Of a stretch of 31,030 nucleotides of DNA, positions 1 to 31,030 are shown piece after piece (within the stretch, counting starts at the first letter, position 1; the number at the start of each line of letters is the position of its first letter). The stretch is taken from the IMG/VR virus record IMGVR_UViG_3300048592_000737, positions 1 through 31,030 of that record, one strand, 5' to 3'. The stretch is from a virus. The notes beneath the pieces were generated by a model. That model worked only from the letters and a program-made list of their open reading frames with translations, made no database searches and was not told the origin of the DNA. The position numbers and the translations under genes were made by a program.

Positions 1-220
1 GCAGGTTGGCGCGTGCCGGCACAGAGCCGGCGACACGCGCCGCGGTCACGGTCAGCGTGCCCGACTGGGTGATCCTGACGTAGTAGAAGTTGGGGCGGTC
101 GGGCACGATTACATCGTAGCCACCCGCTCCATCGGGGCGGCCTAAGACGCCCTTGACCCAACTCCGGTATTCCGAAGCCGACCATGCCCCGTCCCAGGCT
201 TTGCGGAGTTTGTCGGTCAC
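1..220 (-). CDS. Hypothetical tail-region protein, 3' part outside the window
   Basis: The reading frame opens with GTG at 220 and runs off the left edge, so only about 73 residues are visible. It begins (M)TDKLRKAWDGAWSASEYRS and later has a short beta-rich stretch (YDVIVPDRPNFYYVRI). The GTG overlaps the TGA of the upstream tail-tip gene as GTGA, which supports translational coupling and decides the start. No family is recognised. Its place after the tape measure and Asp-box tail gene suggests a tail-tip or fibre component, by context only. Confidence 0.6.
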   Translation of the reverse strand, partial: MTDKLRKAWDGAWSASEYRSWVKGVLGRPDGAGGYDVIVPDRPNFYYVRITQSGTLTVTAARVAGSVPARANL

Positions 221-3200
221 GATAGCGGCCCTCCGGCAATCCCCATAATCTCACCAGCCGGCGGGTTGCTACCCGGCAGTTTGTCGCTCCAGTTGGCCCC
301 GTTGTCGAGCGAGTGCTGGATCAGCGCCCGCCCCCACAGGAAAATCTCGTCGCTGTCCCCGCTGGCAAAGGCCGCTTGCGCTGGCCACGCGTTCGTCGTA
401 CCGCCGGCCACCGGCCCCATGCGCTTGGTCCACGTATCCCCGCCATCGCTGCTGACGAAGACGCAAACCACGCCATCGGTGCCCGCTTGGTCCACATCGA
501 TGTCGTCAATGCCGTCCCCCTCGCCGACCATGACAACGTGCAGCCGGTTGGTGTCGAGCGTGCGCAGCCCGAAGAGACCACGAAACGCTCCAAAGGTGAT
601 GCCGGCATCGGTCGGGCTGATGTCGGTATCGGTCGCGCCATCGGTGCGCCGTTGGCTCCAGGTATGCGCGCCCCCGCTGCGCACCAGTTTGGTGTAGTAA
701 AGGAGCGACTCCGCGGCGTTGTTGTGCCACGGGACATGGAAGCAGTAGCCCAAGCCGTTGCCCAGGTCGCTCGTGATGCCGGCGTTGCTCCAGGTTGCGC
801 CCCAATCCTCGGTCTTGTAAATGGCGACGGTCGTCGGGTTGGCGGTTGCGGTGTACGCCCCGACGTAAGCCAGGCCAGGCGTGCGGGGCGACATATAAAT
901 ACCTGCAATCCGCCGCGTGCCATTGACCGCCACCGAGTCATAAAACGCGGTGACCGCAATCTCGGAGCTGAAATTCTGGCCGCCATCCTCGCTGTGCACC
1001 ACGTAGCCGCCATTCTGGCCGCCGCCGGTTCGTGCGTTGCGGATGCTCATCAGCCACGGGTTGTCGCTCTCCGTCGCCTGGAAGCGACCAAACGATGCCG
1101 CAATAATGCCCCACGCACCGCCCGTGCCGTTGACGGTTTCGGCGTAACTGAAGACCTCGGCATAGGCCGGCGTGCCGAAGATGTCAGTCAAGCGGAAAAG
1201 CTTCGACGTGCCGAGCACCCAGCCGTTAATGGCGCCGCCGGGCGTGCCGCGGTAGCCCGGCGAAAAGGGATCCACCACCCACGTCAACAGACTACCGGTA
1301 GTCAAGCTGGCCGCGACCGCGGCGGTGGTGTTGCGGCTCCAGGTGGGGCTGGCGCTCTGGAAATTCGATGTGGTCCAGATGTAGCCCTCGCGGCCGATCA
1401 TGGCCACCTGCTGCACGCCTGGCGTCAACCCATTATTAAAGGCCGGGTCAGGGAGCGGGTTGGCGGGCGTCCACCCGCCGTTGTCCACGGCTTCGGCCGT
1501 GGGCACGGTGACGGTCGTGGCCGGCAGTCCGCTCGTCTCGCGCTCGGCGGTGATGGTCACCGTCTTGGTGAGGCCGGTCGGCGTGTGGTTGTAGCGGATA
1601 TCAAGCTGCTTCATGAGGAAGCGGGCTTCCGTAAAGGTGAGGCCGCGTTGCGCTGCAACCGCGCTGTCAATCGTGACCTTGAGCCAGGTCAGCGCGGCCG
1701 GCTCGAGGTCAAGGTCTGTGCCCTCGGCCAGGGTAATCGAAAACAGCCCTTGCGGCGCGTTCAGCCGTGCGTACTTGTGGCCGCAGTAGGCATTGAGTCC
1801 CTCCTGGTCAATCGCCAGGTTCTCGCCGTCGTCGACCGCGCCCAACCCTTGCCCCGGCGCCTCCCCCGGCGCGATGGCAAACGCGGTGCTAACCTCGGTT
1901 GCGCTGGCCAGGATGGCATTGGCGCGCAACCAATGCACCCGCGGCGGCCGCTGGTGGGTGTAGCGCAGGTCGCTGTAGTAATCGGGCGTCAACGTGCCCT
2001 GGCTATCGCTGGTCCGGTCGCCGGTGTCGAGCAACATCGGGTCAATGGTGACCGCCATCTGCCCGCGCCGATTGCAGGTAAAGAGATGGTCAGGCACGAG
2101 CGACGCCGCGCGGCGGCTCACCTGGTCATAGAGTGTATCGCCATCGCTCGACAGAATCTTGAACGGATAGCTGGTTGTGGTCTCGCTCCAAGTCCAGTCA
2201 GCGAGGTCAAGCGCCGTGCTCTGCCATTGCAACAGCGCGTGAAGGAAGCGGTCCATATTGCAGCCGGTCATCTCGCCCCACGCCGCGGGACTGGCCTTTT
2301 CTTCGAGTACTTGCGAAAAGCCGGGTAGCGCCTTGAGCCGGCCCATGACATCGACACAGGCCAACTCGGTGTCACGGAGCAGCCCGGTCGGTGTCGCGCC
2401 GATGTCGGCGCTATCGGTGTCGATAAAGCCGGTAAAGAGCACATTCGTGCGGTCGTCAGCGTCCTCGGCGTCGCCGTCAATCAGCATGACGAGCGTCCCG
2501 TCAGGGTAGGTGGCCGCGGGGATGTTGTCATGCACCCGCAGATTCAACTCCTGGCCATCCACCGCGACCGTGTGGCGCGTCACCTCAAAATTATAAAGAC
2601 AGGGGTCGTCGTCGGGGTCGATGGCCAGCACGGGCACATGGCTCGTGTGTAGCTTGGCGTTGTCATCGGTGACGAGCAGGCTGACGTAACGGAAGCCGGC
2701 CGGGAACGTGGCCGTGATGGTCGTGTCCGTCGAAGTGCCCACGGTGATGGTGCCATCACGTACGTCCCAAATCGTGTTGGCAATGCTGGCGCCCGGCTCG
2801 GTCACAAAGCTGTTGCCGGCGTCGAAGTTGACCGTAATCACCTCGGTTACGCTGTCGATCGTGCTGGCGTAGGTCGGGCCGGCATTGGAGACCGGCGGGC
2901 TGGCCGCGCCATAGGTCGCAAAATCAAGGTCGCTATCCATATACCGCACGCCGTCCGGGTCGATGAAGGGGATTTTGGCCATGACCGGATAGAAGCGATA
3001 GACGGTGATGTAGCTGTTGTCGGCGAAATTGACCTCGCCGTCATAGACCCCCTGCGAGCTGCGACCGATGTAGAGCACAGAGGAGGTCGGGAATTTGCGA
3101 ATGCGCGAGCGGCCTAGATTGTCAGCGCCGGCGGTGGAGCCGAAGACCACCAACATGTTGAGGTCAATCACCGAGTGGGATCCGGTGGTCACCGTGTCGT

Positions 3201-3297
3201 AGGTCAGCTCGTCAAGCGGCCAGGTGATGCCGCTCGGCATGTTAACGCGCGCCTGGAAGACAATCTCGGGCTCGAGAATAAACAGCTTGAGTGTCAT
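217..3297 (-). CDS. Large tail-tip/fibre-like protein with PKD-like and sialidase-type Asp-box repeats
   Basis: A 1026-residue protein encoded after the tape measure, where distal tail and receptor-binding proteins usually lie. The N-terminal ~130 residues are beta-rich. Residues ~150-230 look like a PKD/Ig-like fold. The central part (~240-620) resembles a tail-hub-like region but has no motif I can name. The last ~400 residues carry Asp-box (BNR) motifs of the S-x-D-x-G-x-x-W/F type: SEDGGQNF near 769, KTEDWGATW near 829, SSDGGDTW near 950 and SLDNGANW near 1000. These indicate a beta-propeller as in sialidases or photosystem-assembly-type repeat proteins. Catalytic sialidase residues were not identified, so carbohydrate binding is more likely than hydrolysis. 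The ATG overlaps the upstream TGA by one base (TGATG). Confidence 0.75.
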   Translation of the reverse strand: MTLKLFILEPEIVFQARVNMPSGITWPLDELTYDTVTTGSHSVIDLNMLVVFGSTAGADNLGRSRIRKFPTSSVLYIGRSSQGVYDGEVNFADNSYITVYRFYPVMAKIPFIDPDGVRYMDSDLDFATYGAASPPVSNAGPTYASTIDSVTEVITVNFDAGNSFVTEPGASIANTIWDVRDGTITVGTSTDTTITATFPAGFRYVSLLVTDDNAKLHTSHVPVLAIDPDDDPCLYNFEVTRHTVAVDGQELNLRVHDNIPAATYPDGTLVMLIDGDAEDADDRTNVLFTGFIDTDSADIGATPTGLLRDTELACVDVMGRLKALPGFSQVLEEKASPAAWGEMTGCNMDRFLHALLQWQSTALDLADWTWSETTTSYPFKILSSDGDTLYDQVSRRAASLVPDHLFTCNRRGQMAVTIDPMLLDTGDRTSDSQGTLTPDYYSDLRYTHQRPPRVHWLRANAILASATEVSTAFAIAPGEAPGQGLGAVDDGENLAIDQEGLNAYCGHKYARLNAPQGLFSITLAEGTDLDLEPAALTWLKVTIDSAVAAQRGLTFTEARFLMKQLDIRYNHTPTGLTKTVTITAERETSGLPATTVTVPTAEAVDNGGWTPANPLPDPAFNNGLTPGVQQVAMIGREGYIWTTSNFQSASPTWSRNTTAAVAASLTTGSLLTWVVDPFSPGYRGTPGGAINGWVLGTSKLFRLTDIFGTPAYAEVFSYAETVNGTGGAWGIIAASFGRFQATESDNPWLMSIRNARTGGGQNGGYVVHSEDGGQNFSSEIAVTAFYDSVAVNGTRRIAGIYMSPRTPGLAYVGAYTATANPTTVAIYKTEDWGATWSNAGITSDLGNGLGYCFHVPWHNNAAESLLYYTKLVRSGGAHTWSQRRTDGATDTDISPTDAGITFGAFRGLFGLRTLDTNRLHVVMVGEGDGIDDIDVDQAGTDGVVCVFVSSDGGDTWTKRMGPVAGGTTNAWPAQAAFASGDSDEIFLWGRALIQHSLDNGANWSDKLPGSNPPAGEIMGIAGGPLS

Positions 3298-3680
3298 CAG
3301 GTTGCCGCCGTCAGGTCTTTGACGAGAAACACCACATCGCGCAAGAAGTAATTCTCGCGCGCCCCGTTGCGCCCGATGTCGGGACGCACGACGCGCCCGT
3401 TCCAGCGCTTGGCCGCAAAAGTCTGGTCCTCGGCGTAGAGCGTCACGTTGGCACTGACGAGCGACGACAGGCCGAACGCGGTCAGGATGGCCTGGTACTG
3501 CGTGGCGTTCTCAATCATGCTGTAGACCAGCTCCACATACAACCCTTCCTCGTAGACCACCCCGGAGGCCGCATAGGTGCGCCGGGTGACCTGGATGCCG
3601 ACCGACCGTGGCTGTGGGTCGAGCACCACCAAATCGACGAGCGGCTGATTGTGCGCGGGCTTGACGCGATAGTCTGACAT
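3297..3680 (-). CDS. Hypothetical tail protein (distal-tail-like by position)
   Basis: A 127-residue protein between the tape measure and the Asp-box tail protein. It is beta-rich with no membrane segment or signal peptide. A visible stretch is VVYEEGLYVELVYSMIEN. The start ATG directly abuts the TAG of the tape measure gene (TAGATG), and the stop overlaps the next ATG, so it is firmly inside the tail operon. Distal tail proteins occupy this slot in many siphoviruses, but no diagnostic motif is visible and the assignment rests on order alone. Confidence 0.65.
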   Translation of the reverse strand: MSDYRVKPAHNQPLVDLVVLDPQPRSVGIQVTRRTYAASGVVYEEGLYVELVYSMIENATQYQAILTAFGLSSLVSANVTLYAEDQTFAAKRWNGRVVRPDIGRNGARENYFLRDVVFLVKDLTAAT

Positions 3681-6242
3681 CTACTGCACCCCTTCCAGCA
3701 GCGCCACCAGTTCATCCCGCACCATGCGCGCCAGCACTTGTTCGCTCTGCGCCGGCGAGGCGTTGATGACAATGGCGCCACTCTGCACGGTCACCGTGCC
3801 AAAACCGCGCCCGCCGCCGCCGGCGTTGCCCGCCACGGGTGCGACCGGGGCCACGGGTGCACTGCGGCCGCCCGCAAAGTCGGTCAGCCAGGTTGGGCCA
3901 GTATCCGCGCCCTGCACCGCAAAGCGGCTTTGCAGCCCGTCCCAGAACTGATTGAAGAGCGCCAACGACTCAGCCTGGCGGGCTTTTTGAATCTCGAGCC
4001 ACGCCGCGTTGTGCAGCCCCAAATCATTGAGTTCTTCGAGGAACGTCTGCTCGAGCTGCTTTTTCTCCTGCGCGGCCTGCTCGGCAATCTTGGCCATGCG
4101 GTCGGCGTTGGCCTGGTCCAGTTGCGCCAGTTGGTCGGCGTAATCCTGCGCCCGGCGCTCGTTCTGGATAGCCCGCTCCGCGTCCTCATCCGCCAACCGC
4201 TGCTCAAAGGCGGCCTGCATATCGGCGAGGCGCTCGGCTTCGGCCTCCTGCGCGGCCTGGCGCTGTTCGGCAAAGGCCTCCTGCATGTCGGCGAGGCGGC
4301 GGGCATCGCTCTCCCTGGCCTCGGCCACCTGTTCGGCGTAGGCGGCCTGTGCATCGGCGAGTTGTTCGGCGAGGGCGTCCTTGGCGTCGCTAATCTTTTC
4401 GGTGTGCGCCTCGGCCGCGTCCTGCTGCTCGCGGGCGTAACGCCGCTGCTCTTCACGCACCGCCACCGCGTCAAGCCGACCGGCGGCGTCGAGCAACCGG
4501 TCGCGGTGGTCTTGCTGTGCTCGTTCCCGGCTCTTCTGGTAGTCGGCTTCGAGTTCGGTCAGCCGCTCGTTGCCGTCCTGCCGTAGCTCCGCAATCCGCT
4601 CGTTGTAGTCAGCCTGCCACCGCGCCTCGCGGCGGCCGATGTCCTCTTGCACGTCGGCGACCGCGTCGGCGTAATCCTGCGCGGCCTGGGCGGCCTGTTT
4701 GGCGGCTTGCTCCTGCACGTCGGCAATCTGCTGGTTGTAGTCACGGAGGGCGCGGGCGCGGTTGCGGGCAAAATCGGCCTCTTCGCGGGCTACCGTCTTG
4801 CCATAGTCGCGGATGGCGTCGGCGCGCTGCTGCTCATATTGCCGGGTGGTCTCGAGCCGCTGTTGCGCGGCCTGGCGCTCAATGTCGGCCACGTCGCGCG
4901 CCCATTGCTGCACGGCGTCGGTTTGGTCGGCGGTGTAAGTGGGACCAGTGGCGGTGGAGCGATTGGGAACCAGACGATTGAGTGCGCCCAGGTCAAGCCC
5001 GCTCGTGCCCGCGTTGGCGAAGCGGCCGGCGGCTAGTGAGGCTCCCTGTAGTTGCGCCCGCAGTTGGGCGAGCTGGGTATTAGCCTCGCGCACCAACCCG
5101 GCCATGCGGTCAATCTCGGCCTGCGGCGCGCCCTCGCTCCGCAGACGCGCCAGCCCGGCGGATGCCATTGAGGCGACACCCTCTTGGCTGCGAATCCGAC
5201 CGCGCAGCACGCGCTCCTCGAGCGATGTTCCGCCGCCCCCGAGTACACCGCTAGCGCTTTGCATGAGGCCAATCGGGCTGACGTTCAACCCTGCCCCGAG
5301 CATTGCCTGCATCCAACCGGGGATCTGGATGCCTTGCAGGTTGCGGCTCAGAAATTGCGCATCGCGGCTGGCCTGTTGCAGTCGTTCCGTCACAGCGTCG
5401 AGCTGCTGCGCCAGTAGGCCCATGTAACCACTGACCGCGGGGCCGGCATCTGTCCCGAGTTGTAGCTGAAAGTCTTTCCATGCCTTGGCCGCCTTTTCCG
5501 CTCCGGTGGCTTGGGCCTCGGCGGACTTGGCCAGCGCGCCAAACTTGGCGATTGCCAAATCCAAAATGGCGTTCTGGTACGCCATCTCGTTAGACAAATC
5601 GCCATTCGCCGCCTTGAGTTCCTTGATTTTTGTCTCAACTTCGGAGACGCCCAGCCCGAGCTGGTCTAGACGCATGGTCGATTGGTTGGCGATGGCCAGT
5701 TGGAGCTGGCCAATGATATAGTCCTGTGACGACCCCATCGCAATCGAGATGCCACGGCTGGCGATGGTGAACTTTTCCAGCTCTGCCGCGTTGTCAGCGA
5801 AACCGACCGCTTGCAACCGCGTGACATCCGCCAGCGCGGCGGCTTTATCAATCACACCACCGGTCACCCGGTCATAGGTTCGCAATAGCTCGTTAAGTTT
5901 AGACTGTGACCCGGCGAGGCTGACCGCGGCGACACTCTGCCGACGGTACGCGGTGGCGGTGGCATCCGCCGCCAAGGCAAAGCGCCCCAGCTGCACGGCG
6001 ATAGCCGCACCGCCGGCCGCCAACCCCAGCGCGGCCGGGAGGCCGCCCAGAGTTTGCGCCAGCCCGCTAACACCCTGTTGCGCTCGTTTGGCCCCCTGGT
6101 CGATTTGCCCCAGGTTGCGGGCCACGGTCTGCCCCACCTGTTGCGTCAACGCCTGGATGCGCAGCAGGTCGCTCGTGTCTATCGAAATTTTGCCCTGCGC
6201 GTTGCCTAGCCCCTGGCCGGCCGCCGGCGCTGCTCTGCCCAT
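3681..6242 (-). CDS. Tape measure protein
   Basis: An 853-residue protein directly after the frameshifted tail chaperones, the canonical position for the tape measure. This protein sets tail length and is ejected with the DNA. Residues ~75-110 hold a small hydrophobic Ala/Gly-rich segment. Residues ~440-770 form a very long Ala/Glu/Arg/Gln-rich coiled coil with quasi-repeats such as RLADMQEAFAEQR and RLADMQAAFEQRL. The C-terminus has a Pro/Ala/Gly stretch (APVAPVAPVAGNAGGGG). From the usual ~0.15 nm per residue the tail would be roughly 120-130 nm, an inference that assumes a fully helical protein. It is encoded 3 bp after the chaperone stop. Confidence 0.92.
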   Translation of the reverse strand: MGRAAPAAGQGLGNAQGKISIDTSDLLRIQALTQQVGQTVARNLGQIDQGAKRAQQGVSGLAQTLGGLPAALGLAAGGAAIAVQLGRFALAADATATAYRRQSVAAVSLAGSQSKLNELLRTYDRVTGGVIDKAAALADVTRLQAVGFADNAAELEKFTIASRGISIAMGSSQDYIIGQLQLAIANQSTMRLDQLGLGVSEVETKIKELKAANGDLSNEMAYQNAILDLAIAKFGALAKSAEAQATGAEKAAKAWKDFQLQLGTDAGPAVSGYMGLLAQQLDAVTERLQQASRDAQFLSRNLQGIQIPGWMQAMLGAGLNVSPIGLMQSASGVLGGGGTSLEERVLRGRIRSQEGVASMASAGLARLRSEGAPQAEIDRMAGLVREANTQLAQLRAQLQGASLAAGRFANAGTSGLDLGALNRLVPNRSTATGPTYTADQTDAVQQWARDVADIERQAAQQRLETTRQYEQQRADAIRDYGKTVAREEADFARNRARALRDYNQQIADVQEQAAKQAAQAAQDYADAVADVQEDIGRREARWQADYNERIAELRQDGNERLTELEADYQKSRERAQQDHRDRLLDAAGRLDAVAVREEQRRYAREQQDAAEAHTEKISDAKDALAEQLADAQAAYAEQVAEARESDARRLADMQEAFAEQRQAAQEAEAERLADMQAAFEQRLADEDAERAIQNERRAQDYADQLAQLDQANADRMAKIAEQAAQEKKQLEQTFLEELNDLGLHNAAWLEIQKARQAESLALFNQFWDGLQSRFAVQGADTGPTWLTDFAGGRSAPVAPVAPVAGNAGGGGRGFGTVTVQSGAIVINASPAQSEQVLARMVRDELVALLEGVQ

Positions 6243-6245
6243 GCG

Positions 6246-6999
6246 CTACCCCTTCGCTTTCAACATTTTGACGCCTGACCCCCGCTTGCCCGCCAGTGCC
6301 ATCAGTCCAGCTAAGCCCTGTGCTTTGGCCGCCGGCTTGGGGGGCGGTGGTAGCCGGAAGTCATCGGCCAGGAGCTGGCCCAAATGGTAGCGCTGCTCAT
6401 ACTTCGGTGCCTTGTCGGAGCCGGTGTTGGTCGTCTCTTGCAGCGCGTTCTCAATGACCACGCCAAGCAGGTGTACCGCGTTGTCGAACTGGTACGCGGT
6501 CCATTCGTCAGCTAGGCGCAGGAGCTGGCTCGGCATCTGTCCGAACGTCTTCGCCTTTTGGTAGAGCGTCCACAGTTGCGTCTTTGACCGGACGAAACCG
6601 ATGCAGCACCCCCAAGGGCTGTGTGGCGGTGCGATAGATGAGAACCTTGTCGAGAAAGGGCAGGTGCTCAATCCCGATTTCGTCATCGGCGGTTGGATTA
6701 TCGACCACGCGCGGGCTGACCAGAGCCGCCCGCACTACGCAGTTGACCAGCTCGTAAAAGCCCTTTTGGCTGGCCAGTTCGTCGGTATTTTTGCCCTGAC
6801 CGACCGGCTCCCACAGCGCCTCGGCAACGAGGGGCGTCAGCAGGTCGGGGATTTTGCCGGCCAGCAAGAGCTGGTCGAGTTGCACCGCGCCGACCTCGAC
6901 CGCAAGCCCGGAATAGGCCAGGGTCAAGGCGGCGGTGGTGGCGGTCTGGGCGCGCCAGTCGCGGGGCGTGAGCGGTGGGGTGGGTGTGGGTTGGGTCAT
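6246..6999 (-). CDS. Tail assembly chaperone, frameshift fusion product (gpGT-like)
   Basis: This is the proposed longer product made when ribosomes change frame near the end of the 6508-6999 gene and continue in the frame that ends at 6246. The second frame has no sensible start of its own: its first ~40 codons are an out-of-phase shadow of the first gene. From ...AKTFGQMPSQLLRLADEW onwards it reads as the extension conserved in tail chaperones (A-x-x-W/F-G-x-x-PS-x-x-L then AYxxDxAVxxxG). The second frame is +1 relative to the first. A shift at CCA-AAA-GGC (6561-6553), with tRNA-Lys moving from AAA to AAG, gives ~250 residues (148 shared plus 102). The role is binding the tape measure and recruiting tail tube subunits. 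Confidence 0.75.
6508..6999 (-). CDS. Tail assembly chaperone, short form (gpG-like)
   Basis: A 163-residue protein beginning (M)TQPTPTPPLTPRDWRAQ, with helical segments such as VQLDQLLLAGKIPDLLTPLVAEALWEP, and ending in a Pro/Ala-rich tail (TDAEPAPAPS). It lies 3 bp after the major tail protein and before the tape measure, as expected for the short chaperone. Most ribosomes should end here; a minority shift to make the longer product. Sequence identity of this protein varies greatly between phages, so the call relies on position and on the recognisable extension in the other frame. Confidence 0.78.
   Translation of the reverse strand: MTQPTPTPPLTPRDWRAQTATTAALTLAYSGLAVEVGAVQLDQLLLAGKIPDLLTPLVAEALWEPVGQGKNTDELASQKGFYELVNCVVRAALVSPRVVDNPTADDEIGIEHLPFLDKVLIYRTATQPLGVLHRFRPVKDATVDALPKGEDVRTDAEPAPAPS
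6554..6561 (-). other. Probable +1 ribosomal frameshift site (CCAAAAGG)
   Basis: Read on the minus strand in the short-chaperone frame this is CCA-AAA-GG. Codon 148 is AAA; slipping one base forward places the same lysine tRNA on AAG and moves reading into the frame of the extension, about 45 bases before the short-form stop. A run of five G (6613-6609, in TTG-GGG-GTG) upstream could also support a GGG-to-GGG +1 slip. I prefer the AAAA site because it joins the two conserved halves more cleanly. Confidence 0.5.
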
Positions 7000-7002
7000 G
7001 GG

Positions 7003-7575
7003 CTAGGCGATGGTTGGGATGTTGGCCGGTGGGATGGTGATGGCGGCGGCGGTTTCCCGCTCGACTAGCGACAGAATCCCGTAATCGCCATCGGGTACGG
7101 CCATCACGGTCATTTCCGGGATTGCAAAGCTGCCGTACTCAAGCTGAACCAAATTCAAGTCGCCCATTACCTTACACTTAGCCACGAACACCAAGAAATC
7201 GCCATCACCCTCTTCCGCCAATGCTTTGCCACAAATAGCGAAGTAGGGCAGACGCTCACCGCCAGAAATGCGAAGGTTCGTAACCTCGTTCGGCGAGGAC
7301 ACAGACGACGTGGCGCTGTTCCCGGTCATGATCTCAAGCACTGGCAACGAAACGCCGCCCATTCGCATCGTGATTTGTGCGCCAACGGCGCGGCTGGCGG
7401 TGGCGGTGATCACATCATCGCCCGTCAGCTCAGCGCTGACCACCCGCATTACCGTGCTGAGCATCTGAACGCTCATCACATCCTGAGAACTCCCGTAAGT
7501 CCCGGTCGCGGTCCAAGGGGCGATGACGCAATCGCTCAGACCGTACTGCGGTGCACCGTAAGAATCAAACGGCAT
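7003..7575 (-). CDS. Major tail (tube) protein
   Basis: A 190-residue beta-rich protein immediately before the tail chaperones, the standard place for the tail tube subunit. Visible segments such as VVSAELTGDDVITATASRAV and FLVFVAKCKVMGDLNLVQLE fit a tail-tube beta sandwich, and the length is usual for siphoviral tube proteins. A good Shine-Dalgarno (AGGAG) lies about 9 bases before the ATG, in the short gap after the HNH gene, so the tube gene keeps its own ribosome site despite the insertion upstream. Confidence 0.75.
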   Translation of the reverse strand: MPFDSYGAPQYGLSDCVIAPWTATGTYGSSQDVMSVQMLSTVMRVVSAELTGDDVITATASRAVGAQITMRMGGVSLPVLEIMTGNSATSSVSSPNEVTNLRISGGERLPYFAICGKALAEEGDGDFLVFVAKCKVMGDLNLVQLEYGSFAIPEMTVMAVPDGDYGILSLVERETAAAITIPPANIPTIA

Positions 7576-7590
7576 AGTTACATTCTCCTG

Positions 7591-8385
7591 TCAATCATCC
7601 GAGAGGCTTGCGAAGTACCCCTCCACTCTCTTAATAATCTGTTTGGCCTTACGTTTGCCAAACTTGGACTCAAGCCATACTTCGGGGCGCTTGTTGGCCT
7701 TACTTTCGTTACAGCCTCCTCGCCCGCCACAGAGGCAAACCATATTCCGGGCAACGGTCCCCGGCGAATCCGGGTCAGACAAAGCAATCCAGTGATCAGC
7801 GTGGGGGCGATGGAATAGCCCCCCGAGTGGCCGACCACACACTGCGCAGCAACCCTTAAAGTAATCAAGACAGTGCCGCCACTGTTCCGGCGTAAAGGTA
7901 TCGGGCTTGCTTACCTTGCGCGCTCTACGGCGCTGTCCCTTGACCATCCGGCGATCTGGGTTTGCTTTTTCCCAGGCGGCAGAGCGGGCATTTGCTTTGT
8001 CGCCGTGCTTCTCGCGATACCGCTTGCTGCGTTCGCGTTGCTCAGCTTTTGCCTTGTCGGGATCGGCTTCGCGCTTGATTTTTACGTATACCCGGCGACG
8101 ATCTAAGGTGCGCTTGTAGTGCGACTTTTGGTTGTCTTTGTATCGCTCTTTGTTCTCTTCTCGCCATTCGTCAGATCGTCTGCGACTTGCTGCCCTGAAT
8201 TCCGGATCCGTGTCGTATCGTTCTTTCATACGGGCGAGGATGCACTCTTTGCAGCGAGAGCACAGGCCCAGCTTGCCCCTTTTGTCAGCGTGCCAATACT
8301 CAGTCGTAGCCGGCTTCTCTTCACCGCATCGTGAACAGACTTTTGTCAGTTGTGGTTGTGGGGCTTGTGGTGTATGATCACTCAT
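7591..8385 (-). CDS. Free-standing HNH homing-type endonuclease
   Basis: A 264-residue basic protein. The start is ATG at 8385, preceded by AAAGGA 9 bases upstream; an open frame extends further but lacks a ribosome site. Near the N-terminus is a zinc-ribbon pattern CSRCGEEKP...CSRCKEC. The middle is Arg/Lys/Glu-rich and helical. The C-terminal part has the HNH core: CCAVCG, then HADHWIAL, then NMVCLC...GCNESKANKRPEVWL. It should bind and nick or cut DNA using a metal held by the HNH histidines. It is wedged between tail completion and tail tube genes and has its own promoter and hairpin leader, the hallmark of a mobile gene inserted between late genes. Confidence 0.88.
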   Translation of the reverse strand: MSDHTPQAPQPQLTKVCSRCGEEKPATTEYWHADKRGKLGLCSRCKECILARMKERYDTDPEFRAASRRRSDEWREENKERYKDNQKSHYKRTLDRRRVYVKIKREADPDKAKAEQRERSKRYREKHGDKANARSAAWEKANPDRRMVKGQRRRARKVSKPDTFTPEQWRHCLDYFKGCCAVCGRPLGGLFHRPHADHWIALSDPDSPGTVARNMVCLCGGRGGCNESKANKRPEVWLESKFGKRKAKQIIKRVEGYFASLSDD

Positions 8386-8461
8386 GTCGGCTAGTCCTTT
8401 CTCGACTAATCGGCCACGGCCTTGGGGTGTTTCCAGCACCGCCAGGGCCATCTTCTATCGT

Positions 8462-8483
8462 GGAACAACCGTTCGGTTGCTCC
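8462..8483 (-). other. Hairpin in the leader of the HNH mRNA
   Basis: A 10-bp inverted repeat (GGAGCAACCG / CGGTTGTTCC with one G-U pair) starts a few bases after the expected start of transcription from the extended -10. It could protect the 5' end or reduce translation. No T-tract follows, so it is not a terminator. Confidence 0.5.
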
Positions 8484-8487
8484 GTCC

Positions 8488-8496
8488 ATTATACCA
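8488..8496 (-). promoter_or_regulatory. Extended -10 promoter of the HNH gene
   Basis: On the minus strand this reads TGG-TATAAT, a perfect extended -10 (TGnTATAAT) in otherwise GC-rich DNA. No -35 hexamer is seen at standard spacing; a TTGACA (8534-8529) is too far away. It lies about 100 bases upstream of the HNH ATG, in the only sizeable gap of this part of the tail operon. Confidence 0.6.
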
Positions 8497-8529
8497 CAAT
8501 TCCCCTACCCTACCACCTACAGCAACCTG

Positions 8530-8979
8530 TCAAACGCTCCGCACCCACACACACAGCCAGTCCACCCGCGTCACATTCGCGTCAATCTCCAAATCCCGCC
8601 CGAGCCGGCCCGAGCCGGCCCAGTCCACCCGGTACGCCCCATCCAGCCGCTTGGCGTGGAGCAACGCATAGCAGCGCCCTTCCATGCTCTCAATCGTCGC
8701 ATAGCCGCTGAACTCGAACAGGTAGCACTCGACCACCTGGCGCACGTCCATCACTTGGCCATCATCATCCGGCACATTGAAGCCGGGATTGGCCGCCCGG
8801 CTCGTAATCATGATACACGGCTTAATGGTGCCATCGCTGGCAAACGCGGCGGGGTAGTTGCTGCGGTTCAACCCCTCCGGCCCCAGGCTCGTGTCGAAGA
8901 CGTGCACGCCGCCGGTCGCCAACGCCAACAGCGTCGCATCGGCGGACAACACATCGTAAATCGCGCTTTCTGCACTCAT
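8530..8979 (-). CDS. Probable tail terminator / tail completion protein
   Basis: A 149-residue protein beginning MSAESAIYDVLSADATLLAL. An N-terminal helix followed by 'L..D..L..L' and a beta-rich remainder resembles tail-terminator and minor tail proteins acting at the head-tail joint. It overlaps the preceding gene by 4 bp (8976-8979) and would lie directly before the tail tube gene were it not for the inserted HNH gene. No single motif is decisive. Confidence 0.6.
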   Translation of the reverse strand: MSAESAIYDVLSADATLLALATGGVHVFDTSLGPEGLNRSNYPAAFASDGTIKPCIMITSRAANPGFNVPDDDGQVMDVRQVVECYLFEFSGYATIESMEGRCYALLHAKRLDGAYRVDWAGSGRLGRDLEIDANVTRVDWLCVWVRSV

Positions 8980-9374
8980 GTGAACAAAGCCCTGATGTCT
9001 CGCCAGATAATCGGCGCGTACTTATCGAGCGTCGGGAGCACGATGGCGAATTTCCGGCCCAACGCCGTGGGTGCGAAGTTGTATCTGGGGTCTAGCCCTT
9101 CCAAGAACGCGCCGTACTCAACACCGTGCGACATGATGAACTCAATCACGCCCATGACCTCGGCGACGGTCGGCGGCTCGACCGCGGCGTAAAGAGTCTG
9201 CCGAGCATTGCCGGTCCTATCCGTCCAACTTGCCGATGTCTTCATTTCGTTCTCGATCAGGGGTTGGTAACGTTGCAACACCCCATGCACCCCCGCCCGC
9301 ACCGCCCGCGCATACGCCTCGGCCCCTTGCGGCCACACCGTCTGCGGCGGCGCGCTCCAACGCAGCCCGGCCAC
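8976..9374 (-). CDS. Probable HK97 gp10-like neck / head-tail joining protein
   Basis: A 132-residue protein starting at GTG (9374), one base after the stop of a small membrane-protein gene. The pattern is typical of the HK97-gp10 family: an N-terminal helix (AEAYARAVRAGVHGVLQRY), then a segment with WTDRTGNARQTLYAAV, then SHGVEYGAFLEG and a C-terminal helix. WTxRTGxAR followed by H-x-V-x-YxxxLE is the recognisable signature of this family. It acts at the connector between head and tail. Confidence 0.75.
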   Translation of the reverse strand: MAGLRWSAPPQTVWPQGAEAYARAVRAGVHGVLQRYQPLIENEMKTSASWTDRTGNARQTLYAAVEPPTVAEVMGVIEFIMSHGVEYGAFLEGLDPRYNFAPTALGRKFAIVLPTLDKYAPIIWRDIRALFT

Positions 9375-9375
9375 G

Positions 9376-9528
9376 TCAGCCCGCCTGCGTCGTTGGGGTC
9401 GGCGTCGCGCCCGTATCCGGCCCGCCCTGTTCCGTCCACCCGCGCGGGCTAGGCCGCAAGCCGAGCAGGAAAAGCAGCAGGATCGCCGCGAATAAAAGTA
9501 CTGACTTTTCGGGAAAATGTCCTAACAT
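9376..9528 (-). CDS. Small single-pass membrane protein (50 residues)
   Basis: A short gene with ATG at 9528, an AGGAG ribosome site about 9 bases upstream, and TGA at 9378-9376. The product has a short N-terminus (MLGHFPEKS), one hydrophobic helix (VLLFAAILLLFLLGL, residues ~10-24), a positive flank (RPSPRG), and a polar Thr/Pro tail (ATPTPTTQAG). It sits between connector genes with gaps of only a few bases on both sides. Function unknown; it could be a membrane-active late protein. The Thr-Pro tail recalls the secreted protein at 28636-29100. Confidence 0.6.
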   Translation of the reverse strand: MLGHFPEKSVLLFAAILLLFLLGLRPSPRGWTEQGGPDTGATPTPTTQAG

Positions 9529-9532
9529 TTGC

Positions 9533-9880
9533 TCAGCTCCTGACCTTCAAATAGGCCTGAAAATTCCCCACCTGGCCGGCCGTGACCGCAATCACCTCGT
9601 AGGCCAACCCGTCATCGTCAACAAACCTATCACCGGCCTGAATGTCGGTGTCGGCAATCGTGCCATGCCCCTTGTAGCCCAGCAGATGCGCATCAATGCT
9701 ATGCGTCACCCCACCCGGCCCGCTGACCTGGCGCTGACTGGCCAGCGTCTCGAGCCGCACCGTCTGCGCGGCCAGCGTGCTCGACCCACGCCGCACGACG
9801 ATGCTCGTGGGCTTCAGGGCAATCAAGTCGGCGATGGCGGTCGGTCGGTCAGAGGCGAGGAAGTTGGCAATCGTGGGCAT
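9533..9880 (-). CDS. Hypothetical head-tail connector / head closure protein
   Basis: About 115 residues from ATG 9880, which overlaps the upstream TAA (TAATG). A GTG at 9889 would add three residues. The protein begins MPTIANFLASDRPTAIADLI and is otherwise beta-rich, with DIQAGDRFVDDDGLAYEVIAV, a barrel-like pattern seen in head-closure proteins that plug the connector. The 'GDRF.D..G..YEV' stretch supports this family type but is not unique to it. Confidence 0.6.
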   Translation of the reverse strand: MPTIANFLASDRPTAIADLIALKPTSIVVRRGSSTLAAQTVRLETLASQRQVSGPGGVTHSIDAHLLGYKGHGTIADTDIQAGDRFVDDDGLAYEVIAVTAGQVGNFQAYLKVRS

Positions 9881-10278
9881 TAGTCCCACCGCCCGCTAAT
9901 CCGCCGGCTGCGCACCACGCCCCGCTCGTCTTCGTCGTAGGGAAACTCTTTGTACCGCGGCGGGACGCTCGTCAGCCCGAGCACGGCCACGCCCTGGCTG
10001 TTGGTCGATTCGGCGGCCTGGTCCTTCCAGTACGCAACCATATCTCTGATGTGGGCGTAGGCCTGGCTGCGCTTCTCTTCCGTCTGCGCAACGCGGTAAT
10101 CGATGTATTTCGTCGACGCGGCCAGGAGCTGCCGCCACGCGTAGTAGACCGCGGTCGGGTAATCCTCGCCGGCGCGGGTGAACAGGCGTTCGAGTTCGGC
10201 GTCGGTGAAGACATCCTCGTCACTGCCGATGCCTAAGTCGCCCTGAAAGTCACTGAGTTGGTCTGCGGTCAGTGCCAT
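9880..10278 (-). CDS. Head-tail adaptor protein (HK97 gp6 / SPP1 gp15-like)
   Basis: A 132-residue mostly helical protein beginning MALTADQLSDFQGDLGIGSDEDVFTDAEL. The middle (YPTAVYYAWRQLLAASTKYIDYRV) resembles the helical core of connector adaptors, which bind under the portal ring. The C-terminus is basic (RGVVRSRRISGRWD). It follows the glycosyltransferase gene with no gap and is first in the run of connector genes. Confidence 0.65.
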   Translation of the reverse strand: MALTADQLSDFQGDLGIGSDEDVFTDAELERLFTRAGEDYPTAVYYAWRQLLAASTKYIDYRVAQTEEKRSQAYAHIRDMVAYWKDQAAESTNSQGVAVLGLTSVPPRYKEFPYDEDERGVVRSRRISGRWD

Positions 10279-11331
10279 CTATGCCTCGCTCTCCAGTAGC
10301 CGCACCAGGTTGGCGGCGGTGTGCGCCCACGTCTGGTTGTCACGTATCCACGCCGCGGCGTGCTCCCCAAACTCGGCCGCTTCATCCGGGCAGTGGTAGC
10401 ACCAGCGCATGAGGTCCGCCAGCTCCTGCACGTCGGCTTTGCGCCACTCGCCAGCAATGTGCTCGAAGCGCGCCGGGATGGGTTCCAGGTGACCCTTGCG
10501 CACGGTCAGTGCCCAGAAGTCAGTAAAGCCGTCATCCATGCCGCTGTAGGCTTGGGTGATGACCGGGAGGGCACTTGCAGCAGCCTCCCGATGGGGCATC
10601 CCCCACCCTTCCGACCGCGAGGGCGCCACGAAACAATCGCCCATCGCGTAATAGTCAGCCACGTTGGGCAGGTCCTCAATCAGGATGGTGACCCGCGGGT
10701 CGGGGTTGTCGGCGCCGGCAATCAGGTCCAGCATGTCGTTACCGCCCGGCCGGCTCTTCACAATCAGCCGCACGTCGGGGGTGTCTGTCGGCGAGCCGAA
10801 CGCCCGGTAAAACGCGGCCCACACCTCCACCCAGCCCTTGCGCGCCCCGCGGTCGGCGAGGGCCAGGAACGTGTAGGTCTCAAATGGTGGCCGGCCATCG
10901 TGGCGAGACGGTAGCAGCGGGAAATCGTCAGGCTCCGTGCCCCCGTGGATGACGCTCACCGGAGCGTTGACGCCGCCCGCCCGGAACACCGTCGCGTTGT
11001 GCTGGCAGGGCACAATGACCCGGCTGACGTTCGATTCGTTGATGGTCTCGGCCCAGCCCTCGGGCAGGACCGACCCCTCGGTCATCGTGTACAGCCAGTG
11101 AGCGCCTGGCCCTGGCGTGCTCAGCAGATAGAACGGCGGCATGATGGAGATGGCCGGCGCGTGCCAGTCGATGCCCCACGCCGCTTGCAGCCAGGCCGGC
11201 GCGTGTATCTGGTCCGCCAAGAGCGCGGTTACCTCGTGGCCGGCGCGCCTGAGCGCCCGCACGAGGTAACCGGCAAAACGGCCATAGCCGTCGAATCGTC
11301 GGAAGTTCGAGCCGATGACGTTGAGTCGCAT
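10279..11331 (-). CDS. Glycosyltransferase, GT4 family (GT-B fold)
   Basis: A 350-residue protein with the N-terminal start typical of GT-B enzymes (MRLNVIGSNFRRFDGYGRFAGYLVRAL). The C-terminal half has the GT4 hallmarks: FLALADRGARKGW, then VRLIVKSRPG, and the E-x7-E motif in SRSEGWGMPHRE near residues 240-250, followed by ASALPVI. These residues bind the nucleotide-sugar donor. The gene lies between capsid and connector genes with almost no gaps, so it is co-expressed with the virion proteins. It may glycosylate capsid or tail proteins, or alter host surface glycans. The acceptor cannot be told from sequence. Confidence 0.85.
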   Translation of the reverse strand: MRLNVIGSNFRRFDGYGRFAGYLVRALRRAGHEVTALLADQIHAPAWLQAAWGIDWHAPAISIMPPFYLLSTPGPGAHWLYTMTEGSVLPEGWAETINESNVSRVIVPCQHNATVFRAGGVNAPVSVIHGGTEPDDFPLLPSRHDGRPPFETYTFLALADRGARKGWVEVWAAFYRAFGSPTDTPDVRLIVKSRPGGNDMLDLIAGADNPDPRVTILIEDLPNVADYYAMGDCFVAPSRSEGWGMPHREAAASALPVITQAYSGMDDGFTDFWALTVRKGHLEPIPARFEHIAGEWRKADVQELADLMRWCYHCPDEAAEFGEHAAAWIRDNQTWAHTAANLVRLLESEA

Positions 11332-11333
11332 CG

Positions 11334-11534
11334 CTACTTTTTCTTGCCCTTGGCGTCGTCGGTCGAATCATCCACTTCGAGCGGCGGCGTCACCAGGTCG
11401 AGCACATCCGCCAGCATGCCGAGAATTGCGTCAAGCTTGCGGTTAAGTTCGGCGTTAGCCGCCTTGTTCTGCTCGAGCATCGCGACGGCCGGCGCGCCCG
11501 CCTTGGCGGGCGGATTGCGGTTTTCCTTCGGCAT
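11334..11534 (-). CDS. Small coiled-coil protein of the capsid operon
   Basis: A 66-residue protein: a charged, Ala/Pro-rich N-terminus (MPKENRNPPAKAGAP), a predicted helix (LEQNKAANAELNRKLDAILGMLADVLDLV), and an acidic-then-basic tail (DDSTDDAKGKKK). It lies between the major capsid gene and the GT4 gene with gaps of 9 and 2 bases. Helix-rich small proteins at this position occur in several phages, but no family is recognised. Confidence 0.6.
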   Translation of the reverse strand: MPKENRNPPAKAGAPAVAMLEQNKAANAELNRKLDAILGMLADVLDLVTPPLEVDDSTDDAKGKKK

Positions 11535-11543
11535 AAATCCTCC

Positions 11544-12683
11544 TTAGGTGATGCTCGGGTTGACCCACGAACTGGCGCCGGCGGCAATGTAGCCAGCGAC
11601 ACCGTTGATGCGGTCATTCACGCCGACGCCATGCGTCGCCTCGAACTTGACGTAATCCAGCTCGGGATTGATGCTCTGCGTGCGCTGCGGGCTGACCATG
11701 AGGCCAAAGCCAACGCCGGCCTCGGTTCGGATGGCGAGGCCGTTGCGTGGGTTGTTGACGCCATAGCTCTTGGTCATGAACGCGTAGTCGCTCGGGATGC
11801 GGGCGTGGCTGCGAATCTCAGCCAGGCCATAGTGCGGCGACTTCCAGTAGCCAAACAACTCGCCGGGGATGCCGTCGGTTGTGCCCTGGATGACGCGCAC
11901 CGGCGCGCTGCTCGAGCCGGCCACAATCTGCACCTGGGGCGGCTCCAATGGCACGAAGAGGCCGGCGCTGGTAAATGCGCTGTACTCGGCCACGTCGGCA
12001 AAGGCCACCATCAGCGACAGCGTGCCCATGTGCCCGTGGTGGCGCATCTCGCCCATCATGCTCTCGACGAGATCGTCGTAGTCGAGCGAACTGTCATCCT
12101 TGACCACGTAGTGCGTGTGACTCGTGCCAAAGATGGTGGCACCGTACTGGGGCGGAATGTAGTTGACGTTGGTGCCGGTGCCGATGGCCCAGCCCACATC
12201 GTAGCCGCTCGAGCCGATGGCGTTTTCGGCGTTGGTGAGGGCGCGGGTGATTAAATCCTTATCAACCCGGTTGCGCCAGCGGTCGGTGATGAGTTGCAGG
12301 TCGGCGGTGATGTCGTCGCCGTAGGCCCGGCGCAAGTAGAGCGGCGTCCACTCGACCGCATCCTCGTAATCGATGAGGGGCAACATGTGGCCAATCATCG
12401 AAGCGCGCACGCCGTCCGCGCGCTTGAACTCGGCCTTGACCGGGGTCTCGCTGCGCGCGCTCTCGCCGTTGGCGTAGCGGGCGTACTGCCGTTCGGTGAT
12501 GTAGGCGATACCACCGTACTGGTTGACCAGTTGCTGGTTGATGTCGCCAATCATGGCCGCGGCCTCGCCGATGACTTGCTCGGCGGTGCGGCCGTCCTGT
12601 AATTCGAACTTTAGAATCTCGGTCGCATCCAGACCGGTGCCAATGGCCCGGTCAATCAATGCGCGTGCACCTAGTAGTGCCAT
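11544..12683 (-). CDS. Major capsid protein (HK97-fold)
   Basis: A 379-residue protein downstream of the protease/scaffold and decoration genes and upstream of the connectors, the fixed position of the major capsid protein. The N-terminal helix region (ALIDRAIGTGLDATEILKFELQDGRTAEQ) is followed by a long mixed alpha/beta body. The C-terminal half contains IRTEAGVGFGLMVSPQRTQSINPELDYVKFEATHGVGV, which resembles the P-domain/A-domain ending of HK97-like capsids. Length is within the usual range, and no insertion domain is obvious. An AGGAG-type ribosome site lies just upstream of the ATG. Confidence 0.85.
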   Translation of the reverse strand: MALLGARALIDRAIGTGLDATEILKFELQDGRTAEQVIGEAAAMIGDINQQLVNQYGGIAYITERQYARYANGESARSETPVKAEFKRADGVRASMIGHMLPLIDYEDAVEWTPLYLRRAYGDDITADLQLITDRWRNRVDKDLITRALTNAENAIGSSGYDVGWAIGTGTNVNYIPPQYGATIFGTSHTHYVVKDDSSLDYDDLVESMMGEMRHHGHMGTLSLMVAFADVAEYSAFTSAGLFVPLEPPQVQIVAGSSSAPVRVIQGTTDGIPGELFGYWKSPHYGLAEIRSHARIPSDYAFMTKSYGVNNPRNGLAIRTEAGVGFGLMVSPQRTQSINPELDYVKFEATHGVGVNDRINGVAGYIAAGASSWVNPSIT

Positions 12684-12730
12684 AGTAGTTCTCCTGTAGT
12701 TACGCTACGCGTTGCGGTATCCGCTCAGCG

Positions 12731-13147
12731 TTAGCTGCTGGCCGCGGTGCTCTGCTCGGGGCAGACAAAAAAGACGGTCGCGCTCTCGGCGTAACCGGCG
12801 ATGCGCGTGAACGCGCCGGCGGCATCCTCGAGCTTGCCGGCGTCGTTGCTGACGTAGCCCGGCGCGCCAGGGGTCAAGCCGCTGAACCCGGCGACCGGCC
12901 CGAACACGGCCACGGTCAAACGGTCGCCAATCGCCGTGCTCGCCTTGCCGCCCTGGATGGCGACAATGAGGCCACGAATCGCAGCGGCTGCGTTGCTGAC
13001 GTTGGCGTCGGTCTTCTCCACGTCGCCGTCGCTGGCCACGTGGACCGCATCGCCGGGCGCCATGCCGGCCGCTCCGGCGTTGTAGTGCCGCGTGACGGAC
13101 CCGTCAAGCGGGCGCACGTTGGCGGCGGTAACAGTTAGATTTGCCAT
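12731..13147 (-). CDS. Capsid decoration / stabilising protein (DUF2190-like)
   Basis: A 138-residue Ala/Gly/Val-rich beta protein beginning MANLTVTAANVRPLDGSV. The pattern GDAVHVASDGDVEKTDAN ... AIRGLIVAI ... GDRLTVAVFGPVAGFSGLTPGAPGYVSNDAGKL is that of capsid-cement or DUF2190-like proteins found between protease and capsid genes. They bind the expanded shell and stabilise it. It has its own ribosome site (AGGAG) and short gaps on both sides. Confidence 0.75.
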   Translation of the reverse strand: MANLTVTAANVRPLDGSVTRHYNAGAAGMAPGDAVHVASDGDVEKTDANVSNAAAAIRGLIVAIQGGKASTAIGDRLTVAVFGPVAGFSGLTPGAPGYVSNDAGKLEDAAGAFTRIAGYAESATVFFVCPEQSTAASS

Positions 13148-13192
13148 AGGATTGTTCTCCTGTTGTCACGAGTGACGCGGTGCGCCATTCGA

Positions 13193-14293
13193 TTAAATGC
13201 CGTATTGCGCCCGCAGTTGGCCGGCCTTGGCGACCAGCTCGTCACGCCACGCCGCCCGGTCGGTGACGCTGCGCCCCTTGCCGCCGATGACAGCAGCCGG
13301 CCCGGCTAGGCCGTCGCGCAGCGTCTCCGCTAGTGGCTCGAGGTCGGTCCACACGGTCTGTACGGTCTCGGCCACGGTCGTCTCGTCGCGGTCGTCGCCA
13401 AGCTCGGCCACGATGCGCGCCTTGAGCGTGCGCCGGAACGCGGCCAACTTCTTCTGCGCTTCCTCGCCGCGCACCTGCCAGTTGGTCAGCTCGGCGACGC
13501 GGCTATCGATGCCGGCCTCGAACTTCGCGCGCTGGAACTCGGCGATGGTCTCCTGTGCGGTCGTCAGCAGCGCGGTGGTGTCTTCCACCTGCTGCTGCAA
13601 CTCTGCAATGCGGGTGGCCTGGCTGTTGCGTTGGCCGGCCTCCGCAATGATTTGGTCCCGGAGCGAGGCCGGGATGTCGCCGACGGTTAGTTCGGCGATG
13701 ATAGTCTGTTTATCCATGTCGGGATTCTCCTGGGTAGTCTCTGCCGTAATGACAGGGTGTGCACCGTTCTGGAGCGCCGCGCGCGCCGGCGGTGCAAAGT
13801 CGAGGCTCTCGAGGTCGAAGGACGCCAGGCGTCGCACGCCTTTGGTCGCAGTCGGTTCGTAGGCGCCCTTGCCGTAAATGCTGGTGGCGATTTGGCCGCC
13901 GGTTGCCTTGAGGCGACGGATGCGGTTCTTGGCGGTGGGGTCAGTGATGACCGCCTTGGCCCAGACTTGATTGCCATCCTTTTTGGCGCCGACCCAAATC
14001 GCGGCCGGCTCGGGGTAGGCCGTAGAGCGCTCTTCATCTTTCAGGTGTCCGAAAATTGCCTCGGGGCGTTTGCTGTTAATCTGCTGCACAATGCTGTCCG
14101 CGAGAGCATCGTCATAGAGCAGCCCGTTGCGCGAGGTCGCGCCAATCTTCGGGATGATGGGAAGGCTCACCATCATGAGGTCACTGTCCTGCGCTCGCAG
14201 CGCATCCAAGTCCACGCCCTCGGCAGTGGGAATCTCAGGAAAGTCCCCGCGGAACTCGCTGATTGCATACTCTTGAATGGTGACTTTGGTCAT
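13193..14293 (-). CDS. Prohead protease with C-terminal scaffold-like domain
   Basis: A 366-residue protein from ATG 14293 (GGGGA 8 bases upstream); an 8-codon longer frame starts inside the terminator hairpin leader and is less likely. The N-terminal ~190 residues look like a prohead protease: IFGHLKDEE (catalytic His near 82), QIATSIYGKG (Ser near 134) and SLDFAPPARAAL. Residues ~205-290 form a Gln/Glu/Ala-rich coiled coil like a scaffold, and the C-terminus is charged and helical. Fusion of protease and scaffold in one chain is common in HK97-type phages; self-cleavage would release the scaffold. It is the first gene after the 14444-14471 promoter. Confidence 0.82.
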   Translation of the reverse strand: MTKVTIQEYAISEFRGDFPEIPTAEGVDLDALRAQDSDLMMVSLPIIPKIGATSRNGLLYDDALADSIVQQINSKRPEAIFGHLKDEERSTAYPEPAAIWVGAKKDGNQVWAKAVITDPTAKNRIRRLKATGGQIATSIYGKGAYEPTATKGVRRLASFDLESLDFAPPARAALQNGAHPVITAETTQENPDMDKQTIIAELTVGDIPASLRDQIIAEAGQRNSQATRIAELQQQVEDTTALLTTAQETIAEFQRAKFEAGIDSRVAELTNWQVRGEEAQKKLAAFRRTLKARIVAELGDDRDETTVAETVQTVWTDLEPLAETLRDGLAGPAAVIGGKGRSVTDRAAWRDELVAKAGQLRAQYGI

Positions 14294-14309
14294 GGTTGCG
14301 TCCCCGGTG

Positions 14310-14356
14310 AAAAACAAAAAAGCGCCGCATCCGGCGTTTGTCCCGGTGCGGCGCTT
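14310..14356 (-). terminator. Terminator-like hairpin with T-tract in the protease leader
   Basis: A perfect 9-10 bp GC-rich stem (AGCGCCGCA / TGCGGCGCT; arms 14321-14329 and 14347-14355) is followed on the minus strand by TTTTTGTTTTT, the form of an intrinsic terminator. It lies between the promoter at 14444-14471 and the protease start at 14293. It could act as an attenuator needing antitermination, or as the end of a short RNA. A near copy lies at 28089-28127. Confidence 0.75.
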
Positions 14357-14376
14357 CGGCGCTACAAATGTATGTC

Positions 14377-14430
14377 AACGAGTATCCTGCAACGAGTATC
14401 ACCGCGTGAACTCGTTGGGAACTCGTTGTG
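14377..14430. repeat. ACGAGT palindromic repeat, copy A (double unit)
   Basis: Reads AACGAGTATC twice, then GAACTCGTTG and GGAACTCGTT, so that two ACGAGT arms can pair with two ACTCGT arms in a nested hairpin. It is nearly the same as the copy at 30826-30873 read on the other strand. It lies in the 5' leader of the protease operon, between promoter and terminator hairpin. Confidence 0.75.
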
Positions 14431-14443
14431 GTTGCTGCTTACG

Positions 14444-14471
14444 ATTTTAGCACGGTTGTGCTGGTTGTCAA
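14444..14471 (-). promoter_or_regulatory. Sigma70-type promoter for the capsid module
   Basis: On the minus strand: TTGACA (14471-14466), 16-base spacer, TAAAAT (14449-14444), with TGC just before the -10. The sequence around the -10 (CCGTGCTAnAATCGTAAGCA) is shared with the promoter at 28408-28436, which supports both being real. It would drive protease, decoration, capsid and connector genes. Confidence 0.75.
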
Positions 14472-14479
14472 GGGGCGGG

Positions 14480-14677
14480 CTATCGCGTCTGCCCGTCGCT
14501 CATCTCTTCAACGAAAGCAATCAAATGCCGGCAATAGTCGAGCGGTGGCTCAAAGCCCCACCGCTCCCGAATGACCGCCTGCACCGTGGCCGCGTCGCGG
14601 CTGGCGGTGAGGCTGGCAAAGGCCGGGGCCGGTTGGGCTAGTGGTGGATTGCTGGCGGTAGAAACGGCGCGTACCAT
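14480..14677 (-). CDS. Hypothetical protein, last gene of the head-accessory operon
   Basis: A 65-residue protein. ATG 14677 is chosen because GGAGG lies 6 bases upstream; the gene overlaps the end of the glycosyltransferase gene by about 40 bases in another frame. It begins MVRAVSTASNPPLAQPAPAF and ends with a helix-rich segment (RWGFEPPLDYCRHLIAFVEEM). No family recognised. It ends directly before the promoter of the capsid module. Confidence 0.55.
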   Translation of the reverse strand: MVRAVSTASNPPLAQPAPAFASLTASRDAATVQAVIRERWGFEPPLDYCRHLIAFVEEMSDGQTR

Positions 14678-15396
14678 ACACGACCTCCAATCTTGCGAAT
14701 ATCGTCGCACAGGCCGCCGAGTACTCTTTCGTCGTAGGTTGCAGCGGCGTGGCGCAGGGCATTAGCATCGAATGCCACCATGCTGCCCACCCTCTCCATT
14801 TCGAGCAGCCCATCCCCCGTGTTGGCGGGGTGATAGGGCGGGTGGTGCTCGAAATTGCGACCCTGACAACGAAAAAAGGCGGTATCATACCAAGTGTTTT
14901 GGGGCCAGCCGCTGCGGTGCAGGATAATCGGCGGGGCCACGGCCCTGATATGACCGGCCCGCGTGCTTGGGTTGATGGCCGGGATTAACCTGTTGCCCAC
15001 CATCGTGGTAACGCGGCCAATCAGGTCAATCAGCCCGAGTGCCGTCTCGATACTCCACACCAAATCCGACTCCACCCACAGTACAACCTCGGCATCCCCC
15101 GGCAGCGCCGCCCAAATCTTCCGCCCCACACCGGCCAACTGCCGGAAGCGCTCAGCCCGCACCACCGACCCAAATATCGGCCCGCCGTGGGTCACGTCAA
15201 TCACCCGCGAGTTGAGCCGCCAGCGCATCGCCTCGAGCGTGCGCCGCGTCTCGTCGGTGCTGTCCCCCTCGCCCCACAGGCAGGTGAGGCGGTCGCCGCG
15301 CTCGGCTAGGGCGTCGTGTAGCGCCACGACCTGGGCAAGGTAGCGGGGCAGGGTCGGGGTTGAGTTGACGAAACAGGAGGCCAGGGCGATGTTCAT
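14638..15396 (-). CDS. GT-A-like glycosyltransferase
   Basis: A 252-residue protein from ATG 15396, which overlaps the upstream stop (ATGA). The N-terminus (MNIALASCFVNS) followed by a helix (YLAQVVALHDALAERGD) and GEGDSTDETRRTLEAM resembles Anp1/Mnn9-like GT-A enzymes. VVLWVESDLVW near residues 105-115 provides a DxD-like acidic motif for the metal and nucleotide sugar. A GT-type acceptor region follows (HPANTGDGLLEMERVGSMVAFDA). It is the second predicted glycosyltransferase in the structural region. Substrate unknown. Confidence 0.72.
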   Translation of the reverse strand: MNIALASCFVNSTPTLPRYLAQVVALHDALAERGDRLTCLWGEGDSTDETRRTLEAMRWRLNSRVIDVTHGGPIFGSVVRAERFRQLAGVGRKIWAALPGDAEVVLWVESDLVWSIETALGLIDLIGRVTTMVGNRLIPAINPSTRAGHIRAVAPPIILHRSGWPQNTWYDTAFFRCQGRNFEHHPPYHPANTGDGLLEMERVGSMVAFDANALRHAAATYDERVLGGLCDDIRKIGGRVWYAPFLPPAIHH

Positions 15397-15665
15397 ACAA
15401 AGCGCGCCTCGCCGGCCAGCACGCACACGGAGTCCTGCTGATACTTGGCCCGGAGCGTAGCCAATTGCTCACATAGTGGCTCCAACTCGACAATCTCGCA
15501 GACAAAGCAGACGTTCTGCCATCCGGCCCAGGTTGGCGACCCGCCGAAGAAGTGGCGGGCGGTCTCGTGGTGATTCAATAGGTTGCTAATCTCGGTGACA
15601 AAGTTGGACCATTCCCACTGTGTCAGCTTGTTGTCACTGTTGCCGGCTTGGATACTGACTAGCAT
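15393..15665 (-). CDS. Hypothetical protein (90 residues)
   Basis: Begins MLVSIQAGNSDNKLTQWEWSN and contains aromatic-rich segments (ARHFFGGSPTWAGWQNVCFVCEI) with two cysteines near the middle (CFVC) and others towards the end (LEPLCEQL, SVCVLAG). No signal peptide or membrane segment. It abuts the preceding stop directly and overlaps the glycosyltransferase by 4 bp. I do not recognise the family. Confidence 0.6.
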   Translation of the reverse strand: MLVSIQAGNSDNKLTQWEWSNFVTEISNLLNHHETARHFFGGSPTWAGWQNVCFVCEIVELEPLCEQLATLRAKYQQDSVCVLAGEARFV

Positions 15666-15860
15666 CTAATCCTCCCACGGATCATCACCCGAAATTTCAA
15701 CATACAATTTCCGCAACGCCTGGTCGATAGACAGCAGCCCATTGCGCAGATGCACGACATGCTGCGCTGCCGGCAGTGGCAACTGCGACGCCGCCGCCAG
15801 GTTGTTGGCCTGGTCTGCCAGCCGGCCGAGTTCTTCGATTTGCTCTTGTGTGATGTTCAT
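15666..15860 (-). CDS. Hypothetical helical protein (64 residues)
   Basis: MNITQEQIEELGRLADQANN is followed by helices and an acidic C-terminus (ISGDDPWED). It overlaps the upstream gene by 4 bp (ATGA) and directly precedes the 90-residue gene, so it belongs to the same operon. Function not recognised. Confidence 0.6.
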   Translation of the reverse strand: MNITQEQIEELGRLADQANNLAAASQLPLPAAQHVVHLRNGLLSIDQALRKLYVEISGDDPWED

Positions 15861-16123
15861 GCCACCGCCTCGAATTCGCCGTCAATCGTCATGCGCCCCG
15901 GTCGCTCAATCGTCCGGCGCTCAACCACCCACCGACCATAATCGGACTGCGCCCGCTCGGCTGCATCAACCGCGTACTTCGCCACCACATCTACCCCCGG
16001 CGGACGCAGCCCGCCAGTGAGCAGACTGCCAAACAGCAGCCCGTCCATTAGCGGCTTATGCAGCGCCTCGGCAAAGCGCCGGCGCTGCTCCTCCGTCAAT
16101 TGCTCCCAACGTCCTAATGTCAT
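15857..16123 (-). CDS. Hypothetical protein (88 residues)
   Basis: The likely start is ATG 16123 (MTLGRWEQLTEEQRRRFAEAL) with AGGG about 7 bases upstream. It overlaps the end of the acetyltransferase by some 68 bases in another frame. The product is helical at the N-terminus, followed by KPLMDGLLFGSLLTGGLRPPG and an acidic end (MTIDGEFEAVA). No family recognised. Confidence 0.55.
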   Translation of the reverse strand: MTLGRWEQLTEEQRRRFAEALHKPLMDGLLFGSLLTGGLRPPGVDVVAKYAVDAAERAQSDYGRWVVERRTIERPGRMTIDGEFEAVA

Positions 16124-16652
16124 CGCCAACCCTACGCTCTCCAATCTTGCGCGCCGGCACGCCGGCCACAATCGCCCACGGCGCCACGTCCTTGGTCACC
16201 ACCGCGCCCGCGGCCACAATTGCCCGGTCACCGATAGTGATGCCCGGAAGAATCACCGCGCCGGCAAACACCACCACGTACTCCCCCACCACCGTGACCG
16301 CCCGCCTGGTCGCGCCGCCGTCTTGCGGGCAGACGGCGAGGCTGGCCGTGTAGTCGGTCGCGCCGCCACAGATGACGACGTGCGAGGCGTAGCCCGAATG
16401 GTCACCCAGGATGACGGTACCGCCGCCGGCGTTCAGGTGGCAGAAGCTGGCCACGTGCACGTTGCGGCCGATGCTCAGGCCGAGGCCGCCCTCTAGTTTG
16501 CAGTGCGAGTCGATGCGGGCGCCGTCGGCAATCGAAATGACCTCTGGCCGCAGGATAACACAGTACTCGTGGATTTGCACGCCGGCCCCGAAATGGCGGT
16601 AGTGCCAGGGGGCGTGAGGTAACGAGTTGCGCGGCATACTCGTTGTGGTCAC
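16056..16652 (-). CDS. Hexapeptide-repeat acyltransferase (left-handed beta-helix)
   Basis: A 198-residue protein from GTG 16652, which overlaps the upstream TGA as GTGA. Repeats of the [LIV]-G-x4 kind are clear: VISIADGARIDSHCKLEGGLGLSIG, TVILGDHSGYASHVVI and FAGAVILPGITIGDRAIVAAGAVVTKDV, followed by PWAIVAGVPARKIG, the typical end of maltose/NodL-type O-acetyltransferases. They act as trimers using acetyl- or acyl-CoA on sugars. The first codons (TTSMPRNSLPH) are encoded by a palindromic repeat. With the two glycosyltransferases it suggests sugar decoration by the phage. Confidence 0.82.
   Translation of the reverse strand: MTTTSMPRNSLPHAPWHYRHFGAGVQIHEYCVILRPEVISIADGARIDSHCKLEGGLGLSIGRNVHVASFCHLNAGGGTVILGDHSGYASHVVICGGATDYTASLAVCPQDGGATRRAVTVVGEYVVVFAGAVILPGITIGDRAIVAAGAVVTKDVAPWAIVAGVPARKIGERRVGDDIRTLGAIDGGAAPALCRGAA
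16620..16645. repeat. ACGAGT palindromic repeat, copy B (single unit at a start codon)
   Basis: AACGAGT / ACTCGTT arms of 7 bp separated by a short GC-rich loop (TGCGCGGCAT). It covers codons just after the GTG start of the acetyltransferase and could hide the ribosome site in a hairpin. It matches half of the larger copies. Confidence 0.65.
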
Positions 16653-16906
16653 GGCTGATCCTCGGCGGCATTTTGCTCTGTCCATAGCTCGGCATACGCT
16701 CTCACCAACGCCGGCTCGCGCGTGTAGCCGGGGATGACCCCCAGAGCCCTTACCGTAATGCTATGACGCGGATTGCCGGTAAAGACAGCCCCGTAGCGCT
16801 CGTAGATTGTGTGTTTCGTGGAAACCAGGTCGACGCGGTAGCGCACGTCACCAACACTTACCATGCGATAGGCCCGCCCGCCCTGGTCATATTGTGTAAT
16901 GGCCAC
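16649..16906 (-). CDS. Hypothetical protein (85 residues)
   Basis: GTG start at 16906 with GAGG about 9 bases upstream, 7 bases after the minor head gene stop. It is beta-rich at the N-terminus (YDQGGRAYRMVSVGDVRYRVDLV), with a helix at the end (REPALVRAYAELWTEQNAAED). No family recognised; the first gene downstream of the minor head polyprotein. Confidence 0.58.
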   Translation of the reverse strand: MAITQYDQGGRAYRMVSVGDVRYRVDLVSTKHTIYERYGAVFTGNPRHSITVRALGVIPGYTREPALVRAYAELWTEQNAAEDQP

Positions 16907-16913
16907 CTAGTCC

Positions 16914-19900
16914 TCATAACTTGCGCACGTAGCGCGATTTGATGTCATCCAACAGCACCAGCAACTCGTTCTCATCATCGCCGAGATACATGGTCTTGTC
17001 AATGCCAAATCCATAAAAGCCAATCACCCGATGGAGCGGGACATCCTGTTCGGTCATATAAGACCCCTCGACCTTAATGCCCCGCAGCAGTGACGTGCTG
17101 TCTGCGGCGCCACGCTCCAGCATGGCCGTGGCCCCTTTACGTAGCTTCATGCCGTACTTTTGGAGCACATCTAGACTCTCCGTGCGGATCAGGGTGAGCA
17201 CCCCCGCTTGGGGCCGATTCCCAACCTCGACCCGGCGCAGCGTCTCATAGCTGAATGCATTCAACGCCGCCGCGTAATCGGTCACAGCGTCGTGGTCGTA
17301 CAGCTTTCGCAGATCATTCAAGCCCTGTTGGTCCCATGATGACATGTCTCGCCAGTAGTAGGTATCGCTTGGCCGATTTTTCGCCAGTGCCTCTTTTACA
17401 AGTCGGCTCCGTCCCGACCACGAGCTAAACGATTGCGAACTCGACCACTCTTTGATGAATTTTGCACCGCGTCCACCAGTGCGCTGATCGAGCTTGCTTA
17501 GGAAATCAGCATAAATGCCGGACTTGCCACGTAGGTCATCGAACTCATTGCCGTTCTCATCAACTAGCACCACATATTTCGACGTGGGATCTGACCACGT
17601 CAGGCGCTGGGGCAACCTGCCCGCCACCCCACTCGACTGAATCCAGGTATTGTGATAACTGAAACGGTCGATGTAGGTATCGACATACTTGTCGTCATGG
17701 AACGTACGATAAATCTGAGCGAGGTCGGCGGCGTGGTCAAGCCGCGCTGTCATGACACTGCGGAGCGCGGGGTCGCTAATCTGTCCCATTATAGCATCCC
17801 GCTTGCTGACAATAGCTGACAGTTGGTTAGCAATTTCCCCGTATTTCATGTTCCCAAAGACATTGAACGTCTGTTGATTAATCGCTGAATCGCGCAGCGT
17901 CCACAGTTCGTCCACATAGTTGGATAGCGCCTTGGGCGCGCCCTGCGCCCGGAAGAGCAGCGACCCGCCATTGTCGATGCGCCAAGCCTTGCCCTGGCGG
18001 TCCACGATGATGTTGTCGGCGCCCATGCCGATGACATCCCACGAGCCGAGCAGCGCGTCGGCTGCGAAGTGCTTTTGCAGTTGCCAGCGCGCCGCGGTGA
18101 GCTGGCTCCCGGTCAACTCGTTGAGCAGCCGGCCTTCGATATACTCGGCGATTTTGTACGTCGTGCCGTTGCGCTCGACCAGCCGCGCCCGCGGCACGTT
18201 GGCCCCGAGCGTGCGATAGAGTTCATCAGCCAGGTACTCGCTGCGTACGTGCGCATTGGATGACCCGCTCTTGACGACGTAGCGCGTGCCCGTGGCGTCC
18301 TCGAAGAGTTCGGCCCCCGTCGAGCCGCCCAACCGCTTGACGAATTTGAGCTGGTCCAAGTCGGGGATGGCGGCCGGCAACGGCGCGGGCGGCGCAACTG
18401 GCGCGGGCACGGGTACGCCGTAGCGCTCTGGGTAAAGCTTGCGTAGCGCCGCCTCGAGCACGTCGCGATCGCGCTGCACGTTGAGCAAGCCGGCCACCTG
18501 GTCCACGGGTACGAGTTTAACCGTTGCCGTCTCCCAGTCGGAGCGCCACGGCGCACCGCCGGTGCGCTTGGCGAGATAGTAGCGTGTGGTGCCCGTGGTG
18601 CCCTGGAAGTCGCCAACGTAGCCCGTGATTTTCGCCTGTAGCCCGGACTCCTCCCAAGCCTCTTTGAGCGCGTTCTGCTGCGGGGTCAGCCCGCTCTCTA
18701 GCCCGCCTTTAGGCCAGGTCTGCTGGTAGCCGCCAAAATGGTTGGTCGGCTCGACCACCCACATGCGGCCATCCGGCTCGACAATGACGAGGCCGGTGCT
18801 AATGCGTTGGCCGGCGGGCAGCGCCGGCTCGTCAGTGGCGACGTTGCGGAGCTTGGCCCAGTTGCGCGCCGCGGCCGGCTTGAGCGCCACCCCATTGAGC
18901 CGTTGCCCGGCATAAAGCGGGTCTTTGCCCCAGACGATGGTCGCGCCTGCATCGGTGAGCGGCGCGGGGTCCACCGGTGCCGTGGGCGCGGGTGGACGCC
19001 CGCCCCGTGCGTCCACCGGCAACGGCGGCGCCGCGGTTGGGGCAACCGTCGGCGCGGTTGCCGGGCGGGCGGCCGGCGTCTGGCCGAGCAGCAGCGCCTC
19101 AAACTCGGCGGTCTGCACGGGCCCGATTTTGTTGACCAACTCCTGGCGCGCCTTGCGAATGTCAGCGCGCAGGGCATCAATGATGGCGTCGGGGTCGGGC
19201 GTGGTGACGTAGGTGGAAAAACATAGGCAATTGTGCACCACTGCCCCACCAACGGTATAGCTATGGTCGTCAGCAACGGTCATGTTGTACACGTTGCCAG
19301 TATATTGCAATGTACTGACAGAACGGACCATGCTATAATGGTTCAGGGCTTGGGAGGGATTAGCTACCTCTCCGACAACTGAGTTTCCTGACTCAGCGCC
19401 CCACTGCTCATCAGGATCTAGTGACAGGAGACTACCATGATGACTTGCCCCATTTGCGGCACCAAGCTGCCCGACTTTCGTGGACACGATAGGGTTCACG
19501 GCGTCGCCGCCGCAAAACTCCACGCCGGCCGACTCGAGGCTGAAACCGGCAAACCCATCGGTCAATTGCTGACCGAAATCTACGTTGAGCAGCGGCTCTC
19601 TAGTAATCAAATCTTCAAAGAGTACCGTATCACCTACCGCATCCTGCGCGACCTGCTCGCTACGTGCAATATCCCTATGCGCGATAGAAGCGACGCCGTT
19701 GCCGCCAGTTGGGAGAAGGATGACGGGAGTCGCAGCGAAGCGACTGCGGATAAGATGAAGGAGACAATGGAACGATTCGATTACACCGGCGACAACAACC
19801 CAGCCAAGCGCCCAGAGGTCGCGAAAAAGATATCTGAGGCAAAGCGTGAGTCGAACCCAGGCCTGACACACTTCGCATCCTGGAATAGTCACCAGTCGCT

Positions 19901-21422
19901 CTACGGCCGTATTACGAAGAGATGCGCTTACTGCAATGAGCCATTCGAGGTAAAGAAGAGCCATGCCTATCAGCGCCACTGCTCTTTCGCTTGCGCTTGC
20001 AAGGGCGCGGACCGTAGCCAGAGCGAACTTCTCATGGCCAAAGCCCTGCGGCGGGCAAACATCGCCTTTGAGGAACAGCACCCCGTCGGCAGATTTGTCG
20101 TCGATCTTGCCATTGTCGATCTCTGCGTCGCCATCGAATGCGATGGGGCTGGGTGGCACGCCCTGAATGCTGACACCGACGCCAGACGCGACGATATACT
20201 TTTGTCTTTGGGGTGGTATACATTCCGATATAAAAGCCAGGCCATCCACCGGAGCGCCGACGCCTGCGTACAAGATCTCATCACCCGCCTTGACGCTCTC
20301 GGCATTACACCACCCAGAGCGTAACATCACCGGATGATTGCCGGTGACTTCCAACGTACCGGCATCCGTCTCGAACCGATACACTGTCCCATCGTGGGGC
20401 GTAGACCACGCCACCAACACCGGCCGGTAGCGCCCCCGATGGGTAAGCACCCAGTCACCCTCTCGAATCTCCTCAATCGGCACATTGCCGCGCAACGTCG
20501 CCACCATCTGCCCAGGCGTAACGCATTGCGGATGGGGTCTTCCAGGATAGCTCTCAATGGGGTATACACCGTCCCCGTTTGGCCCCCCGCGGGCATAGGT
20601 GTCGCAGATGTCTGGCTTAGGGTGCGATGGGGAGAGCATCCACTGGATGCCCTGCACAAATGGATTCATCGCCGCCGCCGCCCGCGTCGCCTCTGTGCTG
20701 GCCCGTGTAATCTCGGTCCGCGCCAACCGCATGGCGTCGTAACTGGCGCTCTTGCCATAGGGCGCCGACGTGCGCAGGTTGGCCCGGCTCGGCATGAGGA
20801 AGCGCTCCAGCTCCCGGCTCATGGCCAGTGCGCCCCGCCCCTCGCGGATGGCCGTCTCGAGATATAGGTCGATTTGCCGCCGCGTGTGCGCGGTCGTGTT
20901 CCACACCCGGTCACTCAGTCGGTAGCCACGCGGGTCAACCCACGTATGGGGCGCCTCGTACTGGGCCAGTGGGTTGGGCCGGAACACCTCGACCTCGCTG
21001 ACCATCGCCCGCGCCTCGGCAAACGGGTCCACCGTCCCCCGGCGCATCACCGCCAGCACATCCGCCGGCAGCCGCTTGGCCAGCATGGCCGCGTTCTGCT
21101 CGACCGGCAACCCCACCACCGTGGTGATGGCCTGCCACAAGATGCGCATGTAGGGGGAGAGGGGCAGCAGCCGACCGTTGGCCAGCAGCTCGAAGGGCGC
21201 CAACTCACCGGCGCGGTTGCGGCCGAGAAACATGGCCTGCACACGGTCGGCAGCCCGGCGCTGGAGGTCGAGGGTGGCGGCGCGGGGGACGTTGCCATCG
21301 GCATCGGCGACGCGGGCGAGGTCCGCGGTGATGCCGGCGGCGAGGTCGGCAAAGGCGCGGTTCAGCGCCCGCTCGGCAGTGGCCATTGCCGTGAGGAAGC
21401 GGCTACGGTAGGACTGAGGCAC
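16914..21422 (-). CDS. Minor head protein (Mu F/SPP1 gp7-like) with intein, Nudix-like, kinase-like and ADP-ribosyltransferase domains
   Basis: 1502 codons from GTG 21422, chosen because it follows the stop of the 55-residue gene by one base and has GAAGGTGG upstream; an ATG at 21509 would add 29 residues overlapping that gene. Residues 1-299 are a head-morphogenesis domain ending YDAMRLARTEITRAS...PSHPKPDICD...PGRPHPQ; the intein is residues 300-731 and the extein resumes CLCFSTYV. Then ~840-990 is Nudix-like (GGLESGLT...KEAWEESGL near 903-925). Residues ~1020-1200 resemble HipA/PI-kinases (GGSTGAE, YVVKSG, GADNIIVD, RIDNGGS). The last ~130 residues carry the R-S-E ADP-ribosyltransferase pattern: Arg in LIRTES ~1411, STS ~1440, E-N-E ~1484. 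After splicing the protein would be 1070 residues. It could be packaged and injected (inference). Confidence 0.85.
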   Translation of the reverse strand: MPQSYRSRFLTAMATAERALNRAFADLAAGITADLARVADADGNVPRAATLDLQRRAADRVQAMFLGRNRAGELAPFELLANGRLLPLSPYMRILWQAITTVVGLPVEQNAAMLAKRLPADVLAVMRRGTVDPFAEARAMVSEVEVFRPNPLAQYEAPHTWVDPRGYRLSDRVWNTTAHTRRQIDLYLETAIREGRGALAMSRELERFLMPSRANLRTSAPYGKSASYDAMRLARTEITRASTEATRAAAAMNPFVQGIQWMLSPSHPKPDICDTYARGGPNGDGVYPIESYPGRPHPQCVTPGQMVATLRGNVPIEEIREGDWVLTHRGRYRPVLVAWSTPHDGTVYRFETDAGTLEVTGNHPVMLRSGWCNAESVKAGDEILYAGVGAPVDGLAFISECIPPQRQKYIVASGVGVSIQGVPPSPIAFDGDAEIDNGKIDDKSADGVLFLKGDVCPPQGFGHEKFALATVRALASASERAVALIGMALLYLEWLIAVSASLRNTAVERLVTIPGCEVCQAWVRLTLCLRYLFRDLWALGWVVVAGVIESFHCLLHLIRSRFAATPVILLPTGGNGVASIAHRDIARSEQVAQDAVGDTVLFEDLITREPLLNVDFGQQLTDGFAGFSLESAGVEFCGGDAVNPIVSTKVGQLGAANGASHHGSLLSLDPDEQWGAESGNSVVGEVANPSQALNHYSMVRSVSTLQYTGNVYNMTVADDHSYTVGGAVVHNCLCFSTYVTTPDPDAIIDALRADIRKARQELVNKIGPVQTAEFEALLLGQTPAARPATAPTVAPTAAPPLPVDARGGRPPAPTAPVDPAPLTDAGATIVWGKDPLYAGQRLNGVALKPAAARNWAKLRNVATDEPALPAGQRISTGLVIVEPDGRMWVVEPTNHFGGYQQTWPKGGLESGLTPQQNALKEAWEESGLQAKITGYVGDFQGTTGTTRYYLAKRTGGAPWRSDWETATVKLVPVDQVAGLLNVQRDRDVLEAALRKLYPERYGVPVPAPVAPPAPLPAAIPDLDQLKFVKRLGGSTGAELFEDATGTRYVVKSGSSNAHVRSEYLADELYRTLGANVPRARLVERNGTTYKIAEYIEGRLLNELTGSQLTAARWQLQKHFAADALLGSWDVIGMGADNIIVDRQGKAWRIDNGGSLLFRAQGAPKALSNYVDELWTLRDSAINQQTFNVFGNMKYGEIANQLSAIVSKRDAIMGQISDPALRSVMTARLDHAADLAQIYRTFHDDKYVDTYIDRFSYHNTWIQSSGVAGRLPQRLTWSDPTSKYVVLVDENGNEFDDLRGKSGIYADFLSKLDQRTGGRGAKFIKEWSSSQSFSSWSGRSRLVKEALAKNRPSDTYYWRDMSSWDQQGLNDLRKLYDHDAVTDYAAALNAFSYETLRRVEVGNRPQAGVLTLIRTESLDVLQKYGMKLRKGATAMLERGAADSTSLLRGIKVEGSYMTEQDVPLHRVIGFYGFGIDKTMYLGDDENELLVLLDDIKSRYVRKL
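19331..19339 (+). promoter_or_regulatory. Extended -10 promoter for the antisense endonuclease
   Basis: TGC-TATAAT is a perfect extended -10 on the plus strand. No good -35 is seen at 17 bases (TGTACT), which is normal for extended -10 promoters. It lies inside the minus-strand codons of the intein's C-terminal splicing domain (NHYSMV), about 100 bases before the endonuclease ATG. The same TGnTATAATGG string precedes the HNH gene. Confidence 0.65.
19426..19430 (+). promoter_or_regulatory. Shine-Dalgarno site of the antisense endonuclease
   Basis: AGGAG spaced 6 bases from ATG 19437. It supports plus-strand translation and fixes the start, and is preceded by a small hairpin (CTGAGT / ACTCAG, about 19379-19396). 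Confidence 0.7.
19437..20324 (+). CDS. Vsr/DUF559-like (EDxHD-type) homing endonuclease encoded antisense inside the intein
   Basis: A 295-residue protein on the plus strand, the only convincing gene there. The ATG has AGGAG 7 bases upstream and an extended -10 about 100 bases upstream. In order: a zinc-finger-like start (C4-x2-C7, then H17-x3-H21), an HTH-like segment (LSSNQIFKEYRITYRILRDLL, ~54-74), a NUMOD3-like motif (TGDNNPAKRPEVAKKISEAK, ~117-136), a Cys pattern C163/C166/C182/C186, and a C-terminal nuclease fold (~194-290). Nuclease residues E197, D223 (VVDLAIVD), E234-C-D236-G-x-x-W-H241 and D252/D253 match Vsr-like PD-(D/E)XK enzymes. NUMOD plus Vsr-like nuclease is characteristic of homing enzymes, so it probably cuts the intein-free minor head gene (inference). 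Confidence 0.88.
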   Translation: MMTCPICGTKLPDFRGHDRVHGVAAAKLHAGRLEAETGKPIGQLLTEIYVEQRLSSNQIFKEYRITYRILRDLLATCNIPMRDRSDAVAASWEKDDGSRSEATADKMKETMERFDYTGDNNPAKRPEVAKKISEAKRESNPGLTHFASWNSHQSLYGRITKRCAYCNEPFEVKKSHAYQRHCSFACACKGADRSQSELLMAKALRRANIAFEEQHPVGRFVVDLAIVDLCVAIECDGAGWHALNADTDARRDDILLSLGWYTFRYKSQAIHRSADACVQDLITRLDALGITPPRA

Positions 21423-21423
21423 G

Positions 21424-21591
21424 CTACGCCACCTTCGCGCCGTCGCCCGGCTTGGGCTTCGCTTTGGCCTTGGCGGCTTTTCCGCCAGGCTTGGCGGCTT
21501 TTCCGCCATCCACCGCCGCCAACAACGCGGCCAGCAGCTCGTTGGTGCGCTGCAATTCCGCCAGCAACGCCGCGAATTGTGCCTGGTTCAT
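21424..21591 (-). CDS. Small coiled-coil, lysine-rich-tail protein (55 residues)
   Basis: MNQAQFAALLAELQRTNELLAALLAAVDGG is an amphipathic helix followed by a Lys/Ala/Pro/Gly-rich basic tail (GKAAKAKAKPKPGDGAK). The ATG overlaps the stop of the 29-residue gene (ATGA), and the stop is one base from the minor head GTG, so all are likely coupled. The basic tail could bind DNA or RNA. No family recognised. Confidence 0.6.
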   Translation of the reverse strand: MNQAQFAALLAELQRTNELLAALLAAVDGGKAAKPGGKAAKAKAKPKPGDGAKVA

Positions 21592-21677
21592 CCTGCGCCC
21601 CCAATCAGCATGCCGGCCACGACCGCTGCTAGCGACGCGCCCAACGCCCACCAGCGCCACCCCCGCGGCCGGCTCAC
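21588..21677 (-). CDS. Tiny membrane peptide (29 residues)
   Basis: GTG 21677 overlaps the previous TGA (GTGA), and its own TGA overlaps the next ATG (ATGA), filling exactly the space between two genes. The peptide reads SRPRGWRWW then one hydrophobic helix (ALGASLAAVVAGMLIGG). A basic/aromatic front followed by a membrane segment suggests a small inner-membrane peptide with its N-terminus in the cytoplasm. Coupling on both sides is the main support. Confidence 0.5.
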   Translation of the reverse strand: MSRPRGWRWWALGASLAAVVAGMLIGGAG

Positions 21678-22408
21678 GCGCCCACCCGTTCCAGGAACGC
21701 ATCGAGCGCGGCCACGGTTGCGGCCCGGCGCTCGTCAACATGCTGGCCGGCGCTGACCCGCTCAACAAAGTGCGCCATGTCGCCGCGCAGCCCCTCAATG
21801 GCGCTCGTCAGCGGCGCGACGCTCATCTCCTGCACCGCACGCAACCCCGACGGCTGACCAGACGGCTCCCCCAGGATGCTATTGAGCCGGTTGCGCATCT
21901 CGGCGAGGGCCATCACCTGGTTGGCCCCCTCGTTGAGCACCGATAGGCCGTCGGTTGTCTCGGCAATGCGGGTCAGCAGCTCGGCCACATCGACCAGCCG
22001 CGCCCGATACTCGGCCACGGCCGCGGCCTGGGCCTCGCTCATCTGCGCGACGCCGGCGAGGAACGGCGTGAGGTCCACCACGGGCGCGGGCACGAGCGCG
22101 GCAAACTCCTCGGGCAGTCCGGCCACCAGCCGACGCAACGTCTCGAGCGCGCCGGCCGCCAACGGCGCCGGCGCAATGTCGCTCTCGGTGATGGCGTCGC
22201 CGTCCGTGGTGCGCCAGACGAGGTAACCGCCGGCGTCGGGCGCCTCCACGCCGCCACGCACCGCCAGCCGATTGTCGGCCGCGGTCACCACCCCACGCCG
22301 GGTAAACGGTGCGTAAGGCGTGCGGTCGAGATTGAGCACGGCATAGCCGATGCTCTGGCCGGCGCGGCGGGGACTGAGTTGAATAGAGGCGGGGATGGTC
22401 TGGGGCAT
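21674..22408 (-). CDS. Hypothetical helical structural protein (244 residues)
   Basis: ATG 22408 has GAGGTT 6 bases upstream, so the longer open frame is not used. The N-terminal ~75 residues are beta-rich (GYAVLNLDRTPYAPFTRRGV, GGYLVWRTTDGD). The remainder is helical and Ala/Leu/Glu-rich (EAQAAAVAEYRARLVDVAELL, LNEGANQVMALAEMRNRL), probably a coiled coil. Between fibre-like and minor head genes it might be a neck or head-fibre partner. No family recognised. Confidence 0.62.
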   Translation of the reverse strand: MPQTIPASIQLSPRRAGQSIGYAVLNLDRTPYAPFTRRGVVTAADNRLAVRGGVEAPDAGGYLVWRTTDGDAITESDIAPAPLAAGALETLRRLVAGLPEEFAALVPAPVVDLTPFLAGVAQMSEAQAAAVAEYRARLVDVAELLTRIAETTDGLSVLNEGANQVMALAEMRNRLNSILGEPSGQPSGLRAVQEMSVAPLTSAIEGLRGDMAHFVERVSAGQHVDERRAATVAALDAFLERVGA

Positions 22409-22410
22409 GG

Positions 22411-22599
22411 TTAGAACCTCGTGGTGATTTGCAAGACGGCCACGATGCGGCCGTCGCTTAGCCGCGGCTCGGCGGTGACATCGCACTCTAACTCGTTACA
22501 GAGCGCGGACAAGCGCTCGTGAAAGACGGCTAACCGCGCCTTGCGGGCGGCTTCGATTTGCTCTTTGGTGATGGTGGGTTGGTCGGTCGGTTTGGTCAC
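22411..22599 (-). CDS. Hypothetical protein (62 residues)
   Basis: GTG 22599 has AGGAGG 5 bases upstream, which decides against the longer frame. It reads TKPTDQPTITKEQIEAARKAR, then a helix (LAVFHERLSALCNELECDV), then a beta hairpin (GRIVAVLQITTRF). Fits a small fold with one helix and a sheet. Function unknown. Confidence 0.6.
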   Translation of the reverse strand: MTKPTDQPTITKEQIEAARKARLAVFHERLSALCNELECDVTAEPRLSDGRIVAVLQITTRF

Positions 22600-22607
22600 G
22601 CGCCCTC

Positions 22608-22862
22608 CTACAGCAAGCGGGCCATGTTGGTCGCATGGCCCTGGCCAAGCACCGCCACAAAGGCATTGGCGGTATCGAAGACCACCGCGCCCACTTCGCC
22701 CTTGGTGTAGCCGGCATTCTCGCCCTCGCCATCGGCTAGCGTGTTGCCCAGGTCGAGCGCGTTCCACTCGCGCTGTAGCGCCACGAGCTGGTTGATGCCG
22801 TCCCAAACCGCGCGGTTAGCCGCCCGCGCCTCGGTGATATAGTCCTGCTGTCGGTTTGCCAT
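22608..22862 (-). CDS. Conserved-looking small phage protein (84 residues)
   Basis: MANRQQDYITEARAANRAVW then LQREWNALDLGNTLADGEGEN and VGAVVFDTANAFVAVLGQG, ending HATNMARLL. The 'REWNALDxGNTL' and 'GHATNMxRL' strings look like those of small proteins next to phage fibre and head genes, but I can attach no function. It has good spacing after the fibre gene (10 bases). Confidence 0.6.
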   Translation of the reverse strand: MANRQQDYITEARAANRAVWDGINQLVALQREWNALDLGNTLADGEGENAGYTKGEVGAVVFDTANAFVAVLGQGHATNMARLL

Positions 22863-22872
22863 CGAATCCCCC

Positions 22873-24165
22873 TTACGTTGTCGTCGAATTGGTAATCAGT
22901 CCCAGATTGGCCAGCGCGGTCAACAGGTTGGCTAACGCCGCCTCGGTATCGGACCGCGCCCCGCTGACCGTCTGTTTGGCGACCGAGGCGGCGCCGTAGA
23001 ACCCCAGTTGCACGCCCCCACTCGCCGCCCGCCAACGAATCGCCTCCTGCTCGGTGCTCGTGTAGTAGGCCGTGAGTTTACCGCGCGCTGCCCGGCTGGC
23101 ATCGGTCGCGGTCTCCCACTCGTAGACCAGGCGCCCAGCCTCGCGCCCCGCGGTGGTACTGCTCTTCAGCTGAAACTGCAACGCCCCACCAAAACCCGCG
23201 GCCGGCGTGTTGCTGCTGTTCCGTCGCAGGGTCAGCACGTTGCCGACGCTGTTGGTGCCGAGCGTCTGGGTGAAGAGCACAAAATCATCCGAGTTCTTCC
23301 ACATGTCGCCGTCATTCGGCGTGGTCGGCGCGGTGCCATTGCGGAAGCGTAGCGACGCGCGGGTCGTGGTGCCCGCGGCGAGGTCGAGCAGCGCGGTCGC
23401 GCCGGTCTGCCCCAGGCCAACGTAGCCGGGCGTCACGATGACCAGCGCCGGGTCGGTCCAGGGCGTTGAACCGGTATTGGTGCTCATCCAGTAGCGTGCT
23501 AGCACCGGCGTTCCACCCTGTACGAGCGTTACCTGCGCGCCGTGGCGAAAGACGGGTGCGGTGGCCGTGTCGTTTTGGACGTAGACATCGTTGAGCGCAA
23601 ACGAGGCGCCGCCACCGCTCGGGGCGTAGACGACGTGGGCGATGCCGGGCCGCGGGGCGTAGAGCAGCGCCACATTGAAAAGGCCGCCGGTGACGGGCGT
23701 CGTAGCCAGCAGGCTGGACGCGACCAGCACCGCGGACACGCCCGATTGCCCGATTTGCAGGCTGGCGCCCAGGTAGGCACTGCCCGCGCCGTCGTAGGTA
23801 AACCCCGCGTCACCGGCAAAGGCGCCGCTGCTGTTGTACTGTACATGGCTGGTGCTGCCACCCGGCGCCGGCATCTCGCCGAGCGTAAACGCGCCGGCGT
23901 CATTGTCCCAGACAATGGCGTAGCCGTCGGTGCCCGCACCGGGCGTGCCCGTGAAGTCGGTCGCGCCGGCCAGGGTCGATGTGCCGCCGCCACCTCCGCC
24001 ACCACCACCGCCGCTCACGTAGATTTGGGTGGGCGTGGCGGGCGGCTGCTGCGCGACAAAGCGCCCGCCGTCCCAGGTGAGGGTGACGCCCTTATCTCGC
24101 TCGGTCAGCGGGCCGGGGCCATCGGGTGCGTCTTGGATAGAGTACAGCCAAGGGTCAATTGCCAA
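22873..24165 (-). CDS. Fibre-like protein with polyglycine hinge (head or tail fibre)
   Basis: 430 residues starting at TTG 24165, supported by a near-perfect GGAGGTGA site just upstream and an 11-bp overlap with the portal gene. After an N-terminal ~50 residues follows a run of ten glycines (~53-62), then a Gly/Ala/Thr-rich body. Residues ~285-300 have the fibre motif GTAPTTPNDGDMWKNSDDF. The end (LGFYGAASVAKQTVSG ... LANLLTALANLGLIT) is a trimer tip seen in phage fibre proteins. Lying between portal and minor head, it may decorate the head or neck rather than the tail. A receptor-binding role is inference. Confidence 0.75.
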   Translation of the reverse strand: MAIDPWLYSIQDAPDGPGPLTERDKGVTLTWDGGRFVAQQPPATPTQIYVSGGGGGGGGGGTSTLAGATDFTGTPGAGTDGYAIVWDNDAGAFTLGEMPAPGGSTSHVQYNSSGAFAGDAGFTYDGAGSAYLGASLQIGQSGVSAVLVASSLLATTPVTGGLFNVALLYAPRPGIAHVVYAPSGGGASFALNDVYVQNDTATAPVFRHGAQVTLVQGGTPVLARYWMSTNTGSTPWTDPALVIVTPGYVGLGQTGATALLDLAAGTTTRASLRFRNGTAPTTPNDGDMWKNSDDFVLFTQTLGTNSVGNVLTLRRNSSNTPAAGFGGALQFQLKSSTTAGREAGRLVYEWETATDASRAARGKLTAYYTSTEQEAIRWRAASGGVQLGFYGAASVAKQTVSGARSDTEAALANLLTALANLGLITNSTTT

Positions 24166-25861
24166 CGCTCACCTCCAATAGTCGGGCACGCAACTCGCGC
24201 ACCGCTTCGACGATGGGCACGTCGGGTCTGGCCCCATCCAATTCCCACATCTGCATTACCCCATCCTGTTGCCCGTCCTGATTCTGCGCATCCATCAACG
24301 CCGCCCCAAACTGCGCATCGGTCCCCTCGGGGAATGCCGCCGCCTGCCGGGCATCCGCCTCGCTCTGTGCGGCTTCGACCTCGGCCTTGGCATCGTCCAC
24401 CAGCTCGAGCAGACCGAGCGTGGTTTCGTCGGTCAGCAAGCTTTCGCGCCGGCCCAACTCGACAAACTTGAGCCGCAGCTCCTTGTCCTCTTGCACTAGT
24501 GGCGGCCACTCGAGCGCCAGCCGACCGACCCACACGTCGGGGTCAGTGAGGGCGCGCATCTGCAACCAAATCTTGCACAGGCGCACAATCCAGCCGCCGG
24601 CGTCCATCCGCCAGCTCTGCACCTCTTTGACGAACTGGCTCTGTTGCGTGTCCGCGGTGGCGCGAGCACTGCCTAACTCCGCGCCCCACACGCTTTCGGG
24701 GATGCCGGTGTGGTCAAGCAGGAGGAGAAAGAGCGATTTGAGCGCCGTCTTCGTGTCCTCGGTAAAGCCGACCGGCGGTGACACAAACTTGGCGTCGCCA
24801 CCCTCACCGAGCAAGAGCACCGCGTTGCGGTCGAACATGAACTGTTCGCGGGTGGCGGTGTAGCCGTCCTTGTCGGTGTAGGTATCGTTGGCCGCCGGCT
24901 GGTTGGCGTTTTTGATGGCGTTGAGGTCTTTGAGACCCACGAACGCCGGAATGGGGTTGCCAAGCAACGCGGCGCCGTCCAACTGTTTGTACAGAATGTC
25001 ATCGTAGCGGTCGTACAGCTCGAGCAGCTCCTCGTGCACCGGGTGGCCGTTGGTCTCGTTGGTGCTGCGGCCGTGGGCAATGTGCACAATGGGGATGCGG
25101 CCAATCAGGTTCTGGTACTCATCGACGCTGACGACGTTGGCGCCCTCGGTGACGGTGACCGTGCGGCCATCGGCGCGGTATTCGTCGGTGATGGTCGCCT
25201 TGTCAGTCTTGGTCGTGACGGTGACCGAGAGCCACCGCCGATAGTCCATGGGGTCGCGGGCAATCGTGACCGTCTCGGGCGAGGGCACGCTAATCGAGCC
25301 GTCGGCGTTGACAATCAGGTACAGGTCGCCTAGCCCCATGGCGTCGCAGTACGATGACTGCAACAGCGACTGGCTGCGGTCGTCGCGGTCGGGGTCGCTC
25401 TCTTCGTCGTCAGTGTCCGCGCCGGCATCCAGCAGGCTCTGCACAAACTCCTGCAACACTGCGTTCGTGTGGTCGCGCCGTTCGGCGGGGATGCTCTCCG
25501 CGCTCGACTCGTACAGCTCGACCGTGAGGCCATCGCCGAGCACCCAACTGGCCACCACCCGCTCGAGCCGCTTGGCGAAGAGGCCGCCGAGCCGATAGCC
25601 CGCGGCCTTGCCGCGGCGTAGGCGGTCGTAGAACTCGTAGTCAGGCACGGTGTAATCGACCGAGACCGGCCGGGCGCGGCTGCGGAAGAGCGCGTACTGA
25701 ATCTCGGGGTAGGCGGTGCGGCCGATGAGTTCGGAGACGACGGTTAGGCCCAGCGCGCGGCTGGCGGTCTCGCGGATGCGGGATAGGATGGTGGGGTGGT
25801 TAGCGGCCACGGCGGCCTCCTGCGGTGCGGTCACGCCGAGTTCCTCCGGGATACTCGGCAC
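24155..25861 (-). CDS. Portal protein
   Basis: 568 residues directly after the large terminase, overlapping it by 61 bases from GTG 25861. It contains the portal-type region FAKRLERVVASWVLGDGLTVEL, later IPIVHIAHGRSTNETNGHPVHEELLELYDRYDDILYKQ and SLFLLLLDHTGIPESVWGAELGSARATADTQQSQFVKEV, and an acidic helical C-terminus. These are typical of SPP1-gp6-like portals. The dodecameric ring forms the DNA gateway and docks the terminase. The N-terminal codons (PSIPEELGV) contain a short copy of the palindromic repeat, so the first residues may be recent. Confidence 0.88.
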   Translation of the reverse strand: MPSIPEELGVTAPQEAAVAANHPTILSRIRETASRALGLTVVSELIGRTAYPEIQYALFRSRARPVSVDYTVPDYEFYDRLRRGKAAGYRLGGLFAKRLERVVASWVLGDGLTVELYESSAESIPAERRDHTNAVLQEFVQSLLDAGADTDDEESDPDRDDRSQSLLQSSYCDAMGLGDLYLIVNADGSISVPSPETVTIARDPMDYRRWLSVTVTTKTDKATITDEYRADGRTVTVTEGANVVSVDEYQNLIGRIPIVHIAHGRSTNETNGHPVHEELLELYDRYDDILYKQLDGAALLGNPIPAFVGLKDLNAIKNANQPAANDTYTDKDGYTATREQFMFDRNAVLLLGEGGDAKFVSPPVGFTEDTKTALKSLFLLLLDHTGIPESVWGAELGSARATADTQQSQFVKEVQSWRMDAGGWIVRLCKIWLQMRALTDPDVWVGRLALEWPPLVQEDKELRLKFVELGRRESLLTDETTLGLLELVDDAKAEVEAAQSEADARQAAAFPEGTDAQFGAALMDAQNQDGQQDGVMQMWELDGARPDVPIVEAVRELRARLLEVSVGN

Positions 25862-27404
25862 GATGGCGGGAGCCGTAGAGGTTGACGGCTTGGGGCAACG
25901 TGCGCAGGTTGGCCTGGGGTTGGCCCACGTTGTGGGCCGCCAGCACCATTAGTGCATCACTGAGCAACATGTCATCGTGTCCTTCTGCGCTGGGTACATG
26001 CATTCGTACTCGCTTGCCGGGCTTCGCCTCGAGCCGAGCGTGGCCCCGCTGCCACCAGATATGCTGGTGACGGTCAGCCGGCGGTGTCTGTTGATTCGCG
26101 ACCGCAATCGGGTCGAACACCTCGCCGTCATCGCCCCTCGGCTGGTAATCCTGCAAATGGCTGCCGTTGATCGTGGCGATGTAGGTAAAGGCCAAATCGG
26201 TTTGCAGATTCCAGGCGCTGTCAAAGGTCTTGCCCTGCACCCGCTCCCGGCCGGGCAGATCCAGCGCCTGTTTTAACAAATGCGTACCCGTGGCCCCAAT
26301 CCCCGTGGCATCGGTGTAAACCAAATCCACCCGATAGCGATTCTGTAAAATCTCGTACAGCGTGTTGTGCAGGCTCAGCGGGGGCACGTTGACCCATTCA
26401 AAGCGATTCAGCGTGCGGATGTGGGGCACAAACAGCCCCTCCGCCAACCGGATCCACGTCACCGCCCCAATGGTCAGGCCCACGCTGTCCCGCGCGCTGG
26501 CGGTCGCCAGACTGACCAAATCGTCCAGCTCTTCATCGGCGCCGGCAAAATCGAGCCCGGCCACAATCTGCGCTTCCTCCTGCCGCCGGTCCTGGCGTGG
26601 GTGATCGCCGACCATGAGCTCGAGCTGCTGCGCACTGAGCATACGGCCGGCGCTCTTCAATGGCTCGAGGAAATACTGCGTCTTGACGAACGGATGCTCA
26701 CGCCCGAGCCGGTTCACCTCGGCATCGACAAAGGCACCATACGCGGGATTGTCGCGGGCCACCACGTCGGGCAGGATGCGGATCACCCGGCCGGCGCTGC
26801 GGCCCTCCTGCACATCCGCCTTAAAGCGCTCGAGCAGCGTGTCATCGGTCCAGGTCGTGCCATAGGCGATAATCGGTGCGCCCTTGCTGGCGCGCATCGG
26901 GCTAAAGTCCTTGTCGAACTTTGCCTTATCCACGTCCTGCGCTTCGTCCACCTCGAGCGCCAGGCTGGCGGTTGCCCCCACGACACTGGCCTTGGGGTCA
27001 GCGCTCAAAAAGTCAATCGAGGCGCGGCCGAGCTTGTACTTGTACCCCATGCTCGACTTGTACTTGAGCCACTTGATGCGCTCCATCACCATGTCTGCCC
27101 GCTGGCCAAAGCGCTCTTTGCTGTTGACAATCTGCGGCTTGAAGGTGGGCGCCGTCTTGACGATGGAACCGCCCCGCCGGCCAAAGCGCGCCAGTGCGGC
27201 CACTTCCATCTGTGCACTCGTTTCGTTCTTCCCCGACTGGCGCGGCATCTCGATCGTAATCGTGGTAATCTCGCCGCCGGCCATCGCGGCCAGACACTGG
27301 TTGGCCCACTCGATTTGATACGGATAGAGGGGCACGCCCACGGCCCGCCGGCTGAACTCGCCCATGTCGCGCTGGATGCGCCGGAACTCGTCACGCCTCG
27401 TCAT
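25800..27404 (-). CDS. terL: Terminase large subunit (ATPase/nuclease)
   Basis: 534 residues from ATG 27404, which overlaps the end of the small-subunit gene by 14 bases; upstream codons in the same open frame are shadow sequence. The ATPase domain has Walker A MPRQSGKNE (~52-60) and Walker B ALEVDEAQD (~145-153). The RNase H-like nuclease carries acidic residues in IVAGLDFAGADEE (~280), VYTDATGIG (~363) and DDMLLSDAL (~476). The enzyme pumps DNA into proheads through the portal and cuts it. It lies between the putative small subunit and portal, as usual. Confidence 0.93.
   Translation of the reverse strand: MTRRDEFRRIQRDMGEFSRRAVGVPLYPYQIEWANQCLAAMAGGEITTITIEMPRQSGKNETSAQMEVAALARFGRRGGSIVKTAPTFKPQIVNSKERFGQRADMVMERIKWLKYKSSMGYKYKLGRASIDFLSADPKASVVGATASLALEVDEAQDVDKAKFDKDFSPMRASKGAPIIAYGTTWTDDTLLERFKADVQEGRSAGRVIRILPDVVARDNPAYGAFVDAEVNRLGREHPFVKTQYFLEPLKSAGRMLSAQQLELMVGDHPRQDRRQEEAQIVAGLDFAGADEELDDLVSLATASARDSVGLTIGAVTWIRLAEGLFVPHIRTLNRFEWVNVPPLSLHNTLYEILQNRYRVDLVYTDATGIGATGTHLLKQALDLPGRERVQGKTFDSAWNLQTDLAFTYIATINGSHLQDYQPRGDDGEVFDPIAVANQQTPPADRHQHIWWQRGHARLEAKPGKRVRMHVPSAEGHDDMLLSDALMVLAAHNVGQPQANLRTLPQAVNLYGSRHRAEYPGGTRRDRTAGGRRGR
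25836..25858. repeat. ACGAGT-type palindromic repeat, copy C (portal start)
   Basis: CCGAGT / ACTCGG arms around TCCTCCGGGAT, closely resembling the half-unit of the other copies but with a C-G pair in place of the outer A-T. It covers the first codons of the portal gene and the end of terL. Confidence 0.5.
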
Positions 27405-28005
27405 CGCTGGCCGCTTCCCACCAATCCGCCTCTTCGCTGTCCGTCTCGCTGGCCTCGGGCATGGCGTCAATCTTGGCGTAATCGAGCAACGCCTTACCCG
27501 CGGCAATCTTGTCTTTGTCCTCGACTGTGCGCTTGGCCACCGCCGGCTTGCCCGTGGCGTGGTCGAGCACCGACCGACCGCGGGCGTCGCGCTGCAACTC
27601 GTATCCGGTGGCAATGGCGATGATTTCCTCCACCACCTCCGGCGTTGCCAACCGCGCCCGGCGCTTGGCTTCGGCCCACGCGTGGAGCTCCTCACGGGTG
27701 CGGGCATGCAGGGCTAAGCGGGCCGCTTCGGCCAACGCCTCTTGAAAGAGCGGGTCTTTCCCCCACCCCGGCCGGCGCTTCCATTTGCCCGTATCGGGGT
27801 CCATCGTGCCATTGCGGTAGTAGTTGGCGCTGGTGCAAATTTTGTCGTCACCGGTCAACAGGTGCGCCAGCGGCTGGTTGCAGATGTAGACATGCTCGAC
27901 AATGCGATCTATGGCGGCGCGCTGGTCAGTCGTCAGCGATGCCAACTTCTCTACCAGCAATTCGGTCGCGTAGCCGACCATGCGCGGCGGTAGTCTGTCA
28001 AACAC
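27391..28005 (-). CDS. Putative terminase small subunit
   Basis: 204 residues from GTG 28005; no good ribosome site is visible and ATG 27981 is an alternative. The protein is helical: VEKLASLTTDQRAAIDRIVEHVYICN could hold a helix-turn-helix, followed by KICTSANYYRNGTMDPDTGKWKRRPGWGKDPLFQEALAEAARLAL and a long charged helix. The C-terminus is very acidic (ETDSEEADWWEAASDDEA). Position directly before terL and overall design fit a small terminase that recognises the packaging site. No motif is conclusive. Confidence 0.65.
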   Translation of the reverse strand: MFDRLPPRMVGYATELLVEKLASLTTDQRAAIDRIVEHVYICNQPLAHLLTGDDKICTSANYYRNGTMDPDTGKWKRRPGWGKDPLFQEALAEAARLALHARTREELHAWAEAKRRARLATPEVVEEIIAIATGYELQRDARGRSVLDHATGKPAVAKRTVEDKDKIAAGKALLDYAKIDAMPEASETDSEEADWWEAASDDEA

Positions 28006-28088
28006 CTATACAATCACTATCCAAAAACTGTTTCATCCCAGCCCCCACCCCCTGCCCTGGCTTCCCATCGTGGCTACGCGCAAAACGC

Positions 28089-28127
28089 AAAAAGCGCCAC
28101 GGCCGGCATGTGCTCCGGTGTGGCGCT
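28089..28127 (-). terminator. Terminator-like hairpin with T-tract ahead of the packaging genes
   Basis: Stem AGCGCCAC / GTGGCGCT (arms 28093-28100 and 28120-28127), followed on the minus strand by TTTTTGCGTTTT. It matches the hairpin at 14310-14356 in both arms, an inner CCGG pair and the flanking GGCGCT-x-CAA. It lies between the promoter at 28408-28436 and the small terminase. Confidence 0.75.
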
Positions 28128-28154
28128 CGTGGCGCTGCAAGGTGGTATGGGGTT

Positions 28155-28186
28155 GGGCAGGGTGGCCGTCACAAGCCACCCTGCCC
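28155..28186. other. Strong 12-bp hairpin in the packaging leader
   Basis: GGGCAGGGTGGC pairs perfectly with GCCACCCTGCCC around an 8-base loop. No T-tract follows on either strand, so it is not a classic intrinsic terminator. It follows the small frame at 28206-28313 and precedes the conserved terminator hairpin. Confidence 0.6.
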
Positions 28187-28205
28187 CAGAGATTGGCTCC
28201 TCTGG

Positions 28206-28313
28206 CTAAGCTGCCGGTTTCGCCATAGGCTCCCCGGCTAAACCAATGGTTTTGGTATCAGGGTTGGCGACGGGCGATTCGGTGGAACCGAACCCACCCG
28301 CCGCACGTGGCAT
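28206..28313 (-). CDS. Possible small leader peptide (35 residues)
   Basis: From ATG 28313: MPRAAGGFGSTESPVANPDT and a C-terminus GLAGEPMAKPAA. The ribosome site is weak (GGAGG is 16 bases away). Codon use looks normal for this phage, and the frame ends just before the strong hairpin. It could equally be untranslated leader. Low confidence. Confidence 0.28.
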   Translation of the reverse strand: MPRAAGGFGSTESPVANPDTKTIGLAGEPMAKPAA

Positions 28314-28407
28314 GGAGCCACTTGTAACATCCTCCACCACCGGCGCTAGGCTCTCGCCAGCGGCATGTAAGAGCCGGCTTATCGCGCTCGGTAGAGGATT
28401 GCTTACG

Positions 28408-28436
28408 ATTCTAGCACGGCTGTTCTGCTGCGTCAA
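28408..28436 (-). promoter_or_regulatory. Sigma70-type promoter for the packaging module
   Basis: On the minus strand: TTGACG (28436-28431), 17-base spacer, TAGAAT (28413-28408). The -10 overlaps the TAG stop of the 73-residue gene. It shares CCGTGCTAnAATCGTAAGCA with the promoter at 14444-14471. It would drive terminase, portal and following genes through a ~400-base leader. Confidence 0.72.
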
Positions 28437-28632
28437 TAGCACCGTCATACTGTGCCAGCCGGTGCACGGTCGCCACCCGGCGCTCAATGATGACGACGGC
28501 GCGGTGTAGCGGGTAGTAACGCGCCTGGATGCGGCCGTGCTCGTCGCGCAAATCGACCGCTGGCCCGGTTGGCTCCGGCAGCCGAGTGTTATCGCGCGTA
28601 GTCATGCCCAGGCACAAAGTCGCCGCCCCCAT
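28411..28632 (-). CDS. Hypothetical protein (73 residues)
   Basis: Starts at ATG 28632 (AGGGCGG upstream), 3 bases after the secreted protein gene; ATG 28605 would give 64 residues. Contains TGPAVDLRDEHGRIQARYYPL then a beta/helix stretch (HRAVVIIERRVATVHRL), and ends EQPC. Small-domain look, function unknown. Its last codons contain the next promoter. Confidence 0.55.
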   Translation of the reverse strand: MGAATLCLGMTTRDNTRLPEPTGPAVDLRDEHGRIQARYYPLHRAVVIIERRVATVHRLAQYDGAIDAAEQPC

Positions 28633-28635
28633 GCG

Positions 28636-29100
28636 TCACCGCCCTGGCGCCGTTGGCACGAACGTCGGCGTCTGTGTTGGCGCCGCCGCGGTCAGCAGCG
28701 CCACCACCGTGGCCACCACATCCGGCGTGCTCGTCTCGGTCGGCGTGTGCGTGGCCGTGGCCGTGGCAGTGTTGGTCGGGGTGTGGGTCGGGGTGGCCGT
28801 ATGAGTCGGCGTGGGGGTGACCGTCGGCGTGGCGGTCGGCGTGGGCACGAGCGCGGTCAGCGTGGCCTGGATGCGCGCAATCTCGGTGGCGTTGGCCGGC
28901 GGCGCTGCGGTCAGCGTGGCAATCAGGCCGGCGATTTGGGTGGCGTTGGCGTCGGGCGTGGGCGTGGCCGGCGGCGCGGCCGGGTTGCCGTGATGGGCGA
29001 CGATGGGCAGGTAGATGGGTTCCTGGGCGCGGGCAACGCCGAACAGGGCCAGGGACAGGATGACAAGTGACAGGATGACAAGCTTAGACGAGTGTCGCAA
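28636..29100 (-). CDS. Secreted Thr/Pro-rich protein of the lysis region
   Basis: 154 residues starting at TTG 29100, supported by AGGAGG about 10 bases upstream. A signal peptide (KLVILSLVILSLALFGVARA, cleavage after ARA) precedes EPIYLPIVAHH, then two similar segments (ANATQIAGLIATLTAAPPANATEIARIQATLTALV), then a long Thr-Pro repeat (TPTPTHTATPTHTPT...). The YLP motif with Thr-Pro repeats is common in secreted Chloroflexota proteins. It might be an envelope-spanning lysis helper or an exported surface protein; position next to holin and hydrolase favours the first. No lipobox is visible. Confidence 0.7.
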   Translation of the reverse strand: MRHSSKLVILSLVILSLALFGVARAQEPIYLPIVAHHGNPAAPPATPTPDANATQIAGLIATLTAAPPANATEIARIQATLTALVPTPTATPTVTPTPTHTATPTHTPTNTATATATHTPTETSTPDVVATVVALLTAAAPTQTPTFVPTAPGR

Positions 29101-29329
29101 TGCTCTTATCCTCCTCTAGCCAAAAGCTGTTGCCGGGAACAAAGCCCGTAGCCCGATAGCGCACAATGTACGGCGTGCCTGCGCAGATGATGCGCTTGTC
29201 GCCTTGAGCAATGCCTAGCTCTCTGGCGATGTTGTTCGAGTCCGCCATGAGCAGTTCTGCGCGGGCAACCAAGCGCAACGCCTCACTTTGTAGTTGGAAC
29301 ATTTCAGCGATTTTTTGCTGTGCTGACAT
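29084..29329 (-). CDS. Hypothetical protein (81 residues)
   Basis: From ATG 29329 (MSAQQKIAEMFQLQSEALRL), a helical first half (LVARAELLMADSNNIARELGI), then a beta-rich second half (RIICAGTPYIVRYRATGFVPGNSFWLEEDKS). It lies just after the stop of the coiled-coil membrane protein and overlaps the secreted protein start by 17 bases. Not recognised. Confidence 0.6.
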   Translation of the reverse strand: MSAQQKIAEMFQLQSEALRLVARAELLMADSNNIARELGIAQGDKRIICAGTPYIVRYRATGFVPGNSFWLEEDKSIATLV

Positions 29330-29333
29330 CAGT

Positions 29334-29723
29334 TTATACCCCCAATGACACAATGAACGCCCACACCGCGAACACCACCAACACGCCCACACCGACCGCA
29401 ATCAGCGTCAGCAGGCGTTGCATCTGCTGGCTCGTCTCGGTGCGCTCTTGCATCTGCTGTTTCAAGGTTGTGACCTCTTGCTTCAATGTAACAACGTTTT
29501 CGGTCAACTCCTCAACATCTCGCCGTATTTGTCGCAATTGCTGCACTACGCCATCCCACCCCAACCCATCGCCAAATACGGCGCGGTTTAACTGTCGCAG
29601 AATCTCGGCAGCCTCCGCCGGCGAGCGGTCACCTAAATCGACCCGCACCGACTGCACGCCCTTACCTACGATTACACCGTCGCCCTCCTGCCCAATGTCC
29701 CCTGCAATGTGGTCGTCGGTCAT
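29334..29723 (-). CDS. Coiled-coil protein with C-terminal membrane anchor (lysis region)
   Basis: 129 residues: an N-terminal beta segment (GDGVIVGKGVQSVRVDLG), a helix (SPAEAAEILRQLNRAVFGDG), then a coiled coil (VVQQLRQIRRDVEELTENVVTLKQEVTTLKQQMQER) and a C-terminal transmembrane helix (LLTLIAVGVGVLVVFAVWAFIVSL). It resembles tail-anchored phage lysis accessory proteins but could be an exclusion or envelope protein. Located between the holin-like gene and the secreted gene. Confidence 0.65.
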   Translation of the reverse strand: MTDDHIAGDIGQEGDGVIVGKGVQSVRVDLGDRSPAEAAEILRQLNRAVFGDGLGWDGVVQQLRQIRRDVEELTENVVTLKQEVTTLKQQMQERTETSQQMQRLLTLIAVGVGVLVVFAVWAFIVSLGV

Positions 29724-29740
29724 GTTGCCCCCAACGGGTG

Positions 29741-30013
29741 CTAGTCTTTCGGCCCTACCCAGTAGTCAAGCTGAGCACTGCGTTGCGCCGCCGCACGGGC
29801 AATCGCCGTCTCGCTCTTGAATGCCACCGGCTGCGTAGTCTGCGTGCGCAGCCACAGGTTGACGGCCGGGATGATGAGCGCGGCCGCTTTCGCCAGCAGG
29901 TCCATCATGTCGGCATTGGGGGTGAACTGCTCAAAACCGAAGTAGCCGGCGATGACCACGAGGGCCGCCAGCACGTTGAACCAAAATGTCTTGCTCTGCC
30001 AAATGGGTTTCAC
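29741..30013 (-). CDS. Holin-like membrane protein
   Basis: 90 residues starting at GTG 30013 with GGAGGA 8 bases upstream. MKPIWQSKTFWFNVLAALVVIAGYFGF is a typical holin start (W-x-SKT-x-W-x-N), followed by a second hydrophobic helix (AKAAALIIPAVNLWLRT) and a charged C-terminus. Two membrane helices and linkage to the cell-wall hydrolase support a pore-forming lysis role in the inner membrane. Confidence 0.75.
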   Translation of the reverse strand: MKPIWQSKTFWFNVLAALVVIAGYFGFEQFTPNADMMDLLAKAAALIIPAVNLWLRTQTTQPVAFKSETAIARAAAQRSAQLDYWVGPKD

Positions 30014-30016
30014 GGG

Positions 30017-30409
30017 TTAATCCTCCACATAGAACAGGTGTCTGCCAATCTGCACCAGAAACGGCAAATCCCACGGCCTCGCCCGCCACGTCGGATGAAA
30101 GTGCGTCGCCCCGCCGGTCGGGTCGATAGTGTGGCCACCGAGCGCCAGCGCCGCAACGGCGCTGTAACTGCCGGCCGGCGGATGGATGAAGCGCTTATCA
30201 TAAGCGATGTAATGCGGCCACCGCGCCACCCCATCAAACTGATTTTTCGCCAGGATGACCGACCGCACGCTATCGCCCCACCAGCGCGCCTTGGCCACGC
30301 GGTTGAGGACAACGTGGGCCACCGCTAGTTGGCCCACCGACCCCTCCCCTTCGGCCTCGCCCCAGAGGAGCCAGGCTAGTAAGTTTTCGTCGGTCAAATG
30401 GTCGTACAT
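30017..30409 (-). CDS. SleB-like cell-wall hydrolase (endolysin)
   Basis: 130 residues from ATG 30409 with AGAGGG upstream. The Hydrolase_2 pattern is clear: LLAWLLWGEAEGEGSVGQLAVAHVVLNRV, W...SVRSVILAKNQFDGV, and PTGGATHFHPTW near the end. The catalytic Glu is likely in WGEAEGE. Such enzymes cleave peptidoglycan as amidase or transglycosylase-like hydrolases. No signal peptide, so it would need the holin encoded directly downstream. Confidence 0.85.
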   Translation of the reverse strand: MYDHLTDENLLAWLLWGEAEGEGSVGQLAVAHVVLNRVAKARWWGDSVRSVILAKNQFDGVARWPHYIAYDKRFIHPPAGSYSAVAALALGGHTIDPTGGATHFHPTWRARPWDLPFLVQIGRHLFYVED

Positions 30410-30420
30410 AAGCGCCCTCT

Positions 30421-30493
30421 GCGAGTTGCGAGTTGCGAGCTGCGGTGGCCACAGATCCGTCGGCTCATTCGCAATTCGCAATCCGCAACTCGC
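30421..30493. repeat. GCGAGTTGCGAGTTGCG imperfect palindrome
   Basis: Two 24-base arms (30421-30444 and 30470-30493), 20 of 24 complementary, made of a repeated GAGTTGC unit, enclose a 25-base loop. It lies in the leader just before the hydrolase start and may hold the mRNA in a hairpin. A different repeat unit from the ACGAGT family. Confidence 0.6.
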
Positions 30494-30507
30494 TCAAGAA
30501 AGGAGTA

Positions 30508-30560
30508 CAACGAGTTCCCGCCCACGACTATCCTGCGGAAGTCGTTGGGATACTCGTTTG
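30508..30560. repeat. ACGAGT palindromic repeat, copy D with compensatory change
   Basis: Outer arms AACGAGT / ACTCGTT, inner arms ACGACT / AGTCGT. In the inner arms both strands of the stem differ from copies A and E in a way that preserves pairing (G to C on one side, C to G on the other). It is in the non-coding leader of the lysis operon. Confidence 0.72.
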
Positions 30561-30638
30561 TCAGCCTGTCGCGGCTATAAAGCTTTTGCCTTGCCCCGCA
30601 GAGCACACAGGCGCGACACCGGGCACAATTGACGAGGA

Positions 30639-30662
30639 AAGGAGCCCCGCTGCGGGCTTCCC
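30639..30662 (-). other. Hairpin in the lysis leader
   Basis: GGAGCCCC-GCTGC-GGGCTTCC forms an 7-8 bp stem. On the minus strand a short pyrimidine run (TTTCC) follows, so a weak terminator or attenuator is possible. Confidence 0.4.
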
Positions 30663-30700
30663 GGCTGGCTGTTCATGAAGTGGCGATGAGAGTGCGATGG

Positions 30701-30727
30701 CGAGAGCGGGTTGCGTGCCCGCTCTCG
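30701..30727. other. Strong 10-bp hairpin at the 5' end of the lysis transcript
   Basis: CGAGAGCGGG / CCCGCTCTCG with a 7-base loop lies immediately downstream of the promoter at 30735-30763, so it would be the first structure of the mRNA. On the plus strand it is followed by TAATTGGATTTTAAT, a poor T-tract. 5'-end protection or a bidirectional terminator are options. Confidence 0.55.
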
Positions 30728-30734
30728 TAATTGG

Positions 30735-30763
30735 ATTTTAATGTAGTTTGGGGAAAAGTTCAA
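30735..30763 (-). promoter_or_regulatory. Sigma70-type promoter for the lysis operon
   Basis: On the minus strand: TTGAAC (30763-30758), a 17-base spacer, TAAAAT (30740-30735). It is AT-rich against a GC-rich background and lies directly after the gene at the right edge. It would drive the hydrolase and holin genes through a ~320-base structured leader. Confidence 0.7.
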
Positions 30764-30791
30764 GTGGGGAAGAACACGCGTTCGGGTTGGG

Positions 30792-31030
30792 CTATGGGGC
30801 GGGGTCTGGTGGGGTCTGCCGCTCGTCCGACGAGTTCCCAACGAGTTCCGCGGGATACTCGTTGCGGGGATACTCGTCGCGCCACAATCGATACATCTGC
30901 TCAATCGCCGCGCCTCGCTCTGCCCCGAGCACCACGAGGTAGGCGACGACTTGGCCGCCCCACCAGCTCACCCGTTCGGCGTTGGCGGGGTCGGCCGCGG
31001 TCAACTCGTCGATGGCCGCGAGTAAGGCCG
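30792..31030 (-). CDS. C-terminal part of an unknown protein; 5' end outside window
   Basis: The frame is open to the right edge (ALLAAIDELTAADPANAERVSWWGG...) and ends at 30792. The visible part is helical (VVAYLVVLGAERGAAIEQMYRLWRDEY). The final ~25 residues (PRNEYPAELVGNSSDERQ...) are encoded by copy E of the palindromic repeat and the DNA after it, so the repeat appears to have supplied a new C-terminus. No family recognised. Confidence 0.55.
   Translation of the reverse strand, partial: ALLAAIDELTAADPANAERVSWWGGQVVAYLVVLGAERGAAIEQMYRLWRDEYPRNEYPAELVGNSSDERQTPPDPAP
30826..30873. repeat. ACGAGT palindromic repeat, copy E (double unit, inside a coding end)
   Basis: Two ACGAGTTCC units followed by two GGGATACTCGT units, nearly the same as copy A read on the other strand. 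It encodes EYPRNEYPAELVGNS in the minus-strand gene at the right edge. Confidence 0.72.

What the first reader, a model, noticed from the sequence alone, without database searches (positions are those of the whole stretch)
19230..20525. An intein whose homing endonuclease gene is encoded on the opposite strand
Seen: a complete class-1 splicing frame on the minus strand (Cys1, TGNHPV, YNMTV, VVHN|C) spans 432 codons, but the place of the usual in-frame endonuclease is taken by a full 295-codon Vsr/DUF559-like endonuclease gene on the plus strand with its own promoter and ribosome site. Known: large inteins normally carry the endonuclease in frame with the splicing domains; antisense endonuclease genes are better known from introns. 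Inference: endonuclease expression is uncoupled from head-gene translation, so the enzyme can be made without the intein host protein, while the intein must tolerate a ~290-residue antisense-derived linker. Caution: antisense frames in the same phase are often open in this genome, so openness alone proves nothing; the domain content of the plus frame does.
Basis: partly seen in the sequence, partly recalled or inferred. Interest (0 to 1): 0.95.

Follow-up and report, generated by a model that had tools for sequence, protein, structure and literature searches.

The report
Intein with antisense homing endonuclease gene
A self-splicing protein insert in a phage head gene carries its DNA-cutting "homing" gene on the opposite DNA strand, and the same back-to-back design turns up, apparently under strong selection, in many other phages, including cultured E. 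coli and Salmonella phages.

Summary
Minus-strand 20525-19230 is a complete class-1-type intein inside a MuF-like minor head gene. Plus-strand 19437-20324 is a 295-aa Vsr/EDxHD-type homing endonuclease gene (HEN), lying codon-on-codon across the intein's centre. It is not a one-off: of 58 intein loci fetched without regard to endonucleases, 11 carry an antisense HEN at the same place, all in MuF-type genes, and named phages of E. coli, Salmonella, Klebsiella, Pseudomonas, Vibrio and Gordonia do too. Two HEN families are involved (Vsr-type, LAGLIDADG-type). In relatives, substitution patterns flip strand exactly over the HEN, so the antisense frame is the selected one. Across 15 loci the HENs contain no TTA, CTA or TCA codons (61 expected), so the intein frame is kept open by synonymous choice. 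AlphaFold gives an intact HINT fold with a low-confidence antisense-derived insert. Best explanation: a mobile cis-splicing intein whose HEN is expressed independently from the other strand. Relatives show mobility (near-identical inteins in diverged exteins; empty alleles). Splicing, cutting and HEN expression are untested. A preprint on 'non-canonical' actinophage inteins could not be read and may overlap.

The parts
20526..21509 (-). N-extein: MuF-like minor head protein, ends ...RPHPQ just before intein Cys1
   Evidence: phrog_1657 head morphogenesis 2.6e-37 over aa 192-330
19230..20525 (-). Intein, 432 aa, Cys1 to Asn432
   Evidence: translation; PT-HINT 4.9e-9, PF14890 3.2e-8; HINT fold nearest gp41-1 intein, Foldseek 4.8e-6
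20256..20525 (-). N-terminal half of the HINT splicing domain (residues 1-90; Cys1, VLTHRGRY, TGNHPV)
   Evidence: pLDDT 85-98; invariant columns across 19 inteins
19353..20255 (-). Centre of the intein (residues 91-391), mostly read through the antisense of the HEN; low-confidence in the model
   Evidence: pLDDT about 29-70, mostly under 60
19230..19352 (-). C-terminal part of the HINT domain (residues 392-432; YNMTVADDHSYT, VVHN)
   Evidence: pLDDT 93-98 over residues 401-432
19437..20324 (+). Homing endonuclease gene, 295 aa, ATG to TAA; antisense, codon-on-codon with the intein frame; covers intein residues 68-363
19426..19430 (+). Shine-Dalgarno AGGAG of the HEN, 6 nt before ATG
   Evidence: sequence; similar sites before several other antisense HENs
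20034..20291 (+). Vsr/DUF559/EDxHD-like nuclease domain (aa 200-285)
   Evidence: PF18741 2.9e-13, PF04480 3.4e-12; family profile hits PDB 3hrl 5e-19 and 3r3p 'Mobile intron protein' 1.8e-7
19566..19688 (+). Probable DNA-binding helix-turn-helix region of the HEN (about aa 44-84)
   Evidence: aligns with this region of Vibrio phage HENs; HTH families match it in relatives
16914..19229 (-). C-extein: CLCF... (Cys+1 at 19227-19229), with a NUDIX domain further on

Best explanation
This is a mobile, cis-splicing class-1-type intein at the HPx|C site of a MuF-like minor head gene. Its homing endonuclease is a separate gene on the opposite strand, inserted at the usual endonuclease site between the two parts of the HINT domain. 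The head-gene mRNA is translated straight through the antisense of the HEN. The two HINT parts fold together around this junk loop and the intein splices out. The HEN is translated from plus-strand RNA, cuts intein-free head-gene alleles, and repair copies in the whole intein with the HEN. The HEN sits in the antisense phase in which every interfering codon (TTA, CTA, TCA) has synonyms, so selection can keep the splicing frame open without changing the enzyme. Shown: anatomy, family membership, recurrence; and in relatives selection on the antisense frame, selection for openness, horizontal movement and empty alleles. Inferred: that both proteins are made and active here, target-site cutting, and early or independent HEN expression.
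For: (1) Both domain sets match profiles in the window. (2) Ten of ten antisense Vsr-type ORFs in other loci match DUF559 or MTES_1575, best 2.9e-16, while 73 antisense ORFs over the remaining viral inteins give no nuclease. (3) Substitutions by intein-frame codon position flip from 5/2/25 in the extein to 51/6/16 over the HEN and back to 5/2/24 (Barsten vs Nordenberg; changed codons in the HEN frame 47 synonymous, 15 non-synonymous; in the intein frame 7 and 55). Vibrio phages give 19/8/64 vs 8/1/1; Snoke vs BPS11Q3 61/34/136 vs 18/3/9. (4) Zero TTA/CTA/TCA in 15 loci, 61 expected from base composition, nominal P about 1e-29; the other antisense frames of the same HENs hold 5-36 stops. Eight named phages: also zero. 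(5) Mobility: Barsten vs SchottB intein 99-100% identical, exteins 90% and 83%; Snoke (E. coli) vs BPS11Q3 (Salmonella) HEN region 95%, N-extein 69%, whereas Snoke vs its relative KMB36 has exteins 93% and 89% but a different HEN. (6) Empty alleles: phage fEg-Eco19 has the same extein at 98% identity in one uninterrupted piece. (7) AlphaFold: HINT parts 93-98, middle low.
Against: No close relative of the window's own intein was found, so the selection and mobility tests rest on relatives, not on this copy. No sigma-70 promoter-like site was found. No expression, splicing or cleavage data exist. PF14890 is slightly below its curated cut-off. The P value treats related HENs as independent and is nominal.
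Confidence: 0.88

Rival explanations
1. The antisense ORF is a coincidence of high G+C and synonymous phase, not a gene.
For: Long antisense ORFs in this phase are common in G+C-rich loci.
Against: Nuclease profile hits in the window and in 10 of 10 relatives against none in 73 control antisense ORFs; also in A+T-richer loci (HEN G+C 0.42-0.46); the selected frame is the antisense one.
Confidence: 0.01
2. A fractured gene with a trans-splicing split intein: the head gene is made in two pieces with the HEN between them.
For: Fractured genes are known to hold Vsr-like endonucleases with split inteins (Dassa et al. 2009, cited in PMC12350094; content from my own recollection, paper not held). The nearest fold is the gp41-1 intein.
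Against: The ORF is continuous in the window and in every antisense case examined; 0 of 61 expected interfering codons show selection for reading through.
Confidence: 0.03
3. The HEN is an independent parasite that homes into HEN-free inteins (intronless homing), using the intein only as a landing site, so it does not drive intein movement.
For: HEN families differ at the same kind of site (Vsr, LAGLIDADG antisense; HNH and Vsr in frame), and a HEN-free 152-aa mini-intein exists (L033); closely related Snoke and KMB36 carry different HENs.
Against: Where recent transfer is seen the whole intein, HINT parts included, is near identical while exteins diverge, and intein-free alleles exist.
Confidence: 0.1
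4. In the window copy the HEN is decaying: the intein splices but is no longer mobile.
For: No near relative to test selection in this copy; homing endonucleases are known to decay after fixation (general knowledge).
Against: Intact ORF, good ribosome site, conserved E...D...ExDG..H...D pattern shared with relatives.
Confidence: 0.1

Closest known systems
Canonical bifunctional intein with in-frame homing endonuclease
   Same: HINT splicing domain, endonuclease at the same insertion site, mobility by homing. MuF inteins with in-frame HNH (L045) or in-frame Vsr-type HEN (L051, L065) exist at this kind of site.
   Different: HEN is a separate gene on the opposite strand, with its own ribosome site; the splicing polypeptide contains its meaningless antisense translation.
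EDxHD/Vsr-like homing endonucleases (I-Bth0305I, mobile group I intron; PDB 3r3p)
   Same: Catalytic-domain similarity (family profile hits 3r3p at 1.8e-7); long multi-domain DNA-binding layout. EDxHD is described as a group I intron HEN family in PMC3943268.
   Different: Lies in an intein, antisense to the host gene.
Fractured genes / split inteins with Vsr-like endonuclease (Dassa et al. 2009; cited in PMC12350094)
   Same: Vsr-like HEN associated with the two halves of an intein in a phage gene.
   Different: Here the host frame is unbroken and stays open through the HEN; no trans-splicing is needed. Original paper not readable here.
ShiLan-type out-of-frame HNH insertion in phage methylases (PMC11855218)
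   Same: Endonuclease hidden in another frame of an insertion that keeps the host frame open.
   Different: No splicing domain found there, and the endonuclease is described only as another reading frame of the insertion (the text has no 'antisense', 'reverse' or 'opposite'). Here there is a real intein and the HEN is antisense.
[quoted passage not shown]
   Same: Title suggests unusual intein layouts in actinophages, possibly including the Gordonia MuF inteins described here.
   Different: Could not be read; whether it reports antisense HENs is unknown.

Membership tests
Class-1 intein | Cys or Ser at position 1 | tested here: met
   Cys1 of CVTPGQ
Class-1 intein | Block B TxxH | tested here: met
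   TGNH at residues 61-64; T61 and H64 invariant in 19 inteins
Class-1 intein | C-terminal His-Asn followed by Cys/Ser/Thr | tested here: met
   VVHN|C
Class-1 intein | HINT fold | tested here: met
   AlphaFold pLDDT 93-98 in both parts, Foldseek to gp41-1 intein 4.8e-6
Class-1 intein | Intein-free homologues with an intact insertion site | tested here: met
   Gordonia phage Sadboi ...PHPQCLCY..., phiCD27 ...HPHCLC..., BalMu-1 ...HPNCIC...; Snoke relatives with contiguous extein
Class-1 intein | Protein splicing activity | not testable with these tools
   needs expression
EDxHD/Vsr-like homing endonuclease | Catalytic-domain homology | tested here: met
EDxHD/Vsr-like homing endonuclease | Conserved acidic and His catalytic residues | tested here: met
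   E, D, E, H invariant over 12 antisense HENs; the second acidic of ExDG and a later D nearly so
EDxHD/Vsr-like homing endonuclease | Site-specific cleavage of the empty allele | not testable with these tools
   needs assay
Fractured gene / split intein | Host gene broken into two ORFs between intein halves | tested here: not met
   single 1531-aa ORF
ShiLan-type out-of-frame insertion | No splicing domain in the insertion | tested here: not met
   HINT domain present

The most novel reading that the evidence does not exclude
Antisense-HEN inteins are a distinct, widespread architecture of phage mobile elements, seen by this survey only in MuF-type head genes: a protein-splicing frame and an independent nuclease gene evolve back-to-back on opposite strands, with the splicing frame kept open purely by synonymous codon choice. 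It arose at least twice (Vsr-type and LAGLIDADG-type HENs), and it frees the nuclease from the late expression of the head gene.
Probability: 0.5. Interest if true: 0.88.

Novelty: new variant of a known kind. Interest (0 to 1): 0.82.

Why it matters
It shows a third way for an intein to carry its homing endonuclease, beside in-frame fusion and the fractured split gene, and a clear case of long antisense double coding in phages, with measurable selection on both strands. It exposes a hidden class of nucleases that standard annotation misses: the cultured phages inspected have the head gene annotated and no endonuclease on the other strand. The E. coli pair Snoke (intein-plus) and fEg-Eco19 (98% identical extein, intein-free) makes homing directly testable in laboratory strains.

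Tried and rejected
Rfam found no RNA family in 18900-20800, so an intron reading is not supported. Genome contigs (51 intein loci) gave no antisense Vsr-type HEN, which serves as a control. My first idea, that only this antisense phase can be opened synonymously, is too strong: it is the only antisense phase that always can, but a same-strand frame can too, and a few HENs allow the others. Searches for antisense-intein literature found none, but the key preprint and Dassa 2009 are not held.

Full report
CHECK OF THE OBSERVATION. The window is a 31,030-base virus record. Minus-strand ORF 21509-16914 encodes 1531 aa. Residues 192-330 match a head-morphogenesis family at 2.6e-37; residues 329-760 are an intein (PT-HINT 4.9e-9, Intein_splicing 3.2e-8); a NUDIX domain follows. 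The intein has Cys1, TGNH, a C-terminal block ending VVHN, and Cys+1. The plus ORF 19437-20324 (295 aa) matches the nuclease families MTES_1575 and DUF559 above their curated cut-offs and starts 6 nt after AGGAG. It overlaps the intein frame codon on codon; the two other antisense frames hold 11 and 10 stops. No sigma-70-like promoter was found nearby and no Rfam RNA. G+C by codon position in the overlap fits the plus frame as the coding one (0.58/0.46/0.66).

IT IS NOT UNIQUE. The intein's relatives among cultured phages include MuF-gene inteins of Gordonia and Vibrio phages. In the ones read, the antisense codon-on-codon frame of the intein's centre encodes an endonuclease: DUF559-type in Vibrio phages 1.265.O, 1.266.O and 1.082.O (7e-13 and 1.9e-10 in the two scanned; the third is near identical to the second), and a LAGLIDADG-like protein in Gordonia phages, recognised by its FIDGEG motif and by similarity to phage homing endonucleases. 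A scan of viral contigs with the MuF/intein N-terminal block, which does not look at endonucleases, gave 58 intein loci. Eleven carry an antisense HEN: ten Vsr-type (L020-L025, L029, L036, L037, L042) and one LAGLIDADG-type (L028). All ten Vsr-type match Pfam nuclease models, while 73 antisense ORFs over the other inteins match none. By sequence context all eleven are in MuF-type genes. MuF-type inteins in the set also include a 152-aa mini-intein without HEN (L033), in-frame HNH (L045-L047) and in-frame Vsr-type HENs (L051, L065). Fifty-one intein loci from cellular genomes had no antisense Vsr-type HEN. tblastn of antisense HENs against named phages hit 127 and 90 records. Eight were inspected (Snoke, KMB36, BPS11Q3, SGPC, KpTDp1, BR313c, Aaphi23, Vivi2) and in each the HEN is opposite to the head gene. 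In Snoke the depositors annotated the intein, not the HEN. The antisense HEN profile matches PDB 3hrl (5e-19), 3r3p 'Mobile intron protein' (1.8e-7; by my own knowledge I-Bth0305I, the EDxHD type enzyme) and, marginally, Vsr 1cw0 (0.01).

WHICH FRAME IS SELECTED. Counting substitutions by intein-frame codon position, Barsten vs Nordenberg gives 5/2/25 in the N-extein, 51/6/16 over the HEN and 5/2/24 in the rest; over the HEN the changed codons are 47 synonymous and 15 non-synonymous in the HEN frame but 7 and 55 in the intein frame. Vibrio 1.266 vs 1.082 gives 19/8/64 against 8/1/1, and Snoke vs BPS11Q3 61/34/136 against 18/3/9. So in these relatives the HEN is the constrained protein over its length, and the intein frame there is mainly kept open. 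In L025 vs L029, HEN identity is 70% against 48% for the intein frame over the same codons.

THE SPLICING FRAME IS KEPT OPEN. In this phase a stop in the intein frame arises only from TTA, CTA or TCA in the HEN. Fifteen loci hold none, against 61 expected from base composition or 85 from host-gene usage (nominal P about 1e-29 and 1e-45). The viral loci were not chosen for openness: the HEN search covered all ORFs of all loci, and no antisense HEN was found across a broken host frame. Eight further named phages also hold none. This argues for translation through the HEN and cis-splicing, against a split intein. This is the only antisense phase in which synonymous choice always suffices; one same-strand frame shares that property, which may bear on the ShiLan-type insertions (PMC11855218).

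STRUCTURE. With a 15-sequence alignment AlphaFold gives residues 1-80 pLDDT 95-98 and 401-432 pLDDT 93-98, and mostly under 60 between. Foldseek's best match is the gp41-1 intein. The HEN spans intein residues 68-363, leaving 67 and 69 residues of intein on its two sides.

MOBILITY IN RELATIVES. Barsten and SchottB (taxonomy lines place them in different genera) share an intein 99-100% identical although their exteins are 90% and 83% identical, while Barsten and Nordenberg have exteins 96-98% identical but inteins 67-88%. Snoke (Kagunavirus) and BPS11Q3 (Jerseyvirus) share 95% over the HEN with N-exteins at 69%. Intein-free alleles exist: fEg-Eco19 covers the joined Snoke extein at 98% in one uninterrupted piece of exactly 347 codons. 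For the window's site, intein-free phages read PHPQCLC and similar.

LIMITS. No close relative of the window's own element was found, so selection and movement are shown for the class, not this copy. Splicing, cutting and HEN expression are inferred. That antisense HENs favour MuF genes because this frees the enzyme from late expression is a hypothesis. The survey's search block favours MuF-like inteins, so restriction to MuF genes is provisional. Novelty hinges on a preprint on actinophage inteins that could not be read.

Noticed in passing
L042:3089-7279: One portal-MuF fusion gene carries two inteins: one in the portal part with what looks like a classical in-frame endonuclease region, and one in the MuF part with an antisense Vsr-type HEN.
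   Followed up: partly
L033:1438-1893; L045:4193-5035; L051:3-1097; L065:3977-4993: MuF-type inteins in other states: HEN-free mini-intein (152 aa), in-frame HNH, and in-frame Vsr-type HEN, a natural series for evolution of the antisense form.
   Followed up: partly
L129:2093-3952 and L134:2039-4009: Two closely related E. coli phages (Snoke, KMB36) carry different antisense HENs in the intein of the same head gene.
   Followed up: partly
L021:4010, L022:395, L023:3629, L036:4289: Inteins whose first residue appears to be Ser or Ala rather than Cys; splicing class not worked out.
   Followed up: no
window 16914-19229: The C-extein of the MuF gene carries a NUDIX domain (1e-11), an unusual fusion for a minor head protein.
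   Followed up: no
L071:2930-5974: A 1015-aa antisense ORF in the same phase over an intein-bearing gene; too long for the control scan and not examined for a gene.
   Followed up: no
alignment A6, one of 73 antisense ORFs: One antisense ORF over a viral intein locus matches Phage_ABA_S (3.1e-11); which member was not resolved, perhaps a neighbouring gene.
   Followed up: no
PHROG phrog_15127: A public phage family named 'head protein' matches the MuF-intein part of L042 almost end to end (3.6e-65), so its profile seems to include the antisense-derived stretch.
   Followed up: no

What the first reader, a model, noticed from the sequence alone, without database searches (positions are those of the whole stretch)
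16914..21422. Minor head protein fused to Nudix-like, kinase-like and ADP-ribosyltransferase domains
After a Mu-F/gp7-like domain the extein continues through a Nudix box, a HipA/PI-kinase-like domain with P-loop-like GGSTGAE, Lys in YVVKSG, GADNIIVD and RIDNGGS, then an R-S-E ART pattern (LIRTES, STSLLRG, ENE). T4 packages the ADP-ribosyltransferase Alt, and some minor head proteins carry ART domains; three enzyme-like modules on one head protein is unusual. Inference: an injected multi-effector that modifies host proteins or nucleotides at the start of infection.
Basis: partly seen in the sequence, partly recalled or inferred. Interest (0 to 1): 0.88.

Follow-up and report, generated by a model that had tools for sequence, protein, structure and literature searches.

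The report
Phage head protein carrying three enzymes
A virus of bacteria appears to build three different enzyme modules into one protein of its head, probably to send them into the host cell with its DNA, and one of the three (a kinase) belongs to a widespread phage family that the family libraries searched here do not describe.

Summary
The gene is on the MINUS strand, 16914-21509, 1531 codons. Without its intein (residues 329-760) it encodes a MuF minor head domain, a Nudix domain (PF00293, E=1e-11), a protein-kinase-fold domain and a C-terminal ADP-ribosyltransferase-like (ART) domain. The kinase reaches no curated family, but a confident model (pLDDT 88.9) matches H. pylori CtkA (Z 14.5) and actin-fragmin kinase (Z 11.7); five active-site residues are each kept in 128-129 of 130 relatives. 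The ART has an invariant R-S-ExE set in 21 of 21 sequences and resembles solved ARTs, but weakly (best Z 5.4). The combination recurs: of 129 loci fetched by the kinase alone, 68 carry an ART and 30 the same Nudix type nearby, against 6 and 2 of 76 MuF-anchored control loci. All four domains in one ORF occur in 3 of 142; relatives split them into neighbouring genes, annotated particle-associated in Yersinia phage fHe-Yen8-01. Best reading: a virion-carried multi-enzyme effector. Packaging, injection, activities and targets are inferred. New variant of a known kind.

The parts
16914..21509 (-). whole gene, 1531 codons plus stop: MuF, intein, Nudix, kinase-fold, ART-like
   Evidence: one open frame
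20526..21509 (-). N-extein, residues 1-328: MuF/SPP1 gp7-like minor head domain (core 192-330)
   Evidence: PHROG 1657 E=2.6e-37; tblastn to 50 phage records incl. MuF-like minor capsid proteins
19230..20525 (-). intein, residues 329-760, inserted before CLC of the HPxCxC signature
   Evidence: PT-HINT 6.3e-8, Intein_splicing 7.8e-7; TIGR01445 and TIGR01443 below cut-off
16917..19229 (-). C-extein, residues 761-1531
18456..18806 (-). Nudix domain, residues 902-1018, metal-binding Glu 950, 953, 954
   Evidence: PF00293 45.4 bits, cut-off 21.1; alignment of 34
17700..18368 (-). kinase-fold domain, residues about 1048-1270; K1080, E1091, D1158, N1166, D1179
   Evidence: alignments, model, CtkA Z 14.5, conservation in 130 rows
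16917..17681 (-). ART-like domain, residues 1277-1531; R1442, S1471, E1513, E1515
   Evidence: 21 of 21 invariant; model pLDDT 88.2; ARTs fill ranks 1-35, best Z 5.4
24155..25861 (-). portal gene upstream (context)
   Evidence: PHROG 64 E=2.2e-11
11544..12683 (-). major head protein gene downstream (context)
   Evidence: PHROG 3990 E=2.1e-17

Best explanation
A minor head protein of a tailed phage that, once its intein has spliced out, carries three enzyme modules into the virion: its MuF domain would place a few copies near the portal, and the protein would leave with the DNA. In the new host the ART would transfer ADP-ribose from NAD to host macromolecules (ExE suggests arginine; recalled), the CtkA/actin-fragmin-kinase-like domain would phosphorylate host proteins, and the Nudix domain would hydrolyse a nucleotide-type substrate (profile nearest to Ap4A hydrolase). 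Shown: frame, domains, conserved active-site residues, fold of the kinase and (weaker) of the ART, gene position, recurrent linkage. Inferred: splicing, packaging, ejection, activities, targets.
For: MuF fusion between portal and major head protein genes. Kinase fold (CtkA Z 14.5 over 208 residues) with K1080 128/130, E1091 128/130, D1158 129/130, N1166 129/130, D1179 129/130. ART R-S-ExE in 21 of 21 and ART rows at ranks 1-35 of the fold comparison. Nudix metal-binding Glu conserved in 34. Linkage: 68 of 129 kinase-fetched loci with ART and 30 of 129 with Nudix, against 6 and 2 of 76 MuF-anchored controls. MuF in the same ORF in 40 of 142. Split versions next to head genes. In fHe-Yen8-01 the kinase-ART gene, the small gene after it and the Nudix gene are annotated as particle-associated.
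Against: No proteomics or activity for this phage. The ART is not recognised by Pfam, PHROGs or profile comparison, Foldseek gave no E<=0.001 and Z is below 8. The window's kinase alone has Ser at 1156 where 129 of 130 have Asn. Two Nudix box positions deviate. 35 of 142 kinase loci show none of ART, Nudix or MuF. The particle-associated label could not be traced to data.
Confidence: 0.68

Rival explanations
1. The enzymes act inside the producing cell, for example on capsid, portal or ejection proteins during assembly, or on the host to exclude other phages late in infection, and not in the next host.
For: The gene lies among late head genes; PMC8008677 (passages) proposed superinfection immunity for a HipA-like kinase encoded between portal and capsid genes.
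Against: A fixed link to MuF is not needed for that (40 of 142 in the same ORF); relatives are annotated particle-associated.
Confidence: 0.17
2. One or more of the modules is a non-catalytic remnant used for binding only, the Nudix or the ART being the likeliest.
For: Nudix box deviations, weak ART fold scores, Ser 1156.
Against: Metal-binding Glu, the R-S-ExE set and five kinase residues are kept.
Confidence: 0.25
3. A MuF polymorphic toxin used against competing bacteria, with an immunity gene in the producer.
For: ART is a frequent toxin domain on MuF proteins (PMC5576092 passages).
Against: The next gene is a hexapeptide-repeat transferase-like protein, not a recognisable immunity gene; the window is a 31-kb record and lifestyle is unknown.
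Confidence: 0.06

Closest known systems
MuF-ART and MuF/portal-Nudix (NudE-type) fusions (PMC9503650; passages and section 3.7.1 read)
   Same: MuF fused to ART or Nudix, predicted to be packaged in the head and injected
   Different: the passages read describe no protein with kinase, ART and Nudix together; the Nudix here is nearest to Ap4A hydrolase by profile, not the NudE type
T4 Alt (as described in PMC5512222 and PMC9503650 passages)
   Same: ART carried in the head; R-S-E type residues
   Different: no Alt-family match for the window ART; MuF, Nudix and kinase added
HipA-like kinase of Gratiaviridae phages (PMC8008677 passages)
   Same: distant HipA-type kinase encoded between portal and capsid genes of tailed phages
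   Different: interpreted there as superinfection immunity; membership of that kinase in this family not tested
H. pylori CtkA and Physarum actin-fragmin kinase
   Same: fold of the kinase domain (Z 14.5 and 11.7)
   Different: 17-21% identity over the aligned residues; phage head proteins with other partners
Polyvalent proteins (PMC5512222 passages)
   Same: several effector domains on one injected polypeptide
   Different: their kinase group is described as lacking the C-terminal subdomain; 'HipA' does not occur in the paper
MuF polymorphic toxins (PMC5576092 passages)
   Same: MuF with a C-terminal ART in part of the cases
   Different: no kinase or Nudix mentioned in that paper (0 occurrences of each)

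Membership tests
MuF / SPP1 gp7 minor head proteins | sequence match to the family | tested here: met
   PHROG 1657 E=2.6e-37 at 192-330
MuF / SPP1 gp7 minor head proteins | HPxCxC-type signature after splicing; gene between portal and major head protein | tested here: met
   HPQ|CLC at the intein borders; gene order
Nudix hydrolases | Pfam cut-off and metal-binding Glu of the box | tested here: met
   45.4 bits against 21.1; E950, E953, E954, with Leu and Lys at two other box positions
HipA kinases (HipA_C) | Pfam cut-off | tested here: not met
   13.3 bits against 30.5, E=0.066
CtkA / actin-fragmin / PI3-4 kinase-type fold | fold and conserved K, E, D, N, D | tested here: met
   assignment of roles to the residues is by analogy (recalled)
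Protein kinases | phosphotransfer activity | not testable with these tools
   needs a bench assay
ADP-ribosyltransferases, R-S-E clade | R, S and ExE at the expected elements | tested here: met
   R1442, S1471, E1513/E1515 in 21 of 21, placed in or at strands of the model; expected layout recalled
ADP-ribosyltransferases, R-S-E clade | fold match to solved ARTs | tested here: inconclusive
   ranks 1-35 are ARTs but best Z 5.4; Foldseek no E<=0.001
Virion-injected effectors (T4 Alt type) | presence in virions and entry with DNA | not tested
   only the annotation of a relative
MuF polymorphic toxins | immunity gene and temperate phage | tested here: inconclusive
   no immunity candidate by Pfam next door; 31-kb record only
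Inteins | Hint domain with Cys at position 1 and His-Asn before Cys +1 | tested here: met
   C329, HN759-760, C761; splicing itself not tested

The most novel reading that the evidence does not exclude
A widespread, uncatalogued phage system: a virion-carried atypical kinase that works as one unit with an ADP-ribosyltransferase and an Ap4A-hydrolase-like Nudix enzyme, delivered either as one MuF-anchored chain (as here) or as neighbouring particle proteins. It would couple phosphorylation of host proteins, ADP-ribosylation of host macromolecules and removal of a nucleotide signal in the first minutes of infection.
Probability: 0.4. Interest if true: 0.8.

Novelty: new variant of a known kind. 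Interest (0 to 1): 0.63.

Why it matters
The passage read in PMC8008677 counts only two characterised phage protein kinases (T7 and 933W). Here is a kinase family with 456 relatives among 491 pattern hits in IMG/VR, active-site residues almost invariant, no curated family for the members scanned in Pfam, NCBIfam or PHROGs, and steady partners (ART, Nudix, MuF). If it rides in the virion it offers a second early protein-modification route beside T4 Alt-type ADP-ribosylation, and the fused and split versions make the three-enzyme partnership directly testable.

Tried and rejected
Tried, led nowhere: single-protein scans of IMG/VR with the whole C-extein and with the Nudix found no relatives. Profile comparison of the window-type ART with the PF03496-type ART of relatives failed (probability 0.4 on a scale of 100). 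Foldseek with the ART model gave no E<=0.001. PDB sequence profiles gave no kinase or ART relative at a convincing E-value; CtkA appeared at E=0.52. No paper on fHe-Yen8-01 is held and a second search led nowhere. A synonymous-codon shuffle for the antisense ORF was uninformative because the two frames are in codon register; a codon-usage estimate replaced it. HD, SNF2/DEAD helicase and other domains follow the kinase in some of 40 ORFs without a detected ART; not pursued.

Considered and rejected: chance motifs (conservation and fold exclude this for the kinase); filing the kinase as HipA (cut-off not met); filing the Nudix as NudE/ADP-ribose type (profile nearest Ap4A hydrolase 3i7u, E=6e-23; ADP-sugar pyrophosphatases about 4e-7).

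Biases: kinase loci were fetched with patterns DAWL[GA]NW(D) and xR[VI]D[ATN]GG[SA]L, so conservation of D1151, N1156, W1157, D1158, R1177, D1179 and the following GG is partly by selection; K1080, E1091 and N1166 are not in the patterns. The ART and Nudix profiles of the linkage test were trained partly on kinase neighbours, which favours the kinase set. Loci include near-identical contigs: 129 form 99 clusters at 80%, 55 with ART, 23 with Nudix, 46 with MuF. Phage-record loci were left out of the final test because some were fetched by Nudix identity. Rows dropped before counts: L001 (the window's own stretch); in the MuF control 4 of 80 loci from seed contigs. A4 (35 ORFs) and A6 (40 of 53 eligible ORF ends) were chosen subsets.

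Full report
WHAT IS THERE. The gene is read on the minus strand from 21509 to 16914, 1531 codons without a stop. It lies in a head module: terminase and portal upstream, major head protein downstream, all on the same strand. G000 is a 31030-base virus record, so the window is all that is held. Residues 1-328 and 761-1531 are the exteins of a protein split by an intein at 329-760. The N-extein is a MuF/gp7 minor head domain (PHROG 1657, E=2.6e-37; 50 phage records by tblastn). The intein sits between HPQ and CLC; joined, these restore the HPxCxC signature seen in many other MuF domains, which argues for true splicing.

NUDIX. Residues 902-1018 match PF00293 at 45.4 bits against a cut-off of 21.1. 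In 34 aligned sequences Glu 950 and 954 are invariant and 953 nearly so. Two box positions deviate in the window (Leu for the first Glu, Lys for Arg; box consensus recalled). The profile of the 34 is nearest to Ap4A hydrolase 3i7u (E=6e-23), then CTP pyrophosphohydrolase, with RppH and diphosphoinositol hydrolases near 1e-9 and ADP-sugar pyrophosphatases at about 4e-7. This leans away from the NudE/ADP-ribose type named for other head fusions in PMC9503650 (passages).

KINASE. Residues 1048-1270 reach no curated cut-off in Pfam (HipA_C 13.3 of 30.5 bits), and no NCBIfam family or PHROG is listed for this part. Among 35 relatives one reaches PI3_PI4_kinase at E=1e-5. The AlphaFold model of residues 1046-1531 on 21 sequences has mean pLDDT 88.9. 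VIA-align ranks three CtkA structures first (best Z 14.5, rmsd 3.6 over 208 residues), then actin-fragmin kinase (Z 11.7 over 201 residues), then RIO kinases at about 11. In 130 distinct family rows K1080 is kept in 128, E1091 in 128, D1158 in 129, N1166 in 129 and D1179 in 129; one row, the window, has Ser at 1156 where 129 have Asn.

ART. Residues 1277-1531 match no family by sequence. R1442, T1443, S1471, E1513, N1514 and E1515 are invariant in 21 of 21 sequences. In the model of this part alone (pLDDT 88.2) R lies in one strand, S in another and the ExE at the start of a third, as in R-S-E ARTs (layout recalled). VIA-align lists ADP-ribosyltransferases at ranks 1-35 (Z 5.4 to 4.1), followed by further ART rows, anthrax lethal factor (which has an ART-like region, recalled) and XopAI; but Z is low, and Foldseek alone found nothing at E<=0.001. 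The wider kinase family mostly has a different, Pfam-recognised ART (PF03496) in the same place; a direct profile comparison of the two types failed. I take the ART as likely, not proven.

RELATIVES. tblastn of the C-extein against 50,697 phage records gave 22 records. Seven of those inspected (Yersinia fHe-Yen8-01, Enterobacter phiT5282EW, Pseudomonas Jeremy, Dolphis and Touem01, Aeromonas ST4, Morganella Mecenats66) have a kinase-ART gene, one small gene, then a separate Nudix gene 41-51% identical to the window's Nudix. In fHe-Yen8-01 these three genes are all annotated particle-associated. Four Gordonia phages inspected have the kinase gene right after the portal gene; in Mareelih and Sixama an ART gene is close by. 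A profile scan of IMG/VR gave 491 pattern hits of which 456 encode relatives (80 kept); GTDB genomes gave 49 of 60; plasmids gave 3 records. In the P. juntendi plasmid a phage minor head gene (MuF by profile) is followed directly by a 1466-aa Nudix-kinase-ART gene and then protease, cement and capsid genes.

COUNTS. In 142 sources with the kinase (141 of 143 fetched loci, plus the window) ART is in the same ORF in 75 and elsewhere in the locus in 3; the Nudix is in the same ORF in 20 and elsewhere in 18; MuF is in the same ORF in 40 and elsewhere in 18; 107 show at least one of these and 35 none. MuF, Nudix, kinase and ART in one ORF occur in 3: the window, L039 and L087. Only the window among 35 scanned members has an intein by Pfam. 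Control: 80 loci fetched by the MuF domain; leaving out 4 seed contigs, 6 of 76 have an ART, 2 of 76 the Nudix and 2 of 76 the kinase. Against the 129 IMG/VR and GTDB kinase loci (68 with ART, 30 with Nudix) Fisher's p is 1e-11 and 4e-5. The profiles favour the kinase set and the loci are not independent; dereplicated at 80% there are 99 clusters, 55 with ART, 23 with Nudix and 46 with MuF.

MECHANISM. Best supported: a virion-carried multi-enzyme effector. Position, MuF anchor, fused-or-adjacent partners and the annotation of a relative support carriage; conserved catalytic residues support activity. [quoted passage not shown] an effector carried in so few copies would have to be catalytic, as these modules appear to be. 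Targets are unknown. [quoted passage not shown] carriage in the head would remove that objection.

KNOWN AND NEW. MuF-ART and MuF-Nudix fusions, and multi-domain injected 'polyvalent' proteins, are known (PMC9503650 passages and section 3.7.1; PMC5512222 passages). The passages read mention no HipA/CtkA-like kinase in such proteins, and 'HipA' occurs in neither paper. A search for the combination returned only those two papers; 'actin-fragmin kinase' with 'phage' returned none; CtkA/HipA-like with phage led to the Gratiaviridae paper. PMC7824862 and PMC3482391 passages showed no such fusion. The library holds only open papers, so absence in print is not established. Verdict: new variant of a known kind, with an uncatalogued kinase family as its most interesting part.

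Noticed in passing
window 19437-20324 (+), inside the intein 19230-20525 (-): An antisense ORF of 295 aa with a DUF559/MTES_1575 nuclease domain (E=2.9e-13) lies wholly inside the intein of the minus-strand gene, in codon register with it: that antisense frame has no stop, the other two have 10 and 11. It uses none of TTA, CTA, TCA; about 3.3 expected from other genes of the window, P about 0.03. No match in 50,697 phage records. It looks like a homing endonuclease gene encoded on the opposite strand of an intein.
   Followed up: partly
window 10279-11331, 14638-15426 and 16056-16685 (-): Among the head genes lie a glycosyltransferase (PF00534 2.8e-10, also GT4-conflict 1.1e-6), an unassigned 262-aa ORF, and a hexapeptide-repeat transferase-like gene right after the effector gene.
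   Followed up: no
window 7591-8451 (-): Free-standing endonuclease VII-like/HNH gene (PHROG 1035, E=5.9e-25) among later genes.
   Followed up: no
L112, L117, L131, L137: Four Pseudomonas chromosomes (syringae group and others) carry kinase and Nudix fused in the opposite order, kinase first.
   Followed up: no
L058:4808-8818: A protein with two ART matches flanking a Nudix and the kinase, and a further ART ORF next to it.
   Followed up: no
40 kinase ORF ends of alignment A6: After the kinase, some members carry HD (4), helicase-type (3) or DUF3626 (4) domains and one an ART-PolyVal domain, so the kinase also sits in other polyvalent-like proteins.
   Followed up: no
window 18040-18042, residue 1156: The window's kinase has Ser where 129 of 130 distinct family rows have Asn in the NWD motif.
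   Followed up: no
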